This document shows positions 1-64,000 of a stretch of 64,000 bases of DNA, piece after piece. The translations under genes were made by a program, and so were the position numbers. The notes beneath the pieces were generated by a model. The model had not been told where the DNA came from. It saw nothing but the letters and a program-made list of their open reading frames with translations, and searched no databases. This stretch comes from Roseibium limicola (GTDB lineage Bacteria > Pseudomonadota > Alphaproteobacteria > Rhizobiales > Stappiaceae). Position 1 is the stretch's first letter; every line of letters starts with the position of its first letter. The stretch lies in NCBI RefSeq assembly GCF_017313085.1, contig NZ_JAFLNF010000002.1, positions 744,001 to 808,000 of the forward strand, in the 5' to 3' direction.

Positions 1-1091
1 TTGCGGCCCATCAGGTCGGTCAGGGCGTCTGCTTCCAGCACCAGCAGCTCGCAATCGTGAAACGCCCGGATCGTCGCTGTCCGCGTGCGCCGATGGAGAA
101 GCGCCATTTCGCCAAAATAGTTGCCCTCCCCCATATAGATGGTCTCATGGGGCAGCTCAATTTCCACTTCGCCGTCTGAGATGAAATACATGGCATCTGC
201 TTCCGATTCCCGCGAAGCAATCGTGTCTCCAGCCCGAACCCTCTGTGCGCGCAACAGCTTGGCGACCTCTGCAATATCAGCGGCCGTCAGGTCTTCAAAC
301 AGCGGAACACGCGCCACCATCGACCAGGTGACGACGAAATCCCGGCTGTGGATCTCCCGCGAGAATGCCGAAGCGACAATCCCGACCGGCAATGCAATCA
401 GTCCGTAGCCCATCAGCATCACCACACCGCCCACAAATTTACCAGCTCCACTCACCGGCACAACATCGCCATAGCCCACGGTCGTGACCGTGGCGATTGC
501 CCACCAAAGCGCCACCGGAATGGATGAAAACACCTCAGGCTGGCCTGGATGCTCCACCAGAAACATCAAGGTTGCGGCCATCAGCACGACACCCAGAATA
601 ATCACCGTGGACCCGATCAACGCGTGACGCTCAGAGCCGATGGCAGATAGCAGCGAACGCAGCGCCGGCGAATAGCGCGCCAGCTTGAGGAACCGCAACA
701 ACCTTAGAATCACGATAACCGTAACGGCAGAGCTGGGCAGGAACAGCACCATCACCAGTGGCAGCGCGGCGAGCAGGTCAATGATTGCATCGGCCTGAAG
801 CGCATAACGCAACCTGCTGCCCAACGGCCCGTAGCGGCGCAAGGGAGGGTGCAGATCCGCGACATACAGGCGGGCAAGGTATTCGACCAGGAACACAAAA
901 CCCGATGCCACCTGAATGACGTCGCCCACCTTGCCAATGAAAGGCTGGAACAGCGGCTCCGTGCCAAGCACAGCCAGCCCCACATTGATCACGATCAGCG
1001 CAATCAGAAGCGACCGCAAGACACGCGCGGCCGCGCGATGACGTCCGGTGTTTTCCAGAACGCTGAAAAGTGACGTTTTAAAACGACCCAC
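1..1091 (-). CDS. Voltage-gated K+ channel with C-terminal cyclic-nucleotide-binding-like domain (partial, 3' end off window)
   Basis: An open reading frame runs from a GTG at 1091 off the left edge, giving about 363 residues. It is an inner-membrane six-helix ion channel. Several hydrophobic segments are followed by a pore loop with the K+ selectivity filter TVGYGD (near TVTTVGYGDVVP), and an Arg-rich S4-like stretch (ILRLLRFLKLARYS) suggests a voltage sensor. After the last helix comes a Crp/cNMP-binding fold (acidic and Gly turns such as GNYFGEMALLHRRTRTATI), which matches the phosphate-binding cassette of CNG/HCN and rhizobial MloK1-like channels. The GTG start was chosen for the GGGAAG about 8 nt upstream. 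The ligand (cAMP or cGMP) cannot be told from sequence. It is separated from the next minus-strand gene by about 140 bp. Confidence 0.88.
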   Translation of the reverse strand, partial: MGRFKTSLFSVLENTGRHRAAARVLRSLLIALIVINVGLAVLGTEPLFQPFIGKVGDVIQVASGFVFLVEYLARLYVADLHPPLRRYGPLGSRLRYALQADAIIDLLAALPLVMVLFLPSSAVTVIVILRLLRFLKLARYSPALRSLLSAIGSERHALIGSTVIILGVVLMAATLMFLVEHPGQPEVFSSIPVALWWAIATVTTVGYGDVVPVSGAGKFVGGVVMLMGYGLIALPVGIVASAFSREIHSRDFVVTWSMVARVPLFEDLTAADIAEVAKLLRAQRVRAGDTIASRESEADAMYFISDGEVEIELPHETIYMGEGNYFGEMALLHRRTRTATIRAFHDCELLVLEADALTDLMGR

Positions 1092-1229
1092 GTGTCTACT
1101 TCCCGATAGCCAGCCTGTCTCCAGCTGACGTTCCCAAGGGAAGTGCGCAACTGAAACTGACACGACTGTAATGACAAAAGGCGTGAGGAAACATGTGCGA
1201 GATCAAATGATCGAAAATTTGAGGCGCCC

Positions 1230-2651
1230 TTAGCCAGCCTTCGTATTGACGGCGAAAGGCAGGCTTTTTGCACTGATCGACTTGGCAATCGAAGTCTCTG
1301 GCTTCGGCGCGACTGTGCGACAATAGCGGTCGCGACCGCTTTCCTTCGCTTCGCACAGCGCCTGATCCGCCTGTTCATAAAGCCGTTCGAACTCCAGCCC
1401 CGCATTCTGAGTATCGGCAACCCCGACGCTGACCGTAAACCGGTGAATGTGGCCCTTGTGCTCGCATTGAAGAATACTGGCGGCACGGCAGACCTGACTG
1501 GCCAGCATGTCCAGCTGAGGGCCCGACAAACCCTTGAGGTAAAGCGCGAATTCACCACTGCCAAGCCGGCCACACAGGGTGCTGTCCATGGCGAAGGACT
1601 TGAGGAAGTCTGCATAGCACGCAAGCACGGCATCCCCTGCATCATGCCCATGGCTGTCATTGATGCGCTTGAACCGATCAATGTCCATCAGCAGCAAGGT
1701 GCCTCCGTCCGGGTCGGCCACAAGTGCTGCGCGTAAAGCCTTCACGAATGCGGATCTGTTGAGAAGACCGGTCAGCCGGTCGTTGGTTTCCAATGCCTCG
1801 ATGCGCCGTTCTGCTCGTTCCCGACCGATCACCGGCAGGCAATAAGCCGTCGCCATCATGGTCAGTACAAGCGCACTGGTCAGCGCCACCAACCAAATTG
1901 GAGACAACACGCTCCCAGCCGGATCAAGCGGTGCCCAAAAACAGAAGGGTATGGCCAGTATCGGAGCAAGACTCGCGGCCCGGAGAATACGGATGATCAG
2001 CCGCTCACCAGGCAGCCGCCCGGCTCTTGCCGCCCGTTTGCGCAAGACACGGGCAGAAGCCTTGGGTCCCGATAGTGCAAGCTTGTTCGGCATTGCCGCT
2101 ATATCCCCGGCACGGCGGGTTTCAAGCGTCAGCACACTCAAGGCAAGGCACAATCCACCGGTGAAAAGCACCAGGGCATGCTCAAATGGCGCAACGGAAA
2201 ACCAGCTGGGAAGCCCCTCAAGATAACCCGCCCCGACACGCAGGAAGACCGCCAGAACCGGCAAACACAGCGGCAGCCAGAGAAAGCTCCAGACCCGGCG
2301 TTCTTGAAAGGCACGAAAGCCGAACCAGAGGAACACCTGCCCCACCATCAGGCCGGCGGCAACCATCGTCTCTGGCGCCCATTCCGGCATTTCTGCTTCC
2401 AGGCCTCGTTCTGGTATGGATCCAGCCGCCATCAGAGCCGCTCCGACCGCCAATCCCGGCAGCCACAATCCCATGGCCCAATACCAGACGGCCCGGTTTC
2501 CGGGACGGCGCACAACGGCCAGCGCGCTCAATCCGATGAAGAACGCATAGACCAGGCCATTGGCTGCCAGAAGGTGGGATGGGAGGTTGGCTAAATCCAA
2601 GGCGGGCTCCAGCGAGACGGACGAATCCGATCTTCGACAGTCTCGGTACAA
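1230..2651 (-). CDS. Membrane-bound GGDEF-domain protein with degenerate GSGEF signature
   Basis: 473 residues. The N-terminal ~275 residues carry about seven hydrophobic helices, so the sensor part lies in the inner membrane. Residues ~285-445 form a GGDEF domain: DRLTGLLNR, the metal-binding LLMDIDRFKRIND and HGHDAGD are all intact. The signature loop at residues 364-368 reads GSGEF instead of GG(D/E)EF. The third position, normally the catalytic and metal-contacting acid, is Gly, and no RxxD inhibitory site is obvious just before it. Known biology: GGDEF domains with a broken loop usually do not make c-di-GMP and act as receptors or regulators. It sits downstream of alaS, separated from it by a strong hairpin, so it is probably transcribed on its own. 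Confidence 0.85.
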   Translation of the reverse strand: MYRDCRRSDSSVSLEPALDLANLPSHLLAANGLVYAFFIGLSALAVVRRPGNRAVWYWAMGLWLPGLAVGAALMAAGSIPERGLEAEMPEWAPETMVAAGLMVGQVFLWFGFRAFQERRVWSFLWLPLCLPVLAVFLRVGAGYLEGLPSWFSVAPFEHALVLFTGGLCLALSVLTLETRRAGDIAAMPNKLALSGPKASARVLRKRAARAGRLPGERLIIRILRAASLAPILAIPFCFWAPLDPAGSVLSPIWLVALTSALVLTMMATAYCLPVIGRERAERRIEALETNDRLTGLLNRSAFVKALRAALVADPDGGTLLLMDIDRFKRINDSHGHDAGDAVLACYADFLKSFAMDSTLCGRLGSGEFALYLKGLSGPQLDMLASQVCRAASILQCEHKGHIHRFTVSVGVADTQNAGLEFERLYEQADQALCEAKESGRDRYCRTVAPKPETSIAKSISAKSLPFAVNTKAG

Positions 2652-2675
2652 ACAACAATGAGGCTGCCTTTAAGA

Positions 2676-2716
2676 GAAAGGCCTCGGCGGTCATCATGCC
2701 CGCCGAGGCCTTCACA
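2676..2716 (-). terminator. Hairpin terminator downstream of alaS
   Basis: A perfect 13-bp inverted repeat (2678-2690 with 2700-2712, core GGCCTCGGCGG) with a 9-nt loop. On the minus strand it is followed by TCTCTT. It lies between the end of alaS and the start of the GGDEF gene. Confidence 0.75.
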
Positions 2717-2767
2717 AGCGTTAAGAACGCCAAAGCTTTCCCCGGTTTCACCGGGCAAGCCAATCGT

Positions 2768-5425
2768 TTAAAGACCTGAGAGATAGGCCTCAATGGCTGC
2801 AATAGCACCCTCGGCCTTGGCACCTTCCGGCCCCCCGGCCTGCGCCATGTCCGGGCGGCCACCGCCACCACGCCCCCCAAGAGCTTCGGAGCCGATCTTC
2901 ACCAGATCCACTGCGCTGACCTTGTCCGTCAGATCCTTGGTCACCGCGGTCACAATCGCCGCCTTGCCATCATCAGCAACGCTGATCAGCACCACCACGC
3001 CCGATCCCAGCTGAGCCTTGGCGTCATCCGCCATGCCTTTCAGGTCACGCGGGTTTATGCCATCAACCTTGCGCGCCAACAGCTTGAAGACGCCCGCTGT
3101 CTTAACCGCATCGCCGCCTTCGGCACTGCCGCCCATCGCCAGCTTCTTCTTCGCCTCGTTGAGATCTTTCTCCAGCCGCTTGCGCTCTTCCACCAGCTGC
3201 GCCACGCGCAAAGTGACATCGCCGGCGCCGACTTTCAGGATCCCGGCCAGCTCGCGAACGCGCTTGTCCTGCTGGTCCAGATAGGCTCGCGCCTCGGCCC
3301 CTGTCAGCGCTTCAAGCCGGCGAACGCCAGCTGCGACAGCCCCTTCATTGACCAGGGTCACCAGGCCGATATCGCCTGTCCGGCGCACGTGAATACCGCC
3401 GCAGAGCTCGACAGAGTAGGTCTTCCCGGCCTTGTCGCCATGCAGCGCCTTGCCCATGGAGACCACACGCACTTCATCGCCATATTTTTCGCCGAAGAGC
3501 GCCATCGCGCCGCTTTCAATCGCTTCGTCGACCGCCATCAAGCGGGTATCCACCGGCGCATTTTGCAAAATGATTTCATTAGCGAGGTTTTCGACAACCT
3601 TCAGTTCGTCATCGCTTACGGTCTTGGGATGGGAAAAGTCGAAGCGCAGACGCTCCGGCGTCACCATCGATCCCTTCTGGGCCACGTGAGCGCCGAGAAC
3701 TTCGCGCAGGGCTTCATGCAACAAATGCGTGGCGGAGTGGTTGGCACGGATCGCCCCGCGACGGCTGCCATCGACAGCCAACTCGACCGCCTGACCGGTT
3801 TCCAACTTGCCTTCTTCCACGCTGACCGCATGAATGAAAAGCCCCTCGGCCTTCTTCTGGGTGTCAGTCACGACAGCTTTCACGCCGTCTCCAACGATCG
3901 TGCCCGTGTCACCGACCTGACCACCGGACTCGCCATAAAATGGTGTCTGATTGACGATCACAAATCCGGTTTCGCCGGCAGAAATTGTTGCCGTTTCCTT
4001 GCCATCCCGGACGAGGGCGGAGACAACGCCTTCAACTTTCTCGGTGTCATAACCAAGAAACTCGGTCGCGCCCAACTTGTCCTTCAGGCCAAACCAGACG
4101 CCTTCCTCAGCCGCATCACCGGACCCTGACCAAGCCGCACGCGCTTCCTGTTTCTGGCGTTGCATGGCCTCGTCGAACCCCTTGGTATCCACGCCGATAT
4201 TGCGGGCGCGCAAGGCATCTTGCGTGAGGTCAAGCGGGAACCCGAAGGTGTCATAGAGCTTGAACGCAGTTTCCCCGTCCAGCTCGCCGCCTTCCAGCAG
4301 ATCGACCGTTGCGGTGTCAAGCAGGCCAAGACCGCGTTCCAATGTCTTGCGGAACCGGGTTTCTTCCAGCTTCAACGTTTCCGAAATGAGAGCTTCGGCG
4401 CGAACCAACTCCGGATAAGCCTGGCCCATTTCGCGGATCAGCGCCGGCACCAGTCGGTGCATCAGCGGCTCGGCAGCGCCCAGCAGATGCGCGTGACGCA
4501 TGCCGCGACGCATGATCCGGCGCAGCACGTAACCGCGGCCTTCGTTGGACGGCAAGACGCCATCAGCAATCAAAAAGCTGGTGGAACGCAGATGGTCGGC
4601 GATCACCCGGTGACTGGACTGAGCCTTGCCTTCAGCCTCGACGCCAGTCGCATTGACGGAAGCTGCAATCAGCGCGCGGAACAGGTCGATGTCGTAATTG
4701 TCATGGACGCCCTGCATGACGGCGGCCACACGCTCCAGCCCCATACCTGTATCGATCGAAGGACGCGGCAGGTTGAGACGGCCCTCGGCCGTCTGCTCGA
4801 ACTGCATGAAGACCAGGTTCCAGATCTCGATGAACCGATCGCCATCTTCTTCCGGCGAGCCCGGAGGTCCACCCCAGATGTGATCGCCGTGATCAAAAAA
4901 GATTTCGGAACACGGACCGCATGGACCGGTATCTCCCATGGACCAGAAATTGTCCGAGGTCGGAATGCGAATGATCTTGTCGTCGGAAATGCCGGCAATC
5001 TTCTTCCAAAGAACCGCAGCTTCCTCGTCCTCCGAATAGACGGTGACCAGCAACTTTTCCTTCGGCAGACCGAATTCCTTGGTGATCAGGTTCCAGGCCA
5101 GTTCGATGGCACGGTCCTTGAAGTAATCCCCGAAGGAGAAATTGCCGAGCATTTCAAAGAAGGTATGGTGGCGGGCGGTGTAGCCCACATTGTCCAGATC
5201 ATTATGCTTGCCACCGGCCCGCACGACTTTCTGTGATGTTGTCGCCCGCACATAGTCGCGCTTTTCGACACCGGTAAACAGGTTCTTGAAGGGAACCATG
5301 CCGGCGTTGGTGAACATCAGGGTCGGATCATTGCGCGGCACAAGCGGTCCGGACTCGACGATCGTGTGATCGTTCTCGGCAAAATAGTCCAGAAACTTGC
5401 TTCGAATTTCATTCACGCCCGTCAT
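2768..5425 (-). CDS. alaS: Alanyl-tRNA synthetase
   Basis: 885 residues from the ATG at 5425 ([15 protein letters not shown]), the start used across the family; an in-frame extension to 5521 lacks family similarity. It charges tRNA-Ala in the cytosol. The class II catalytic core opens with the typical [15 protein letters not shown]. The editing domain shows the HxxxH motif ([17 protein letters not shown]) and the zinc-site CGGIH ([15 protein letters not shown]). The C-Ala domain ends with the Gly-rich [16 protein letters not shown] that is diagnostic for AlaRS. Full length. Its position just downstream of recA on the same strand is common in alphaproteobacteria; a hairpin at about 5.7 kb separates the two. 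Confidence 0.98.
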
Positions 5426-5681
5426 GCGGTGTCTCGCCTCAATGCCTCGACGCCGGCGTCCCGCAGGACAGCTGGCCAGTCTGATTGGAATATCTGAGCT
5501 GGTCGGGACCTTGAGCCACACACCAGCGGAACCTGCCTTTTAGCTTTCCACAGGAAGCCTGTCCAGAACACCCGGCAAGCGAAGCGTTGCCGCTTCGGTT
5601 GTTTTTTACAGTGTGTTGCCTTCCAACGCGTTTTCTCCCGGACGAAGCACGCATCCGAACAGCCAAACCACGTACAAAACA

Positions 5682-5722
5682 GAAAAACCCCGCCATGGAC
5701 AAAGCCACGGCAGGGTTTGCAT
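5682..5722 (-). terminator. Rho-independent terminator of recA
   Basis: Read on the minus strand, CAAACCCTGCCGTGGC and CATGGCGGGGTTT pair around a short loop (with two mismatches) and are followed by TTTTTCTGTTTT, a classical U-tract. It lies about 70 bp past the recA stop codon. Confidence 0.85.
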
Positions 5723-5790
5723 CTCTGTCAAGGAAACTCAGGTCAACCACCTCGAATCTGGCCAACTCGAATGAGCCAGATCAGCAACGA

Positions 5791-6864
5791 TCAATCCTCG
5801 TCGCCGTCTTCCCCGGCCCCTTCAGGATCAATGATCTTCTCGGCGATCAGCCCGGCATTCTGACGGATCAGCAATTCGATCTCTTCAGCAACTGCCGGAT
5901 TGTCGCGCAGAAACTGCTTGGAGTTCTCACGCCCCTGACCCAGACGCTGGCTGTTGTAGGAGAACCATGCGCCGGATTTCTCAACGATGCCCCCCTTCAC
6001 ACCAAGGTCAATCAGTTCCCCCATCTTGGAGATGCCTTCGCCGTAGATGATGTCGAATTCGACCTGACGGAAAGGTGGAGCCAGCTTGTTTTTCACGACC
6101 TTGACGCGTGTCTGGTTACCGACAATCTCGTCCTTGTCCTTGATCGCGCCGATACGACGAATGTCGAGGCGGACCGAGGCGTAGAACTTCAGGGCATTTC
6201 CGCCCGTCGTGGTTTCCGGAGACCCGAACATCACACCGATCTTCATGCGGATCTGGTTGATGAAGATCACCATGCACTTCGACTTGGAAATCGAAGCGGT
6301 GAGCTTGCGAAGCGCCTGGCTCATCAGACGAGCCTGCAAGCCAGGCAGGCTGTCGCCCATCTCGCCTTCAAGTTCGGCCTTAGGGGTCAGCGCGGCAACG
6401 GAATCCACGACCAGCACATCAATTGCGCCGGAGCGCACCAACGTGTCGGCGATTTCCAGAGCCTGCTCACCTGTATCCGGCTGAGAAATCAACAAGTCGT
6501 CAATGTTGACGCCAAGCTTGCGGGCATAGATCGGATCGAGGGCATGTTCTGCATCGACAAAGGCACAGATGCCACCGGCCTTCTGAGCTTCCGAGACCGT
6601 ATGCAAGGCAAGAGTGGTCTTGCCGGAGGATTCCGGTCCGTAGACTTCTACGACACGGCCCCGCGGCAAGCCGCCAATTCCGAGTGCGATGTCGAGACCG
6701 AGGGATCCGGTAGAGACTGACTGTATCTCAACAACCTGCCCCTGCCCCAGCTTCATGATGGAGCCCTTACCGAAGGCCCGTTCGATTTGAGAGAGCGCTG
6801 CATCGAGCGCCTTGGTCTTGTCCATCTGGCTGCTTTCTACGAGACGAAGTGTGCTTTGTGACAT
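5791..6864 (-). CDS. recA: Recombinase A
   Basis: 357 residues, the usual length. RecA forms ATP-dependent filaments on ssDNA for homologous recombination and triggers LexA self-cleavage. Walker A GPESSGKT is at residues 76-83, and the L1/L2 DNA-binding region ([21 protein letters not shown]) is intact. The C-terminus is acidic ([10 protein letters not shown]), as is normal. The start at 6864 ([24 protein letters not shown]) is about 50-130 bp from two LexA-type boxes; an alternative start at the second Met (MDKTKAL) would remove 13 residues. A U-tract terminator follows. Expected to be SOS-inducible. Confidence 0.98.
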
Positions 6865-6915
6865 GTCTGAGGCTCCTTATTCCATGATGGACAAGCCGAT
6901 TCAATTGATGGATTT

Positions 6916-6930
6916 GTACTCTCTTTGTTC
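6916..6930 (-). promoter_or_regulatory. Imperfect LexA (SOS) box upstream of recA
   Basis: The plus strand reads GTAC-N7-GTTC (minus: GAAC-N7-GTAC). This is one base from the alphaproteobacterial LexA consensus GTTC/GAAC direct repeat with 7-bp spacer. It lies about 52 bp upstream of the recA start. Confidence 0.5.
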
Positions 6931-6982
6931 CAGAAATGCAAATTTATAGAAGATACTGATTTTTATTGAATTTATTCAATAC

Positions 6983-6997
6983 GTTCCATATATGTTC
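6983..6997 (-). promoter_or_regulatory. Perfect alphaproteobacterial LexA (SOS) box upstream of recA
   Basis: GTTC CATATAT GTTC, an exact GTTC-N7-GTTC direct repeat, is the established LexA operator form in alphaproteobacteria. It is about 120 bp upstream of the recA start. The remainder of the 6865-7270 gap is AT-rich and shows no other recognisable element. Confidence 0.8.
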
Positions 6998-7270
6998 CAT
7001 AAATTTGAAACCAGTCTTCCGCTACGTCATTTCTGAATGTTTCTGGGATCATCCACAGAATCACCAATATCGCCAACCAGGAAATCCAGAAAACGACCTC
7101 TCAAGCATCTGTTCTGATGCACTCTGGGAGGCGCTTGGTGCTTGCCCTGAAGGTGCCACGCTGCTACCCGTGCGCACTTCAAGTCTGTCTGCCACCACTG
7201 TCTGAAACCGGCCAGAAGCCTCAGACGGCGCCAATCCACCAGGCAGATGATGGTTCCGACGAGGGTCAAA

Positions 7271-8221
7271 ATGACAAGCATTCCCATCGCCCCCGAAGGC
7301 CTTGCTCCGCGACCCGTGGTCTGCATCGGCGCCGTCCACTGGGACATGGTAGTCCATGCCTCCCGCCAAATCCTTCCGGACACCTCTACACCCGGTCGCC
7401 TGACCCAGGGTCCGGGAGGTGTCGCAACGAATGTGGCGCGGGCGGTAAAAAAACTCGGAGCGACAACCCATCTCATCGGCGCGGTCGGAGACGATCCGGC
7501 CGGTCGTGCGCTGGAGGACCTGCTGGCAGCTGAGCACATTTCAAGCCACTTGTTGCATCTCTCCGGCGCTATGACCGGACATTATCTGGCACTTCACAAT
7601 CCCGATGGAAGCCTGCCCGCCGCCTGTATTGACGATCAATTGCTTGCCGCAATCGACCCGGCCGCCTTTGCCGCGAAAATGAAAGAATGCCAAGCGGACA
7701 GGCTCGCCAACATCTGCTTCCTTGATGCCAATCTCTCTGCCGCGCAAGCAGAAGCCATTCTTGGCACCATTGATCCGGAAACGATGGTCGCCGCCGATGC
7801 GGTTTCCGCCGCAAAAGCCCCGCGTCTCGCCCCTCACCTGCCGCATATCGGTCTGCTGTTTCTCAACAGGGCAGAAGCCATCGCCCTGACGGGGCTGCGC
7901 GAAGATGTCGACATCTCCAGTCTCATCAAGGCGCTGCACGACAAGGGAAGCCATGCCGTTGCCCTGACAGATGGCGCACACGGCCTCTGGCTGGGGGAGT
8001 CACGCGGCGAGATCCTGCATTTTTCGCCACCATCCGTTGCCGTCACCGATGTGACGGGCGCAGGCGACGCCTTGATCGCCGGCATGCTCTCCGCCCTCAA
8101 TCGAGGCCATCCACTCGCGGCCTCCGGCACCTGCGGGCTTGCCGCCGCCGCCTTGACCCTTCAGGCAACGGGCGCCGCCCCGGACTCGCTTACGTGGGAA
8201 GCCGTCAGCCCCACCACATGA
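7271..8221 (+). CDS. psuK: PfkB-family kinase, probable pseudouridine kinase
   Basis: 316 residues from the ATG at 7271, preceded by GAGGG at a good distance; an upstream ATG at 7247 lacks a comparable RBS. It is a ribokinase/PfkB fold: the N-terminal substrate site PGGVATNVARAVKKLGA and the C-terminal signature DVTGAGDALIAGML (anion hole and catalytic Asp) are both present. The substrate is assigned from the next gene, psuG: the pair phosphorylates pseudouridine and then splits the C-C glycosidic bond to uracil and ribose-5-phosphate. Cytosolic. The 88-bp gap to psuG suggests co-transcription. From the sequence alone it could also be another nucleoside or sugar kinase. Confidence 0.85.
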   Translation: MTSIPIAPEGLAPRPVVCIGAVHWDMVVHASRQILPDTSTPGRLTQGPGGVATNVARAVKKLGATTHLIGAVGDDPAGRALEDLLAAEHISSHLLHLSGAMTGHYLALHNPDGSLPAACIDDQLLAAIDPAAFAAKMKECQADRLANICFLDANLSAAQAEAILGTIDPETMVAADAVSAAKAPRLAPHLPHIGLLFLNRAEAIALTGLREDVDISSLIKALHDKGSHAVALTDGAHGLWLGESRGEILHFSPPSVAVTDVTGAGDALIAGMLSALNRGHPLAASGTCGLAAAALTLQATGAAPDSLTWEAVSPTT

Positions 8222-8309
8222 AACGGACTGCATAGAGACGGCACGAGGGCTCGGCACGCTGAGCGGTGACGCCTCTCGCAAGACACAGCAAAAATGGAAG
8301 AGACAACAC

Positions 8310-9221
8310 GTGACCCATTCCACCCTTCTCCAGCCGACCGACGAAATCCACCAGGCCCTCGCCGATGGCAAGCCGGTCGTGGCACTGGAATCCACCATCA
8401 TCACCCATGGCATGCCCTATCCCGACAATGTGGCAACGGCACGCCAGGTGGAAGCCGACATTCGCGAGCGTGGCGCAATCCCGGCCACCATCGCCGTGCT
8501 TGATGGCCGCATCCGCATCGGGTTGGATGACGCCGATCTGGAGCGCCTTGCCCAGGCGACAGACGTGATGAAGTGCTCCCGCGCAGATCTCGCCCTTGCC
8601 ATTTCAACCGGGCGCCCAGGGGCAACCACTGTCGCGGCGACCATGATGGCAGCCGAACTTGCCGGCATCCGCGTGTTCGCCACTGGCGGCATCGGCGGCG
8701 TACACAAGGGCGCCGAAACCAGCTTCGACGTTTCCGCCGATCTGGACGAGCTCGGCCGCACACCCGTGTGCGTGGTCGCAGCCGGTGCCAAGGCCCTGCT
8801 GGACATTCCAAAGACACTGGAGGTTCTGGAAACCCGTGGCGTTCCGGTCGTCGCCTACGGAGCCGACGAACTGCCAGCCTTCTGGTCGCGTCAGTCCGGC
8901 ATTGCCGCGCCCTTCCGTCTCGACACAGCAGAAGAGATCGCCAACCTGATCAAGACCCGCCAGCTCTTTGGCGGCCACGGCGGTGTGCTGATTGCCAACC
9001 CGGTGCCAACAGACGACCAGATCCCCCAGGCCGAAATGAACCAATACATCGATCAGGCCATCGCCATGGCAACAAAGAAGAAAGTCACCGGCAAGGAAGT
9101 GACGCCCTTCGTTCTCGGCGCCATCTATGAGCTGACCAAAGGTCGCAGCCTTGCCACCAACATCTCCCTGGTACGCAACAATGCCCGGCTGGCCGCCGAT
9201 ATTGCGAAGGCTCTTGCCTGA
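8310..9221 (+). CDS. psuG: Pseudouridine-5'-phosphate glycosidase
   Basis: 303 residues from the GTG at 8310 (MTHSTLLQP...), preceded by GGAAGAGA. It cleaves pseudouridine 5'-phosphate to uracil plus ribose 5-phosphate (reversible). Family hallmarks: VVALESTIITHGMPYPDN near the N-terminus, the Gly-rich GGIGGVHKGAETSFDVSADL with the catalytic Lys, and NPVPTDDQIP late in the chain. It follows psuK and is closed by a rho-independent terminator, so psuK-psuG form a two-gene salvage/catabolic operon for RNA-derived pseudouridine. Confidence 0.95.
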   Translation: MTHSTLLQPTDEIHQALADGKPVVALESTIITHGMPYPDNVATARQVEADIRERGAIPATIAVLDGRIRIGLDDADLERLAQATDVMKCSRADLALAISTGRPGATTVAATMMAAELAGIRVFATGGIGGVHKGAETSFDVSADLDELGRTPVCVVAAGAKALLDIPKTLEVLETRGVPVVAYGADELPAFWSRQSGIAAPFRLDTAEEIANLIKTRQLFGGHGGVLIANPVPTDDQIPQAEMNQYIDQAIAMATKKKVTGKEVTPFVLGAIYELTKGRSLATNISLVRNNARLAADIAKALA

Positions 9222-9248
9222 CCGACACCCCGGCCCTGCAGGCGTGAA

Positions 9249-9273
9249 GAAGGGTGGCCTCGGCTGCCCTTTT
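9249..9273 (+). terminator. Rho-independent terminator of psuKG
   Basis: AAGGGTGGC / GCTGCCCTT form a 9-bp stem (two G-U pairs) around CTCG and are followed by a T tract (9269-9273). Confidence 0.8.
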
Positions 9274-9687
9274 TCAATTCAGCAAAAGAGCGGCAGAGAA
9301 GCGTTCCGCAACATGCATTGCGGCCAACAGTGACGTTACGTTATTGACGAATGTGTACAACCCTGCCCTACTTCCATGACCTGACTTAGGCAACCGCTGG
9401 CAGCTGTTCTCAACGTCAAAACAGTTGCATATTCATCACAGATTGACCTGATCTGGGCAATAAGTGCCAAACCAGGCAGGAAATTGACCAATTTGGGTCT
9501 AAGCCATCGAACCAATCAAATCATCAGTCGTTGAACCAGTGAAGCTTCGGAAACCCAACACGGTCAGATGTGTTTCGTCAGAATAAGAGAACAGGACAGA
9601 CCAGCCGATTTGCCGGAAGCGCGCTTCTTGCAGTCCGAACGGCAAGGCGCTTGAAGATCCCGTTCCTTGAGACATCAGGATATTGAA
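9274..9687. other. Intergenic gap, no gene seen
   Basis: About 410 bp between the psuKG terminator and the small lipoprotein gene. It is more AT-rich than its surroundings and has no convincing ORF or structured RNA. It presumably carries the lipoprotein promoter, but no clear -35/-10 pair was identified. Confidence 0.5.
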
Positions 9688-10167
9688 ATGAAAAAACTGA
9701 TTGCCATCGCCCTGCTCTCCGGACTTGCAGCCTGTCAGAGCACTCCGCGCAGCTCTGCACCATTGCAGCCGAAGCTGCCAGCCCCCGCCGGATCGCAGAC
9801 CGTGACAATCGCCGCATCTCCACAGGCTGTGCGTGACACTTTGGTCGCAAGCGCCCAGCAGAAAGGCACGCCCGTTATCCAGGACCAGCCGAACATGGTT
9901 GTGATGGAGCGCCGCATGACTGGGGAAAACCCGGCCCTCGATCAGGAATTCGGCCCTTCGGACAATGGCGACCGGGTCATCCGCATCCGTGTCCGCTTCA
10001 CCGGAACCCCTTGTCGGACCCAGGCAGTGCAGGATCTTGCCATATTCAACAATGTTCGTACCGGGCTTGAGCAGAGCTTTGTCCTGCCGGGCAACCCCAA
10101 CACCATGCAGAGCCTCCAGGGCCTCAAGCGTAGCGCCGAACGCGGCAGCGGCTGCCCGGCGGTTTAA
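9688..10167 (+). CDS. Small outer-membrane-type lipoprotein, unknown function
   Basis: 159 residues from the ATG at 9688 (MKKLIAIALLSGLAACQSTP). This start gives a textbook lipoprotein signal with lipobox LAAC, while the upstream in-frame ATG at 9667 would spoil it. The mature protein is a compact ~140-residue domain preceded by a Pro/Ala/Ser linker. Two Cys (in GTPCRTQAV and GSGCPAV) could form a disulfide in the periplasm. I do not recognise the family. It is a single gene with its own promoter region, closed by a strong bidirectional hairpin shared with cckA. Confidence 0.85.
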   Translation: MKKLIAIALLSGLAACQSTPRSSAPLQPKLPAPAGSQTVTIAASPQAVRDTLVASAQQKGTPVIQDQPNMVVMERRMTGENPALDQEFGPSDNGDRVIRIRVRFTGTPCRTQAVQDLAIFNNVRTGLEQSFVLPGNPNTMQSLQGLKRSAERGSGCPAV

Positions 10168-10223
10168 GCCAATTCCGGCAAGGGAAAAGCTGGCCAGAGC
10201 GAAATTGCAAACAGCCGATCAAA

Positions 10224-10260
10224 CACAAAAGCCCCGGTCAATGCGACCGGGGCTTTTGTG
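10224..10260. terminator. Bidirectional terminator between lipoprotein gene and cckA
   Basis: A perfect 16-bp inverted repeat CACAAAAGCCCCGGTC (10224-10239) with 10245-10260 and a 5-nt loop. A and T runs flank it on both sides, so it can end both convergent transcripts. Confidence 0.92.
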
Positions 10261-10296
10261 ATTTCAATCCTTGGCAAGGAGATCAGACTGAATGGC

Positions 10297-12849
10297 TCAG
10301 CTGTTGAGCACGTCCTTCACCGTCGTTGCCAATTGCTTCAAAGTGAAAGGCTTCGGCAGGAAGAAGAATTTCTCTTCCGCCGGCAGGTTTTCTTCAAAAG
10401 CATCCTCCGCATAGCCGGAGACGAAGATGATCTTAAGATCCGGCTGGGTCTTGCGCAATTCGACAAGAAGCGTCGGGCCATCCATTTCCGGCATGACCAC
10501 ATCGGACACAACCAAATCGATCTTGCCACCAACTTCTTCCATCACTTCCAGAGCTTCCGTACCAGAACCGGCCTCGTGAACCGTGTAGCCGCGAGACGCC
10601 AGTGCCCGTGCGCCAAACGCCCGGACCGCCTCTTCGTCTTCCACCAGCAAGATGGACGCAGAGCCTGTGAGGTCGGCTGCCTTTTCCTTGGCCGCTTCTT
10701 CAACCGGCTTGACTTCCGGCTCGTCGGAGACCTCTGGGATATAGCGCGGCAGGAAAATGCGGAAGATCGTCCCCTCGTTCACTTCACTGGTGCAGAAGAT
10801 GAAACCACCGGTCTGTTTTACGATCCCGTAGACCGTCGACAGGCCCAGGCCTGTGCCCTTGCCCACTTCCTTGGTGGAGAAGAACGGATCGAAGATCTTC
10901 GCCATCACCTCCGGTGGCATACCGTGACCGCTGTCCTCCACTTCGACCAGCGTATACTCGCCAGGCGGCATGCCGCGAGTGTTCTCGAACTGTGTCGATT
11001 CCTGCTCGGAAACGTTGAACGTACGGATCTTCAGCTGACCACCATCGGACATGGCGTCGCCCGCATTCACCGCCAGATTGACGATCACCTGCTCAAGCTG
11101 ATTGAGGTCGGCCATGACCGGCCACAGGTCGCGACCGTGAACCACATTCAGATCAACCTTCTCGCCCAACAGACGATCCAGCAAGATCGACAGGTCGGCC
11201 AAAACGTCATTCAGCTCGAGCCGTTGCGGCCGCAGGGTCTGACGACGCGAGAACGCCAGCAGCTGACGCACCAGACCAGCGGCCCGGTTGGCGTTCTGCT
11301 TGATGTTCATGATGTCCTGGAACGACGGATCCGTCGGACGATGGCTGGCCAGCAGCAAATCGGAGAACCCGATGATTGCAGTCAGCACATTATTGAAGTC
11401 ATGCGCCACGCCACCAGCAAGCTGGCCGATGGCCTGCATTTTCTGGCTCTGTGCAAATTGAGCTTCCAGCGCCCGCTGCTGGGTCGTTTCCAAAGCATAG
11501 ACGATGGCAGCTTCATCGTCGCCCTCGCCTTCCTGAACCGCTGACACATAGAATGTCGCCGAGCGTGGATCCGTGCCTTCCTGCAAGGAAATATCGACCG
11601 GCAGAATCTCGCCGATGCCACGCGATGCGGCTGACAGCGCCCGGTCCAGCTCTTCCCGCCCGCTGTTGGCCACATAATCCAGAAGCTTGGTCGGCTGCTC
11701 GTCCCGATCCACAGCCCCGAACAGGCGTAGGAATGGCGCGTTGGTTCGCAAGACCCGGCCTTCGGTGTCGAGAGAGGCAATGGCCATCGGCGTGTTGTTG
11801 AAGAAGCGGGCGAAACGGACTTCTGCCGCGCGAAGAGCTTCAGAGGCCTCCTCGCCGCGGGACCGGTTCAGCACAAGTGTGCGGCTGTCGCCCGCATGGC
11901 CATTCTCACCGAAAGGCACCCGGTGGAGCAGGCGCACAGGCATGCCCTTGCCAGACTTGGTGACGAAATCGAGATCGAAGGTCTCGCTGCGAACGTCCCC
12001 TTCCTGTCCTTTGATGGAGCGTACAAGCTCGGCGCCGTCCCCCCGGATAATCTGGCTGAGTTCGAGATCACCGGCCTCGAACTGGGCCAGGTCATAGCCG
12101 AGCCAATCGGCAAGGGTCGCATTGATGTAGACGATCTTGCCCGCGCCATCGCAGGAGAAGAAGCCTGCCGGCGCATGGTCGAGGAAGTTGATGACCCGCT
12201 GCAATTCCTGGAAGGAGTTTTCCTGCTCGGCCCGGTCGCGCGTGATGTCCGACAGCTGCCAGACAGTCAGAACCCGGCCCTTTCCTTCTTCTTCATCGAC
12301 CTTCAGCGGCCGAAGCCCGATCCGGTACCAGCGCGCAGGCCCTTCCTGCCGACCCAGCGGGTGCGGCATTCGGATTTCTTCCTTGGCACTCCGCCCATCA
12401 CGCATGGCCTGCGTCAGGCGGTAGACACCATCGGCGGCGTCCGGATCACTTGAGAAAACGCGCTCGATCACCCGAACGTCGGCAGCCAGGTCCACGCCTG
12501 TCAGGTCTGCATAGGCCTGATTGGCAAAGACAAGACGCCCTTCCGGGTCCGTCACGATCACTCCGTCATCCAGAGAATTCAAAAAGGCAGAGGAAATGGC
12601 GTTGCCCGTGCTGCGGCTGCCAAGGCGCAGAAAGCCGATAGACCCGGCAAACAGGCAGAACACGCCAACCACGGCCAAGAGGCCGAGCAGCGCCAGAACG
12701 AGCGGTTGCGACTGTTCCTTGCCCAAAACGGCAAATACGGCAGCAGCTCCCACCAGCACCACGGCCAATCCGGTCAAGAGCCAGATATTACCGCTGCGCT
12801 CCGGCCGATCTATCATCGGGGAACCGGGCGTGCCGTCCACATCATTCAT
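10297..12849 (-). CDS. cckA: Hybrid sensor histidine kinase CckA
   Basis: 850 residues from the ATG at 12849 (MNDVDGTPG), which has GGGAG about 9 nt upstream. Two membrane helices (~residues 20-75) are followed by three PAS-like segments, then the H-box [17 protein letters not shown] with the phospho-His at ~483. The HATPase motifs are [15 protein letters not shown] (N-box), [10 protein letters not shown] (G1) and [15 protein letters not shown] (G2). A C-terminal receiver domain has the phospho-Asp at ~783 ([12 protein letters not shown]). Known role: CckA passes phosphate through ChpT to CtrA and CpdR, controlling cell cycle and, in many alphaproteobacteria, motility. It lies 84 bp downstream of flhB on the same strand, which ties the kinase to the flagellar locus. 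ChpT and CtrA are not in the window. Confidence 0.95.
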
Positions 12850-12933
12850 TCCGATAACTCCCTGGCCCGAATCGATCTTCGGGCGTTTACCAAGCATTCT
12901 TTGCAAGCTTGGCAAATTCAACCAAGATGGGCC

Positions 12934-14013
12934 TTAATTCGACCGCCAACTGGAGCGTTTCCGCATTTTAAAGACGAAGCCGATGATTTCAGCCACGGCT
13001 TTGTAATGTTCTTCCGGAATTTCGTCGTCAATCTCGACCGTTGCGTAAAGCGCACGCGCCAGCGGCGGGTTCTCGATCACCGGAATTTCATGTCCCTTGG
13101 CGACCTCACGAATTTTCAAGGCCGTGGCATCCACACCCTTCGCCAGGCATAATGGAGCGCTCATCCCCTCTTCGAACTTCAAGGCCACAGCATAGTGGGT
13201 CGGGTTTGTGACAACCACTGTGGCCTGAGGAACCGCAGCCATCATCCGCTTGCGACTTCGCTCCATGCGCAACTGACGGATCTTACCCTTGATGTGAGGG
13301 TCACCTTCCGTCTGTTTGTACTCTTCCTTGACCTCTTGCAGAGACATCTTCTGCTTCTCGAACCATTTGTGCTTCTGGTACATGAAGTCGAGCCCGGCGA
13401 CGACTGTCATGACGGCCAAGACTGCAGCAAGGAGCTGAAGCACCAGCTGCCGCGCGCTTTCCAGCTGCAGGCTCACATCGGCGAAGATGATTGTCTCCAT
13501 CTCATCGCCATGCGGCAACAGGACGACGCACATCAAGGTTCCGACAATCAGGATCTTGGCCAAGCCCTTGGCAAAGTTCACAAGGCTTTCCGAGGAAAAC
13601 AATCGCTTGAACCCCGAGGCCGGCGACACTTTCGACAGTTTCGGAGTGATCGGCTCTGTGGTGAACAGAAGCTCATGCTGCACGAGATTGCCAGCCACAG
13701 CCATGAACACCAGAGACAGCAATGGAAAACCGACGATCATTGCGATGGATTCGCCCGTGTCACGCCACATCGCCCGCAGTGCAAAGCCATCCATCGGGAT
13801 GTCCCCGGCGTGCTCAAGAAAGCCCTTCAGATACTGCCCGACAGACGTTGCCATGCTCGGTGCAAAAATACCGATCAGCACAATCGTCCCGGCCATTGTG
13901 AACCAGGTACTGACTTCCTGAGATTTGGCAACATCCCCCTTGTCATGCGACTCCTTGAGCCGTTTTTGGGTGGGGTCCTCGGTCTTCTCCGAGTCATCGG
14001 TATCGTCGGCCAT
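12934..14013 (-). CDS. flhB: Flagellar export switch protein FlhB
   Basis: 359 residues. Integral membrane component of the flagellar type III export gate that switches substrate from rod/hook to filament type. The charged N-terminus (EKTEDPTQKRLKESHDKGDVAKSQEV) is typical. Four membrane helices follow, then the cytosolic domain with the self-cleavage motif NPTH at residues 270-273 (VVVTNPTHYAVALKF). Nine bp separate it from fliR. It is the last flagellar gene of the minus-strand flgB-flgC-fliE-fliQ-fliR-flhB series. Confidence 0.97.
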   Translation of the reverse strand: MADDTDDSEKTEDPTQKRLKESHDKGDVAKSQEVSTWFTMAGTIVLIGIFAPSMATSVGQYLKGFLEHAGDIPMDGFALRAMWRDTGESIAMIVGFPLLSLVFMAVAGNLVQHELLFTTEPITPKLSKVSPASGFKRLFSSESLVNFAKGLAKILIVGTLMCVVLLPHGDEMETIIFADVSLQLESARQLVLQLLAAVLAVMTVVAGLDFMYQKHKWFEKQKMSLQEVKEEYKQTEGDPHIKGKIRQLRMERSRKRMMAAVPQATVVVTNPTHYAVALKFEEGMSAPLCLAKGVDATALKIREVAKGHEIPVIENPPLARALYATVEIDDEIPEEHYKAVAEIIGFVFKMRKRSSWRSN

Positions 14014-14022
14014 TGTACTTCC

Positions 14023-14796
14023 TTAGCCGTTTGTGAAGACACCCAGCGCTTGTTGAAAGTGGTCCAGATAGAAAGTCATCATGGTACCGATAAGCACTAG
14101 AAAGAGGACCAGCCCGAGAGCGATGTTCACGGGCATGGCGATGAAAAAGATCTGCATCTGCGGCATCAGCTTGTTGAGCAAGCCGAGGCCGAAATAAAAG
14201 ACGAGCCCGACCACAATGAATGGCGCACTCAAACGTGTAGCGATCGACAGCACCTCCGCCACGGTGGTCGTTGCCAGTTCAGCAAGATCCCCCACCGGCA
14301 GCCAGTCTCCTGGCGGAAACATCGAGAAGCTGTCATGCAGAGCCGCGATCACCAGGTAGTGGCTATCGGTCACGAACACCAGCGTGACCCCGAGAATCGC
14401 CATGTAGTTGGACAACAGCGCCCCCTGCTGTCCCTCATTGGTAATGTCCGTGCCAAGCGCGAAAGACAGGCCGGTCTGTCCCGCAATGATCACACCAGCA
14501 GTCTGCAACACCGCCGTGATCATCCTGGAAAGCAGTCCGATGGAAAATCCGATGGCGAACTCTCCCGCAACAAGTACCGCCAGATAAATCGTGTTCGACA
14601 ACACGTTGGCCGGATAGGCCGCAGCGCCGACCGGATAGAGGATCATTGTCAACATCACCGCAACGGACAGGCGCATCCGCATCGGAATGGAGGATTCTCC
14701 CAACCCCGGCATCAACATGACCATCGTGCCGAGACGAGCGAACATCAACATGAAGACCGCAACGACTTCCGGCAGAAAGTTCAGGTTGAACGTCAT
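14023..14796 (-). CDS. fliR: Flagellar export gate protein FliR
   Basis: 257 residues with about six hydrophobic segments, the normal size and profile for FliR. FliR forms the export gate with FliP and FliQ in the inner membrane inside the MS ring. Recognisable FliR features are the N-terminal FMLMFARLGTMVMLMPGLGE and the mid-protein GEFAIGFSIGLLSRMITAVLQTAGVIIAGQ. It lies between fliQ (19 bp) and flhB (9 bp). Confidence 0.96.
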   Translation of the reverse strand: MTFNLNFLPEVVAVFMLMFARLGTMVMLMPGLGESSIPMRMRLSVAVMLTMILYPVGAAAYPANVLSNTIYLAVLVAGEFAIGFSIGLLSRMITAVLQTAGVIIAGQTGLSFALGTDITNEGQQGALLSNYMAILGVTLVFVTDSHYLVIAALHDSFSMFPPGDWLPVGDLAELATTTVAEVLSIATRLSAPFIVVGLVFYFGLGLLNKLMPQMQIFFIAMPVNIALGLVLFLVLIGTMMTFYLDHFQQALGVFTNG

Positions 14797-14815
14797 CGCC
14801 CCCCGCCGTACCGCA

Positions 14816-15085
14816 TCATGTCGGCGTTGCCAGAATCAGTTCGCCGATACGGTCCATGAACCCCGCGAGCAGCTGCCCCATGAATGGCAGCGTTAGCAGC
14901 AAGGTGAAAAAGATGGCCAGAATCTTTGGAACGAAGACCAGCGTCATCTCCTGGATTTGAGTCAACGCCTGAAACAGGGCAATGACAACGCCGACAACGA
15001 GACCAACAATCATTACCGGTCCGGCGACAAGGATCATCGTCCAAACGCCTTCCCTGGCCAGATCCAGCACTTCTCCGCCGGTCAT
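14816..15085 (-). CDS. fliQ: Flagellar export gate protein FliQ
   Basis: 89 residues from the ATG at 15085 (MTGGEVLDLAREG). GGGGAAG stands just upstream, and family members start here; an in-frame ATG at 15115 would add 10 atypical residues. Two membrane helices flank the conserved VGVVIALFQALTQIQEMTLVFVPK. It is a small export-gate subunit working with FliP and FliR. Confidence 0.95.
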   Translation of the reverse strand: MTGGEVLDLAREGVWTMILVAGPVMIVGLVVGVVIALFQALTQIQEMTLVFVPKILAIFFTLLLTLPFMGQLLAGFMDRIGELILATPT

Positions 15086-15148
15086 TGTTGGTCTTCCCCG
15101 TTTCGAGATACGCACAGTTGAGGGACGTCGTTCCTCACGATGTGATCG

Positions 15149-15469
15149 TTAGATCTGCATCCGCATGATTTCTTCGTAAGCCGCGATCACCTTGTCGCGG
15201 ACGGCAACCATGGTCTCAAGGGCAGTCTCTGTTTCCGCGATAGCAGTCACGACGTCGACCACATCTGTCTTACCTTCCATCATGCCGATGGCTTTGGCAT
15301 CCATGGCCTGGCCCTTATCCACCACTCCTTCCACCGCGCTCGAGACCATGGCCCCGAAATCCGGTGCATCCACCTTCGGTGCAACGTCCTTGCCGATGTT
15401 GGCACTTTGTTGCTGCATCAGCCGTGCGGCCGATTGATAGGCATTGCTCGCTAGCGAGGGAGTAGACAT
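15149..15469 (-). CDS. fliE: Flagellar hook-basal body protein FliE
   Basis: 106 residues. FliE joins the MS ring/export gate to the proximal rod. The C-terminal half carries the family pattern DVVTAIAETETALETMVAVRDKVIAAYEEIMRMQI, ending in the expected MRMQI. Its place between flgC and fliQ is standard. Confidence 0.95.
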   Translation of the reverse strand: MSTPSLASNAYQSAARLMQQQSANIGKDVAPKVDAPDFGAMVSSAVEGVVDKGQAMDAKAIGMMEGKTDVVDVVTAIAETETALETMVAVRDKVIAAYEEIMRMQI

Positions 15470-15613
15470 GTTGTGGCGCCTCTATCTGGTGGAAGAGACA
15501 AGGCTCTCCCGTTCCCATAACCTCTCCCGAAGAGCAGACCCCTCGAACAGAGCCATGGGTTTTTATGTTTATTGCCGCTTTTTCAGTTCCGTTTGAGCGA
15601 CACCTCCAGGCAA

Positions 15614-16024
15614 TCAGGCCCGAAGAATGTCGATCGTTTTCTGCACCATCCGCCGGGTCGCCTCGACCACGTTCAGATTGGCCTCGTAAGACCTCTGTGC
15701 TTCCCGCATATCCACCGTCTCGATCAGAGTGTTGACGTTGGGGGTACGGATATAACCGTTCTCATCCGCTGCCGGGTGTCCCGGTTCGTAGCGAACTTCG
15801 AACGGGCTGGAATCTTCGGCGATGCGGCCAATTTCGACCTTCTCTCCGCCGATTTCCTTGTCAAAGTGACTTTTGAAGGTCGGGATCTTTCGCCGGTACG
15901 GTTCCTCGTTCGGCGTACGGCCGGTGGAATCAGCGTTGGCGATATTCTCCGCGATGATCCGCATCCGGCCATTCTGAGCCTTCAGGCCCGACGCCGATAC
16001 GAACAGCGATTTCAAAAGATCCAT
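15614..16024 (-). CDS. flgC: Proximal rod protein FlgC
   Basis: 136 residues. The N-terminal rod signature is SASGLKAQNGRMRIIAENIANADSTG, and the C-terminal helix (MREAQRSYEANLNVVEATRRMVQKTIDILRA) is the flg_bbr_C type. It forms part of the periplasmic rod with FlgB and FlgF. It has 83 bp to flgB upstream and about 144 bp to fliE. Confidence 0.97.
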   Translation of the reverse strand: MDLLKSLFVSASGLKAQNGRMRIIAENIANADSTGRTPNEEPYRRKIPTFKSHFDKEIGGEKVEIGRIAEDSSPFEVRYEPGHPAADENGYIRTPNVNTLIETVDMREAQRSYEANLNVVEATRRMVQKTIDILRA

Positions 16025-16107
16025 TTTATCTCTCCGGCCTGCCTGATATCTGGCAGGCTTTCAGTGTCTATGGCTCCAGCGATTGACCAAAACCTGCTTG
16101 CCCCGCC

Positions 16108-16512
16108 TTAAGCGTTTTTCGACAAAGCTGTTTTGATCAACCCCAGGCCGCGCGAGTAGAGCGTGGTAGCCGCCTGGAAATCCATCTGGTTTTCCGTGAC
16201 CTTCATCATCTGCTCTTCCAGCACGACATTGTTGCCGTTGGGCGTCACCTCGAACATGTCTTTCTCATCAACACCCACTCTGGAGTTTGCAGAAATCATG
16301 CCAGAAATGTGCCCGCTTTCGGTGGTCACCGTAGACAGGCCAAATTGCGTGCGCCCGATGTGATCGGAGAAACTGAATTCTTCAACTTCCCGAGCTGCAT
16401 AGCCCGGAGTATCCGCATTGGCCACATTCTCGGCCAACACCCCCTGGCGCACCTGATGCCATTGCATTTTCGACTTGATCGCCTGGAACACAGGCAGGTC
16501 GGTCAGGGCCAT
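16108..16512 (-). CDS. flgB: Proximal rod protein FlgB
   Basis: 134 residues from the ATG at 16512 (MALTDLPVFQAIKSKM), with GGTGA six bases upstream; a start at 16524 would add four residues. The rod motif VRQGVLAENVANADTPGYAAREV and the C-terminal helix with ATTLYSRGLGLIKTAL are typical. It is the first gene of the minus-strand rod/export operon, and a CtrA-type box lies about 50 bp upstream. Confidence 0.96.
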   Translation of the reverse strand: MALTDLPVFQAIKSKMQWHQVRQGVLAENVANADTPGYAAREVEEFSFSDHIGRTQFGLSTVTTESGHISGMISANSRVGVDEKDMFEVTPNGNNVVLEEQMMKVTENQMDFQAATTLYSRGLGLIKTALSKNA

Positions 16513-16561
16513 TTGATTCACCATTGGTTAACAAACTAGGCAGACTTTGCCGATCTAAAGG

Positions 16562-16576
16562 TTAACAAACCGTTAA
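16562..16576 (-). promoter_or_regulatory. CtrA-binding box upstream of flgB operon
   Basis: TTAA CAAACCG TTAA, an exact TTAA-N7-TTAA CtrA site, is followed by C. Two further TTAA half sites flank it (16528-16531 and 16581-16584). It lies 50-65 bp from the flgB start, so it most likely serves flgB; the divergent fliO start is about 360 bp away. The rest of 16577-16938 shows no other clear element. In Caulobacter such sites drive class II flagellar operons. Confidence 0.7.
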
Positions 16577-16938
16577 CGCGTTAACGTCTAGCCTTGGAAC
16601 TATCTGATTTGCCGAAAGATTACCTGTTTGCAATTTGCAAATTCACAACTTATCGCGCCTGCTACCCGGCAAGAAATTCCCGCTTCTGTTAACGTCTTCT
16701 CAAAGGAAGCAGATTCGGCCGGACATGACACGTCCAAACTCAAATCTGCCACTTTCCAACAAGACGGTTGCCACCCCTGCAAGCAGCAACCGCATGTCGG
16801 GCAAACGCGGTTCGTTCGGCGGTGCCAGACACTCAACACGGATGGGCCGGCTGACGCAGGACCAAGGGATCACATCCGATCCGTTTTTCGTCCTCGCACG
16901 GTGGGCACATTCGCGGCGCGGGAAGTAGTGAGGTAGGT

Positions 16939-18942
16939 ATGGACACCTGGATCGTAAACACATTCGGATTGAGCGAAAGCCTGGCACGGGGCATCTCCGT
17001 CGGAGCATCGCTCCTGGTGGTGCTGATCTTGATCGCCCTGTTCGTCTTCATTCTCAAGCGACTGAGCGGGGCGCGCCTGTCGACCGGTCGTGGCCGCCAG
17101 CCTCGCATTGCCGTCATGGACGCAACCAATATCGACACCCGGCGCAGGCTTTTGCTGGTCCGTAGGGACAATGTCGAACACCTTATACTTGTCGGAGGTT
17201 CGAACGACCTCGTGATCGAACCCGGCATCATCCGCGGCGCACCGATCGGCCAGTCCACCCGGTCTCAGACATATGTTCAGGGACAAGCCCTTAGCTCTGC
17301 CCCGGTCGGCACCTCCGCTGGTTCCCACCTGTCCGACACGGGAATGCCGCCGCCTGCCTTCACCCCATCGTCTCATGTGGATGAGGCTTTTGACGCGGCC
17401 ACACAAGTCGCCCCTCAAGCGGCAATCAGGGATACAGACAGCGATCTGTTCAGTACGCCGGAACGGCCCGCAGCCGTGCACACGCCATCGCCTGCATCTC
17501 GTCCTTCCCAGGCTTATGCGCCCGTTGCCGCACCAGACGCTCCCGTCGCTGAAGAGCAACCTGCACCGATCTCTGCGTCCCACCAGACAGCAACGAGATC
17601 CTCAGAAAGCGCAAAGTCAACACGTTCTGACACTGCGACAAGTCTGAAAGAACGTATTGCCAACCTGGCAGCCAAGCGGACCGCGAACGCGCCACTAAGT
17701 TCACCGGCAAGACGCGAAGTCGCGCCGACACGAGACAGTGCGCCAACGCAGCCCCTTCCGGCTCAGCCATTGGCAGCTGCACCCGTGGCCCAAGCGCCCC
17801 CCATGGTCGCAGCCCCTCCTGCGGCGGCAAGCGTCGCCGAAGCTTCAATGCCCCTGAGCGACCCTGAACAGGCGGCTGCGGCTCCGGCTCTGCTCGCTGC
17901 ATCGCTGGCGCCGCCCATTGTCGTCTCTACGTCCTCGGTACAGTCTGACATGGCCCGGCCATCGCCAGCGGCTCCGAAAGTCGTTCCGGAGCCCTCCGTC
18001 GACAGCGTGGTGCCAGACCAGTCAGACGACAGCGGCAAAGTCGCCGCCTGGACCAAAACACTTGCCAGTCGGCCCACCTCAGGTGCGGCACGCGCTCCAC
18101 AACCTCAACAGCGCATTACGCCCCCGTCCTCGGGACCTGCAGCAAATGCAAAGAGCCTCTACAAGACCTTTCTGGCCGAGAAGCAATCCGGCCCTGCTTC
18201 ATTGCAAGCAACGCCGCAGACCACATCTCAGGCGACACCCAGCGCTCCCGATGTAAAATCCACGCCTTCTCGCCAGAACCACCGAGTGGAACCGGTCATC
18301 GTCCCGGCCGCCCAAAGTGGGGATAGCCATCCTGTGCAGACTTCTCCAGTGCCGACATCTGAAGAATCCGTTGCTGTGGAAGTCGCCACCGAACCGGTCT
18401 CAGCCGAGACACCAGCAATCACGTCGACCGTCGTTTCGGTCTCCACACCGATAGTCGCCTCTGTGATGGCACCGGTAGCGGGCTCTGTGGCACCACCGGT
18501 CGTCACCCCAGCGCCTGCAACGGTAAAGTCTTTTGCCAGTTCCGTGCTGGCTTCTACGGCTGCCCGCTCGAAGGCGCGCGCCGAGGAAGCAGAAAAGACC
18601 GCCCTTCAGGAAGCAGCGGCCGCAGATCAGTCCCCAGTGCCAGTAGATGACGAGGCGCCGCTGCCTGAAGCGATTTTCGCAACTCCGGAGAACGAGACAA
18701 CGCCAGCAAGCACCTCTCAGATCTCGGATACAACGGTTGCTGATCCCGCCACGCGGTTTCAAGTCAGCACTGCCGTAACGATGACACAAGCAGACGGCCA
18801 CGCCGATATCCCTGAACAGGCCTCAGCCAACCCAGACCCAAGCAACGAAGATATCCCCCCGATGACCGACCAGCGTCCCAACCCGATTGAGACCGAAATG
18901 GCCAAGGTTCTCGACGAATTGCACGGACAGAAAAACCCATGA
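16939..18942 (+). CDS. fliO: FliO-like flagellar export protein with very long disordered tail
   Basis: 667 residues. One membrane helix (~20-40, SVGASLLVVLILIALFVFILK) is followed by a compact cytosolic FliO-type domain to about residue 100: RIAVMDATNIDTRRRLLLVRRDNVEHLILVGG with DLVIEPGI. FliO helps assemble the FliP ring of the export gate. Residues ~105-667 are an Ala/Pro/Ser/Thr/Val-rich stretch without obvious fold, whereas ordinary FliO proteins are about 90-150 residues. The fliP start overlaps its stop by four bases, which supports both the identity and the reading frame. RBS candidate: GAGGTAG. The tail is odd and may be a spacer or an interaction scaffold. Confidence 0.85.
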   Translation: MDTWIVNTFGLSESLARGISVGASLLVVLILIALFVFILKRLSGARLSTGRGRQPRIAVMDATNIDTRRRLLLVRRDNVEHLILVGGSNDLVIEPGIIRGAPIGQSTRSQTYVQGQALSSAPVGTSAGSHLSDTGMPPPAFTPSSHVDEAFDAATQVAPQAAIRDTDSDLFSTPERPAAVHTPSPASRPSQAYAPVAAPDAPVAEEQPAPISASHQTATRSSESAKSTRSDTATSLKERIANLAAKRTANAPLSSPARREVAPTRDSAPTQPLPAQPLAAAPVAQAPPMVAAPPAAASVAEASMPLSDPEQAAAAPALLAASLAPPIVVSTSSVQSDMARPSPAAPKVVPEPSVDSVVPDQSDDSGKVAAWTKTLASRPTSGAARAPQPQQRITPPSSGPAANAKSLYKTFLAEKQSGPASLQATPQTTSQATPSAPDVKSTPSRQNHRVEPVIVPAAQSGDSHPVQTSPVPTSEESVAVEVATEPVSAETPAITSTVVSVSTPIVASVMAPVAGSVAPPVVTPAPATVKSFASSVLASTAARSKARAEEAEKTALQEAAAADQSPVPVDDEAPLPEAIFATPENETTPASTSQISDTTVADPATRFQVSTAVTMTQADGHADIPEQASANPDPSNEDIPPMTDQRPNPIETEMAKVLDELHGQKNP

Positions 18943-19712
18943 CGCCCATTTTCGGCCGCAGCCTTCTGCGGCTGACCGCGCTGACCTTCGTCGCCGCCCT
19001 GTTGCTGACAGCTGGCGGCCTGATGATGCCGGCCTTCGCACAGGACGTCACCATCGGGTTCGGCGAAGGCACAACCCTGACCGAGCGCGCCGTCCAGCTT
19101 GTCGCGCTGATGACGGTCTTTTCATTGGCTCCATCCATCCTTGTAATGGTCACGAGCTTCACCCGCATTGTGGTTGTGCTGTCGATGCTGCGGTCAGCCA
19201 TTGGACTGCAAACCGCGCCGCCGAACACAGTGATGGTGTCTCTGGCGCTGTTCCTCAGCGCCTTCATCATGGCTCCAACCTTTCAGCAGGCTTACGATGA
19301 AGGCGTCCAGCCGCTGGTCGAAGGCACCATTGATTTCACCCAGGCCTATGAGCGGGTCTCTGATCCATTTCGGACCTTCATGCTGACCCAGGTCCGCGAA
19401 AAGGATCTCATGCTGTTTCAGGAGCTTTCCGGCAAAGACCTTCCCGACACGCCGGAAGACCTGCAGATGCAAATTCTGGTGCCCGCCTTCATGATCAGCG
19501 AGCTGCGCCGGGCCTTCGAAATCGGCTTCCTGCTCTACCTGCCATTCCTGATCATCGACCTGGTAATTGCATCGGTGCTGATGTCGATGGGGATGATGAT
19601 GCTGCCACCCGTGGTGATCTCGCTCCCCTTCAAACTGATCTTCTTCGTGCTAGTCGACGGCTGGCATATGGTCGCCGGTTCACTCGTAAAGAGCTTCGGG
19701 CTGACCGGCTAG
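18939..19712 (+). CDS. fliP: Flagellar export gate protein FliP
   Basis: 257 residues starting at the ATG that overlaps the fliO stop (ATGA). A cleavable signal (LTALTFVAALLLTAGGLMMPAFAQ) is usual for FliP. Family blocks are LAPSILVMVTSFTRIVVVLSMLRSA near residue 65 and FLIIDLVIASVLMSMGMMMLPP towards the end. It is the main subunit of the FliPQR export gate. A bidirectional terminator follows. Confidence 0.97.
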   Translation: MTPIFGRSLLRLTALTFVAALLLTAGGLMMPAFAQDVTIGFGEGTTLTERAVQLVALMTVFSLAPSILVMVTSFTRIVVVLSMLRSAIGLQTAPPNTVMVSLALFLSAFIMAPTFQQAYDEGVQPLVEGTIDFTQAYERVSDPFRTFMLTQVREKDLMLFQELSGKDLPDTPEDLQMQILVPAFMISELRRAFEIGFLLYLPFLIIDLVIASVLMSMGMMMLPPVVISLPFKLIFFVLVDGWHMVAGSLVKSFGLTG

Positions 19713-19750
19713 ATTAACTTCCCCATCAGTGATGGCAGCAATCCACAATC

Positions 19751-19789
19751 AAAAAGCCCGCCTCGACCGATGTCGACAGCGGGCTTTTT
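19751..19789. terminator. Bidirectional terminator between fliP and the TPR gene
   Basis: AAAAAGCCCGC (19751-19761) pairs with GCGGGCTTTTT (19779-19789). The A/T runs on both sides suit both convergent transcripts. Confidence 0.9.
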
Positions 19790-19828
19790 GTTTGCTTGAA
19801 GCGCTAAGGGGTTGCCGACATCCAACTC

Positions 19829-22800
19829 TTAGCCGTTGTTCACATCCGGGCTCGGCTCTGTTGCCGCTTGCGGTTCTGCTTGCGGTTGGCCCGCATTGCG
19901 AGACGGTGTCATGTATTGGCGGCGATACTCTTCCATGAAGGTTTCCAGCTCGTCCGTGCCGGCCAGCTGATTGGCTACTTCCAGGAATTCCACACCCTGC
20001 GCCTGGACAGGACGTGTCACGACCTCAAAGGCCGATGCCTCCGGACTGTCAGCCATCTTGGTGATGTATTTGCTTTTCAAGCGATCCAGGCTCAACTGAT
20101 CACCGGCCAACGAATAGGCGATCCCCGCCTTGAGCACATCACGGCGCTCGAGATCGTCCAGAGGAATAACATCCGACCAGCGCGAGCCATGCATCGCTTC
20201 CAGTTGCTCACCCGCTTCACGCCAACTCTGAGCAGCCCAGAAAGTGTCAGCCCGCAACCGGTCCACGTCGGTACCGCGCATGTTGCGCACCAGCTCAAGC
20301 GCCAGGTCCGGGCGACCACTGGCCGTCAAAGCCCTGGCTTCAACGATGTTGCGTTGGCGTTCCAGCGTGTTCGGCAGGCTAGATTGCCGTGTCTTATTGA
20401 GAACCCGCAGGGCTTCATCCGCCTTGCGATCCGCCAGATAGATGGCCGCAAGGTCGGCAGCGATCTGTGCCCGAGCTGATCCCTTCAGACGATTGTCCAC
20501 CTGATGGCGCAACAGTTCAGCGGCCTGGTCCAGAAGATCCATTTCGACCAGACGTTTGGCCAGGCCACGCACCATTTCATCGCCTTGGCGTCCAATAGGT
20601 GTCAGTTCGCGGAAATCATAAAACAGAGCAAGGGCGCGCACTGGATCCATCTCGTCTGCCTTGCCATCGAGGAAAAGCGAGACGAACAGAGCATTCATTT
20701 CTTCCTGCAAAAGACGTGTCGTATCCGCATCCGGATTGGCCTGCACAGCGGATTTCATCGCCTCGAACCCCTCCCTGTAGCGGCCTTTTTCTGCATAGAG
20801 CTGGGCCAGGAAGCGCAGGGTCTTCAGTTCGATTTCATCGCCACGCCACGATGTGGCCAGACCAGCCAGCTGATCAATGGCTTCATCAATGGACAGCTCC
20901 CCATCCCTGTAGCGAATGCGCAAGGCCCGGTACTCGGCCTCTGCCGCGCGCGGACGGTCGCCAGACTTGGCAACATAATCGAAAGCGTTCAACGCTTCCT
21001 GCGACCTGCCGGAGGCATCGGCCACCCGCCCACGCAGAATGTCATACCGCGCCGCCTGAGCCGTTGAGACCTCCGAAGGCTCGATCTCGGCCAGAATACC
21101 GTTGGCGACGCCAAAATCATTGGCCTCGACCATCGTCATGGCAGCCGCAAGATTGAATTCGGTCTGGATCGGCGTTGGGTAGTTGCCGACCACTGCACGG
21201 CCCCGCGGAATTGCGATACGAGCGGACGTCCAGTTCTGCAATTCGGAATCGACGATGGTTTGCCAGACTGCCGCGTCAGGACTGTTCTTCAGGTCCGGCT
21301 GATTGAGATATTCAAAGGCTTCCTTCTCGCGCCCAGCCAATGTCAGAGCCGCCCCAAACATCATGTTAAAAGACGCGTCTTCAGCCAGAACCGGATCTTC
21401 TTCCAGCGCCAGTTGCATCAGTCCCAGAGATTCCTGCGCGAACTGGTGCGCCAGATAGAAGCGTGCCAGGTCCATGATCTCCTCGCGCCGACGCCCTTCG
21501 GGAGCCTTCGTAAGGCTGTCTTGCAGCGTGTTAAGCCGATCCCGGAACGTCATCGGGCCTTCCGTGCTGAGCGAGACGAACTCAACATAGCCCGACTCAT
21601 TTGAATCGACCGCCGCGTTGAACGCACCGGTCCCGCGACGCAGATGGTTGTTGGAAAGCGCCAGCCCGCCATCCTTCTCAATGATCACATCGTCACCGAG
21701 GAGCTTCATCGTCACATCGTCGGTCTTCTTGACGATCGCCACGCCTTGTGCCGAGCTGAGAGCATCCAGATCGACAAACTTCTGTGCCTTCAACAAACCG
21801 CGAGGTGGACCATACCCTGTGACGACTCCAATCCGGTCGCCGACGAAAGGGTCCTCAAGCTCCCGGATGTTCTGCGGATCGCGATAGAGCACGCGCAGCA
21901 CCGACCCGCCATCACCGCGCACATTGCGTTCAAGTTTCAGCGGAATGGACGGCTCAAGGATCATGTCGCCGATCACCAGGCTCCAGGCATTCCCATCCAG
22001 ACCGACAGTCGCCAGAACCGGATCATTCAGGTCTAATCGAAGTATTTGGTAGCCTGGGCCTTCAGACACTGCAATTCGGTCAGCAGTACCAGCCAAAGCC
22101 GATTCCATGCCGCGTGTATCAATCGTCGCCTGAGTGTCGAAGACCATCCAGATACTGTCATTGCGCCGAAAGATCGCTGAGGAAACCGGCTCCAGAAATG
22201 GAAACACGACCCGGACCGTATTGCCGATCCGACGCGCTTCTGCGGACACAAAGTTTCGAACCTCATCGGCTGCATTCGCTGGCGGTTGTTCAGGAGATGG
22301 CCGCTCCTGCATCTGGGTTGTTGGTGCCTGTGCGCGCCAAGCCTCACTGCCTCCCTGCAAAGGCACGGCCGCCGGGACACCTGAATCCGTCATGGCAGGA
22401 GCCATTTCTGGCGCTTGCGCTGTCTCGACGCCCTGAGGCACTGCCTCCTCGGGCGCCTCGACAGCAACGGGTGCTTCCGCTGTATCTGCCGCTTCAGTCG
22501 GAGCTTGTTCCGGCTGGACCGGCACAGGCGGAATGGCAATTTCAACCGGTGGAACGGCTGCGTCGGTTTCCATCGGAGGAATGGCTGCCGTCAATTCCGT
22601 ACCGCCGACAGGGTCTGGAATAGGCGTCGGTGCCACTGCAGCTTCGGAAATCTCCGTCAGCGGCAAGGCATCGGTCGTTGAACCTGCAAGATCCGCGGAC
22701 TGCGACAAGGGATCGAGTGCATCACTCGGCTGGGCGAAGTCCTGAGGCGTCTGTCCATCACCTGGTGACACCGGCTGCGACGGTTTGGGAGCCGGTCTCC

Positions 22801-23986
22801 TGTCAAACTGCTGGGGGAGTACCGTTCCGAGCACAGCTGGATCAACCTCCGCAGAGGCGATCTGGACCGGTTGAACTGCGGCAGGCGCAATAGAGCTGCG
22901 CTGTTCCTGCTCCAGTTCGTCTCCACGAGGCGCCACGTTCTCGTTCATCTCCGGCTTGGGAGTGTTCTCGTCCCGAGCGCCGGGCGCTACGACCATATTT
23001 CGGCGATCAGGAGCAGGAGCGCCGTTCAGCTGCTCCTCAATGGCCTGATTGACCTCATCCTTCGGCGCTGAATTCGTGGAGGTCACATCGATGACGTAGG
23101 TCTGCTCCTCGCGGAAGGCCCGGATATCGGTATCCGGATCGATACGCATGAGAAACTTCAGCTTGCCCTGATCAAGAAAGGACGTTGCATCCACCACCCC
23201 CGGTGGCAGGTGGGCTCTCAACTCGGAAATATCCAGTTGAGCCGGATGGTTGAAAGACACCCGCACCAGGTCATCTTCCCGCACGAATGCTGTGTCGAAG
23301 GCGATGGACCAATCGAAAACAAGCCGGGTGAACGTCGGATGCACACCAATATGCAGATCGACCCTGGGGCCTTCCTTGGCTTGCAGACGGGCCTGTTCCA
23401 GCGCACGGACCTTGCGCATGGCCGCTTCAGCACGTTTGGCCAGATCACGCACCACATCGTCAGGCAAACCTGGCGGCAAGCCCTGCCAGTTCTTCGGCAG
23501 AATATCGATGAACAGCTTCTCACCCGCCTCGAGTGTGTTGATCTTGAACTGATCCTTCAAGGCAAATCGGATCGCACTTCCGTCCGGATCCCGGCGGGCG
23601 ATGGCAACGTAGTCCTTGAGGATCAGCGGAACATTGTCGACATCGACATCGATCGGATCCTCAAACGCAATACGCAGCACCCCACCCGTCACGGCAGCAT
23701 CATAAACCGGCAACAATGTGCGGTCCTTGAAGGTCAGAACCATCCGCCCATACCCCCCCTCTTCAGGAGTGGCGACCAGGGTCACAGGCTCAGGCGTTTG
23801 CGCCTGGGCTTTATCGGAAAACGGCAGGAGGCCTGTCAGGAAAAGGCAGGTAATGGCGATCAGCCATAGCGCAGGGATCGCCCAGCTAAACGCTGCACGT
23901 CCGGAGACAGAAAAGGCATCGCCTTTTCTTTTCGAATTCCAGAAGTGCTCCAGCACAATCGATCTCTGTTTCAAAGGGGCCACCAT
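19829..23986 (-). CDS. Large TPR-type envelope protein in flagellar operon, function unknown
   Basis: 1385 residues. A membrane anchor or uncleaved signal (~residues 36-55, LWLIAITCLFLTGLLPF) precedes a secreted part. Residues ~65-310 look like a beta-rich domain with internal repetition (AMIN-like in pattern only). Residues ~310-600 are Pro/Ala/Glu/Val-rich and probably disordered. Residues ~600-800 return to a beta-rich segment, and ~830-1340 are helical with TPR-like spacing (LARFYLAHQFAQESLGLMQLALEEDP and similar pairs). It is the last gene of the fliL-fliM-DUF6468-motE series, about 70 bp after motE, so it is probably a periplasmic flagellar or stator-related scaffold; that role is inference. 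No catalytic motif was seen. Confidence 0.75.
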   Translation of the reverse strand: MVAPLKQRSIVLEHFWNSKRKGDAFSVSGRAAFSWAIPALWLIAITCLFLTGLLPFSDKAQAQTPEPVTLVATPEEGGYGRMVLTFKDRTLLPVYDAAVTGGVLRIAFEDPIDVDVDNVPLILKDYVAIARRDPDGSAIRFALKDQFKINTLEAGEKLFIDILPKNWQGLPPGLPDDVVRDLAKRAEAAMRKVRALEQARLQAKEGPRVDLHIGVHPTFTRLVFDWSIAFDTAFVREDDLVRVSFNHPAQLDISELRAHLPPGVVDATSFLDQGKLKFLMRIDPDTDIRAFREEQTYVIDVTSTNSAPKDEVNQAIEEQLNGAPAPDRRNMVVAPGARDENTPKPEMNENVAPRGDELEQEQRSSIAPAAVQPVQIASAEVDPAVLGTVLPQQFDRRPAPKPSQPVSPGDGQTPQDFAQPSDALDPLSQSADLAGSTTDALPLTEISEAAVAPTPIPDPVGGTELTAAIPPMETDAAVPPVEIAIPPVPVQPEQAPTEAADTAEAPVAVEAPEEAVPQGVETAQAPEMAPAMTDSGVPAAVPLQGGSEAWRAQAPTTQMQERPSPEQPPANAADEVRNFVSAEARRIGNTVRVVFPFLEPVSSAIFRRNDSIWMVFDTQATIDTRGMESALAGTADRIAVSEGPGYQILRLDLNDPVLATVGLDGNAWSLVIGDMILEPSIPLKLERNVRGDGGSVLRVLYRDPQNIRELEDPFVGDRIGVVTGYGPPRGLLKAQKFVDLDALSSAQGVAIVKKTDDVTMKLLGDDVIIEKDGGLALSNNHLRRGTGAFNAAVDSNESGYVEFVSLSTEGPMTFRDRLNTLQDSLTKAPEGRRREEIMDLARFYLAHQFAQESLGLMQLALEEDPVLAEDASFNMMFGAALTLAGREKEAFEYLNQPDLKNSPDAAVWQTIVDSELQNWTSARIAIPRGRAVVGNYPTPIQTEFNLAAAMTMVEANDFGVANGILAEIEPSEVSTAQAARYDILRGRVADASGRSQEALNAFDYVAKSGDRPRAAEAEYRALRIRYRDGELSIDEAIDQLAGLATSWRGDEIELKTLRFLAQLYAEKGRYREGFEAMKSAVQANPDADTTRLLQEEMNALFVSLFLDGKADEMDPVRALALFYDFRELTPIGRQGDEMVRGLAKRLVEMDLLDQAAELLRHQVDNRLKGSARAQIAADLAAIYLADRKADEALRVLNKTRQSSLPNTLERQRNIVEARALTASGRPDLALELVRNMRGTDVDRLRADTFWAAQSWREAGEQLEAMHGSRWSDVIPLDDLERRDVLKAGIAYSLAGDQLSLDRLKSKYITKMADSPEASAFEVVTRPVQAQGVEFLEVANQLAGTDELETFMEEYRRQYMTPSRNAGQPQAEPQAATEPSPDVNNG

Positions 23987-24055
23987 TGCCCCCTAGATTA
24001 GGTTAAGCGGTCTTAACGCGTCCTTACATCGACAGCCGAAATCCAAGGGTATACG

Positions 24056-24748
24056 TCAATTCGGTTGGATTTTTGGCAGTTCGGGAGACATTGGTGCCGC
24101 GGTGTTGTCTTGGCCAGCGCTATTGGCGATCGCCACGGTCAGACGTTCTGCCGTCTCAGGCGACATTCTGCCAAGGATATCGGCCATCTTGCGTGGCTTC
24201 ATCTGCCGCACGACCCGGAGCATCACACTCAGGTCCAGTCGGTCGAAAATACGCGCAGCATCCTTCGGCTTCATGTTTTCATACATGGTCACCAAGGCAG
24301 CGATCTCGCCCTCTTCCTGCTTGCGCTTTTCCTCAACCTGCCCCTCGATACGTTGCTCGAGGCTCTTGAGTTCATTCACTCTTTTCTGGATACGCTCTTC
24401 AGTCGCCTGAAGCAGTTTCTCCCGCAGATCGAGCTGGTCTTCCTGCTGGTTCAACGTATCGCGACGCTTACCCAGGCTCTCGAGAACGGCGCGCTCTGCA
24501 GCAGATCCGCCAATCTCAAGCGAATCCGGAATGGCAGGTGGCATATCCGGTGCTGCTGCCGCGTCTGCAGCGCCCTCCGGCTCCATTGCCCCTCCAGCCG
24601 AGTCAGCATCGGCAGCCGTTTCCTGCGCAACGGCATGCAGCACCGGCGCAACACTCGAAACGTCAGCGCCCAGCACAAGACCAAGCACCTTAAGCGCCAA
24701 AAGGGCGCTCGCAGCAACGGCCAAACTGGGCAGCAGACGCAAATTCAT
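24056..24748 (-). CDS. motE: MotE-family periplasmic flagellar protein
   Basis: 230 residues. An N-terminal signal/anchor (LRLLPSLAVAASALLALKVLGLVLG) is followed by an Ala/Pro-rich linker. Then comes a long coiled coil (~95-150, LGKRRDTLNQQEDQLDLREKLLQATEERI), and a C-terminal MgtE_N-like domain (~155-210, MYENMKPKDAARIFDRLDLSVMLRVVRQMKPRKMADILGRM). Sinorhizobium MotE is the chaperone for the periplasmic motility protein MotC; homologues sit in flagellar operons of most alphaproteobacteria. Its start overlaps the upstream gene stop by four bases (ATGA), so it is co-translated. Confidence 0.85.
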   Translation of the reverse strand: MNLRLLPSLAVAASALLALKVLGLVLGADVSSVAPVLHAVAQETAADADSAGGAMEPEGAADAAAAPDMPPAIPDSLEIGGSAAERAVLESLGKRRDTLNQQEDQLDLREKLLQATEERIQKRVNELKSLEQRIEGQVEEKRKQEEGEIAALVTMYENMKPKDAARIFDRLDLSVMLRVVRQMKPRKMADILGRMSPETAERLTVAIANSAGQDNTAAPMSPELPKIQPN

Positions 24749-25476
24749 GCAGCAGCGCCCCCGGTACGATTACGAAAGCGACCAAGTCGTTCAGTCGCTT
24801 CAGCTGCAGCGCTGCGAATATCGTTGGTGCTGACACGTCCCCGCGGTTGCGCAGGCTGCTCGGCATGACTATTTTGCGCATAGACCGGCTGAGGCTGATA
24901 GCCAGGTTGCGATCCCGCCTGCGGCTCCGCCATATGAGAATGCGGTACATGCCCAGGATGACCATGCACCTGCTGCCGACCGTTTTGCTGAGGCATGTAT
25001 TGCTGTGGCATCTGCGAATGCGGCGCCATAGCACCAGGTTGTTGAGCATACTGCCCACCGTTAGGAGCTGCGCGCTGGTAGGGCGAAGCCACCTGGCCAC
25101 CTACGTGGGCAGCAGCTTGTGCTGCAGAGCGTTCATCTGCAGCTGAGCGCGCTGCTTCGGCTATCTGGCTGATCCGGCTGAAAATTCTCTCCCCTTCCTC
25201 AACCTGAATGGCCAGGCTCGAAGAGAGCTTTTCTGCATCCTGCAGTCGGCAACCGAGGGTTTCATCCGCATCACGCGCCGTCGCCTTCAGGCTGAGAATG
25301 GCGCGCTCGGCGATTTCCGTCGCGGTCATCAACTCGGAGATTGTTGCCCGAAGAATTTCCTCGTCGGCCCGCAGGCGCTTCAGTCGCCGGTTGAGCACAC
25401 CGCAATAGCCGATGGTCACAAGCAACAAGACGGCAACCAGCCCTTCAATGATCATTCCGAGTGGCAGGGAAGTCAT
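24745..25476 (-). CDS. Flagellar-operon protein with DUF6468-like domain and His/Gln/Pro-rich tail
   Basis: 243 residues. A single N-terminal membrane helix (MIIEGLVAVLLLVTIGYCGVL) precedes a ~100-residue helical domain (RLKRLRADEEILRATISELMTATEIAERAILSLK), which matches the conserved protein found between fliM and motE in many alphaproteobacteria. Residues ~125-225 are Gln/Pro/His-rich with a dense His cluster (VHGHPGHVPHSH). The function is unknown; the membrane topology and neighbours suggest a structural or assembly role at the motor. ATGA overlaps with fliM upstream and motE downstream indicate translational coupling. Confidence 0.75.
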   Translation of the reverse strand: MTSLPLGMIIEGLVAVLLLVTIGYCGVLNRRLKRLRADEEILRATISELMTATEIAERAILSLKATARDADETLGCRLQDAEKLSSSLAIQVEEGERIFSRISQIAEAARSAADERSAAQAAAHVGGQVASPYQRAAPNGGQYAQQPGAMAPHSQMPQQYMPQQNGRQQVHGHPGHVPHSHMAEPQAGSQPGYQPQPVYAQNSHAEQPAQPRGRVSTNDIRSAAAEATERLGRFRNRTGGAAA

Positions 25477-26705
25477 GGTTGCTCCATTTCGCTTTGCATT
25501 GCGCGCTCGAAAGCGGCGAGAGTCATTTTCGGCTTTTTCAGATTACGTGACACACGAACGGCGATAGAATCTTCGATCTTTCCGATCGTGCCTTCCGTCA
25601 ATGGAACGTTGCCGCATTTTATCTTCACTGGATCGCTTGGGTCGATGTCGAAAACCAATGTTTGCCCAACATCCAAGCTTAAAATCCGCCCCAGTGGCAG
25701 ATGTGTCTCATAAAGAACCGCATCGACCTCGATTTCGGCAGCGCAAATCTCCGTTGCAAGGTGGCCCTCCCAGATCGGGTCGCGGCCGAACTTCTCCCCC
25801 ATGAACATTTGCAGGAGCAGATCGCGAATCGGCTCCAGCGTTGCATAGGGCATCATGATCTCGACGGTGCCGCCGCGATCTTCCATATCGATCCGCAATT
25901 CAACGAGAATCGCCGCATTGGCGGGCCGTGAAATGGCCGCAAACCGTGGATTCGTTTCCAGTCGTTCCAGATTGAAATGTATCGGAGACAGCGGCGAGAA
26001 GGCTTGCTCCATGTCCTGCAGGATAAGCGCCACCATCTGCTGCACAAGATTGGTCTCGATGGTGGTGTAAGGCCGCCCTTCGACACGCACGGCAGAGGTT
26101 CCACGACCGCCGCCCAGAAGCACATCGATGATCGAATAGATCAGGCTGGATTCAACCGTCACCATGCCGAACCCATCCCATTCCTCGGCTTTGAAAACAC
26201 CCAGGATGGCAGGAAGCGGAATAGAGTTCAGGTAGTCCCCGAACCGGACAGAACTGATAGAATCCAGCGACACTTCAACATTGTCGGAGGTGAAGTTGCG
26301 CAAGGAGGTCGTCGTCAGTCGAACAAGTCTGTCGAAGACGATTTCCAGCATCGGCAGGCGCTCATAAGACACCATTGCCGAGTTGATGAGCGCCCGAATA
26401 CCGCTCTGGTCGCCGGCAATCGTGTCCTCAATATTGAACCCGAGGAGGTTGTCAATTTCCTCTTGGTTGAGAACACGGTCAGCGCCGCGTGTCGCGTTTT
26501 CAAGGTCAGGCTCGCTGTCATCGATCATTGCCGCCCATTGGGCAGCCATATCGTCACCGCTTCCGGCGCCCTGCTCTTCAAGAGCAGCACCCCAGGCAGC
26601 AGCCAGGTCATCGCCTTCGTCGCCCCCCGCTCCCTGTTCGGCAAGTGCGGCGCCCCAGGCGTCAGCCATGTCCTCTTCGCTCAGATCGTCGTCGTCGTCA
26701 GCCAT
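25473..26705 (-). CDS. fliM: Flagellar motor switch protein FliM with repeated N-terminal extension
   Basis: 410 residues. It is a C-ring switch protein that binds phosphorylated CheY. The CheY-binding motif LNQEEIDNLLGF lies at residues 79-90, instead of at the very N-terminus. Before it is an acidic extension with three imperfect repeats (DMADAWGAALAEQGAG, DLAAAWGAALEEQGAG, DMAAQWAAMIDD). The middle domain (~130-310) contains GLDSISSVRFGDYLNSIPLPAIL-like CheC/FliM patterns, and the C-terminal SpoA domain includes LPLGRILSLDVGQTLVFD. fliL is 45 bp upstream; the next gene overlaps by four bases. Confidence 0.95.
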   Translation of the reverse strand: MADDDDDLSEEDMADAWGAALAEQGAGGDEGDDLAAAWGAALEEQGAGSGDDMAAQWAAMIDDSEPDLENATRGADRVLNQEEIDNLLGFNIEDTIAGDQSGIRALINSAMVSYERLPMLEIVFDRLVRLTTTSLRNFTSDNVEVSLDSISSVRFGDYLNSIPLPAILGVFKAEEWDGFGMVTVESSLIYSIIDVLLGGGRGTSAVRVEGRPYTTIETNLVQQMVALILQDMEQAFSPLSPIHFNLERLETNPRFAAISRPANAAILVELRIDMEDRGGTVEIMMPYATLEPIRDLLLQMFMGEKFGRDPIWEGHLATEICAAEIEVDAVLYETHLPLGRILSLDVGQTLVFDIDPSDPVKIKCGNVPLTEGTIGKIEDSIAVRVSRNLKKPKMTLAAFERAMQSEMEQP

Positions 26706-26750
26706 GTCGAACCAATCATAATTCCAGTCAGATGCCGCAGAGTCGCGGGC

Positions 26751-27251
26751 CTACTGAACCAGAATCTCCTTGAACAGGACCCCGTCCACCCTAGCCGGGT
26801 AAACGGACACGTTGATGCGCCTGAGCAATTCTTCCTTCAGACGAAACAAACCGGCAGACCCTTCTAGGTCCGCTGGACGCAACTCACGCAGGTAAATTTG
26901 AAACGCATCCAGAATGCGTGGCAGATAGGGCTCGATCAGACCGATCATCGCCTTATCCTCAAGTTCAAGCGCGATACGCACCTTCAGGTATGTACTGCGA
27001 CCGTCGGTCGCGAGATTAACAGTCATCTCGGGAAGGTCGTAGAAGACCACAGGCTTCTGAACTTCCTCAGTACCCTCTTCATTTTCAACGACACGCGGGG
27101 CGGCACTGTCACCCGACAGGAAGAAGTAAGCTCCACCACCGATGGCCAACAGGGCAACCAGCCCGATAGCCCCGAACAGGATCAGCTTCTTCTTGCCACC
27201 ACCGGCGTCCGAGCCTTCTGCGTCTTCGTCAGCAGCAGTTTCGTCCGCCAT
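26751..27251 (-). CDS. fliL: Flagellar basal body-associated protein FliL
   Basis: 166 residues. A short acidic cytosolic N-terminus, one membrane helix (KKLILFGAIGLVALLAIGGGAYFFL) and a periplasmic stomatin-like FliL domain (PVVFYDLPEMTVNLATDGRSTYLKVRIALELED) are visible. The C-terminal helix ends in the usual VLFKEILVQ. FliL surrounds the stator units and affects torque. It is the first gene of the minus-strand fliL-fliM-...-TPR operon. Confidence 0.95.
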   Translation of the reverse strand: MADETAADEDAEGSDAGGGKKKLILFGAIGLVALLAIGGGAYFFLSGDSAAPRVVENEEGTEEVQKPVVFYDLPEMTVNLATDGRSTYLKVRIALELEDKAMIGLIEPYLPRILDAFQIYLRELRPADLEGSAGLFRLKEELLRRINVSVYPARVDGVLFKEILVQ

Positions 27252-27317
27252 GTTGTTCCCCGCTCTCAGCCCGTGAGATCGCCCCCCACGCGCATATAGT
27301 TACTAAAGAGTAAATGG

Positions 27318-27332
27318 TTAACGAGTCGTTAC
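27318..27332 (-). promoter_or_regulatory. Near-consensus CtrA box upstream of fliL
   Basis: TTAA CGAGTCG TTAC is one base off TTAA-N7-TTAA and lies about 70 bp upstream of the fliL start. Another TTAAC (27340) follows. In Caulobacter the fliLM promoter is CtrA-dependent, which fits. Confidence 0.45.
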
Positions 27333-27452
27333 CAAATGGTTAACAACCGTAACCCGGCAAAAATTACCATCTGGTTAATATGTGCCGGAAAACCCTGCCG
27401 AGCGCACCCTGACAATTTTTCTTTTACCCAAGATTTTCAGCCATTTAGAAAC

Positions 27453-27468
27453 TGGCACACCTTGTGCA
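27453..27468 (+). promoter_or_regulatory. Sigma-54 promoter of flgF operon
   Basis: TGGCACACCTTGTGCA: GG (27454-27455) and GC (27466-27467) are ten bases apart, and TGGCAC matches the -24 consensus exactly. The predicted start of transcription is near 27480, leaving a leader of about 57 nt before flgF. Confidence 0.8.
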
Positions 27469-27535
27469 ATTGCATATTGCGAACTGTCGATCTGGGGAGA
27501 TGGGCAGTTCTTCGGGGAGCATAAGGAAGTTTATT

Positions 27536-28279
27536 ATGGAGAACGCGCAGCTCATAACCCTATCGCGCCAGACCGCGTTAAGGAATCAGCTGACCGTGGT
27601 CGCCAACAACATGGCGAACCTCAATACGTCTGGTTACAAGGCCCAGCGCCTTAATTTCGAAGAGTACCTGATGCCCGTCGCCGAAGCGACGGAGTTTCCT
27701 ACTCCTGACGAAACCCTGTCCTACGTCCACGATTATGCCACGACCTTCAATTTCTCCGAAGGCGGCATTCGGACAACGGACAACCCATTCGACCTTGCGG
27801 TCGAGGGGGACGGTTTCTTTGCAGTGCAAATGGAAGACGGGACGGAAGCCTTTACTCGTAACGGCGCCTTTCATTTGGACGTTGGCGGCACACTGGTCAC
27901 AGCAACCGGACGTCCGGTGCTGACCGAAGGTGGTCCAATCTCCTTCACCACTGAAGACGGTCAGGTAGAGATTGCCCGGGATGGCACGATCAGCTCCGAA
28001 CTCGGAGCTCGAGGCCGCATCCGATTGGTCGATTTCGAAGACAAGCAGTCGCTCCTTCAGTTGGGAGAGAACCTCTACGTCGGCAATGAACCTCTTCCGA
28101 TCCAGCCGATCCGCGGCGTGGTTCAAGGCGCTCTGGAAGAAGCCAACGTAGATGGGGTCGTCGAAATGACCCGCCTGATCGAGATCACCCGCGCCTATGA
28201 GAGCGTGACCAAGATGCAGTCCGACATGGATGAATTGCGCAAGACCGCAATCCAGACCCTCGGCACCCTCCAAGCCTAA
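27536..28279 (+). CDS. flgF: Proximal rod protein FlgF
   Basis: 247 residues from the ATG at 27536 (MENAQLITLSRQTALRNQL), preceded by AAGGAAG. Rod signature LTVVANNMANLNTSGYKAQR; middle GGIRTTDNPFDLAVEGDGFFAVQ; C-terminal helix EMTRLIEITRAYESVTKMQ. It forms part of the rod with FlgB and FlgC. First gene of flgF-flgG-flgA-flgH behind a sigma-54-type promoter. Confidence 0.95.
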   Translation: MENAQLITLSRQTALRNQLTVVANNMANLNTSGYKAQRLNFEEYLMPVAEATEFPTPDETLSYVHDYATTFNFSEGGIRTTDNPFDLAVEGDGFFAVQMEDGTEAFTRNGAFHLDVGGTLVTATGRPVLTEGGPISFTTEDGQVEIARDGTISSELGARGRIRLVDFEDKQSLLQLGENLYVGNEPLPIQPIRGVVQGALEEANVDGVVEMTRLIEITRAYESVTKMQSDMDELRKTAIQTLGTLQA

Positions 28280-28300
28280 ATCCTGTAAGGATATGAGACC

Positions 28301-29083
28301 ATGAAAGCACTGCATATCGCCGCGACAGGCATGAAGGCGCAGGAAACCAACGTCGAGGTCATCTCCAACAACGTCGCCAACATGCGGACCACTGGCTACA
28401 AGCGCCTGCGCGCCGACTTCCAGGATCTGCTTTACCAGAACATGCGCCGTGTCGGTTCCCAGACCTCTGCCGCAGGAACAATCGCACCAACCGGCGTCCA
28501 GGTTGGCTCCGGTGTCAAGACTGCGGCGACCTCGCGCATCATGTCTCAGGGAACCCTGGAACAAACGGACAAGGAACTGGACATCGCCATTCGCGGTGAA
28601 GGTTTCTTTCAGATCGAACTTCCTGACGGCACCACTGCATACACCCGAGACGGCTCTTTCGAACGAGATCCGAACGGCAACCTGGTGACGATTGACGGCT
28701 ATACCGTTCAGCCGGGCATCAACATTCCAGAAGACGGCACCAACCTGTCCATCTCCGCCGACGGCACGGTCCAGGTGGCCGACGACAACGGCAACCAGGT
28801 GACACTCGGCCAGATGCAGCTTGCCCGCTTCGTCAACAAGTCCGGCCTGGAATCCATCGGAGACAACCTCTACCTGGAAACCGACGCCAGCGGCGCCGCC
28901 CAGACCGATGATCCGGGCAACAACAACTTCGGCGATCTGCAGCAAGGCTATGTCGAAGCCTCGAACGTCGAAGCTGTCACGGAAATTTCCGACCTGATTG
29001 CCGCCCAGCGGGCCTATGAGATGAATTCGAAGATCATCCAGGCAGCTGACGAGATGCTCTCCACAACCAGCAACATTCGCTGA
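28301..29083 (+). CDS. flgG: Distal rod protein FlgG
   Basis: 260 residues, the standard FlgG length. N-terminus MKALHIAATGMKAQETNVEVISNNVANMRTTGYK; central DIAIRGEGFFQIELPDGTTAYTRDGSF; C-terminal YVEASNVEAVTEISDLIAAQRAYEMNSKIIQAADEML. It builds the distal rod that crosses the P and L rings. 21 bp after flgF and 12 bp before flgA. Confidence 0.98.
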   Translation: MKALHIAATGMKAQETNVEVISNNVANMRTTGYKRLRADFQDLLYQNMRRVGSQTSAAGTIAPTGVQVGSGVKTAATSRIMSQGTLEQTDKELDIAIRGEGFFQIELPDGTTAYTRDGSFERDPNGNLVTIDGYTVQPGINIPEDGTNLSISADGTVQVADDNGNQVTLGQMQLARFVNKSGLESIGDNLYLETDASGAAQTDDPGNNNFGDLQQGYVEASNVEAVTEISDLIAAQRAYEMNSKIIQAADEMLSTTSNIR

Positions 29084-29095
29084 GGAGTTGGACTG

Positions 29096-30073
29096 ATGCT
29101 TCGCCTAATCGCCCTCGCCGCCTGCATGTTGGCCGCTCTTGCGGTGACGCCTGTCAAGGCCAAATCAGGTCCGGTGCTCCGATCCGAGATTTCGATCCTG
29201 GCGGAACTCGTCACCGTTGGCGATTTCTACCAGTCTGCAGGCGCCTACGCCTCCGTGCCGCTGTTTCAGGCCCCGGACATCGGTGTCACCGGATCCGTTC
29301 CGGCTGAAGATGTCGCCCGCCGCGCCCGCGCAGCAGGATTGACGGGGGCCGGAACCGACGGCCTGAGCGCCGTCACGGTTCACCGCCGTGCCGAGATTTT
29401 CGATGCGGAACGGCTGAAGCGACTGAGTGCAGCAGCCTTGGCGGAACGCGATGCCAGTCTGACAATAGCGGACCTGGATATCTCCTTCTTCCGTGACCCC
29501 GCACCGCTGCAGGCCGACCCTGCCGACATGGAACCTGTTCGGGTGGATCAGGTGTTGTGGTCCCGCAATGACGGGCGCTTCACCCTGACCTTCTCGGTAG
29601 CAGGCCCCCGCGGTCGCCAGCCCCTGACCCTTTCCGGCTACGCTCGTGAAATGGTCGAGGTCGCCGTCCTGGCCCGCCCGCTGTCACGCGGCAATATCTT
29701 GAAGGCGGAAGACCTGACTGTCGCGCGTCTGCCTATTCAGCAGGTTCCGGCTCGGTCGGTGGTCGATATTACGGAAGTTGTCGGCCTTGCAGCCCGCGTC
29801 AATATGCGGCCGAACAGCCCGCTGACCCGTACCAACTTTGAACGGCCGGTGCTTGTGACGCGCAATGAAAAGGTCACCCTGACCTTGCAGATGCCAGGCA
29901 TGCGACTGACCACCCGAGGCCAGGCAATGGAGGACGGCTCCCAAGGCGATATCATCGACATCATGAACCTGGAATCCCGCCGGATCGTCACCGCCGAAGT
30001 CGTCTCTCGCGGTCAGGTCCGCATCCTGTCCCCCGCCGCACGCGTCGCCAGCCTTGAAGGAGCCGTCGAATGA
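29096..30073 (+). CDS. flgA: Flagellar P-ring assembly chaperone FlgA
   Basis: 325 residues. A signal peptide (LRLIALAACMLAALAVTPVKA) directs it to the periplasm, where FlgA helps FlgI polymerise around the rod. The C-terminal SAF-type domain shows VAVLARPLSRGNILKAEDLTVARLP and DIIDIMNLESRRIVTAEVVSRGQV. RBS GGAG is 8 bases upstream of the ATG. Its stop overlaps the flgH start. Confidence 0.93.
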   Translation: MLRLIALAACMLAALAVTPVKAKSGPVLRSEISILAELVTVGDFYQSAGAYASVPLFQAPDIGVTGSVPAEDVARRARAAGLTGAGTDGLSAVTVHRRAEIFDAERLKRLSAAALAERDASLTIADLDISFFRDPAPLQADPADMEPVRVDQVLWSRNDGRFTLTFSVAGPRGRQPLTLSGYAREMVEVAVLARPLSRGNILKAEDLTVARLPIQQVPARSVVDITEVVGLAARVNMRPNSPLTRTNFERPVLVTRNEKVTLTLQMPGMRLTTRGQAMEDGSQGDIIDIMNLESRRIVTAEVVSRGQVRILSPAARVASLEGAVE

Positions 30074-30864
30074 CCCTGCTGCACCTTTCCCTGCGCAATC
30101 GACGCTCCCGTCTCCATCAGTTTGCACGTGGCGCCTCGATGACCGCCCTGACCTTGCTTGCCGCCACATTGGCTGCCTGCGGCACGGCGGACAAGCTGGC
30201 CCAGGTCGGTCAGCAGCCACACCTGAATGCCATACAGGATCCACGCACGACCCCCGGCTATCGGCCGGTACAAATGCCGATGCCCGAGCCGCAAAGCGCT
30301 CACTACAGTCCGAACTCGCTGTGGCGCTCCGGTAACCGGGCCTTCTTTGAGGATCAACGCGCCAAACAGATCGGCGACATCCTGACGGTGGTCGTGACCA
30401 TTTCTGACAGCGCCCAATTTGACAACCAGACTGACCGCTCACGCTCAGACAGCACCTCCGCAGGCGCCGGTGGCGCTCTCGGCACGGCACTCGATATCAT
30501 CGGCCTGCCGGCAGGCGTATCCGCAAGCGATCTGGCCTCCATCGACAGCAGCTCAGCCTTCTCCGGCTCTGGCAGCGTCGACCGCGAAGAAAAGCTGGAA
30601 ACGACCATTGCAGCAGTCGTCCTGCAGGTTCTCCCGAACGGCAATATGGTGATCGAAGGGCGGCAGGAAGTGCGCGTCAACAACGAGGTGCGTGAGCTGG
30701 TGGTCGCAGGTGTCGTCCGACCGGAAGACATCACCTCCGAAAACACAATCGCCAGCGAGAAGATCGCCGAAGCCCGCATCGGATATGGCGGCCGTGGTCA
30801 GCTGACAGATGTTCAGCAACCTCGCTATGGCAGTCAGGTCCTGGACATCATGCTGCCTTTCTGA
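30070..30864 (+). CDS. flgH: Flagellar L-ring lipoprotein FlgH
   Basis: 264 residues. The start overlaps the flgA stop (ATGA). A long n-region leads to a lipoprotein signal with lipobox LAAC (LLAATLAACGT). Characteristic FlgH segments are SLWRSGNRAFFEDQRAKQIGDILTVVV, VLQVLPNGNMVIEGRQEVRVNNE and the terminal YGSQVLDIMLPF. It forms the outer-membrane L ring. Last gene of the flgF operon; a strong terminator follows. Confidence 0.96.
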   Translation: MTLLHLSLRNRRSRLHQFARGASMTALTLLAATLAACGTADKLAQVGQQPHLNAIQDPRTTPGYRPVQMPMPEPQSAHYSPNSLWRSGNRAFFEDQRAKQIGDILTVVVTISDSAQFDNQTDRSRSDSTSAGAGGALGTALDIIGLPAGVSASDLASIDSSSAFSGSGSVDREEKLETTIAAVVLQVLPNGNMVIEGRQEVRVNNEVRELVVAGVVRPEDITSENTIASEKIAEARIGYGGRGQLTDVQQPRYGSQVLDIMLPF

Positions 30865-30952
30865 CCCCGGCCGTTTCCGCCAGGGTGCTCCCTCCCCTTT
30901 TCACAGTCCCCCTGTGGTCGGCCGGCGTTCTAGAAGCCGAACGACCACAGAT

Positions 30953-30998
30953 AACGGGCACGATGTCTCGCTCCCCGAGCATCGTGCCCGTTTTCTTT
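30953..30998 (+). terminator. Rho-independent terminator of flgFGAH operon
   Basis: AACGGGCACGATG (30953-30965) pairs with CATCGTGCCCGTT (30980-30992) and is followed by TTCTTT. Confidence 0.9.
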
Positions 30999-31046
30999 GT
31001 CCCAGTTGCCGATCCAGAGTGGCAGTCCAAAAAGCCCGTCGCACAA

Positions 31047-31082
31047 ACAAAAAAGGCTCACCCGCCAAGCGGATGAGCCTTG
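31047..31082 (-). terminator. Rho-independent terminator of dksA
   Basis: On the minus strand AAGGCTCA-TCCGC and GCGG-GTGAGCCTT form a stem with one mismatch, followed by TTTTGTTTG. Confidence 0.85.
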
Positions 31083-31111
31083 ATTTTATTCGCCGAGATT
31101 GGCGAAGGTCA

Positions 31112-31528
31112 TCAGTCGTCGCGATAAACTTTCTCGCGCCGCTCGTGAGCTTCCTGCGCCTCAATAGACAAAGTCGCGATAGGACGTGCTTCCAGACGGC
31201 GTACGGAGATCGGGTCTCCCGTTTCTTCGCAATAGCCGTATGTCTTGTCAGAGATACGCTCAAGCGCGTCATTGATCTTGGAGATCAACTTGCGTTGGCG
31301 ATCCCTGGCACGCAGTTCAATAGACCGATCAGTTTCAGACGAGGCCCGGTCAGCGAAGTCCGGGTGATTCTGACTTTCTTCCTGAAGGTTCGCAAGGGTT
31401 TCCTTGCTTTCCCGAAGAATGTCATCCTTCCAGGCGAGCAACTTGTTCTTGAAGTACTCGCGCTGCCTTTCATTCATGAACGGCTCGTCGTCCGAGGGTC
31501 GATATGCAGACTCAAGTTCAACCGTCAT
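31112..31528 (-). CDS. dksA: RNA polymerase-binding transcription factor DksA (cysteine-poor)
   Basis: 138 residues from the ATG at 31528 (MTVELESAYRPSDDEP), with GGAG upstream. DksA enters the RNA polymerase secondary channel and acts with ppGpp. The coiled coil (~25-100) carries the Asp-containing tip, PDFADRASSETDRSIELRARDRQRKL. The C-terminal globular domain keeps YGYCEETGDPISVRRLEARPIATLSIEAQEAHERRE, but only one of the four zinc-finger Cys remains (others are Thr, Ser and Ala). As far as I recall, this zinc-poor form is common in alphaproteobacteria. It lies between flgH and fliX, with its own terminator. Confidence 0.93.
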   Translation of the reverse strand: MTVELESAYRPSDDEPFMNERQREYFKNKLLAWKDDILRESKETLANLQEESQNHPDFADRASSETDRSIELRARDRQRKLISKINDALERISDKTYGYCEETGDPISVRRLEARPIATLSIEAQEAHERREKVYRDD

Positions 31529-31693
31529 CGATAGCTCCGGATTACCGTTAGGCCGGGCGCAATATATCCCCACGCACCGCAACCCACAACGGTCCATTTG
31601 GTAAAATTGACGCCAGTGAAAGTTTAGTTAATTCAATTGGATACATCGAAAAGCTTACATAGCCATCACAGTACTGCCCACCGCTGCGTCACC

Positions 31694-32113
31694 TTAATCG
31701 TAGAATCGGCCGAGTTTCGCCAGCTCTACCTTGGCCCGCAGTTCGATCTCTCGGAGCACGGCTTCGACCTTTTCGTCGCCGCTGTCGATCTCGTCCGACA
31801 GCCGGCTGCTAAGCCGCTCCAGCCGATCTTCCGAGACACGCCCCGCCAGCAGGTCGGCCTTCAGCTGATCAAGCGTATCGAGCAGATCGTGCCCGCGCTG
31901 TGTAGCCTGCCGCTTGCGGTTCGGTTCTTCTTCCACTTCCTGCAGAGCCAACAGGGCATCCATGCCATGAATGCCACTCGAACCAGACATCGCCCCGGCC
32001 TGAGAGGTTTCAGTTCCAGAATCCAGCGTGAACGCGCCGGAAGCGCCACCGGCCTTCTTCTTCGAGCCACGCCCCTGCACACCCGTTACCGGGGATTGTC
32101 CGTTGATCCGCAT
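31694..32113 (-). CDS. fliX: Flagellar assembly regulator FliX
   Basis: 139 residues from the ATG at 32113 (MRINGQSPVTGVQ); an ATG at 32122 would add three residues. A Gly/Ser-rich N-terminal half is followed by the conserved helical FliX domain: GMDALLALQEVEEEPNRKRQATQRGHDLLDTLDQLKADLLAGRVS and a C-terminal VLREIELRAKVELAKL. Known role in Caulobacter: FliX couples early basal-body assembly to activity of FlbD, the activator of sigma-54 flagellar promoters. Divergent from flgI, whose promoter is sigma-54-like, a conserved arrangement. Confidence 0.92.
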   Translation of the reverse strand: MRINGQSPVTGVQGRGSKKKAGGASGAFTLDSGTETSQAGAMSGSSGIHGMDALLALQEVEEEPNRKRQATQRGHDLLDTLDQLKADLLAGRVSEDRLERLSSRLSDEIDSGDEKVEAVLREIELRAKVELAKLGRFYD

Positions 32114-32328
32114 GAGCTCCATCCGTTTCTTGTCAGCTGCGTTGCCAGAACATCACCTGATGCACGCCCGCAGACGTCAGAATCTTCCCCATAGGGTAAA
32201 TGAGTCCGGGGGGAATCGGCAATATTTGCCGAACGCTTCCACACCACTCATTCTTAAAAACGCAAGAAGAACGAAGTTATATTATAAAAATCAGTTACTT
32301 AATCAGAACTCTGAACCCTTTTCCAAAC

Positions 32329-32343
32329 TGGCATGACCCTCGC
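32329..32343 (+). promoter_or_regulatory. Sigma-54-type promoter of flgI operon
   Basis: TGGCATGACCCTCGC: GG (32330-32331) and GC (32342-32343) are ten bases apart, with TGGCA at -24 and TCGC at -12. The flanks resemble the flgF promoter (AAACTGGCA... and CATATTGC). The predicted leader is ~58 nt. Confidence 0.65.
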
Positions 32344-32413
32344 ATATTGCCAAGCGAAGCTCGAAGTTCATGTGCACGGCACTGCTTCGGTCCAGCCACT
32401 ACGGAATTTAGGT

Positions 32414-33529
32414 ATGAACACCGGCATGGTTTTTCGTTTCCTGACTGTTGTCCTCTGCGTGACCCTCCTCACGTCCGCCGCCCTTGCTGCGTCGCGGATC
32501 AAGGACATCGCTGACTTCGAGGGCATTCGTGAAAACCAGCTCATCGGCTACGGCCTCGTCGTCGGCCTGAACGGCACCGGGGACAGCCTCCGTAACACCC
32601 CCTTCACCCAGCAGAGCTTGCAGGCAATGCTGGAGCGACTGGGCGTCAACACCCGTGACGTTGACCTGAACACCAATACCGTCGCTGCCGTAATGGTAAC
32701 AGCAAACTTGCCGCCTTTCGCCACACAAGGGACGCGGATCGACGTGAACGTCAGCGCCCTTGGCAATGCAGCCTCTCTTCAGGGCGGAACGCTTCTGGTC
32801 ACCCCTCTCGTCGGCGCAGATGGGGAAGTCTACTCCATCGCCCAGGGCTCAGTCGCCGTCGCCGGGTTTTCCGCCCAGGCTGACGCAGCCTCCGTGGTTC
32901 GCGGCGTTCCAACCTCCGGACGCATCGCCAATGGCGGCTTGGTGGAACGCGAAGTTGAATTCAAGCTCGCGTCGCTGACCACCCTGCGTCTGGCTTTGCG
33001 CAACCCGGACCTGACCACATCCCGCCGCATCGCTTTGTCGATCAATGAACTGATCGGCATGCCGACCGCAGAACCGCTTGATCCAGGAACGGTGCGCATT
33101 GACCTGCCGCGCGAGTACAACGGCAACATTGTCGATCTGCTGACCGACATCGAACAGCTGATCGTCGAACCGGACCTGCCAGCCAAGGTCGTGATTGACG
33201 AAAACTCCGGCATCATCGTCATGGGGCAGGATGTGAAGGTCTCCACTGTGGCCGTTGCCCAGGGCAACCTCACCGTCACCATCGCGGAAACACCTCAGGT
33301 GTCTCAGCCCCTCCCCTTCGCCAACGGTCAGACCCAGGTGCTGCCCCGCTCCGATCTCATGATCAATGACGATGCGGATGCAAAGCTGGCAATCGTGCCT
33401 CAATCCGTGACGTTGAAACAGCTGGTCGATGGCCTGAACGCCCTCGGCATCGGCCCGCGCGACATGATCTCCATTCTTCAGGCCATCAAGGCTTCAGGTG
33501 CCCTCCAAGCCGAAATCGAGGTTCTGTGA
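32414..33529 (+). CDS. flgI: Flagellar P-ring protein FlgI
   Basis: 371 residues from the ATG at 32414 (MNTGMVFRFLTVVLCVTLLTSAALA), which opens a good Sec signal peptide; an in-frame start at 32333 would lie on the promoter. Family blocks: SRIKDIADFEGIRENQLIGYGLVVGLNGTGD and the C-terminal TLKQLVDGLNALGIGPRDMISILQAIKASGALQAEIEVL. It forms the periplasmic P ring around the distal rod. The next gene follows at once. Confidence 0.97.
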   Translation: MNTGMVFRFLTVVLCVTLLTSAALAASRIKDIADFEGIRENQLIGYGLVVGLNGTGDSLRNTPFTQQSLQAMLERLGVNTRDVDLNTNTVAAVMVTANLPPFATQGTRIDVNVSALGNAASLQGGTLLVTPLVGADGEVYSIAQGSVAVAGFSAQADAASVVRGVPTSGRIANGGLVEREVEFKLASLTTLRLALRNPDLTTSRRIALSINELIGMPTAEPLDPGTVRIDLPREYNGNIVDLLTDIEQLIVEPDLPAKVVIDENSGIIVMGQDVKVSTVAVAQGNLTVTIAETPQVSQPLPFANGQTQVLPRSDLMINDDADAKLAIVPQSVTLKQLVDGLNALGIGPRDMISILQAIKASGALQAEIEVL

Positions 33530-33531
33530 TC

Positions 33532-33855
33532 ATGGTAGATACAGCAACCACCCTGACCGGCCAGTACGGACTGAACACCGCCAGCGCAGCGCTGAGCAGG
33601 GCTTCAATAAGCTCAGAAAAAACCGATGTGCGCGAAGCCGCCGAAGAGTTTGAGAGCGTTTTCCTGCGCACCATGCTGCAGAACATGTTCACCGGCCTCG
33701 ATGAGGGCGGCACCTGGGGCAAAGGCCACGGCTCGGAAGCCTGGCAAGGAATGCTCATCGAAGAATACGCCAAGAACATCAGCCAAGCAGGCGGCGTCGG
33801 TCTGGCCGACTCTGTTGAACGTCAACTGCTGCAAATGCAGGAGAGCGCACAATGA
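33532..33855 (+). CDS. flgJ: Rod-binding protein (FlgJ N-terminal domain type)
   Basis: 107 residues from the ATG at 33532; a GTG at 33526 overlapping the flgI stop is also possible. It contains only the rod-binding domain (VREAAEEFESVFLRTMLQNMFTGLDEGGTWGKGHGSEAWQGMLIEEYAKNIS). The C-terminal muramidase domain of enterobacterial FlgJ is absent, as in most alphaproteobacteria, so cell-wall cutting must be done by another enzyme. Position after flgI and before an FlgN-like gene is conserved. Confidence 0.9.
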   Translation: MVDTATTLTGQYGLNTASAALSRASISSEKTDVREAAEEFESVFLRTMLQNMFTGLDEGGTWGKGHGSEAWQGMLIEEYAKNISQAGGVGLADSVERQLLQMQESAQ

Positions 33856-34340
33856 CCGTACAAAATCAGGCCCTCGACCTCCCCTTCTCGTTGGAGCGTC
33901 CGCAAAACCCGGCCGAGGCCAACAGCTTTTGCGAAGCGTTGGGAGACACGATGGAACATCTTCTTGAGCTGATCGAAACGGAAACCGGGCTCGTGCGCGC
34001 GGGCAAGTTGAAGGACGCTGGCACGTTGCAGCCCGAAAAAGCCCGTCTGATCCACGCCTATACCCGCGGCATGCTTTGCGCCAAGCAGCACGCCGTTGCA
34101 CTCGGCAACCTGTCCCCCGCTGGATCGCACAACCTGCGCCGTCGGCACGCCGAATTTCAGCCTGTCCTGCGGATCAATCTGGCTGTCCTATCGGCTGCCC
34201 GTGATGTCACCAACACGATCGTCACGACCGTTGCCAAGGCGGTTGGCGCCCAGCAATCGACCACAACCTACGGACCGACCGGCCAGGCCCCTTCTATCTC
34301 CAAGAGTGCAAACGGTATTGCGATCAATCAGAGCCTTTGA
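33852..34340 (+). CDS. FlgN/FlbY-like flagellar chaperone
   Basis: 162 residues, overlapping the previous gene by four bases (ATGA). A mostly helical protein whose core FCEALGDTMEHLLELIETETGLVRAGKLKDAGTLQPEKARLIHAY resembles FlgN-type export chaperones (binding FlgK and FlgL) and the FlbY protein downstream of flgI in Caulobacter. The C-terminal ~40 residues are Ser/Thr-rich and probably flexible. Last gene of the flgI operon, followed by a terminator. FlgN versus FlbY naming is uncertain. Confidence 0.8.
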   Translation: MTVQNQALDLPFSLERPQNPAEANSFCEALGDTMEHLLELIETETGLVRAGKLKDAGTLQPEKARLIHAYTRGMLCAKQHAVALGNLSPAGSHNLRRRHAEFQPVLRINLAVLSAARDVTNTIVTTVAKAVGAQQSTTTYGPTGQAPSISKSANGIAINQSL

Positions 34341-34380
34341 CAGTTCGGCTTTCTGCATAAAATGCCCCGCAACTGCAATG

Positions 34381-34405
34381 GAGCGCCTCACAGGGCGCTC
34401 TTTTT
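34381..34405 (+). terminator. Rho-independent terminator of flgI operon
   Basis: GAGCGCC (34381-34387) pairs with GGCGCTC (34394-34400) and is followed by TTTTT. Confidence 0.9.
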
Positions 34406-34854
34406 GGTTTTTCGGCCGGAAGAAGGCCTCACGTCATTACGCTGTCTTGCGAGAAGACGTTGCCAGCAAGGCGCATTAAATTGCCCCAAAGGCATCTTGA
34501 ACCAACAGACATATAATACGCATTCAGTCTCGTAGGCCGCCCGCGCGACATCGGCCCACGGTTTCGGTCCACTTTCTGGCCAAAGAAACAGCGACAAACC
34601 TGTTGATGGCACCAGACACCCCATCGTCAACACCAGAGAAAGTCGAAAAATCGGCCATTTCACGTCGATCCGATCGATTTCCCTAGCAGCTGAATAAATC
34701 ACAACCACCTGAATTTAAATGAACTTTCCAACAGACACTGATTCGAAATTGAGTTTGATTTAATTCGTAACCAATTGATTAAGTTTCGATTCATTCCCCT
34801 ACGTTATTCTTGTCCGTATCGGGTCTTGAAACGAGCCACCCGGAGGAACGGATT
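34406..34854. other. Intergenic gap before flaG, no gene seen
   Basis: About 450 bp with no credible ORF. The last ~150 bp are strongly AT-rich with repeated TTGATT/ATTGA-like words and probably hold the flaG promoter. No sigma-54 GG-N10-GC element or CtrA full site was found here. Confidence 0.5.
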
Positions 34855-35241
34855 ATGGATACTGCATTAGTCCGGCCGCAAGTGCCGACCTATTCGGCCA
34901 TCACGCCGGAAACGAGAGCCCCCGAAAGGGTGACGCCAGCCGCCAATACCGACCTGCCGGTCGAAAAGACCGTGTCACCGACGGATCAAGGCAATGAAAG
35001 CCGACGCGCGTCTGACAACCCGCGAACGCAAGAACCTCTCTCGGGACGATTGAATATCGAGCGACAAAACTTTATCGACCCCGAAAGCGAAAGCCTGATC
35101 TACCAGGCAAAGAACAGCGACACGGGTGAAGTGGTTCAGCAAATCCCAAGCGAAAGCCTTCGCCGGGTACGCGCTTACACCAGGTCAATCGCTGAACAAG
35201 CAGCCCCTCCCGCTTCACAGCGCGCAGCAACCACTGCCTGA
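34855..35241 (+). CDS. flaG: FlaG-like flagellar protein
   Basis: 128 residues from the ATG at 34855 (MDTALVRPQVPTYS), directly preceded by GGAGGAACGGATT, a strong RBS. The first ~75 residues are Pro/Thr-rich and look disordered. The C-terminal ~45 residues (ESLIYQAKNSDTGEVVQQIPSESLRRVRAY) match the FlaG core, in which a ...TGEVV-x-QIPSE... hairpin is diagnostic. FlaG is linked to filament length in other bacteria. It stands alone just before the flagellin array. Confidence 0.75.
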   Translation: MDTALVRPQVPTYSAITPETRAPERVTPAANTDLPVEKTVSPTDQGNESRRASDNPRTQEPLSGRLNIERQNFIDPESESLIYQAKNSDTGEVVQQIPSESLRRVRAYTRSIAEQAAPPASQRAATTA

Positions 35242-35955
35242 AAACAATACATGGCATTTGCGGCAGATGAGCTCTGCCGCAACTGGACCAGGAACTAAAG
35301 CGGCAAAATCACCCAGCAACACATTCTGCTGAAGTCTGTGCGCGCCAGCCATTTGCCTGAGCACCCTTCCCGCACGACCTTGCCAATCCCCTGAATTTGC
35401 CCGAGTGACTTTGGCTGGCCGCATGAAGCGATGCGCCGAAGCCAAGCTTCAAGCAGAATGCTTCTTGACCGCACGCCACCAGAGCCGTGCCCTCGGAGCA
35501 CCACGCCCAAGGCAAGCATCGCCTGATGCCCTGAGCTTCTGATTGACACTCCGCCAGGTAAGAAATTCTCCTTATCGGCACTGCAACGACCACAGCCAGC
35601 CTGACCACCCAACATTCTCAGAGCCCAAGAAGCCGCTTCCCCAGAGTTTTGCACCCCCTTCCCCAAGGGAGGATCCATGCCGAGCTCACCTGCGCGTTTA
35701 CCAATAACGCCGACCTCATGCCAAATTTCATTGGCAAAATTACCCTTGTCTAAATCACTAGAAACAAAGCACCCAGACCCCAACAGCTCCTTCGCAATAC
35801 CCCCCAGACTGCAATATGGTAAACAGTAAAAGAAGGCGAGTAAGACAAAATTTACTATGAGACTTAACCAATTACGTTTTCTAATATTTAATCTTAAGAA
35901 CGAGTAACAAATAAAATTAAGATTCAATACAAATTTTAACAGCAGAGTTCGGTTG
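35242..35955. other. Long gap between flaG and first flagellin gene
   Basis: About 710 bp. The first ~400 bp have mixed composition; the last ~170 bp are very AT-rich. A minus-strand frame stays open from 35295 to 35927 (TTG start, no RBS, Cys/Trp-rich, no recognisable family), which I do not accept as a gene. TTAACC occurs at 35864, as upstream of other flagellins. No stable terminator after flaG was noticed. Confidence 0.4.
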
Positions 35956-35997
35956 TCATTCAGGAAGAATGATTAGGGAAAACAGAAGGAACTCTGT
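35956..35997 (+). promoter_or_regulatory. Leader hairpin pair of flagellin 1 (AGGAA loops)
   Basis: Hairpin 1: TCATTC (35956-35961), loop AGGAA, GAATGA (35967-35972). Hairpin 2: ACAGA (35982-35986), loop AGGAAC, TCTGT (35993-35997). The second loop contains the Shine-Dalgarno AGGA, eight bases from the ATG. Candidate binding site for a translational regulator such as FlbT or CsrA. Confidence 0.6.
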
Positions 35998-35998
35998 G

Positions 35999-37147
35999 AT
36001 GGGTGGCATTACTCTTTCAAGCGCAGTGCGCAATAACTTGAACTCTCTCCAAGCAACCTCTCAGCTGATGAGCTCGGTTCAGGAGAAACTGTCTACGGGC
36101 AAGAAGGTCAACTCGGCCCTCGACAACCCGAACTCCTTCTTCACCGCAAAGGGCCTGGAAAATCGCGCAAGCGATCTGTCCACCCTGCTGGACGACATGG
36201 GGCAGTCGATCCAGACACTGAAAGCGGCGGACAAGGGCATTGAAGCCATTTCCGATCTGGTCGATTCCGCCAAGGCGAAAGCGAACCAGGCTCAACAGAC
36301 ATCCAGTCAGTCCGAGCGTGCGCAATATGCCAAGGAATACAATGAGCTTCTGACGCAGATTGAAGATCTGGCAAAGGACAGCGGCTACGGCGGCAAGAAC
36401 TTGCTTGGCGGCACCGGTAACGATCTGTCGGTGACCTTCAATGAGGACGGATCGTCCTCCCTGTCGATTTCGTCAGTCGATTACTCCGACACGACGTCTT
36501 CAACTGGGCTGAACCTGTCGGACTTGACGGAAGCAACTTCCGGCACCTCCACCATTGCCCTGAACACCACCGCAACGGGCAGCGCAGCCCTGACAGGTGG
36601 CAATCTGCTGACCGACGACGGTGACTTTGCTGCGGGTGACGTTCTCACCTTTACAGATGCCAACGGCACGGAAATCGGCACTCTGGAAGTCACCGATACG
36701 ACCACCGTGGACGACCTGGAGGCCGCGATCGATGCCATTGACGGCGCAAGCGCGACCCTGGCAGCTGGCACGCTGACGACGACATCAGACTTCAAGCTGA
36801 CCATCTCGTCTGACGGCGCCCTCGCCGACACGACAACCGATGGTACGGATTCGTCCTTTGCAACTGACAGCTCGATCGACTCGACCCTGAGCTCTCTGAA
36901 GAACGCCCAGGACACGCTTCGTGCCCAGGCCTCAACCTTCGGTACCAACCTCTCCATCGTCGAAAGTCGCCAGGACTTCACCAAGGCGATCATCAACACA
37001 TTGGAGGAAGGCGCCGGAAAACTGACCCTTGCGGACACCAACGAGGAAGGCGCAAACCTGCTGGCACTGCAGACTCAGCAGACTTTGGCCTCAACATCCC
37101 TGTCTCTTGCCGCTCAGGCAGATCAGAATGTTCTTCGCCTCTTCTAA
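35999..37147 (+). CDS. Flagellin 1
   Basis: 382 residues from the ATG at 35999 (MGGITLSSAVRNNLNSLQATSQ), with AAGGA eight bases upstream. The N-terminal D0/D1 domain (to ~165) contains EKLSTGKKVNSALDNPNSFFTAKGLENRASDL; the C-terminal D1/D0 ends LTLADTNEEGANLLALQTQQ...QNVLRLF. The exposed middle holds one Flagellin_IN-like module (AAGDVLTFTDANGTEIGTLEVTDTTTVDDLEAAID). Exported as filament subunit. First of five tandem flagellin genes; highly similar to flagellins 2 and 3. Its own leader hairpins and terminator make it a monocistronic unit. Confidence 0.96.
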   Translation: MGGITLSSAVRNNLNSLQATSQLMSSVQEKLSTGKKVNSALDNPNSFFTAKGLENRASDLSTLLDDMGQSIQTLKAADKGIEAISDLVDSAKAKANQAQQTSSQSERAQYAKEYNELLTQIEDLAKDSGYGGKNLLGGTGNDLSVTFNEDGSSSLSISSVDYSDTTSSTGLNLSDLTEATSGTSTIALNTTATGSAALTGGNLLTDDGDFAAGDVLTFTDANGTEIGTLEVTDTTTVDDLEAAIDAIDGASATLAAGTLTTTSDFKLTISSDGALADTTTDGTDSSFATDSSIDSTLSSLKNAQDTLRAQASTFGTNLSIVESRQDFTKAIINTLEEGAGKLTLADTNEEGANLLALQTQQTLASTSLSLAAQADQNVLRLF

Positions 37148-37173
37148 AATGACGCAATAGTAAAAACAAAGAG

Positions 37174-37202
37174 ATGGCGGAAAATACCCCGCCATTTCTT
37201 TG
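37174..37202 (+). terminator. Terminator of flagellin 1
   Basis: ATGGCGG (37174-37180) pairs with CCGCCAT (37189-37195) and is followed by TTCTTTGG. Confidence 0.75.
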
Positions 37203-37223
37203 GATGTTTTTAGATTAACTTAA

Positions 37224-37242
37224 GGTTAGATTGTTGCTAACC
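37224..37242 (+). promoter_or_regulatory. GGTTA-N9-TAACC inverted repeat upstream of flagellin 2
   Basis: TTAAGGTTA and CTAACCATGTTT flank nine bases. The same pair (N8) stands at the same distance before flagellin 3. It ends 98 bp before the ATG. Probable activator or CtrA-half-site element of the promoter. Confidence 0.45.
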
Positions 37243-37291
37243 ATGTTTATTAACAGCTGTTTACACTTGGAGATGCCATTTTCACCGTGCT

Positions 37292-37333
37292 GAACCCAGG
37301 AAGGGTTCTGTAACGCGTAATCCTAGAAAGGAT
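37292..37333 (+). promoter_or_regulatory. Leader hairpin pair of flagellin 2
   Basis: Hairpin 1: GAACCC (37292-37297), loop AGGAA, GGGTTC (37303-37308). Hairpin 2: ATCCT (37320-37324), loop AGAA, AGGAT (37329-37333). The 3' arm of hairpin 2 is the Shine-Dalgarno itself, so folding would hide it. Confidence 0.65.
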
Positions 37334-37339
37334 CAAAAA

Positions 37340-38503
37340 ATGGCTGATAGCATCAATCTCTCGAGCGCAGTGCGTTCGAACCTCAACGCCCTTCAGGCGA
37401 CCTCCAAGATGATGACCTCGGTTCAGGAGAAACTCTCCACCGGTAAGCAGGTCAACTCGGCGCTCGACAACCCGAACTCTTTCTTCACTGCAAAGGGCTT
37501 GGAAAATCGCGCGAACGATTTGTCCTCTCTGCTGGATGACATGGGTCAGTCTGTTCAGACCTTGAAGGCCGCCGACAAAGGTATCGAGGCCATCAGCGAC
37601 CTTGTCGATGCAGCCAAGGCAAAAGCCAACCAGGCTTCCCAGACATCCAGTCAGTCCGAACGCAGTCAGTATGCTTCAGAGTACAATGAACTCCTGACGC
37701 AGATCGAAGATCTGGCCAAGGACAGTGGATACAAGGGCAAGAACCTGCTCGGCGGTACCGGCAATGACTTGTCCGTGACCTTCAACGAAGATGGTTCGTC
37801 CTCACTTGCCATTTCCGCTGTCGACTTTACGGACACCACGTCTTCGACAGGCCTGAGCCTTTCTGACCTGACCGAAGCAACGTCCGGCACGTCCACGATC
37901 GCCCTGAACACTGCAGCAACCGGCAACGCCGCTCTTACCGGCGGCAACCTGTTGACCGATGATGCAGAATTCACGGCCGGGGATACTCTGACTTTCACCG
38001 ACTCCAATGGCACCGAAATCGGCTCCTTTGAAATCACCGACACGACAACCGTCGATGACCTGGAAGCTGCGATTGATGACATTGATGGTGCAAGCGCAGA
38101 TCTCTCTGCTGGCGTGCTGACCACGACGTCGGACTTTAAACTTTCGATCTCGTCTGACAACGCAGGCTTTAACAGCAACGCGGCCGTGACGACCGATGGA
38201 ACGGATTCCTCTTTCGCCACGGACTCTGCGATCGAAGACACCCTGAGCGATCTGAAGAAAGCCCAGGATACGCTTCGCTCGCAGGCCTCGACCTTCGGTA
38301 CCAACCTTTCAATCGTGCAAAGCCGTCAGGATTTCACGAACTCCATGATTAACACCCTGGAAGAAGGTGCCGGCAAGCTGACACTGGCAGACACCAACGA
38401 GGAAGGCGCCAACTTGCTGGCTCTTCAGACCCAGCAGTCTCTGGCCTCCACGTCCCTGTCACTGGCAGCCCAGGCCGACCAGAACGTCCTGCGTCTCTTC
38501 TAA
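37340..38503 (+). CDS. Flagellin 2
   Basis: 387 residues (MADSINLSSAVRSNLNALQATSKMM...). Conserved N- and C-terminal filament domains as in flagellin 1, with one Flagellin_IN-like module in the middle (TAGDTLTFTDSNGTEIGSFEITDTTTVDDL). A five-residue insertion near NAGFNSNAAVTTDG distinguishes it. The AGGA of the 3' stem of leader hairpin 2 is seven bases upstream of the ATG. Separately terminated, so its dose can be set independently. Confidence 0.96.
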   Translation: MADSINLSSAVRSNLNALQATSKMMTSVQEKLSTGKQVNSALDNPNSFFTAKGLENRANDLSSLLDDMGQSVQTLKAADKGIEAISDLVDAAKAKANQASQTSSQSERSQYASEYNELLTQIEDLAKDSGYKGKNLLGGTGNDLSVTFNEDGSSSLAISAVDFTDTTSSTGLSLSDLTEATSGTSTIALNTAATGNAALTGGNLLTDDAEFTAGDTLTFTDSNGTEIGSFEITDTTTVDDLEAAIDDIDGASADLSAGVLTTTSDFKLSISSDNAGFNSNAAVTTDGTDSSFATDSAIEDTLSDLKKAQDTLRSQASTFGTNLSIVQSRQDFTNSMINTLEEGAGKLTLADTNEEGANLLALQTQQSLASTSLSLAAQADQNVLRLF

Positions 38504-38529
38504 GAAGAAGACCGTGGAAAGTAAGAATG

Positions 38530-38558
38530 AGCGGCGGGCGAAAGTCCGCCGCTTTTAT
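38530..38558 (+). terminator. Terminator of flagellin 2
   Basis: AGCGGCGG (38530-38537) pairs with CCGCCGCT (38546-38553) and is followed by TTTATTT. Confidence 0.85.
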
Positions 38559-38580
38559 TTCATCTGAAAGGAAGCATTAA

Positions 38581-38598
38581 GGTTAACTTGCACTAACC
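38581..38598 (+). promoter_or_regulatory. GGTTA-N8-TAACC inverted repeat upstream of flagellin 3
   Basis: TTAAGGTTA and CTAACCATGTTT flank eight bases and end 97 bp before the ATG, matching the flagellin 2 element. Confidence 0.45.
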
Positions 38599-38647
38599 AT
38601 GTTTCTTCACAAAGCATTTTCCTGAACCAATCATTTCTAGGATGTCA

Positions 38648-38691
38648 GACCCAGGAAGGGTCGAAGTAAAGAGTAGTCCTAGAAAGGTACT
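38648..38691 (+). promoter_or_regulatory. Leader hairpin pair of flagellin 3
   Basis: Hairpin 1: GACCC (38648-38652), loop AGGAA, GGGTC (38658-38662). Hairpin 2: AGTCCT (38675-38680), loop AGAA, AGG-T-ACT (38685-38691, one bulged base) covering the Shine-Dalgarno. Confidence 0.65.
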
Positions 38692-38694
38692 AAA

Positions 38695-39843
38695 ATGGCC
38701 GATATTACTTTGTCCAGCGCTGTCCGCTCCAACCTGAACTCTCTTCAGGCGACATCACAGCTTATGAGCTCAGTGCAGGAAAAGCTGTCTACTGGCAGAA
38801 AAGTCAATTCTGCTCTCGATAACCCAAACTCTTTCTTCACTGCGAAGGGCTTGGAAAACCGTGCGAACGATTTGTCTTCCCTGCTGGATGACATGGGTCA
38901 GTCCGTTCAGACCTTGAAGGCCGCCGATAAAGGTATCGAGGCCATCAGCGACCTTGTCGATGCCGCCAAGGCGAAAGCCAACCAGGCTTCCCAGACTTCC
39001 AGTCAGTCCGAACGCTCCCAATATGCCAAGGAATACAACGAACTTCTGACGCAAATCGAGGATATCGCCAAGGACAGTGGCTACAAGGGAAAGAACCTTC
39101 TCGGCGGTAACGGAAACGACCTCTCCGTAACCTTTAACGAAGACGGCTCCTCCTCCCTATCGATCAGCGCCGTCGACTTTACCGACACGACGTCCTCCAC
39201 AGGCTTGAGCCTGTCGGACCTGACGGAAGCAACCTCCGGCACCTCGACAATTGCCCTGAACACCACCGCGACGGGCAGTGCAGCCCTGACCGGCGGCAAT
39301 CTGTTGACCGACGATGGTGACTTTGCTGCCGGAGACGTCCTCAGCTTCACCGACGCCAACGGTACGGAGATCAGCACCTTTGAAGTCACCGACACGACAA
39401 CGGTCGACGATCTGGAAGCCGCGATTGACGCCATTGACGGCGCAAGTGCGACCTTGGCTGCCGGCGTGCTGACTACAACATCTGACTTCAAGCTGACCAT
39501 CTCTTCTGATGGCGCCCTCGCCGATTCCACAACTGACGGCACGGATTCCTCCTTTGCCACCGACGCCAACATCGACAGCACTCTGTCCGCCCTTTCCAGC
39601 GCCCAGAACACGTTACGATCGCAGGCCTCCACGTTTGGTACGAACCTTTCCATCGTACAGAACCGCCAAGACTTCACGAATGATATCATCGATACACTGG
39701 AAGAAGGCGCCGGCAAGCTGACGCTGGCCGATACAAACGAGGAAGGCGCCAATCTCCTGGCGTTGCAGACCCAGCAGTCGCTGGCCTCCACCTCCCTGTC
39801 CCTTGCCGCTCAGGCAGATCAGAACGTGCTGCGTCTCTTCTAA
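38695..39843 (+). CDS. Flagellin 3
   Basis: 382 residues (MADITLSSAVRSNLNSLQATSQLM...). Near-identical to flagellin 1 in the central module (AAGDVLSFTDANGTEISTFEVTDTTTVDDL) and to flagellin 2 in parts of the N-terminal domain (SDLVDAAKAKANQASQTSSQSER), which suggests gene conversion or recent duplication. Ends QNVLRLF like the others. Own leader and terminator. Confidence 0.96.
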   Translation: MADITLSSAVRSNLNSLQATSQLMSSVQEKLSTGRKVNSALDNPNSFFTAKGLENRANDLSSLLDDMGQSVQTLKAADKGIEAISDLVDAAKAKANQASQTSSQSERSQYAKEYNELLTQIEDIAKDSGYKGKNLLGGNGNDLSVTFNEDGSSSLSISAVDFTDTTSSTGLSLSDLTEATSGTSTIALNTTATGSAALTGGNLLTDDGDFAAGDVLSFTDANGTEISTFEVTDTTTVDDLEAAIDAIDGASATLAAGVLTTTSDFKLTISSDGALADSTTDGTDSSFATDANIDSTLSALSSAQNTLRSQASTFGTNLSIVQNRQDFTNDIIDTLEEGAGKLTLADTNEEGANLLALQTQQSLASTSLSLAAQADQNVLRLF

Positions 39844-39886
39844 GTCAGGCGTAAAGCTTCATCGGCAACTCAAGTTGCCAACTGCG

Positions 39887-39917
39887 AACGGCGGGCCCAC
39901 GGGTCCGCCGTTTTTGT
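39887..39917 (+). terminator. Terminator of flagellin 3
   Basis: AACGGCGG (39887-39894) pairs with CCGCCGTT (39905-39912) and is followed by TTTGTTTG. Confidence 0.88.
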
Positions 39918-40050
39918 TTGTGCGCCAGTCAGCCGAGAGCTGCCTCACAACAAAAAACCGCGCCCTGCTTCCAGTATTAATCTGTCATTAACCCTATAAT
40001 GCGACTGATTAACTATCGATTAGGGTTAACAGAAGATGATCCTGATCAAC

Positions 40051-40091
40051 CTGCTCAGAAAGAGCAGTAGTGCATAGGACCCAGGAAAGGG
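40051..40091 (+). promoter_or_regulatory. Leader hairpins of flagellin 4
   Basis: Hairpin 1: CTGCTC (40051-40056), loop AGAAA, GAGCAG (40062-40067). Then a weak CCC (40080-40082), loop AGGAAA, GGG (40089-40091). The loop types are the same as in flagellins 1-3, in swapped order. Further upstream, TTAACC (39988) and GGTTAA (40024) form a spaced inverted repeat. Confidence 0.5.
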
Positions 40092-40100
40092 ACAATTACG

Positions 40101-41585
40101 ATGGGTGACAACATTACCCTCTCGGCTGCCGTTCGGCAGAACCTACTTACACTTCAGTCGACAGCCGACCTTATGTCTGGCGTCCAGAACAAGCTGGCAA
40201 CCGGTCTGAAGGTAAACTCAGCGCTCGACAATCCGAATTCCTTCTTTACGGCCTCCGGCCTGAATTCGCGCTCAAACGACCTCAGCAATCTTCTAGAAGA
40301 CATGGGCCAGTCGCTGCAGACCATCCGTGCTGCTGACGAAGGCATTCAGACGATTACCGATCTGGTTGAATCCGCCAAGGCAAAAGCCAATCAGGCGCTT
40401 CAGACCCAGAGCCAGTTTGAACGTGCGAAGTTCGCAGCCCAGTATAACAATCTGCTCGAGCAGATTGAGGATGTCGCCAAGGATTCTTCTTATAAGGGCA
40501 AAAACCTGCTTGCAGGTGATGGCAACGATCTGACGACGATCTTCAACGAGGACGCCACGTCCAAGCTGAAAATCAGCGCAATCGATTACACCAACAGCGC
40601 GCTCTCCACCGGGCTGAACCTGTCTGACCTTGTTGAGGGTCAGGGCGGCGCTACGTCCTTCCAGCTGGAAGGTGGCAAGACCACCTATACCCTCACCGAT
40701 GGCACATCGACGCTGAACACAAGTTCGCTTCTGACCGATTCAGCTGACATCATCTCTGGCGACGCGATTGAAGTGCGCAGCGCTGGCGGAACAGCACAGA
40801 GCAGCTTGACCGTCGATGGCACGACCACCGTTCAGGACATGATCGACTCCATCAACTCCACCCCCGGTGTCCGGGCAGAGTTTGATGAAGGCACCGGCGT
40901 TCTGACAGTCATTTCAAATGAAGACATGACACTGGTCGCGGACCAGACCGCCTCGGCGGTTCTGGCGACAGTCGCCGCGACAGCGTTCACCGCCCTGTCC
41001 ACGACACTGGTCGACTCCGGCTCATTCAAAGCTGGCGACACACTGACACTGACAGACGGCAACAATTTCGAGCTCGGTTCGCTGGAAATCGACGAAGACA
41101 CCACCGTCGATGATCTCACCAACTTTATCAGCGACTTCAATGGCGTTGATGCATCCTTCAATACCACGACTGGCAAGTTGGCCATTCAAAGTGAGACGGA
41201 TCTGGCGCTGACGAGCGACAACGCCAACTTCAACGCAGAAAATTTCACGGCTGATGCAGATGGTGTGACGATCGAGGCACTCAGCGACAGCGGCTTCGCC
41301 ATGGACAACGACATTAATCGTGTCGTCGACCGACTAAACAACGCCCTCTCCAACTTGAGATCGCAAGCGTCCGAGTTTGGCACCAACTTGTCGACCGTTG
41401 AGATCCGGCAAGACTACACCAAGTCGCTGATCAACACGCTTCAGGAAGGTGCCGGCAAGCTGACCCTGGCCGATACCAACGAGGAAGGTGCAAACTTGCT
41501 GGCCTTGCAGACACGCCAGCAGCTCGCGTCAACATCCCTGTCCTTCGCCTCTCAGGCTGATCAGACAGTTCTGTCGCTCTTCTAA
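40101..41585 (+). CDS. Flagellin 4 (long form, two central modules)
   Basis: 494 residues (MGDNITLSAAVRQNLLTLQSTADLM...). Filament-core ends are conserved (KLATGLKVNSALDNPNSFFTASGLNSRSNDLSN; ...NEEGANLLALQTRQ...QTVLSLF). The variable middle is ~110 residues longer than in flagellins 1-3 and contains two related Flagellin_IN-like modules: ISGDAIEVRSAGGTAQSSLTVDGTTTVQDM and KAGDTLTLTDGNNFELGSLEIDEDTTVDDL. This gives a thicker surface-exposed domain. RBS is the AGGAAAGGGA upstream. Confidence 0.95.
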   Translation: MGDNITLSAAVRQNLLTLQSTADLMSGVQNKLATGLKVNSALDNPNSFFTASGLNSRSNDLSNLLEDMGQSLQTIRAADEGIQTITDLVESAKAKANQALQTQSQFERAKFAAQYNNLLEQIEDVAKDSSYKGKNLLAGDGNDLTTIFNEDATSKLKISAIDYTNSALSTGLNLSDLVEGQGGATSFQLEGGKTTYTLTDGTSTLNTSSLLTDSADIISGDAIEVRSAGGTAQSSLTVDGTTTVQDMIDSINSTPGVRAEFDEGTGVLTVISNEDMTLVADQTASAVLATVAATAFTALSTTLVDSGSFKAGDTLTLTDGNNFELGSLEIDEDTTVDDLTNFISDFNGVDASFNTTTGKLAIQSETDLALTSDNANFNAENFTADADGVTIEALSDSGFAMDNDINRVVDRLNNALSNLRSQASEFGTNLSTVEIRQDYTKSLINTLQEGAGKLTLADTNEEGANLLALQTRQQLASTSLSFASQADQTVLSLF

Positions 41586-41611
41586 AAAAACGACTCCCTT
41601 TCCAAACCTCG

Positions 41612-41640
41612 GGGCGGCCACAATCGTGTGCCGCCCTTTT
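41612..41640 (+). terminator. Terminator of flagellin 4
   Basis: GGGCGG (41612-41617) pairs with CCGCCC (41631-41636), an inner CACA/TGTG extends the stem, and TTTT follows. Confidence 0.85.
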
Positions 41641-42101
41641 CTTGTCGTCCTTTTCTCATCCACGAAACCTCTGGCCAAGCGGCACGAGCGAGCAGTGCTT
41701 GACGGGAGATTTGACGCCAAAGTTCCATGCTAAGCAGAAGTAACAAGTGTGGCAGTCGCAAGGCTGCGCATAGAGCTTCTGCGCGCAGGAACGTTCTGCA
41801 GGCTTTTCACTGTGATAAAAAGGAATCAGTTCGCGCCTTTCTGGTCACGCCAGTCGTAATCCTGGTTCAGAAATCTGAGATCGTTTACCTTTCAGACGTT
41901 TCCCTAAGGTCAAATTGAAAGAAATTTCCCTTTAAAAGTCGGCTACTTGGCAAAAATCTCTGAGTAACCGCGCTCAGAAAACCATTAACCCCTGACAAGC
42001 CTGTTTACTTTTCATTTACACTCTCCGCACTGTTAGGCGAAAGGCGCCTGACGCGTCGAACAAGCCGCCTGAAGCGGCCGACCAGAAATGCGGTGAGCCC
42101 C
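41641..42101. other. Gap between flagellins 4 and 5
   Basis: About 460 bp without a convincing gene. TTAACC at 41985 lies 112 bp before flagellin 5. A GCCGC/GCGGC hairpin with CTGAA loop stands at about 42063-42077; it does not share the AGGAA loop of the other flagellin leaders. Confidence 0.45.
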
Positions 42102-43604
42102 ATGAGCGATATTGTTCTTACAAGTGCCGTTCGGGACAACTTGCTCTCGCTGAAGAACACAGCGAAGTTGCAGTCCACGACCCAGAATCGCCTCGCGACT
42201 GGCCTGAAGGTCAATTCGGCCCTCGATAATCCGAATTCATTCTTCACGGCCGCCGGCCTGAACGACCGAGCCAGTGATCTGTCCAATCTCCTGGACAACA
42301 TGGGCCAGGCTGTCCAGACAATTCGAGCTGCCGATGACGGCCTCACCGCGATCACCAAACTGGTTGAATCGGCCAAGGCCCTTGCCAATCAGGCGCTTCA
42401 GAGTTCCAGCGAATATCAGCGTAAGATCAAGACCGAGCAGTACAACGATATTCTGCAACAGATCGAAGAACTTGCCCGCGACTCCGACTACAAGGGCAAA
42501 AACCTTCTGGCAGGCGCCGGCAACGAGCTCGAAGTAATTTTCAATGAGGACAGCACGTCCAACCTGACAATCAATCCTGTCGATTACACCGACACGACCC
42601 TTTCGACAGGCCTGTCGCTTTCGGATCTGGCAACAGGCGCAGGCGCCACAGCCTCCTTCACCGTTGCCGCAGGAACAACCTCGATCGAATTGACAGGGCT
42701 CCAAGCCTCTTCCGATCTGACGGCACTGGGGAACTGGGCAGATGGCGACATCGTGACAGTCACCGATGGCACAACCCCGACGACATTCGTCGTTGGCACC
42801 GACATCACGACTGTTCAGGATTATGTCAATGCGCTCAACGATATGCGCGGCATCAAGGCGACCTTCGACGAAGATACGGACACCGTCTCCATCGTCTCCG
42901 GACTGGACCCTGCCGTTACATTGAGTATCTCAAAAGACAACTCAGGCGGCGGTGCAGCGACAGATGGCGGCGCGACGGCAACAGCGACTCCGACATCCCT
43001 GGCCACGACCCCGATGACTGCCAATGCCACACTGACCTCCTCCGGAGGCTTCTCGGCAGAAGACATTCTTTATATTACCGATGGCAACAACTTCGAAGCT
43101 GCGTCGCTGGAAATTGACGATGAAACAACTGTCAGCGATCTGGTCAGCCTGTTGAAGTCGGTGAAGGGCCTCGACGCCACATTCGCCGGTGGCAGCATCA
43201 GCATGATTGGCGAAGTCTCCTGGAACATCTCAAGCTCCGGCAATGACTTCAACATCGATCAGTTCGCGACGACCAGTGGAACCGTAGGCTTGTTGGCCAC
43301 AGACAGCGGCTTTGCCAATGACACCGACATCGAACGTGTCTTGCAGGCGATCAACAATGCCTTGGAAGAACTTCGGTCTGCGGCCGGCACGCTGGGAACC
43401 AGCTTGTCGACCGTACAGATCCGAACTGACTTTACGCAAGAACTGATCAATACTCTGGAAGTTGGTGCCGGCGAGCTCACGATCGCTGACATGAATGAGG
43501 AAGGGGCGAACATGCTGGCCCTTCAAACCCGCCAGCAGCTGTCATCCACAGCCCTCTCCCTCGCCAGCCAGGCGGAACAGAGCGTTCTTTCTCTCTTTGG
43601 GTAA
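42102..43604 (+). CDS. Flagellin 5 (long form, divergent)
   Basis: 500 residues from the ATG at 42102 (MSDIVLTSAVRDNLLSLKNTAKLQ); a GTG at 42093 is less likely. The core ends are conserved but more divergent (ELTIADMNEEGANMLALQTRQQLSSTALSLASQAEQSVLSLFG). The middle again has two Flagellin_IN-like modules (WADGDIVTVTDGTTPTTFVVGTDITTVQDY; SAEDILYITDGNNFEAASLEIDDETTVSDL). No strong terminator precedes flbT 90 bp downstream, so part of the flbT-flaF message may come from this promoter. Confidence 0.95.
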   Translation: MSDIVLTSAVRDNLLSLKNTAKLQSTTQNRLATGLKVNSALDNPNSFFTAAGLNDRASDLSNLLDNMGQAVQTIRAADDGLTAITKLVESAKALANQALQSSSEYQRKIKTEQYNDILQQIEELARDSDYKGKNLLAGAGNELEVIFNEDSTSNLTINPVDYTDTTLSTGLSLSDLATGAGATASFTVAAGTTSIELTGLQASSDLTALGNWADGDIVTVTDGTTPTTFVVGTDITTVQDYVNALNDMRGIKATFDEDTDTVSIVSGLDPAVTLSISKDNSGGGAATDGGATATATPTSLATTPMTANATLTSSGGFSAEDILYITDGNNFEAASLEIDDETTVSDLVSLLKSVKGLDATFAGGSISMIGEVSWNISSSGNDFNIDQFATTSGTVGLLATDSGFANDTDIERVLQAINNALEELRSAAGTLGTSLSTVQIRTDFTQELINTLEVGAGELTIADMNEEGANMLALQTRQQLSSTALSLASQAEQSVLSLFG

Positions 43605-43694
43605 GCTTGAGGGTTATATTGGTTAAATTACCAAGGTCCAGCGTTAACGTTTGCTCAATATTGCTGGTGGATACTTATATACGGAGGACTGAGC

Positions 43695-44183
43695 ATGGCC
43701 CTCAAAGTTGAATTGAAACCGGGCGAACGGATCATCATTGGCGACAGTGTGATCACCAATGACAACCAACGGACCCGATTGTTTATCGAAGGCCAGGCCC
43801 CAATCCTTCGGGAGAAAGATATCCTTACGCCAGCAACGGCAAATACTCCGGCAAAACGAGTCTACCTGGCTGTTCAGCTGATGTATTTGTCTACCGACGT
43901 TGATCGGATCAAAGAAAACTACTTCACGCTGGTAAATGATATTGTGAAGGCCGCCCCGAGTACGATCCCGTATGTGACGAAGGTCAGCAACGCGATCATC
44001 AGTGGCGCTTTTTACAAGGCTCTCAAAGAAGCACGAAAGCTCATTGAGTACGAGAGGACGCTGATCGGTCATGTACAAGCAGGCAGCGCAGGCTTACCAG
44101 AAGACGAGCCAAGTGGCGGTGTCGCCGAGGGAACTGGAAGCGACCCTTCTGATGAAGGCCGCAGCACGGCTCCAGCTGATTAA
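43695..44183 (+). CDS. flbT: Flagellin mRNA translational regulator FlbT
   Basis: 162 residues (MALKVELKPGERIIIGDSVITNDNQRTRLFIEG) with a strong RBS GGAGGA. The conserved FlbT core spans ~1-125 (RVYLAVQLMYLSTDVDRIKENYFTLVNDIVKAAPS). In Caulobacter FlbT binds the 5' leader of flagellin mRNA and promotes its decay until the hook is complete. Residues 126-162 are an acidic Gly/Ser/Pro-rich tail encoded in the same DNA as the start of flaF, in another frame. Cytosolic. Immediately downstream of the flagellin array. Confidence 0.95.
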   Translation: MALKVELKPGERIIIGDSVITNDNQRTRLFIEGQAPILREKDILTPATANTPAKRVYLAVQLMYLSTDVDRIKENYFTLVNDIVKAAPSTIPYVTKVSNAIISGAFYKALKEARKLIEYERTLIGHVQAGSAGLPEDEPSGGVAEGTGSDPSDEGRSTAPAD

Positions 44184-44445
44184 AGACGAGTGGGAAACCT
44201 CCTCCTTTGCGGAGCAGGATGAAGCCTTGTCCTATAATCGCAAACTCTGGACGATCCTCGTCACCTCGGCAACGAGCAAACAGAGCGAACTCCCCCAGGA
44301 CATCAAGGACAACCTCGCCTCGCTGGCGATGTTCGTCTTCAAACATACGATGTCGATTTTATCCGACCCCAAGCCGGAGAAATTGACCTCGCTGATCAGT
44401 ATCAATCGGAACATCGCCGAAGGGCTGCGCGTGCGCCCCGAATAG
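44071..44445 (+). CDS. flaF: Flagellin synthesis regulator FlaF
   Basis: 124 residues (MYKQAAQAYQKTSQVAVSPRELEATLLMKAAARL). This start is the family's usual N-terminus, which makes the 113-bp out-of-frame overlap with flbT genuine. Helical protein; core LIKDEWETSSFAEQDEALSYNRKLWTILVTSAT and DIKDNLASLAMFVFKHTMSIL. In Caulobacter FlaF is needed for flagellin translation and opposes FlbT. No RBS is strong because the start is inside flbT; translational coupling is likely. A terminator follows. Confidence 0.93.
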   Translation: MYKQAAQAYQKTSQVAVSPRELEATLLMKAAARLQLIKDEWETSSFAEQDEALSYNRKLWTILVTSATSKQSELPQDIKDNLASLAMFVFKHTMSILSDPKPEKLTSLISINRNIAEGLRVRPE

Positions 44446-44489
44446 GGCCGAACCAGCCCGCGAAAGCCGAAAGTCATCAATCCATGAAG

Positions 44490-44528
44490 AAGAGCCGGTC
44501 CCGCGCCACCCGCGGAACCGGCTCTTTT
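44490..44528 (+). terminator. Terminator of flbT-flaF
   Basis: AAGAGCCGGT (44490-44499) pairs with ACCGGCTCTT (44517-44526), a CGCG-type inner stem lies between, and TT follows. Confidence 0.85.
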
Positions 44529-44626
44529 AGTTGGGCTGGATGTGTTTTTGTTCGAGACCGTCTTGGTTGGGGATCGTCGGTCTCCAGGCAAAGGGTTTTG
44601 GGTGGAAAGGCCGCGCTGAAATTCGA

Positions 44627-46168
44627 TTAGATATAATCGGTAAGCGACAACTGATAGACGATGGATGAAGCCCTGTAAGATGCTTCGATGTTGGTTTTCA
44701 GCTGCAGGATTTCAGCTGCCAGCAATTCGTTATCAACCCCTTCGATCTCTTCGATCGTGCTGGTAAAACTCGATTTCTGGACCATGTGCCGATCGCTCGT
44801 CGCATCCACGGCACGATAAGCAATCGAGATATCGGTAGCGATATCGACAATCCCGGATTCGTCCGACGTTGTGGGAGCAAGAATGCCGCGTGTCGTCGCA
44901 GTCAGTGCGCCATAGTAAAGTTCGTCGGTCTCACCACCGCCAGAGAAGTCGGCGGCAATAAAGACCGACAGCGCCTTGATCAGATCGGTCAAACCTTCTT
45001 CGTTCGCCCTCACCCCGTAATTGACGTTGAGGTTGTCGTCGATAACCGCTGTCTTGTCGGTACGGGCGTTGGTGGTGGCGTCATTCTCGCCGATGTACCA
45101 TTCAACAGTCGTGCCAGCCCCTGACATCGTAGCTGTCGCTGTGTCGAACGGCGGACCGTCCACACGCACGGGGTCCGCCCCGCCGAAGGTATCGAAGAAG
45201 CTGTCAGCCGCCCATTTATCCGACGCAGCCTTCAAGGTCGTCGCAGCCTCACGTTCCAGCGCCTCGTTGATCGCCGTTCGCAAATTGCCCGCCGTCTCTT
45301 CCAAATCCGCCCCAATAGCGAAAGCCCCCTCTTCCGTGTCGCTCGACGCTGCCGTGAACTCCAGGGTGATGCTTTCTGTATGATCAGGCGGCAAGGTGAA
45401 ATCGATGCTGATGGTTTCGCCCAGCGTCGGCTGGCCGGTAAATTCCACCGACAGACTGTCCGGATCAGTGCCTGTCCCTGCCGGACCAGTTAAAGTCACA
45501 TTGCTCAAGTTGGAAGTGGCCGACGCCAGGTCGAAGCCGAAGTCATGAGCCCCATCCTCAGTGATGGAAAAGGTTGAATCCGTTGGAACAGCACCGGCAT
45601 AATTCGTGGCCAGAGCGGAGACATCGAGCCGACCGTTGTTATTGGCCCCCAGGTTGGCTTGCCCGAACTCATCCATCACCATGCGCAAACCATCAAGGCC
45701 GCCCGCACCGTCCAGGATGGCATCAATCGGCGAGACCGGGTCCTCTGACGCAACCCCACCGCCATAAAGATAATATCCGGCAACCTCCGTATTGAGGAGA
45801 CTGGCAGCCTCATAAAGGAGTAACTCAGCCGTCGCTTGCGTGCGCGTCTGGCCATCGTTTTGAAGCTCAAAATCGTTGAGATCCATAGACGCCTTGCCGT
45901 CGATCCGGATGTCCTCCAGGCGATCAAGCGTCAGGTTCATCGTCTTGATGTGCAGATTGGCCTGAACAATCGTCTCTTCGTAGGCCTCGATGCGCTTGAC
46001 CTTCTGTGTCAGCTCCAGATCCAGAAGTCTGGAATTGCCGACAGCGCCGTAAGTCGTGCCTTCCTTACCGGAAGCCAACTGAGATGTCTTTTCGTTCAGA
46101 GATTTCGACAGACTGGTGATCTGACGGGTCATGTAGTGACGGGAAGTTGAAATTGTATCAATCGCCAT
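44627..46168 (-). CDS. flgL: Hook-filament junction protein FlgL (HAP3), enlarged
   Basis: 513 residues. The N-terminus (MAIDTISTSRHYMTRQITSLSKSLNEKTSQLASGK) and C-terminus (ELLAAEILQLKTNIEASYRASSIVYQLSLTDYI) are flagellin-like helices of the FlgL type. The middle (~170-410) is a long Thr/Ser/Asp-rich beta insertion, making the protein much longer than the ~300 residues of enteric FlgL. It connects FlgK to the first flagellin. Starts 7 bp after flgK. Confidence 0.92.
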   Translation of the reverse strand: MAIDTISTSRHYMTRQITSLSKSLNEKTSQLASGKEGTTYGAVGNSRLLDLELTQKVKRIEAYEETIVQANLHIKTMNLTLDRLEDIRIDGKASMDLNDFELQNDGQTRTQATAELLLYEAASLLNTEVAGYYLYGGGVASEDPVSPIDAILDGAGGLDGLRMVMDEFGQANLGANNNGRLDVSALATNYAGAVPTDSTFSITEDGAHDFGFDLASATSNLSNVTLTGPAGTGTDPDSLSVEFTGQPTLGETISIDFTLPPDHTESITLEFTAASSDTEEGAFAIGADLEETAGNLRTAINEALEREAATTLKAASDKWAADSFFDTFGGADPVRVDGPPFDTATATMSGAGTTVEWYIGENDATTNARTDKTAVIDDNLNVNYGVRANEEGLTDLIKALSVFIAADFSGGGETDELYYGALTATTRGILAPTTSDESGIVDIATDISIAYRAVDATSDRHMVQKSSFTSTIEEIEGVDNELLAAEILQLKTNIEASYRASSIVYQLSLTDYI

Positions 46169-46175
46169 GACGCAC

Positions 46176-48026
46176 CTACACCGTGTTCAACAAGACATCG
46201 AAGAGCTCATCCACCGCCTGCATGATCCGCGCGTTGGCGGCATAAGCGTTTTGTAGCTCGACCAGAAAAGCCAGCTCCTCGTCCATGTTCACCGAGTAGC
46301 TTTCCTCATAGCGAACAGCGAGATTGATCGTCAGTGTTTCCTGGGCCTGCGCATAGGCATTGGTATCGCTGGCCTGGTTGCCTTGATACGCGACCACCTG
46401 GTTGACGTAGGACAGAAGGGTCCCCTCATAGGGCGTCGCCGCGCTGCCGATACCCGCATCCGGGTCGAAGGCAATGGCTTTGCCGCTCAATTGACCAAGC
46501 AGATACTGCGGCCGTGAAGAGTCGTTCTGAGAATTGGCCGGTGAAGTCTGATAGGTCACCAGAAGCGAACTGTCGGCCAGCAATGCCGTGTTCACCGAAA
46601 TGCCACTGGCGTAGCCAAGCCGCTCTCCACCTTTTTCCAGATGATCGGTAAACGTCTCCTGCCCGTCCCGCATGTCGACGAAGACCGAAAGGCCAAGCCC
46701 CTCATCCGTATTCCCCGTCGGCGTGATGTTTGCGGAGAGACTTTCCACGGTTGTGTTTGCCGCCGTGTCCCCCAGAATACGCAGATTATCGGAACCATCA
46801 TTGCTGACAGCCAGATCTGTCGCCGCCAGTGCGGCCATGATCTGTGTGATCGTATCAGCCGGATCACCTGACGAAATGTCGACCCCGTAGACTGTATCCC
46901 CGGACCGGCTCGTCGCGGTGTCATCCAAAGGCAGCAAAGCCGGATCCGTGACCGCAACGAAGCTGACGTTTTGAGTATCCCCGGCTGAATCCACATATTC
47001 AAGCGCGATGGTGTTCCCGGCGCGCAAGCCCGAAACATCGAGCGTGTAGCCTTCTTCCACTCCGACAGTCGTCTCCTCCCCCTCGACTGTGACATTCGAG
47101 AAAGCGAGGGAAACTTCCGCCGCAAGGGTATCAAGCTGAGCCTGGGCCTCGACCAGGATTTCGTCCCGCACTTCCGCCAGAGCCTTGATCGACCCCGACG
47201 AAGAACTTGAGATCAGATCAAACCGCGTTCCACCGGGCGTCGTCACCATGATCGAATTCCCCTCAATCCCCGCCCGCAGGGTGGCTGAAGGTTCGAACGA
47301 AACGGTCGACGCCTGGTTGTTGGCCAACAGCTGGTTGCCGTTACGAGTGCGGATCAACAATGTTCCCGAATCTTCCTCGGTGACCACAACATCAAGCAAG
47401 CCTGAAAGCTGTTCCACATAGCGGTCGCGCTGGTCTTCCAGATCCGCAACCGACTGCTGGACATTCCTGGCTTCCAGGATGCGCGCATCGAGGTCCTCGA
47501 TGCTGTTCAGGATCGAGTTCACGTCCTCTGCCTGTTCTTTCAATCCATTGTCGGCCGTCTCACGCATGGTATTGATCGTCTCGTAGGCCGAGTTCAACTG
47601 ATAGGCCAAGGACTGCGCAGTCCCAATGACATCCTGCTGAGCTGCATAGGACGAAGGGTCATTGACAAGGGTGCTGAGCGCGTTGTTCAGGTCCGACATC
47701 AAGGAGTTCAGCCCCAATCCGTCTCCAAGCGTGCCGAACAGCTCATCCAGCCGCCCGGCTGCCGTCGCGATCTCGGTCGCATAGTTCGTCTCGGACAGGG
47801 ATTTGAAGTAGGATTTCTGAACTGTCTCATCGACAGCCCGATTGATCGTGCTGGACAGGATGCCAGAGACATTGCCGGCACCATCGTAGAAGACGTTCGC
47901 CGCAATTGTCTTGGTGGAGTAGCCGACAGTCTCCGCATTGGCCACATTGGCCGCAGTAACGTCGAGCTGCTTCTGATTGTAATTCAGGCCGAAAAGCGCC
48001 GTATTCAATGCAGATGTCAAACTCAT
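46176..48026 (-). CDS. flgK: Hook-filament junction protein FlgK (HAP1)
   Basis: 616 residues. N-terminus SLTSALNTALFGLNYNQKQLDVTAANVANAETVGYSTKT is the rod/hook signature; C-terminus SVNMDEELAFLVELQNAYAANARIMQAVDELFDVLLNTV is the flg_bbr_C helix. The middle carries FlgK-type segments (VVVTEEDSGTLLIRTRNGNQLLAN). It caps the hook and anchors FlgL. Located between flgE and flgL, an order typical of late flagellar operons. Confidence 0.95.
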   Translation of the reverse strand: MSLTSALNTALFGLNYNQKQLDVTAANVANAETVGYSTKTIAANVFYDGAGNVSGILSSTINRAVDETVQKSYFKSLSETNYATEIATAAGRLDELFGTLGDGLGLNSLMSDLNNALSTLVNDPSSYAAQQDVIGTAQSLAYQLNSAYETINTMRETADNGLKEQAEDVNSILNSIEDLDARILEARNVQQSVADLEDQRDRYVEQLSGLLDVVVTEEDSGTLLIRTRNGNQLLANNQASTVSFEPSATLRAGIEGNSIMVTTPGGTRFDLISSSSSGSIKALAEVRDEILVEAQAQLDTLAAEVSLAFSNVTVEGEETTVGVEEGYTLDVSGLRAGNTIALEYVDSAGDTQNVSFVAVTDPALLPLDDTATSRSGDTVYGVDISSGDPADTITQIMAALAATDLAVSNDGSDNLRILGDTAANTTVESLSANITPTGNTDEGLGLSVFVDMRDGQETFTDHLEKGGERLGYASGISVNTALLADSSLLVTYQTSPANSQNDSSRPQYLLGQLSGKAIAFDPDAGIGSAATPYEGTLLSYVNQVVAYQGNQASDTNAYAQAQETLTINLAVRYEESYSVNMDEELAFLVELQNAYAANARIMQAVDELFDVLLNTV

Positions 48027-48071
48027 GATTGCGCCTCCTCAAACCTTCCTAGCTATCCTGGCAGGTCAGAC

Positions 48072-48090
48072 GGCGGGACCAATTCCCGCC
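48072..48090 (-). other. Hairpin in the flgE-flgK intergenic region
   Basis: GGCGGG (48072-48077) pairs with CCCGCC (48085-48090). There is no T run on either side, so it is more likely an mRNA-stabilising or processing hairpin between flgE and flgK than a terminator. Confidence 0.4.
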
Positions 48091-48104
48091 CTCTGGTTCA
48101 GTTC

Positions 48105-49481
48105 TTATCGGATCATGTTCAGCGCATCGTCGAGCATCTCATCCGAAGACGTGACAACCCGGGTGTTGGCCGAATAGGCCTGCTGCGTAACGATCAGCCG
48201 CGAAAATTCGGCAGCGATATCAGAGTTTGAAAGCTCGAGCGCATTTGCAATGATCGATCCGCCGCCGCTCATGTCCGCCTCACCCGAGGTCGGCGTGGCA
48301 GCAAAAGCCGCACCATCAATACGCTGCAGATTCTGTTCTGCACTGAAGGTCGCCAGAGGCACCTCGTACAAGGCACGAACCTGGGAGTTGGAGTAGGTCG
48401 CATTGATGCGGCCGGATTCATCCACGTAAATGCCGATCACCTCGCCGGCAGGGTAGCCGTTCTGATCAATATCGACTGAGGACGCCACTCCATTTGAGTC
48501 TGAATATTGGGTCAACGAGCCATTGGCGAAGGAAACACCGATGTTCGTTGCGGTCACATCTCCGACGGTAATCGTCGCTATGTCGAAACCGGTCCCAGCC
48601 GCATTGACCGTGCCGTTGGCACCTGCTGTCAGTGTCCCCATTTCACCAGTGGCATCGAACTCGGCGTTGCCGATCTCCAGCCAAGCCGGGTCATTGTCAC
48701 CCGAGCTCATATAGAGGCTCCAGGTATCATTCGTTGCACCTGCAGCATTCGCCGTCTTGGCCCAGCGCACTTCCACGTTCAACGCGGTCCCATTCTCATT
48801 GTAGATCGTGACGGAGCCGCCCGTGATCGATCCATCGAGAAAGGTCTGCTCGTCGGCCGCAGCAATGTCGTCCGTCCCAACGGTTGCCGTATCGAGTAGC
48901 GCCGTATCCGGATCGGAGCCGTCATAATTTTCGGTTTGCGGCACTGTCGGCAGGTTTGCCTGATAGTTGATGGTATTTGTCGCTTCCGCGGCAATCGGCT
49001 GATCATCAATCTGGACAACAGAGACCGCATCACCGATGGCGTTGCCTGTGTCTGGATCCAGCTCATAACCCGTCAGATAATAGCCGGAGCTGTTGACGAA
49101 GTAGCCGTTCTCATCGATCTCGAAATCACCGGCTCGGGTATAATAGTTGGTGTCCGCAAAGGTTGTCGACCCATCGATCACATCATTGGCCTTGGTTACA
49201 ACAAAGTAGCCTTCGCCGTTGATCGCCAGATAAGTATCGACATCATTGGCCGAAATATCACCCTGAACCGTGTTGGTTGCCCGCGACGTTGCATATGTGG
49301 TGCCAGAGACCTGCGCCGACTGCGTTGCACCGCCGCCCGACACCAGGTCGGAAAAGGTCGTGTCCAGCCGCTTGTACCCGGTCGTCTGGGAGTTTGCGAC
49401 GTTACCAGAAAGGTTTTCCAGCGCCTGAGCCTGTGCCGACAGACCGGAGACCGCTGCGTTGATTGCCCCATAGATACCCAT
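48105..49481 (-). CDS. flgE: Flagellar hook protein FlgE
   Basis: 458 residues. N-terminus MGIYGAINAAVSGLSAQAQALENLSGNVANSQTTGYKRLDTTFSDLV; central YLAINGEGYFVVTKANDVI; C-terminal SNSDIAAEFSRLIVTQQAYSANTRVVTSSDEMLDDALNMIR. Builds the hook that joins rod and filament. Behind a perfect sigma-54 promoter; flgK and flgL follow on the same strand. Confidence 0.96.
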   Translation of the reverse strand: MGIYGAINAAVSGLSAQAQALENLSGNVANSQTTGYKRLDTTFSDLVSGGGATQSAQVSGTTYATSRATNTVQGDISANDVDTYLAINGEGYFVVTKANDVIDGSTTFADTNYYTRAGDFEIDENGYFVNSSGYYLTGYELDPDTGNAIGDAVSVVQIDDQPIAAEATNTINYQANLPTVPQTENYDGSDPDTALLDTATVGTDDIAAADEQTFLDGSITGGSVTIYNENGTALNVEVRWAKTANAAGATNDTWSLYMSSGDNDPAWLEIGNAEFDATGEMGTLTAGANGTVNAAGTGFDIATITVGDVTATNIGVSFANGSLTQYSDSNGVASSVDIDQNGYPAGEVIGIYVDESGRINATYSNSQVRALYEVPLATFSAEQNLQRIDGAAFAATPTSGEADMSGGGSIIANALELSNSDIAAEFSRLIVTQQAYSANTRVVTSSDEMLDDALNMIR

Positions 49482-49538
49482 GCTACTTCCTCATCAAGCT
49501 CACGGGTCAATGCCCATGAAATTATTGGAACCAGCATC

Positions 49539-49553
49539 GCAATCACCGTGCCA
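49539..49553 (-). promoter_or_regulatory. Sigma-54 promoter of flgE operon
   Basis: The minus strand reads TGGCACGGTGATTGC, an exact match to TGGCACG-N4-TTGC. Predicted transcription starts near 49527, ~46 nt before the flgE ATG. The remainder of the 49554-49892 gap is AT-rich near 49.6 kb and shows no other gene. Confidence 0.9.
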
Positions 49554-49892
49554 ACTGCCAGGCGTTTTTTCTTTTCCTTTCCTTTCAATAGCTTAGCATT
49601 TATATATAGTTAACTTGCATTAACCTTTTAAAACCCTAGGGAATTCGACAGGCAATTAATTCCTCCCTCAAGGTCATTTTTACCTGTCCTCTGCGGCAAT
49701 ATTCGACCTAAGCAGCATTTGACCGTCCATCGCGCATTCGGCTGGATGTACGCTTGCACCACCGCAATGACCCACATAGTCTTGACGCGAACAGCCGCCT
49801 TCTGACCCGCGAGACGCCCACGCCCGGCGCCGACAGCAGTTCTCCGGGCAAGCGGCACGCCAGAACATCCCAATTGAGACGAAAGAGCAGCC

Positions 49893-50735
49893 ATGCGTTT
49901 TGAAGGAACCGATGCCTATGTGGCCACGGATGATCTGAGGATCGCAGTCAACGCAGCCATTGCTCTGGAGCGCCCACTGCTTGTCAAAGGCGAACCTGGC
50001 ACCGGCAAAACGGTTCTGGCCCAGCAGGTGGCACAAGCCCTCGGCGCGCGCCTGATCGAGTGGCATGTCAAGTCCACCACCAAGGCCCAGCAGGGCCTCT
50101 ATGAGTATGACGCCGTATCGAGGCTTCGCGACAGTCAGCTTGGCGACGAGCGGGTTCGCGACATCAACAATTACATTCGCAAGGGGAAACTTTGGGAAGC
50201 CTTCACCGCATCGGAACGACCGGTGCTGCTGATCGATGAGATCGACAAGGCCGATATCGAGTTTCCAAACGATCTGCTGCTCGAACTCGACCGGATGGAG
50301 TTCCACGTCTATGAAACAGGTGAGACCGTCGCGGCACGCCAGCGCCCCATCGTGATCATCACCTCAAACAACGAGAAAGATCTGCCGGACGCCTTTCTGC
50401 GCCGCTGCTTCTTCCACTTCATCAAGTTTCCGGACCGGGCAACGATGGAGGACATCGTCGATGTCCACTTTCCCGATCTGAAGTCTCGCCTGCTGCGGGA
50501 AGCCCTCACCCTTTTCTATGATGTACGCGATGTGCCGGGCCTGAAAAAGAAGCCCTCAACCTCCGAGCTAATCGACTGGCTAAAGCTGCTGATCAACGAG
50601 GACGTCGATCCGGACGTTCTGCGCAGTGCCGATCAGAAGTCTATCATCCCGCCACTCCATGGCGCCCTGCTGAAGAACGAGCAGGACGTGCATCTGTTCG
50701 AGAAGCTCGCCTTCATGGCCCGGCGAGACCGCTAG
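49893..50735 (+). CDS. MoxR-family AAA+ ATPase
   Basis: 280 residues. Walker A GEPGTGKT at 33-40, Walker B VLLIDEIDKAD at 111-121, sensor 1 IVIITSNNEKDLPDAFLRRC with arginine finger. The TKAQQGLYEYDAVSRL segment is typical of the MoxR branch paired with CoxE-like VWA proteins. These ATPases act as chaperones that remodel or insert cofactors together with a VWA partner; such a partner is encoded ~4 kb downstream on the same strand. Substrate unknown. Confidence 0.92.
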   Translation: MRFEGTDAYVATDDLRIAVNAAIALERPLLVKGEPGTGKTVLAQQVAQALGARLIEWHVKSTTKAQQGLYEYDAVSRLRDSQLGDERVRDINNYIRKGKLWEAFTASERPVLLIDEIDKADIEFPNDLLLELDRMEFHVYETGETVAARQRPIVIITSNNEKDLPDAFLRRCFFHFIKFPDRATMEDIVDVHFPDLKSRLLREALTLFYDVRDVPGLKKKPSTSELIDWLKLLINEDVDPDVLRSADQKSIIPPLHGALLKNEQDVHLFEKLAFMARRDR

Positions 50736-50749
50736 AAGATCAAAGCCCC

Positions 50750-51322
50750 ATGCCATTCAATCGCCACCTTCTGAAGAAGCTCGTTCTCGGCAGCCCAACG
50801 CTGTTGACCCTTGTCTGCGCCGCAACCTTGTCTTTCGACCCGGCAGTGGCGGTTGCACAGGACATGCAAAGCCAGGAAAGCGTTGGCTGGCAGGCGGATG
50901 TCGATGGTATGCGGCACTTTTCCGGCCTGCGTTGTCCGGACGAGGTTGGCGCATTTTTCCGCACCAAGGTTCTGGCGTCCGACGGTGACCGCATGGCGGC
51001 CTGCATTTACACAGGCAATGACGGCATGTCGGCCGTTCTACGCCAGCACCTCGCAGGCACCGGTCAAGCCACCGCAACCAGCTTCCTGGAAAATTACAAA
51101 AACGCTGGTTTCCAGCGCGTCACCCTGAGCGGACCAGCCTCAGAAGGCATTTCCTTCAAGACGCGCCCCTGGACTGCTTCGGTCCTATGCGAGACACTTT
51201 GGTACTTCGACGGACCCAAAGCCGATTACACGCTCTGGATGGCCTATGGCCTCCCTTCGCAGGAGGCAGAGGTTGGCCCGGCACTGGACGCGTTTGTCCG
51301 GCTTCTGAATCGCCAAATCTAA
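50750..51322 (+). CDS. Secreted protein of unknown function
   Basis: 190 residues. Signal peptide (LLKKLVLGSPTLLTLVCAATLSFDPAVAVA, cleavage near AVA-QD) suggests a periplasmic protein of ~155 residues. Three Cys in the mature part (LRCPDEVG, MAACIYTG, SVLCETLW) could form a disulfide. I do not recognise the family. It starts 14 bp after the MoxR gene, so it is co-transcribed with it. Confidence 0.8.
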   Translation: MPFNRHLLKKLVLGSPTLLTLVCAATLSFDPAVAVAQDMQSQESVGWQADVDGMRHFSGLRCPDEVGAFFRTKVLASDGDRMAACIYTGNDGMSAVLRQHLAGTGQATATSFLENYKNAGFQRVTLSGPASEGISFKTRPWTASVLCETLWYFDGPKADYTLWMAYGLPSQEAEVGPALDAFVRLLNRQI

Positions 51323-51397
51323 GCGCGTCGGTTTGCATACCTATCCGTTGTCGGCCAGAGTGCATCTCCCGCGACAAACCAGACAACGAGCTCGCCC

Positions 51398-51925
51398 GTG
51401 CTGCGCCTTCTCCTTCTCCGCCATGCCAAATCCGACTGGAGCAATCCGGCACTGGATGATTTCGACCGCCCCCTGAACCGGCGCGGAGAAAAGGTGACGG
51501 AGGTCATGGCGGAATACATCAACGAAACCTGCCCACCGCCAGACCTCATTTTGTGTTCAACGTCGGTACGCACCCGGCAAACGCTGAAGGGCCTGCTCGA
51601 CCACATTGCTGTCGACACGGACATCCAATTGCGCGGTGAGCTTTATGAAGACAGCGAAGAGGACTATCTCCCGCTGCTGCAGAACCTCGATTCTGTCGCA
51701 GAAACCGTCCTGCTGATCGGGCACAACCCCGCAACCGAAGACACCGCCTCTCGTCTTTATGGCACCGGTTCACAAGTGGCCTTCGCCGATCTCAGCGAAA
51801 AGTACCCAACCGGGGCCTTGACCGTACTCACATTCCCCATCTCCCGCTGGACGGATCTGCGTGAAGGCAGCGGCACGCTTGAACGTTTTATCAAACCGCG
51901 CGACCTGATGGATGCAACCGACTGA
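51398..51925 (+). CDS. sixA: SixA-type phosphohistidine phosphatase
   Basis: 175 residues from a GTG at 51398. Histidine-phosphatase fold: catalytic RHA motif at 8-10 (LLLLRHAKSDWSN), LNRRGEKVT, and the second catalytic His in VLLIGHNPATEDTA. Members dephosphorylate phosphohistidine on signalling or PTS proteins; the substrate here is not known. Cytosolic. 75 bp after the secreted protein and ~47 bp before the next gene. Confidence 0.9.
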   Translation: MLRLLLLRHAKSDWSNPALDDFDRPLNRRGEKVTEVMAEYINETCPPPDLILCSTSVRTRQTLKGLLDHIAVDTDIQLRGELYEDSEEDYLPLLQNLDSVAETVLLIGHNPATEDTASRLYGTGSQVAFADLSEKYPTGALTVLTFPISRWTDLREGSGTLERFIKPRDLMDATD

Positions 51926-51972
51926 TTGAAAGGGGCGTTCCCCTTCCCTACATCGGTTTCGGAGGATCGCAC

Positions 51973-53478
51973 TTGCTCAGACCATTGAAAATCGCCGATG
52001 AAGCCCGCTTGGCCCTTGCCAATCTAACCGACGCTGCCTCGGACCTCACCGTCCCGAGCCTGCGTCTGGGGGTCACGGGCCTGGCACGAGCAGGCAAAAC
52101 CGTCTTCCTGTCCGCACTCGTTCACAACCTGATGCATGGCGGAAGGTTACCCCTGTTTCAGGCAGCCGCCAGCGGCAGGCTTTCGCGCGCCACCCTTCAA
52201 CCGCAACCTGACGATGCGGTGCCGCGCTTCGACTATGAGGCTCATATCGCGGCTCTGGTGAATGACCGCATCTGGCCCCAGTCCACCAGCCAGACCTCAG
52301 AGCTGCGTCTGACATTGGAATATGAGAGCGCCTCCTACCTGAGTCGAAAGCTCGGCCCCGGAAAACTGCATCTCGACCTGATCGATTATCCGGGTGAATG
52401 GCTGCTGGATCTGCCGCTTCTGCGTCAAACCTATGCCGAGTTCTCATCCAAGGCCGTGCGGCTGGCACGAGCCGATAACCGGGCCGCCATCGCCGCCCCC
52501 TTCTTTGCCGCACTCGCAGAGGTCGACCCTGAGAGCCCGGAGAGCGACACGCAGGCTCAGCGCCTCGCCGCCAGTTTCACCGAGTATCTCAGCGCTTGCA
52601 GAAGCGAGACGATGGCCCTGTCAATGCTGCCCCCTGGACGCTTTCTGATGCCAGGGGAGCTCGCCGGATCACCCGCTTTGACATTTGCGCCGATGGATTT
52701 CCCCACCGACGCGGCACCGGCGCGCACCGGCACGCTTCGCGCCATGATGGAGCGCCGCTTCGAAGCCTATAAGACCCATGTGGTTCGCCCCTTCTTCCGC
52801 GACCATTTCGCCCGGCTCGATCGGCAGATTGTTCTGGTCGACGTGCTGCATGCATTAAACGCAGGCCCCCATGCATTGGCAGATCTGCAGGAAGCCCTCA
52901 ACGAAGTCCTGGTCAGCTTTCGCCCCGGACGTAAAAGCTGGCTCTCCTCGATCCTCTCCCGAAAAATTGACCGTATCCTGTTTGCCGCAACCAAGGCCGA
53001 CCATCTGCACCGCGATGATCATGACCGACTGCAGGCCATCCTGCGCAAGCTCGTTGCCCGGGGAATGGATCATGCAGAATATAAAGGCGCTCAGGTCGAC
53101 GTGTTGGCATTGGCGGCTGTTCGCGCAACGCGGGAAGGAACAGTCACGGAGGCGGGACAGGAGCTCCCGCTGATCCTCGGAACCCCGATGCCGGGTCAGA
53201 TGATGAATGGCGAACAGCTGTCGGAGAACAAGGAAATAGGCCTATTTCCCGGTGACTTACCCAAAAATCCGGATTCACTTTTCGAAACGCTTGAATCCGT
53301 TTCTCAGGCCGGGAAATTCGCCACCAATTCGAGCGACCTCTACACACCTGACGACCACAGTTATCTCCGTTTCCGTCCGCCACGTCTGGAAAAGGGCAAG
53401 GACGGACTGACCTTGTCCCTGCCTCATATCCGCCTTGACCGCGCTATCGAGTTCCTGATCGGAGACCGCCTGACATGA
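51973..53478 (+). CDS. ycjX: YcjX-family P-loop protein
   Basis: 501 residues from a TTG at 51973 with GGAGGATC upstream; the frame has no better start. P-loop GLARAGKTVF at 36-45, DLIDYPGEWLLDLP as a switch-like acidic region (~137-150), and LVDVLHALNAGPHAL later. The YcjX/DUF463 family are GTPase-like proteins of stress regulons with poorly known function. Its stop overlaps the start of the next gene by four bases, as in enteric ycjXF. Confidence 0.92.
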   Translation: MLRPLKIADEARLALANLTDAASDLTVPSLRLGVTGLARAGKTVFLSALVHNLMHGGRLPLFQAAASGRLSRATLQPQPDDAVPRFDYEAHIAALVNDRIWPQSTSQTSELRLTLEYESASYLSRKLGPGKLHLDLIDYPGEWLLDLPLLRQTYAEFSSKAVRLARADNRAAIAAPFFAALAEVDPESPESDTQAQRLAASFTEYLSACRSETMALSMLPPGRFLMPGELAGSPALTFAPMDFPTDAAPARTGTLRAMMERRFEAYKTHVVRPFFRDHFARLDRQIVLVDVLHALNAGPHALADLQEALNEVLVSFRPGRKSWLSSILSRKIDRILFAATKADHLHRDDHDRLQAILRKLVARGMDHAEYKGAQVDVLALAAVRATREGTVTEAGQELPLILGTPMPGQMMNGEQLSENKEIGLFPGDLPKNPDSLFETLESVSQAGKFATNSSDLYTPDDHSYLRFRPPRLEKGKDGLTLSLPHIRLDRAIEFLIGDRLT

Positions 53479-54557
53479 TCGACACGCCACGCTCCGATCC
53501 CGCACCCCGCCGCCCCGTTGCCTTTGCAGCTGATGACCGCCGGCTGAAGGTCAACGACCAGATCGACGACATGTTTCTGACCGCCGACGAAGCCGTTCAG
53601 GCTCCTCTGGCGGCGGAAGAGCACGTACCGCGCCTGCCAGCTAATGCCAGCCGGGCAAAGCCCCGCTTCTCATATGCAAAGTGGATCTCCCTCGGCCTGG
53701 GCGGACTGGTGTCCCTGGCCATCGGCTTATCGATTGATGCCCTGATCCGCGATCTGTTCACCAGAGCTGACTGGCTGGGCTGGACTGCAGTGGCCCTGGC
53801 AGGGCTAGCAGCTCTCGGCTTTCTGGGCTTGATCGTCCGCGAAATCATGGGCATCTGGCGTGTTGGGAAGATCGACAAGCTGCGCGATGAGCTATCCAGC
53901 GCCGCTGACGAGGACAACGCCAAGGCTGCTCGCTCCGGGCTCAAGCAACTCCAGCAGCTTTATGCCGACCGCCCTGAAACAGCCCGAGGCCGGAAGGCTC
54001 TTCAGGTACACCTTGGCGAAATCATCGACGGCCGCGACATGATCAAACTCGCAGAGCGTGATCTGCTCGCGCCTCTGGATCTGGAAGCCCGGCGCATTGT
54101 CATGAACAGCGCAAAGCGCGTATCACTGGTGACGGCAGTCAGCCCCCGAGCCGTGGTCGATCTGCTCGCCGTGCTGTTTGAAAACATGCGAACGATCCGT
54201 AGGCTCTCAATGCTCTATGGCGGTCGCCCGGGCACACTGGGGTTCCTGCGCCTTGCCCGGCAAGTAGTCACCCATCTGGCGTTGACCGGTGGAATGGCAG
54301 CCGGAGACAGTCTCGCCTCGCAGGTGCTGGGGCATGGACTGGCAGCCCGCCTGTCCGCCAGGCTCGGCGAAGGCGTCATCAATGGGCTGTTGACTGCCCG
54401 CATCGGCTTGGCCGCCATCGCTGTTTGTCGCCCAGCCCCCTTTGTTGCCACCAACGGCCCGAAGCTCGGCGACTTCATGGGAGAGCTGATCAAAAGCTCG
54501 GAGCAAGCCGCTTCAGCAGACCAGTCAGCGCGAAGCAGAAGTGGTCCAGCATCCTAA
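53475..54557 (+). CDS. ycjF: YcjF-family inner-membrane protein (TIGR01620/DUF697)
   Basis: 360 residues, ATGA overlap with ycjX. Two membrane helices (~73-90 and ~102-120: WISLGLGGLVSLAIGLSIDAL; LGWTAVALAGLAALGFLGLIV) are followed by a cytosolic helical DUF697 domain (RRIVMNSAKRVSLVTAVSPRAVVDLLAVLFENMRTIRRLSMLYGGRPG). Normally paired with YcjX. Probable membrane partner of the P-loop protein. Confidence 0.93.
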   Translation: MIDTPRSDPAPRRPVAFAADDRRLKVNDQIDDMFLTADEAVQAPLAAEEHVPRLPANASRAKPRFSYAKWISLGLGGLVSLAIGLSIDALIRDLFTRADWLGWTAVALAGLAALGFLGLIVREIMGIWRVGKIDKLRDELSSAADEDNAKAARSGLKQLQQLYADRPETARGRKALQVHLGEIIDGRDMIKLAERDLLAPLDLEARRIVMNSAKRVSLVTAVSPRAVVDLLAVLFENMRTIRRLSMLYGGRPGTLGFLRLARQVVTHLALTGGMAAGDSLASQVLGHGLAARLSARLGEGVINGLLTARIGLAAIAVCRPAPFVATNGPKLGDFMGELIKSSEQAASADQSARSRSGPAS

Positions 54558-54633
54558 AGAAACAGCCCGGGCATAACGGCTTCCTTGGAAACAATCTCGA
54601 CAGTTCTGGCCCGCCTGCTGTAGTCTCGACGCC

Positions 54634-55809
54634 ATGTTCATTACCTTTTTCACCGAACTGAAAAGCGCTGGCGTACCCGTCTCCCTGCGCGAGTACCTGA
54701 CGTTGATGGAAGCCCTCGAAAAGGACCTGGCCGAGCGACGGGTCGAGGATTTCTACTATTTGGCGCGCACCTGTCTGGTGAAGGACGAAAGCAATCTGGA
54801 CCGCTTCGACCGGGTGTTCGGCCATGTCTTCAAGGGTCTCGACCTCCTGAGCGAGGTGGAGACCAGGGAACTGCCGGAAGAGTGGCTGCGCAAGCTGGCT
54901 GAGAAGCATCTTTCGGAAGAGGAAAAAGCCCAGATCGAAGCCCTCGGCGGTTTTGAAAAGCTGATGGAGACCCTACGCGAACGCCTGAAGGAACAGGAGA
55001 AGCGCCATCAGGGCGGCAACAAATGGATCGGCACCGGCGGCACATCACCTTTCGGCGCCTACGGCTATAACCCGGAAGGTGTCCGCATCGGCCAGAAAGA
55101 AAGCCGCCACAGGCGCGCCGTGAAGGTTTGGGACAAGCGCGAATTCAAGGATCTCGACGACAGCAACCAACTCGGCTCCCGCAACATTCAGGTAGCTCTG
55201 AAGCGCTTGCGGTCCTTTGCCCGCACGGGAGCCGCCGAAGAGCTCGACCTCGACCACACCATCCGTGCCACAGCGCACAAGGGCCTGCTGGACGTGAAGA
55301 TGCGACCAGAGCGTCGCAATGCTGTGAAGGTTCTTCTGTTTTTCGACATCGGCGGCTCTATGGACGACCACATCCGGGTCTGCGAGGAACTGTTTTCAGC
55401 TGCTCGCACCGAGTTCAAGGTGATGGAGCACTTCTACTTTCACAACTGCCTGTATGAAAGCGTCTGGAAACAGAACAGCCGACGCCATTCTGACAAGATC
55501 CCAACCATGGATCTGCTGCACAAGTACCCAGCCGACTACAAGGTGATCTTCATCGGAGACGCTTCGATGAGCCCTTATGAAATCGCCTATCCCGGAGGCT
55601 CGGTCGAGCACTGGAACGCGGAAGCCGGAGCAACCTGGCTGGAGCGCGTCAAGGCTGTCTACAAGAACATCGTCTGGCTCAATCCCGCTCAGGAAGCCCA
55701 TTGGCCCTACACCCACTCCATCAAAATGATCCAGCAGCTGATGGACGGACATATGTATCCTCTGACGGTTGAGGGCCTGACCGAGGCAATGAAGGACCTC
55801 GCACGCTGA
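54634..55809 (+). CDS. CoxE-like VWA-domain protein
   Basis: 391 residues. N-terminal helical region (~1-125), then a von Willebrand A domain (~225-391) with the metal site DIGGSM at 238-243; the usual DxSxS is altered to DxGxS. Later segments KVIFIGDASMSPYEI and NIVWLNPAQEAHWPYTHS complete the fold. Family members work with MoxR ATPases as metal-centre or complex maturation factors. Same strand as the MoxR gene, with four other genes between them. Confidence 0.9.
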   Translation: MFITFFTELKSAGVPVSLREYLTLMEALEKDLAERRVEDFYYLARTCLVKDESNLDRFDRVFGHVFKGLDLLSEVETRELPEEWLRKLAEKHLSEEEKAQIEALGGFEKLMETLRERLKEQEKRHQGGNKWIGTGGTSPFGAYGYNPEGVRIGQKESRHRRAVKVWDKREFKDLDDSNQLGSRNIQVALKRLRSFARTGAAEELDLDHTIRATAHKGLLDVKMRPERRNAVKVLLFFDIGGSMDDHIRVCEELFSAARTEFKVMEHFYFHNCLYESVWKQNSRRHSDKIPTMDLLHKYPADYKVIFIGDASMSPYEIAYPGGSVEHWNAEAGATWLERVKAVYKNIVWLNPAQEAHWPYTHSIKMIQQLMDGHMYPLTVEGLTEAMKDLAR

Positions 55810-55821
55810 CCAGCAGCGCGC

Positions 55822-56616
55822 TCAGGTGAAGTAGCGACCTGGCGTGATCCCGAAAGCCTTCTTGAAGCTCGCCACGAAGGCGCTCGGTCCCTCATAGCCG
55901 AGTTCGTGTGACACCGCCGAAACATTCAGCCCCCCAGCGAGCAACTCCAATGCCTTGAAGAGCTTTACTTGACGGCACCATGCGCGATAGCTCAACCCCG
56001 TTTCGCGTTGCATGTTGCGCTCAAAAGAACGCTCCGACATGCCGCACCGCTTCGCCGCCTCAACCAGACGCGGTGGCTGATCTGGTGTGACGGTAATACT
56101 CTCGCACAAGGCCTTCAGGCGCCCATCTGAGGGAAGCGGAAGCTGCAACGGCGAAGCTGGAAGCAGCTTCAGTTGGTCCAGGATAACATCCGCCAGGCGA
56201 GCCTGTGGCCCTTCGAGGCTTGCTGTACGTGGATACGACATGAATGCAAGGATCAACTCACGCAACAACGTCGTCACCTGCATGACCCTTGGATCCTGCG
56301 GCAGCGGGGCCGTAACGCTAGGGCCGAAGTACATGTACCGAACGTCAGTCTCCGTCAGGTAGCGCGTCTGATGGTAGACGCCGCCTGGCAGCCAGACCGC
56401 CCGTTCTGGAGGCACAAAGAACGTGCCCGCCTCCGTGTCGATCGCTAGCGAGCCGCGCACCACATGAAAGAGCTGTGCTGTCGAATGATTGTGCCACTTG
56501 GTCAGTGTGCCCTTGTTGCCTGAATCCGCATACGCCAGCACCGCCACATCCGGTGCCTTGGAGGTGGTGACGAAGTGATCAGGATGGATCATTTGTTTGG
56601 CAACCGACACGACCAA
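55822..56616 (-). CDS. AraC-family transcriptional regulator with cupin sensor
   Basis: 264 residues. N-terminal cupin-type ligand domain (~15-120, KWHNHSTAQLFHVVRGSLAI with metal-like His pair) and C-terminal double HTH (AKRCGMSERSFERNMQRETGLSYRAWCRQVKLFKALELL ... VSHELGYEGPSAFVASFKKAFGITPGRY). A start eight residues downstream (MIHPDHF) is possible. Divergent from the MFS gene across a ~115-bp gap, which makes that gene its likely target. Confidence 0.92.
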   Translation of the reverse strand: MVVSVAKQMIHPDHFVTTSKAPDVAVLAYADSGNKGTLTKWHNHSTAQLFHVVRGSLAIDTEAGTFFVPPERAVWLPGGVYHQTRYLTETDVRYMYFGPSVTAPLPQDPRVMQVTTLLRELILAFMSYPRTASLEGPQARLADVILDQLKLLPASPLQLPLPSDGRLKALCESITVTPDQPPRLVEAAKRCGMSERSFERNMQRETGLSYRAWCRQVKLFKALELLAGGLNVSAVSHELGYEGPSAFVASFKKAFGITPGRYFT

Positions 56617-56733
56617 GCCTCACTGAAATTTGGCGAATGAGCGACAAATGATGACAGAACCCCGCTAACACGCAAGCGCTCGGCCGGATTATCACAGGTT
56701 TCACCACCAACCATTGCGACCGATTGCCTGCCG

Positions 56734-57963
56734 ATGAGCTATTTCTCCCGATCTGAAAGTCCGATGAGCGCCACTGGCTGGCGCTCCCCTGCCCTGCTGT
56801 TGATGGTCATGGCTGGCGCCATGCAGCTGTCCTTTGCGGCGTGGTGGAACCTGATGAACAATTTCGCGGTCCAGGAACTGACATTCACCGGACGTGAGAT
56901 TGGCATGCAGCAGTCCATCCGCGAGATCCCGGGCCTGCTCAGTTTCGCAGCGATCTACCTGCTCTTCGTCATGCGCGAGCAGACGCTGGCCTATGTGTCG
57001 CTGGCCTTCCTCGGTGTCGGCGTGGCCATCACGGGATATTTCCCGACGACGCTGGGGTTTTATGCAACGACGCTGATCATGTCGATGGGCTTCCACTACT
57101 ACGAGACGATGAACCAATCGCTTTCGCTGCAATGGTTGCCCAAGGCAACGGCAGCCGCCAGCATGGGCAAGATCATTTCTGTTGGGGCTTTTGCTCAGCT
57201 CATTGCCTACGGCCTGATTTTCATCGGCTGGAAGACCTTTGACCTCACGTTTACGGAGGTTTTCCTGATCGCTGGGATCCTGACGCTTGTCGTACTCGCC
57301 TGGGTAATGTGGGCTTTCCCGTCGTTCCGCGAAGGCGTGCCCCAGCACAAGAAGCTCATTCTGCGCCGCCGTTACTGGCTTTATTATGCCCTGACCTTCA
57401 TGGCGGGCGCCCGGCGTCAGATCTTCACCGTCTTTGCCGGGTTCCTGATGGTGGAGCGCTTCGGCTACGACGTCCATGAAGTCGCAGGGCTGTTCCTCCT
57501 CAATGGCGTGTTCAACATGCTTCTTGCCCCAAAGATCGGTCGCCTCATCGTCCGCTTCGGCGAGCGCAAGGCACTGATGGTTGAGTACATCGGCCTGATT
57601 GCAGTCTTCCTGGCCTACGCATTCGTGACAAACCCGCACATTGCAGCCGGGCTTTACGTCGTCGATCACGCGTTCTTCGCTATTGCGATTGCCATGAAGA
57701 CCTACTTCCAGAAGATCGCAGCTCCTGCAGACATCGCACCGACTGCCGGTGTTGCCTTCACGATCAATCATATTGCCGCGGTCTTCATCCCGATCGTTTT
57801 CGGGTTGATCTGGCTGTACTCCCCTGCTGCAGTCTTCCTGACTGGCGCCGCCATGGCGGTCGTCAGCCTGTTGCTCGCCTCGATCATTCCAAGTGATCCG
57901 GATGCGGGTAACGAGGTCGATCTGTGGTTCAAACCCGGCCCCTCGCTCCAACCAGCCGTGTAG
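56734..57963 (+). CDS. MFS transporter
   Basis: 409 residues with about 11-12 hydrophobic helices, inner membrane. Loop arginines between helices (MREQT; FREGVPQHKK) and the paired half structure (second half beginning ALTFMAGARRQIFTVFAGF) are MFS-like. A start at 56764 (MSATGW) is also possible. Substrate unknown. Probably controlled by the divergent AraC protein. Confidence 0.85.
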   Translation: MSYFSRSESPMSATGWRSPALLLMVMAGAMQLSFAAWWNLMNNFAVQELTFTGREIGMQQSIREIPGLLSFAAIYLLFVMREQTLAYVSLAFLGVGVAITGYFPTTLGFYATTLIMSMGFHYYETMNQSLSLQWLPKATAAASMGKIISVGAFAQLIAYGLIFIGWKTFDLTFTEVFLIAGILTLVVLAWVMWAFPSFREGVPQHKKLILRRRYWLYYALTFMAGARRQIFTVFAGFLMVERFGYDVHEVAGLFLLNGVFNMLLAPKIGRLIVRFGERKALMVEYIGLIAVFLAYAFVTNPHIAAGLYVVDHAFFAIAIAMKTYFQKIAAPADIAPTAGVAFTINHIAAVFIPIVFGLIWLYSPAAVFLTGAAMAVVSLLLASIIPSDPDAGNEVDLWFKPGPSLQPAV

Positions 57964-57989
57964 CGACCAAGTTGATGACCACAAAAACA

Positions 57990-58017
57990 AAGGCTCGCCA
58001 GTTAGTTGGCGAGCCTT
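57990..58017. terminator. Bidirectional terminator between MFS and NCS1 genes
   Basis: AAGGCTCGCCA (57990-58000) pairs with TGGCGAGCCTT (58007-58017). It is followed by CTTGATT on the plus strand and TGTTTTTGTGG on the minus strand. Confidence 0.85.
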
Positions 58018-58137
58018 CTTGATTCAATCACAAACGCCGCTTTTGCAGAATCTGAAGACAACTGGACAGCATAGCAACCTGTCTGCGCCAGCGCCTGCTG
58101 ACGCCTCGTTGAAAGCCTCAACAAGGCGTCAATGTAG

Positions 58138-59568
58138 TCAGCGCTTGGCAAGTACCCAGTAAACACCGCCACCAAGAGCAGCACCGATTACCCAGGCAAA
58201 GCCAGACAGTACGGAGAGAGCCGGCACCCAGACCGTTGCCACCGAGAACACACCAGCGAGAGCGAATGTGATCAACGCAGTCTTGTTCCAGCCATTGTCG
58301 TAGAAATACTCTCCCGACGGATCCGCCGAGAACAGGTTTTCCACGTCCAGCTTCCCGCCTTTGATCATGTAGTAGTCGACGATCATGATCCCGTAGACTG
58401 GTGCAAGAATTGCTCCCAAGGTATTGACGAAGTTGAAGATACCGATCTGACTGATGGTCGACACCCACAGCCCGCCAATGATCAGCGCAAAGCCGGAGGT
58501 GATCAGACCGCCAACGCGGAAACTGATCTTTGAGGGCATCAGATTGGCTAGATCGTAAGCCGGAGGAATAAAGTTCGCCACCAGGTTGATGCCGACAGTT
58601 GCCGCAAAGAACATGATTGCAGCGACGACGGTCAAGGCAACGGAATCAACCCGTTCGATGATCTCTGTCGGCTCCGTCAGGCTCTCTCCGAACACCACCA
58701 CGGTGCCGGCGGTTACGATCAGCGCGATTAGCGAGAAAAAGGCGATATTCAGCGGCAGCCCGAGAAGGTTGCCCTTCTTCATTTCCGCTTCACTGCGCAC
58801 GAAACGCGAAAAGTCGCCGTAGTTGATCACCACCGCCGCAAAATAGGCGATCATCGTGCCGACGACAGCCATGAAGGCGCCAAAGGTTGAGCCGTCGTAG
58901 TCGCTTGTGCCCTGAAAAATGTTGCCCATCTCGGTCAAAAGACCACCACCAGCTTTGTACCAGATGACGCCGGCCAGCAAGATCATCACGAGATAGACGA
59001 ACGGACCAGCCCAGTTGAGAAACCGTGCAATCCAGTCGATGCCGTTCCAGAAAAGCCAGATCTGGAACGCCCAGACCAACAGGAACGCCACCCAGTCGAT
59101 CCCCGTCATGCCCAGGAACATAGCAGCTCCCTCGCCCGGGTCTTCCACCAGGGCATGGATCAGCAGCGCGACCGCCGTCGAGGCAAAATAGGTCTGCGCG
59201 CCGTACCAGAAAATGGCTACGATTGCTCGCACAATGGCCGGGAAGTTGGCTCCGCGAACGCCCATGCTGGCGCGCGCCATAACCGGAAATGGAATGCCGT
59301 ACTCAACGCTCGGCTTGCCCATCAGATTGACCAGCCACATCACGAAGAACCCGGCAATCAGGATCGCCGCGAAAACGCTCCAGCCGTTCAGCCCGTAGCT
59401 GAGAAACAGCGACGCCGCGAGCGTGTAGCCGAACAGCGACTGAACGTCATTCGCCCAGACGTTGAATATCTCGAACCAGCCCCATGTCCGCTTCGACATG
59501 GGTATTGGCGCGAGGTCCTCGTTGTAGAGGGATGGATCCCTCCCCTTGATTTCCAGATCATTAGCCAT
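58138..59568 (-). CDS. NCS1-family nucleobase/cation symporter
   Basis: 476 residues from the ATG at 59568 (MANDLEIKGRDPSLYNEDLAPIPMSKRTWGWFEIFNVWAND), preceded by GAGGGG. About 12 helices. NCS1 signatures: NEDLAPIP...RTWGWFEIFNVW in the N-terminal region, GAQTYFAS in the third helix area, and NYGDFSRFVRSE (typical of cytosine/uracil/allantoin permeases). Imports a nucleobase or related compound with Na+ or H+; uracil or allantoin is plausible but not proven. psuKG elsewhere in the window releases uracil, though the two are 50 kb apart. Confidence 0.9.
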   Translation of the reverse strand: MANDLEIKGRDPSLYNEDLAPIPMSKRTWGWFEIFNVWANDVQSLFGYTLAASLFLSYGLNGWSVFAAILIAGFFVMWLVNLMGKPSVEYGIPFPVMARASMGVRGANFPAIVRAIVAIFWYGAQTYFASTAVALLIHALVEDPGEGAAMFLGMTGIDWVAFLLVWAFQIWLFWNGIDWIARFLNWAGPFVYLVMILLAGVIWYKAGGGLLTEMGNIFQGTSDYDGSTFGAFMAVVGTMIAYFAAVVINYGDFSRFVRSEAEMKKGNLLGLPLNIAFFSLIALIVTAGTVVVFGESLTEPTEIIERVDSVALTVVAAIMFFAATVGINLVANFIPPAYDLANLMPSKISFRVGGLITSGFALIIGGLWVSTISQIGIFNFVNTLGAILAPVYGIMIVDYYMIKGGKLDVENLFSADPSGEYFYDNGWNKTALITFALAGVFSVATVWVPALSVLSGFAWVIGAALGGGVYWVLAKR

Positions 59569-59677
59569 TGTTATGCCCCTCCTCGGCCCGGCAATTGAAC
59601 GCCGCTTATTTTGTGAACGGCAAATTCCGTGCAAAATTACGTGCAGAAGTCAATCGAATTTTGGAGAGCGCGTAGAT

Positions 59678-60235
59678 ATGAAGATCGGATATGCTCGGGT
59701 GTCGTCTCGCTGGTATCAGGCAGAATTGCAGATTTCCGCGCTTAAAAGCGAAGGCTGTGATCGGATCTGGAAAGACACGACACGCGACGGGATGCTGAGC
59801 ACTTCCGGTCTTGAAGACTTCATCGGCCAGCTTGCTCCCGGAACGACGGTCATTGCGACTCGGCTTTCAGCGGTCGCCCGATCTCTGCCCGATCTGCTCT
59901 ATTTTCTGGAAAGTGTGACCCAAAAAGGCGCGAAGTTCCGATCGCTTGCCGAGCCCTGGTGCGACACGTCGGTCCGTTCACCGTCGGAGCTTTTGCAGAT
60001 CCTGCGCGGCACAGTCGAATTCGATGTCGAATTGAAGGCTCTGGACGCGGCGACGATCGAAGACAGCCCGAGTGCGGTCGGGATAACGGTCGGTCGCCCC
60101 AACAAGCTCTCCGAAGGTGAGCGCATCAAGGCGATATCCCTCTTGCGCATCGGAAAGTCGGCCGCCGAAGTCGGACGACTTCTGGGTGTAAGTCGGTCGA
60201 CCATCTCCCGACTCAAGACCTCACTCCGGGACTGA
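59678..60235 (+). CDS. Serine-recombinase-like protein with altered catalytic residues
   Basis: 185 residues from the ATG at 59678 (MKIGYARVSSRWYQAELQ). N-terminal resolvase/invertase fold with the Tyr-Arg-Ser start (GYARVSS), and a C-terminal HTH (KSAAEVGRLLGVSRSTISRLK). The motif that normally reads KLDRLGRS is TRLSAVARS at 61-69: Asp and Arg of the DR pair are replaced by Ser and Ala, while the last Arg remains. The loop before it (TTRDGMLSTSGLEDF) also lacks the usual SGA...RPGL. It may be a DNA-binding protein rather than an active recombinase. Divergent from the NCS1 gene; no inverted repeats or transposase nearby. Confidence 0.8.
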   Translation: MKIGYARVSSRWYQAELQISALKSEGCDRIWKDTTRDGMLSTSGLEDFIGQLAPGTTVIATRLSAVARSLPDLLYFLESVTQKGAKFRSLAEPWCDTSVRSPSELLQILRGTVEFDVELKALDAATIEDSPSAVGITVGRPNKLSEGERIKAISLLRIGKSAAEVGRLLGVSRSTISRLKTSLRD

Positions 60236-60243
60236 GATACAAA

Positions 60244-60275
60244 AAACGCTCCCGATGAACACAAAGGGAGCGTTT
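60244..60275. terminator. Bidirectional terminator after the recombinase-like gene
   Basis: AAACGCTCCC (60244-60253) pairs with GGGAGCGTTT (60266-60275); A-rich on the left, so it also suits the convergent ferredoxin gene. Confidence 0.8.
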
Positions 60276-60312
60276 CAAACCGGTCAAATGACCGTCTTTC
60301 AGGGTCGTCCGA

Positions 60313-60633
60313 TCAGGCTTGACGCTCAGGCACGTGAACGACGAGGCCGTCCAGCGCTGCAGTCATTTTGACCTGACAAGACAAACGCGATGTCGGCTTC
60401 ACATCATAAGCGAAGTCGAGCATATCCTCTTCCATCGGATCCGGCTCTCCCACCTTATCCTTCCAGGCTTCGTCCACGTAAACATGGCAAGTTGCGCAAG
60501 CGCAGGCTCCACCACATTCCGCTTCAATCCCCTGGATCATGTTCTTGATGGCGTTTTCCATTACGGTCGAGCCTTCCGGCGCGTCGATCTCCGTGCTGGT
60601 TCCGTCGGCAGTGATATATGTAATCTTGGGCAT
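60313..60633 (-). CDS. 2Fe-2S ferredoxin (adrenodoxin type)
   Basis: 106 residues. Cluster cysteines at 40, 46, 49 and 86 ([17 protein letters not shown] and SCQV), giving the C-X5-C-X2-C...C pattern, with a fifth Cys at 44. The motifs [11 protein letters not shown] and [23 protein letters not shown] are typical of bacterial and mitochondrial vertebrate-type ferredoxins. Small soluble electron carrier for P450s or Fe-S assembly. Single gene. Confidence 0.95.
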
Positions 60634-60774
60634 GATCCGCGTCTGATCAGTAAGAGGAAAGACAGGCTCCCGACATAATCACTTCCCCGCAAAGGTCAAG
60701 CGCGGGGCGGGTGGCCACGGCGGAATTTAGAGGCACCAGAGACCCAAATACCACGCTATCGAGCAGCCAACGAC

Positions 60775-61101
60775 CTAAACGCCGCGCGCCAGAACAGCCG
60801 AGATTTCCCTGTTCGCTTCCTCTACCTTGCTGCGCAACAGGTCAAGATCAAGGGCGCGGCCCGCCGCCAGTTCCGCTTCGATCTGTTGGCAGGTATCGCC
60901 GACATCCAGTGCACCGACCGAGCGGGCAGACCCTTTGAGCGTATGGATCAACTCGCCCTGAATTTCAGGAGCAGAAGTCCCGGCAAGCTGGTTCAACGCA
61001 GTCCCGGATTGCCGGCAAAACATGGAGAGAACCTCATGTTCCAGCTCTTCATTCCCGAATGTGGCAGCCGCCAGAACCGAACGGTCCAATGTTCTCGTCA
61101 T
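60775..61101 (-). CDS. HPt-domain phosphotransfer protein
   Basis: 108 residues from the ATG at 61101 (MTRTLDRSVLAA), with AGGA five bases upstream; in-frame ATGs at 61107 and 61113 are also possible. Four-helix bundle with the phospho-acceptor His in LIHTLKGSARSVGA, and a following QIEAELAAGRALDLDLLRSKVEEAN. It receives and passes phosphoryl groups in multi-step relays; the partner kinase is not in the immediate neighbourhood, CckA being 48 kb away. It is not ChpT, which is a larger pseudo-kinase. Confidence 0.9.
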   Translation of the reverse strand: MTRTLDRSVLAAATFGNEELEHEVLSMFCRQSGTALNQLAGTSAPEIQGELIHTLKGSARSVGALDVGDTCQQIEAELAAGRALDLDLLRSKVEEANREISAVLARGV

Positions 61102-61113
61102 TTCCATCCTCAT

Positions 61114-61433
61114 GGGGGCCTGCAGAGGTTCGCGCCCGACCCAGCCTCATTATGGCAACGTGCGTCCCAAATTTGACTTGAGCGAGCCAGAACCCAAGTA
61201 TCAGAAGATTCGCTTTGTAACTGCTGAAGCGTGACCCGGCGATCGCTCAGTTGCCAATGGCCCGGTTGGGTTAACCAATCCTTGCCCTGTCCCCAATAAA
61301 GTGAATTTTTGGTTAACGCCCATAAACACATTCAGCCGGCTCTTTACAGCGATCTCCCCTCAGGCTTGGAGGCAAATGCCATCGCGCCTGCTTAAAAAGT
61401 ACTTCTGAAGTCACATGCGAGGACCGAACCAAC
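61114..61433. other. Intergenic gap, no gene seen
   Basis: About 320 bp between the HPt gene and the small unknown gene. AT-rich centre with GGTTAACC (near 61268) and GGTTAAC (near 61312). No ORF or terminator was recognised; it probably holds the HPt promoter. Confidence 0.45.
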
Positions 61434-61730
61434 CTAGCTGGAAACAGCCAGAAGCCCCTTCTCGGTCAGCCTACAGACCGACCATTCAGGCTTGATTGGA
61501 TTGGAAAACCAAGGCTCTGCCCATCCCGCATCAATACAGGAACGGATCGTCCGTTGCGGAACGCCAGCCCCTTCATCATCAAAAAGCGGCAGCTTTCCAC
61601 CTGGCTGCCTCACACCCATTTGCAACCATCGTCTTTGCGCTGACGATGGAACACGAGTTTTTTTCTTCGATTTTCCGGACGCACTGTTTGCGTCTTTTCG
61701 GCCAGCATCAGAGTTCGGTTTTGGCATCAT
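61434..61730 (-). CDS. Small basic protein with winged-helix-like region, unknown
   Basis: 98 residues. A Ser/Lys-rich N-terminus (DAGRKDANSASGKSKKKTR) is followed by a compact ~65-residue part: RRWLQMGVRQPGGKLPLFDDEGAGVPQRTIRSCIDAGWAEPWFSNPIKPEWSVCRLTEKGLLAV. The pattern helix - turn - DAGWAEPWF - CRLTEKGLLAV resembles the wing region of small winged-helix proteins, so DNA binding is possible. I do not know the family. Between the HPt gene and the long coiled-coil gene. Confidence 0.65.
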   Translation of the reverse strand: MMPKPNSDAGRKDANSASGKSKKKTRVPSSAQRRWLQMGVRQPGGKLPLFDDEGAGVPQRTIRSCIDAGWAEPWFSNPIKPEWSVCRLTEKGLLAVSS

Positions 61731-62000
61731 CCATCCCCTCTAGAAGCCTAAAACGATTGCGGTTTGTTGTTCATTAGGAGAGAGTGTGCCATTAGGTTAA
61801 CCGATGCGGCAAGGTGGGGAAAAGGCTGCGAGTCTCTCAATCGAGAGTCGTTGCAGTTGGTCGGCGGCGGCCCCCCTATCTTCCAGGCTGCGGGAAATGA
61901 GCGCCGGAAGCGGTCTACATTCTCTCGAAGCCGAGCGTTCGGCCGGGCCGTGTATTGGTCCGCCGAAGTGTAATGAGTACGGACGTGAGGCGATCAAACC

Positions 62001-64000
62001 ATGGCAAATCCCCCGAAGGTGAAAGACCCAGCGGAAGCGGCACTGTCCGCTGTCGAAGAGGCTCTCAAACTCGATTTCGGAGGCCCCGACCTGGGCGACC
62101 CGGCTGAAGAGGCAAATACGGCGCAGGCAGCAGGCCAAGCAGCCGGAGCCGACAGCCACGTCGAGACCGACCGGTCGGAAGCACGTGCAGCGCGCGAAGA
62201 AGCGCGCGCCAACCGTCGCAAGGGCCGTGGCAGCAGGCCGCCGGCAGCCAATGACGATCGCCGCAATATCGGCAACCTCATCTATTCCCTTCAGCGTCGC
62301 CCGTCGTCAGCTCCATTCTGGGGTGCCCTGGCTCTCTCCCTTCTTTGGGGGGCTCTTGGCACGTCCCTGTTGATGAGCACCTTCGGCAGTCAGTTGGATG
62401 GCAGCTTTGCCGCCTTTACCAGCTCGCCGGAAATGATCCTCTCCTGCGTCGCCATCGTCGTGCCGATCATCTTCTTCTGGGTGATGGCCATGATGATCTG
62501 GCGGGCCCAGGAAATGCGCATCGTCGCGCGCGGCATGACCGAAGTCGCCCTGCGCCTGGCCGAGCCGGAAGATATGGCCAAAGAGGCGATCCTCAGTGTT
62601 GGCCAGGCCATCCGTCGCGAAGTGTCCGCCATGGGGGACGGCATTGAGCGCGCGATCGCCCGCGCCAGTGAACTGGAAGTGCTGGTTCACAACGAAGTCT
62701 CCTCCCTGGAACGCTCCTACAATGACAACGAGCTGAAGATTCGCTCGCTCATTGAAGAACTCGTCAGCCAGCGCGAAAGTATCGTGCTCAATGCTGATCG
62801 TGTCCGCGATACGATTTCCGGCGCGCACGAGAAGTTCTCGTCTCAGCTGTCAGCGACTTCCGAGGAGATCGGCGGCTCCGTTGACAAGGCAACCCAGCGC
62901 ATGGTCGATGCGGTGGGTGATCGTGTGAGCGAGCTGACGACGACAGTCGACAGCCGGATCACCTTCCTCAACGAAAGCCTCAACAGCGCCGGTGGCGAGT
63001 TGGTCGAGGCCCTTACTGTTCGCGCCGACGATTACGTTGGGCGCCTCTCTACTGTCGGCACCGATTTGGTCGAGAACCTGTCGAAGACCGGCACCGAGAT
63101 GTGGGAGAACCTCTCCAGCCGCAGTGACGAGTTCAACGGCCGTTTCTCCGAGACTGCTCAAAACTTCGTCAGCCAGCTGGAAACCAGTGGAAATCAAATC
63201 AACACCCAGATCACATCGTCCACCAGCCAGGTGGTCTCCACACTGGAAACCAAAGCCGACGAGTTCCGCACGGCTCTGGAAACCACCGGTGCCGGCGTTG
63301 GCGAACTGCTGACCGCCCGTGGCGAAGAGATCAACGCCAACCTGTCTCTCACCTCCGGTCGTCTGATCGACACCGTGACGGGCCGGACAGAAGAACTTAT
63401 CACCACCATCGACACCCGCGTAACAGCTCTCGACAACTCACTTGCCGAGACCGGCGAGCGCGTCGTTTCGTCGATCTCCGAGCGCGGCGAGGAAGTGACA
63501 AACACCATTTCCCTGCGCGGTGCGGAAATCATCGAGACCCTGTCCGACCGCAGCGGCGAAGTTGCAGAAATCCTGCGCGGAACCGGAGAGTCGATTGTTG
63601 TCGACCTGTCCCTGCGCGGCGGCGAGATCGCGTCGAAGATGGACGAGACAGCCGGCAGCCTGCGCGAGACGATCACCATCCACGGTGGCGATCTGGCCGA
63701 CAAGCTGGACGGCATTTCGGAACGTATCTACTCCGCCATCACCATCAACGGCACCGATCTGGACGAGCGTCTCTCTGCGCGCGGAACGGAAGTCGCGACG
63801 ATCATGGAACAGCAGACCTTGTCGTTCCGTGACACCCTCGAAGATGTTACGAGCACCATCACGGCGAACCTCGGATACCAGACTGAGACCCTGAACCAGA
63901 AGCTTGCCGAAACCGGCACCTCCCTGGCCGAACTCATCGGTAGCCGTGGCGCCAAGGTTGCCAACGAAATCAACGAGGCCGGTGGCCAGATCTCCGAAAC
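62001..64000 (+). CDS. Very long membrane-anchored coiled-coil protein, GPR-like (partial, 3' end off window)
   Basis: At least 666 residues, open to the window edge, from the ATG at 62001 (MANPPKVKDPAEAALSAVEEALKLDF). An acidic N-terminus (1-60) and an Arg-rich patch (~60-90) precede two membrane helices (~106-126 and ~145-167, ALALSLLWGALGTSLLMS; ILSCVAIVVPIIFFWVMAMMIW). A helical region with AEPEDMAKEAILSVGQAIRREV follows, and from residue 272 onward there is an unbroken series of 11-residue repeats. The layout matches the Growth Pole Ring protein of Agrobacterium and its relatives, very large proteins annotated with apolipoprotein-like or kinesin-like domains that organise polar growth. 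The identity is inferred from architecture. RBS is weak (GTGAGG, ~13 bases upstream). Confidence 0.8.
   Translation, partial: MANPPKVKDPAEAALSAVEEALKLDFGGPDLGDPAEEANTAQAAGQAAGADSHVETDRSEARAAREEARANRRKGRGSRPPAANDDRRNIGNLIYSLQRRPSSAPFWGALALSLLWGALGTSLLMSTFGSQLDGSFAAFTSSPEMILSCVAIVVPIIFFWVMAMMIWRAQEMRIVARGMTEVALRLAEPEDMAKEAILSVGQAIRREVSAMGDGIERAIARASELEVLVHNEVSSLERSYNDNELKIRSLIEELVSQRESIVLNADRVRDTISGAHEKFSSQLSATSEEIGGSVDKATQRMVDAVGDRVSELTTTVDSRITFLNESLNSAGGELVEALTVRADDYVGRLSTVGTDLVENLSKTGTEMWENLSSRSDEFNGRFSETAQNFVSQLETSGNQINTQITSSTSQVVSTLETKADEFRTALETTGAGVGELLTARGEEINANLSLTSGRLIDTVTGRTEELITTIDTRVTALDNSLAETGERVVSSISERGEEVTNTISLRGAEIIETLSDRSGEVAEILRGTGESIVVDLSLRGGEIASKMDETAGSLRETITIHGGDLADKLDGISERIYSAITINGTDLDERLSARGTEVATIMEQQTLSFRDTLEDVTSTITANLGYQTETLNQKLAETGTSLAELIGSRGAKVANEINEAGGQISE
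62814..64000 (+). repeat. Undecad (33-bp coding) repeats in the long coiled-coil gene
   Basis: From codon 272 the protein divides without a gap into 35 successive 11-residue units and part of a 36th. The consensus is L-S-x-R-G-x-E-(V/I/L)-x-x-x, for example ISERGEEVTNT, ISLRGAEIIET, LSARGTEVATI and LAETGTSLAEL. Eleven-residue periodicity is the mark of right-handed or apolipoprotein-like long helices. The repeat continues past the window. Confidence 0.85.

What the first reader, a model, noticed from the sequence alone, without database searches (positions are those of the whole stretch)
35956..40091. Covarying AGGAA-loop hairpins in flagellin mRNA leaders
Flagellin genes 1, 2 and 3 each have, 30-50 nt before the start codon, a perfect hairpin with the identical loop AGGAA but different paired stems: TCATTC/GAATGA, GAACCC/GGGTTC, GACCC/GGGTC. 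Changed stems with kept pairing and a fixed loop indicate selection on RNA structure. A second hairpin lies at the Shine-Dalgarno (loop AGGAAC in gene 1; AGAA loop with the SD in the 3' arm in genes 2 and 3). Gene 4 has CTGCTC/GAGCAG with AGAAA loop plus a weak CCC-AGGAAA-GGG. Gene 5 lacks the AGGAA loop. Known: FlbT binds a flagellin leader in Caulobacter, and CsrA binds GGA in hairpin loops. flbT lies 4-8 kb downstream. The inference is a translational switch on four of five flagellins.
Basis: partly seen in the sequence, partly recalled or inferred. Interest (0 to 1): 0.8.

Follow-up and report, generated by a model that had tools for sequence, protein, structure and literature searches.

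The report
Two-hairpin brake on flagellin mRNAs
Four of the five clustered flagellin genes in this bacterium start with the same pair of RNA hairpins, and across related bacteria the stem of the first changes in step while its loop stays nearly the same; they are likely the docking site through which the protein FlbT would hold back flagellin production until the flagellum base is built.

Summary
Flagellins F1-F4 carry an upstream hairpin H1 (loop AGGAA; AGAAA in F4) and a second hairpin H2 at the Shine-Dalgarno sequence (SD); F5, just before flbT-flaF, has neither. In leaders of 36 same-genus genomes plus the window, strict H1 is in 84 of 102 non-F5 and 0 of 36 F5 leaders. Over 80 distinct H1s, 96.5% of cells in six stem pairs pair, against 35-48% with partners slid. 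A covariance model finds the element before flagellins of other genera (34 of 36 hits); in the own genome it hits only F2-F4.

FlbT is the best candidate. Of 172 flagellin-bearing alphaproteobacterial genomes sampled, 93 have FlbT+FlaF without CsrA or FliW, 42 have CsrA+FliW without FlbT or FlaF, none has FlbT+FliW. Many CsrA-genome leaders show a similar layout (both hairpins in 13 of 40). I read this as a kept leader layout with an exchanged reader. FlbT binding, repression and any FlbT-CsrA homology are inferred or unproven. No Rfam family matches these leaders.

The parts
35942..35950 (+). F1 leader, 5' arm of an outer stem (GCAGAGTTC) that can pair with 35989-35997 (GAACTCTGT) around H1, an alternative to H2 that hides the SD
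   Evidence: minimum-energy fold; with the printed letters, 14 of 17 F1-type leaders keep the 8-nt arm at this place with 8 of 8 pairs (one search scored 15, one of them, L063, at another place)
35955..35973 (+). H1 of F1, loop AGGAA 35962-35966
35982..35997 (+). H2 of F1, loop AGGAAC holding the SD
35999..37147 (+). flagellin F1
   Evidence: Flagellin_N and Flagellin_C
37292..37308 (+). H1 of F2, loop AGGAA 37298-37302
   Evidence: covariance model hit
37320..37333 (+). H2 of F2, SD in the 3' arm
37340..38503 (+). flagellin F2
   Evidence: 86% (F1) and 89% (F3) identical to it
38648..38662 (+). H1 of F3, loop AGGAA 38653-38657
38675..38691 (+). H2 of F3, bulged, SD in the 3' arm
   Evidence: by eye; the minimum-energy fold prefers another pairing
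38695..39843 (+). flagellin F3
40051..40067 (+). H1 of F4, loop AGAAA 40057-40061
40080..40091 (+). H2 of F4, CCC-AGGAAA-GGG
40101..41585 (+). flagellin F4
42102..43604 (+). flagellin F5, without H1 and H2; candidate FljJ-like sensor paralog (inference)
   Evidence: 0 of 36 F5 leaders have strict H1
43695..44183 (+). flbT, proposed reader
   Evidence: PF07378, E 8.1e-44
44071..44445 (+). flaF
   Evidence: PF07309, E 1.1e-32

Best explanation
The four leaders each carry a two-hairpin RNA element that is conserved before flagellin genes in related bacteria and is likely a translational operator read by the neighbouring regulator FlbT. Shown: H1 and H2 are in the sequence, H1 stems covary, the commonest loops are AGGAA and AGGAC, H2 holds the SD in its 3' arm or loop (in F3 only as a bulged stem), the element marks flagellin leaders, F5 lacks it, and the genome has flbT and flaF but no csrA that the search could find. 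Inferred: FlbT, perhaps as a dimer touching both loops and with a flagellin partner (F5 is the candidate, by analogy with FljJ of Caulobacter), closes H2 or the F1 outer stem over the SD, so that flagellin is not made and the mRNA decays until the hook-basal body can export it. Inferred too: FlbT-FlaF took the place of CsrA-FliW in part of the Alphaproteobacteria while the leader layout was kept.
For: H1 covariation. Strict H1 in 84 of 102 non-F5 leaders and 0 of 36 F5 leaders. 34 of 36 covariance-model hits outside Roseibium lie within 40 nt before a flagellin start. Own genome: 3 hits at E<=1, all at F2-F4 (F3 and F4 were in the model). flbT and flaF follow F5. No CsrA and no FliW found in the genome. 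FlbT in 97 and CsrA in 50 of 172 flagellin-bearing genomes, both in 2, about 28 expected. FlbT-genome and CsrA-genome leaders have pentaloop hairpins well above shuffles, 'neither' leaders none of 16. Literature: FlbT binds flagellin 5' UTRs in Caulobacter and represses translation (PMC3930126, passages); FlbT-FljJ co-repression relieved by FljJ secretion (PMC7591256, passages).
Against: No binding or expression data here. FlbT is proposed to activate flagellin production in Brucella (PMC4347634, passages; PMC8781033, passages). In the class-wide sample only 9 of 37 leaders of FlbT genomes match the H1 pattern, several with AAAAC or AAAAT loops, and the SD hairpin (5 of 37) does not exceed the largest shuffle value of 5. 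The number of pairs with double changes (6) is no higher than in shuffles (5.5). Folding prefers other pairings to H2 in F1 and F3. The exclusion statistic is not corrected for phylogeny.
Confidence: 0.68

Rival explanations
1. The hairpins act without a dedicated protein: H2 or the outer stem hides the SD and H1 insulates or stabilises the mRNA, giving a fixed or temperature-dependent translation rate.
For: H2 and the F1 outer stem cover the SD on their own, and leaders fold better than shuffles.
Against: Pure pairing does not explain why one loop, AGGAA, dominates among hairpins found without asking for a loop, while the stem varies freely.
Confidence: 0.12
2. Another reader uses the loops: an unknown RNA-binding protein, a small RNA, or the ribosome itself (AGGA as standby SD).
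For: AGGA resembles an SD; no direct FlbT contact is shown. 19 flagellin-bearing genomes have none of FlbT, FlaF, CsrA, FliW.
Against: AAAAC and AAAAT loops in other FlbT genomes do not look like an SD. Leaders of genomes without FlbT and CsrA show no H1 pattern (0 of 16), which ties the element to these two regulators.
Confidence: 0.15
3. CsrA binds these leaders, as in Bacillus and Campylobacter flagellin mRNAs.
For: AGGA in hairpin loops, two hairpins, one at the SD; Campylobacter flaA has two stem-loops with A(U/A)GGA (PMC6692469, passages).
Against: No csrA found in the 99.84% complete genome with a search that finds it in E. coli, B. subtilis and T. maritima; H1 loops lack the AnGGA spacing base.
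Confidence: 0.02
4. The likeness of the leaders is recent duplication of flagellin genes, not selection on RNA.
For: F1 and F3 are 86% and 89% identical to F2 in protein.
Against: Stems differ while pairing is kept: positions 3 to 6 of H1 show all four Watson-Crick pairs; model hits in Devosia, Stappia, Pelagibacterium, Parvibaculum, Tepidicaulis and others.
Confidence: 0.02

Closest known systems
FlbT-controlled flagellin leaders of Caulobacter crescentus
   Same: Flagellin 5' leaders; flbT and flaF present; one flagellin paralog set apart (FljJ there, F5 here by inference). Caulobacteraceae-like leaders L285-L286 (name judged from recall of the protein start) carry two hairpins with AAAAT loops.
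   Different: Loops AGGAA/AGGAC here, AAAAT there; an SD hairpin was not seen in L285-L286. The primary papers were not held, so the published Caulobacter structure could not be compared.
CsrA-FliW control of flagellin mRNA (hag of Bacillus subtilis, recalled; flaA of Campylobacter jejuni)
   Same: Two hairpins in the leader, one at or near the SD; repression until assembly (PMC6692469 and PMC4894983, passages).
   Different: No csrA or fliW found here; H1 loop AGGAA lacks the AnGGA spacing; FlbT-FlaF present instead.
flg-Rhizobiales RNA (Rfam RF01736)
   Same: Structured RNA in flagellar loci of Rhizobiales.
   Different: No match at the flagellin leaders; its single weak match in the genome is at window 27480-27581, before an flgF-like ORF (29.7 bits, gathering score 55).

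Membership tests
CsrA-regulated flagellin leader | csrA gene in the genome | tested here: not met
   PF02599: 0 matches, 23 candidates scored; controls ring in 3 of 14 known genomes
CsrA-regulated flagellin leader | AnGGA in hairpin loops | tested here: not met
   H1 loops are AGGAA (F1-F3) and AGAAA (F4), directly after the closing C; only H2 of F1 reads AAGGA. Consensus from PMC6692469 passages
CsrA-regulated flagellin leader | tandem hairpins, one at the SD | tested here: met
FlbT-controlled flagellin leader | flbT in the genome, leader before flagellin | tested here: met
FlbT-controlled flagellin leader | FlbT binds the leader and lowers translation or mRNA stability | not testable with these tools
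   needs binding and expression experiments
FlbT-controlled flagellin leader | same RNA structure as in Caulobacter | tested here: inconclusive
   unnamed Caulobacteraceae-like leaders show AAAAT hairpins, not AGGAA
Rfam RF01736 flg-Rhizobiales | score at or above gathering at these leaders | tested here: not met
FlbT as a CsrA-family protein | Pfam PF02599 match | tested here: not met
   window FlbT: only FlbT and a weak Sm_like match at E<=10; CsrA not among the 17 families matched by 30 FlbT members
FlbT as a CsrA-family protein | profile-profile similarity | tested here: inconclusive
   17 columns, probability 24-31%, local score 23.9 against shuffle maximum 23.6; with more sequences probability 6.5%, local 19.3 against 18.4, N-terminal global 13.0 against 13.2
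FlbT as a CsrA-family protein | same fold | tested here: inconclusive
   models show five strands in the first 40 residues; Foldseek had no match at E<=0.001 and VIA-align saw only Foldseek's own list

The most novel reading that the evidence does not exclude
Probability: 0.3. Interest if true: 0.85.

Novelty: new variant of a known kind. Interest (0 to 1): 0.7.

Why it matters
FlbT has long been said to act on flagellin leaders, yet a 2015 review lists no binding motif for it and calls its mechanism unresolved (PMC4347634, passages). This gives a concrete candidate operator backed by covariation, a built-in negative control (F5), and single loop or stem changes with clear predictions. The near exclusion of FlbT-FlaF and CsrA-FliW within one bacterial class, with similar leader layouts in both groups, would be a visible case of a regulatory protein being replaced while the layout of its RNA target persists.

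Tried and rejected
CsrA as reader in this genome: rejected. Rfam: nothing at gathering score in the window; at E<=10 in 35800-43700 two Xoo2-like matches that look like the terminators after F2 and F3, and one sR32-like match.

One ancient exempt flagellin clade: not supported; the F5 clade (support 100/99) and a Parvibaculum/Tepidicaulis clade without H1 (100/97) lie apart in the tree. That tree holds rows with wrongly placed starts, so its 78 of 144 H1-minus rows overstate exemption; its H1 rule was 4 bp or more with loop ARRAN.

Rows dropped and choices made: loop positions are partly fixed by my own search rule (loops beginning AG[GA]A); only one search scanned for hairpins without a set loop. 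Of 102 non-F5 leaders 98 have a 5-nt H1 loop, reduced to 80 distinct stretches. Alignment A4 took 39 of 40 leaders chosen; one with a bulged H1 was left out, which favours pairing. A5 and model R1 took 32 of those 39 (six F1-type rows and one other left out). R1 was run on 66 of the 80 loci; the two of 36 hits not counted (L154, L158) end by eye 3 nt before a flagellin start that one search placed too far upstream. The leaders were taken from the top of a capped list, not at random: 37 from 22 FlbT genomes, 40 from 35 CsrA genomes, 16 from 13 genomes with neither (two of these carry FliW and may lack CsrA only by incompleteness). The loop pattern was chosen after seeing the loops. Some F5 starts are off by a few codons. 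An enclosing stem for F3 is not kept in most F2/F3-type leaders seen.
Full report
WHAT IS THERE. The window (strand +) holds five flagellin genes F1-F5, then flbT and flaF. The genus is probably Roseibium, judged from the names of the closest FlbT relatives. F1-F4 each have, just before the start codon, a hairpin H1 with loop AGGAA (AGAAA in F4) and a second hairpin H2 at the SD; F5 has neither. Folding energies are below dinucleotide shuffles for F1-F4 (z -3.63, -3.10, -3.04, -1.95) and not for F5 (-0.37).

IS IT SELECTED. Flagellin clusters of 36 same-genus genomes were fetched and 141 leaders extracted, window and one other-family locus (L070) included. A hairpin scan that was not told the loop found AGGAA the commonest loop. 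Strict H1 (5 bp or more, loop AGGA[AC] or AGAA[AC]) is in 84 of 102 non-F5 leaders, 0 of 36 F5 leaders and 1 of 3 L070 leaders. With loops required to begin AG[GA]A, 92 of 102 have an H1 stem of 4 or more perfect pairs and 94 of 102 an H2 stem of 3 or more. Over 80 distinct H1s, the six inner stem pairs form in 96.5% of cells against 35-48% with partners slid by 1-3, and pairs 3 to 6 use all four Watson-Crick types. On 39 aligned leaders 93.6% of cells pair, covariation 0.591 against 0.226 in shuffles (0 of 500 as high); changes on both sides occur at 5 of 6 H1 pairs and 1 of 3 H2 pairs; the mere number of such pairs (6) is not above shuffles (5.5). So covariation supports H1 strongly and H2 weakly.

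HOW SPECIFIC. In loci L032-L068, 85 of 122 strict H1 motifs in 763,614 nt (both strands) lie within 80 nt before a flagellin start; the other 37 are scattered. Covariance model R1 gave 36 matches at E<=1 in 66 further loci (1,144,459 bases); 34 lie within 40 nt before a flagellin start, in Pannonibacter, Stappia, Devosia, Pelagibacterium, Parvibaculum, Tepidicaulis, Maritalea and others. In the own genome (4.5 Mb) R1 has exactly three matches at E<=1: F2, F3 and F4. F1-type leaders were not in the model and F1 is not found by it.

WHO READS IT. The genome shows no CsrA and no FliW. Over 289 alphaproteobacterial genomes FlbT is in 99, CsrA in 56, both in 2. Among 172 with a flagellin match: FlbT without CsrA 95, CsrA without FlbT 48, both 2, neither 27; Fisher p about 1e-20, not corrected for phylogeny. 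FlaF accompanies FlbT in 96 of 99 genomes, FliW accompanies CsrA in 43 of 56, FlbT with FliW in 0. Of the 172, 93 have FlbT+FlaF alone, 42 CsrA+FliW alone, 19 none of the four, and 18 other mixtures. PMC4894983 had suggested an analogy between the two pairs (passages).

SIMILAR LAYOUT UNDER BOTH MODULES. 93 leaders were fetched from these genomes. Leaders of CsrA genomes often carry a C-G closed stem with loops AGGAA, AGGTA, AGGAT or AGGAC, and CCAAGTAGG or CCATGTAGG at the SD. With a pattern chosen after seeing this, H1-like hairpins are in 19 of 40 CsrA, 9 of 37 FlbT and 0 of 16 'neither' leaders (shuffle means 0.49, 0.27, 0.35); a CC-loop-GG at the SD in 18 of 40, 5 of 37 and 1 of 16 (means 1.49, 1.11, 0.24); both in 13, 3 and 0. 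Most sampled leaders of FlbT genomes outside this group do not match, and those that do often have AAAAC or AAAAT loops. The sample may contain genes that are not filament flagellins. Since H1 loops of CsrA genomes also lack the AnGGA spacing, CsrA as their reader is itself an inference.

MECHANISM (inferred). [quoted passage not shown] of the flagellins only FljJ binds FlbT, and its secretion relieves repression (PMC7591256, passages). In Brucella FlbT is proposed to activate (PMC4347634, passages; PMC8781033, passages), which speaks against one uniform sign of control. F5, without H1 in all 36 F5 leaders, would fit a FljJ-like role; other genera also have flagellins without H1 that are not in the F5 clade. 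I take H1 as anchor site and H2 as the switch over the SD. F1-type leaders have a second way to hide the SD: an outer stem, kept with 8 of 8 pairs at the same place in 14 of 17.

FLBT AND CSRA AS PROTEINS. A similarity over 17 columns (around KPGE..VIN) beats 200 of 200 column shuffles locally, but has low probability and fades with more sequences; the global N-terminal score does not beat every shuffle. The first 40 residues of FlbT are predicted as five strands. No fold search supports CsrA. Homology is open.

PRINT STATUS. Searches pairing FlbT with flagellin, FlaF, CsrA, FljJ, fljK and stem-loop terms listed no paper whose title, abstract start or read passages describe this element. The two key primary papers (Anderson and Gober 2000; Ardissone et al. 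2020, titles recalled or from reference lists) are not held, so a description there cannot be excluded.

Noticed in passing
window 27480-27581: Weak match to the flg-Rhizobiales RNA (RF01736, 29.7 bits, gathering 55), just before an ORF that reads like flgF.
   Followed up: partly
window 44071-44183: flbT and the flaF open frame overlap by 113 nt if flaF starts at its first ATG; the start was not verified.
   Followed up: no
window 44071-44442: FlaF also matches the flagellin chaperone family FliS below cut-off (22.4 bits, E 1.6e-4).
   Followed up: no
own genome contig C12:143-556 (locus L349): A further flagellin-like gene of another type (MPVISTNTAANTAVRYL...) whose leader shows no H1.
   Followed up: partly
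window 38496-38558 and 39847-39917: Terminator-like hairpins with T runs after F2 and F3 (weak Xoo2 matches), suggesting separate transcripts.
   Followed up: no
L068:5638-6334 (+): The hairpin CCTCCTCAGGATGAGGGG occurs four times at 231-233 nt spacing on the strand opposite the flagellins, apparently a repeat.
   Followed up: no
genomes G147, G268, G182, G260: Mixed modules: G147 and G268 have FlbT+FlaF+CsrA, G182 FlaF+CsrA+FliW, G260 FlaF+CsrA; possible intermediates.
   Followed up: partly
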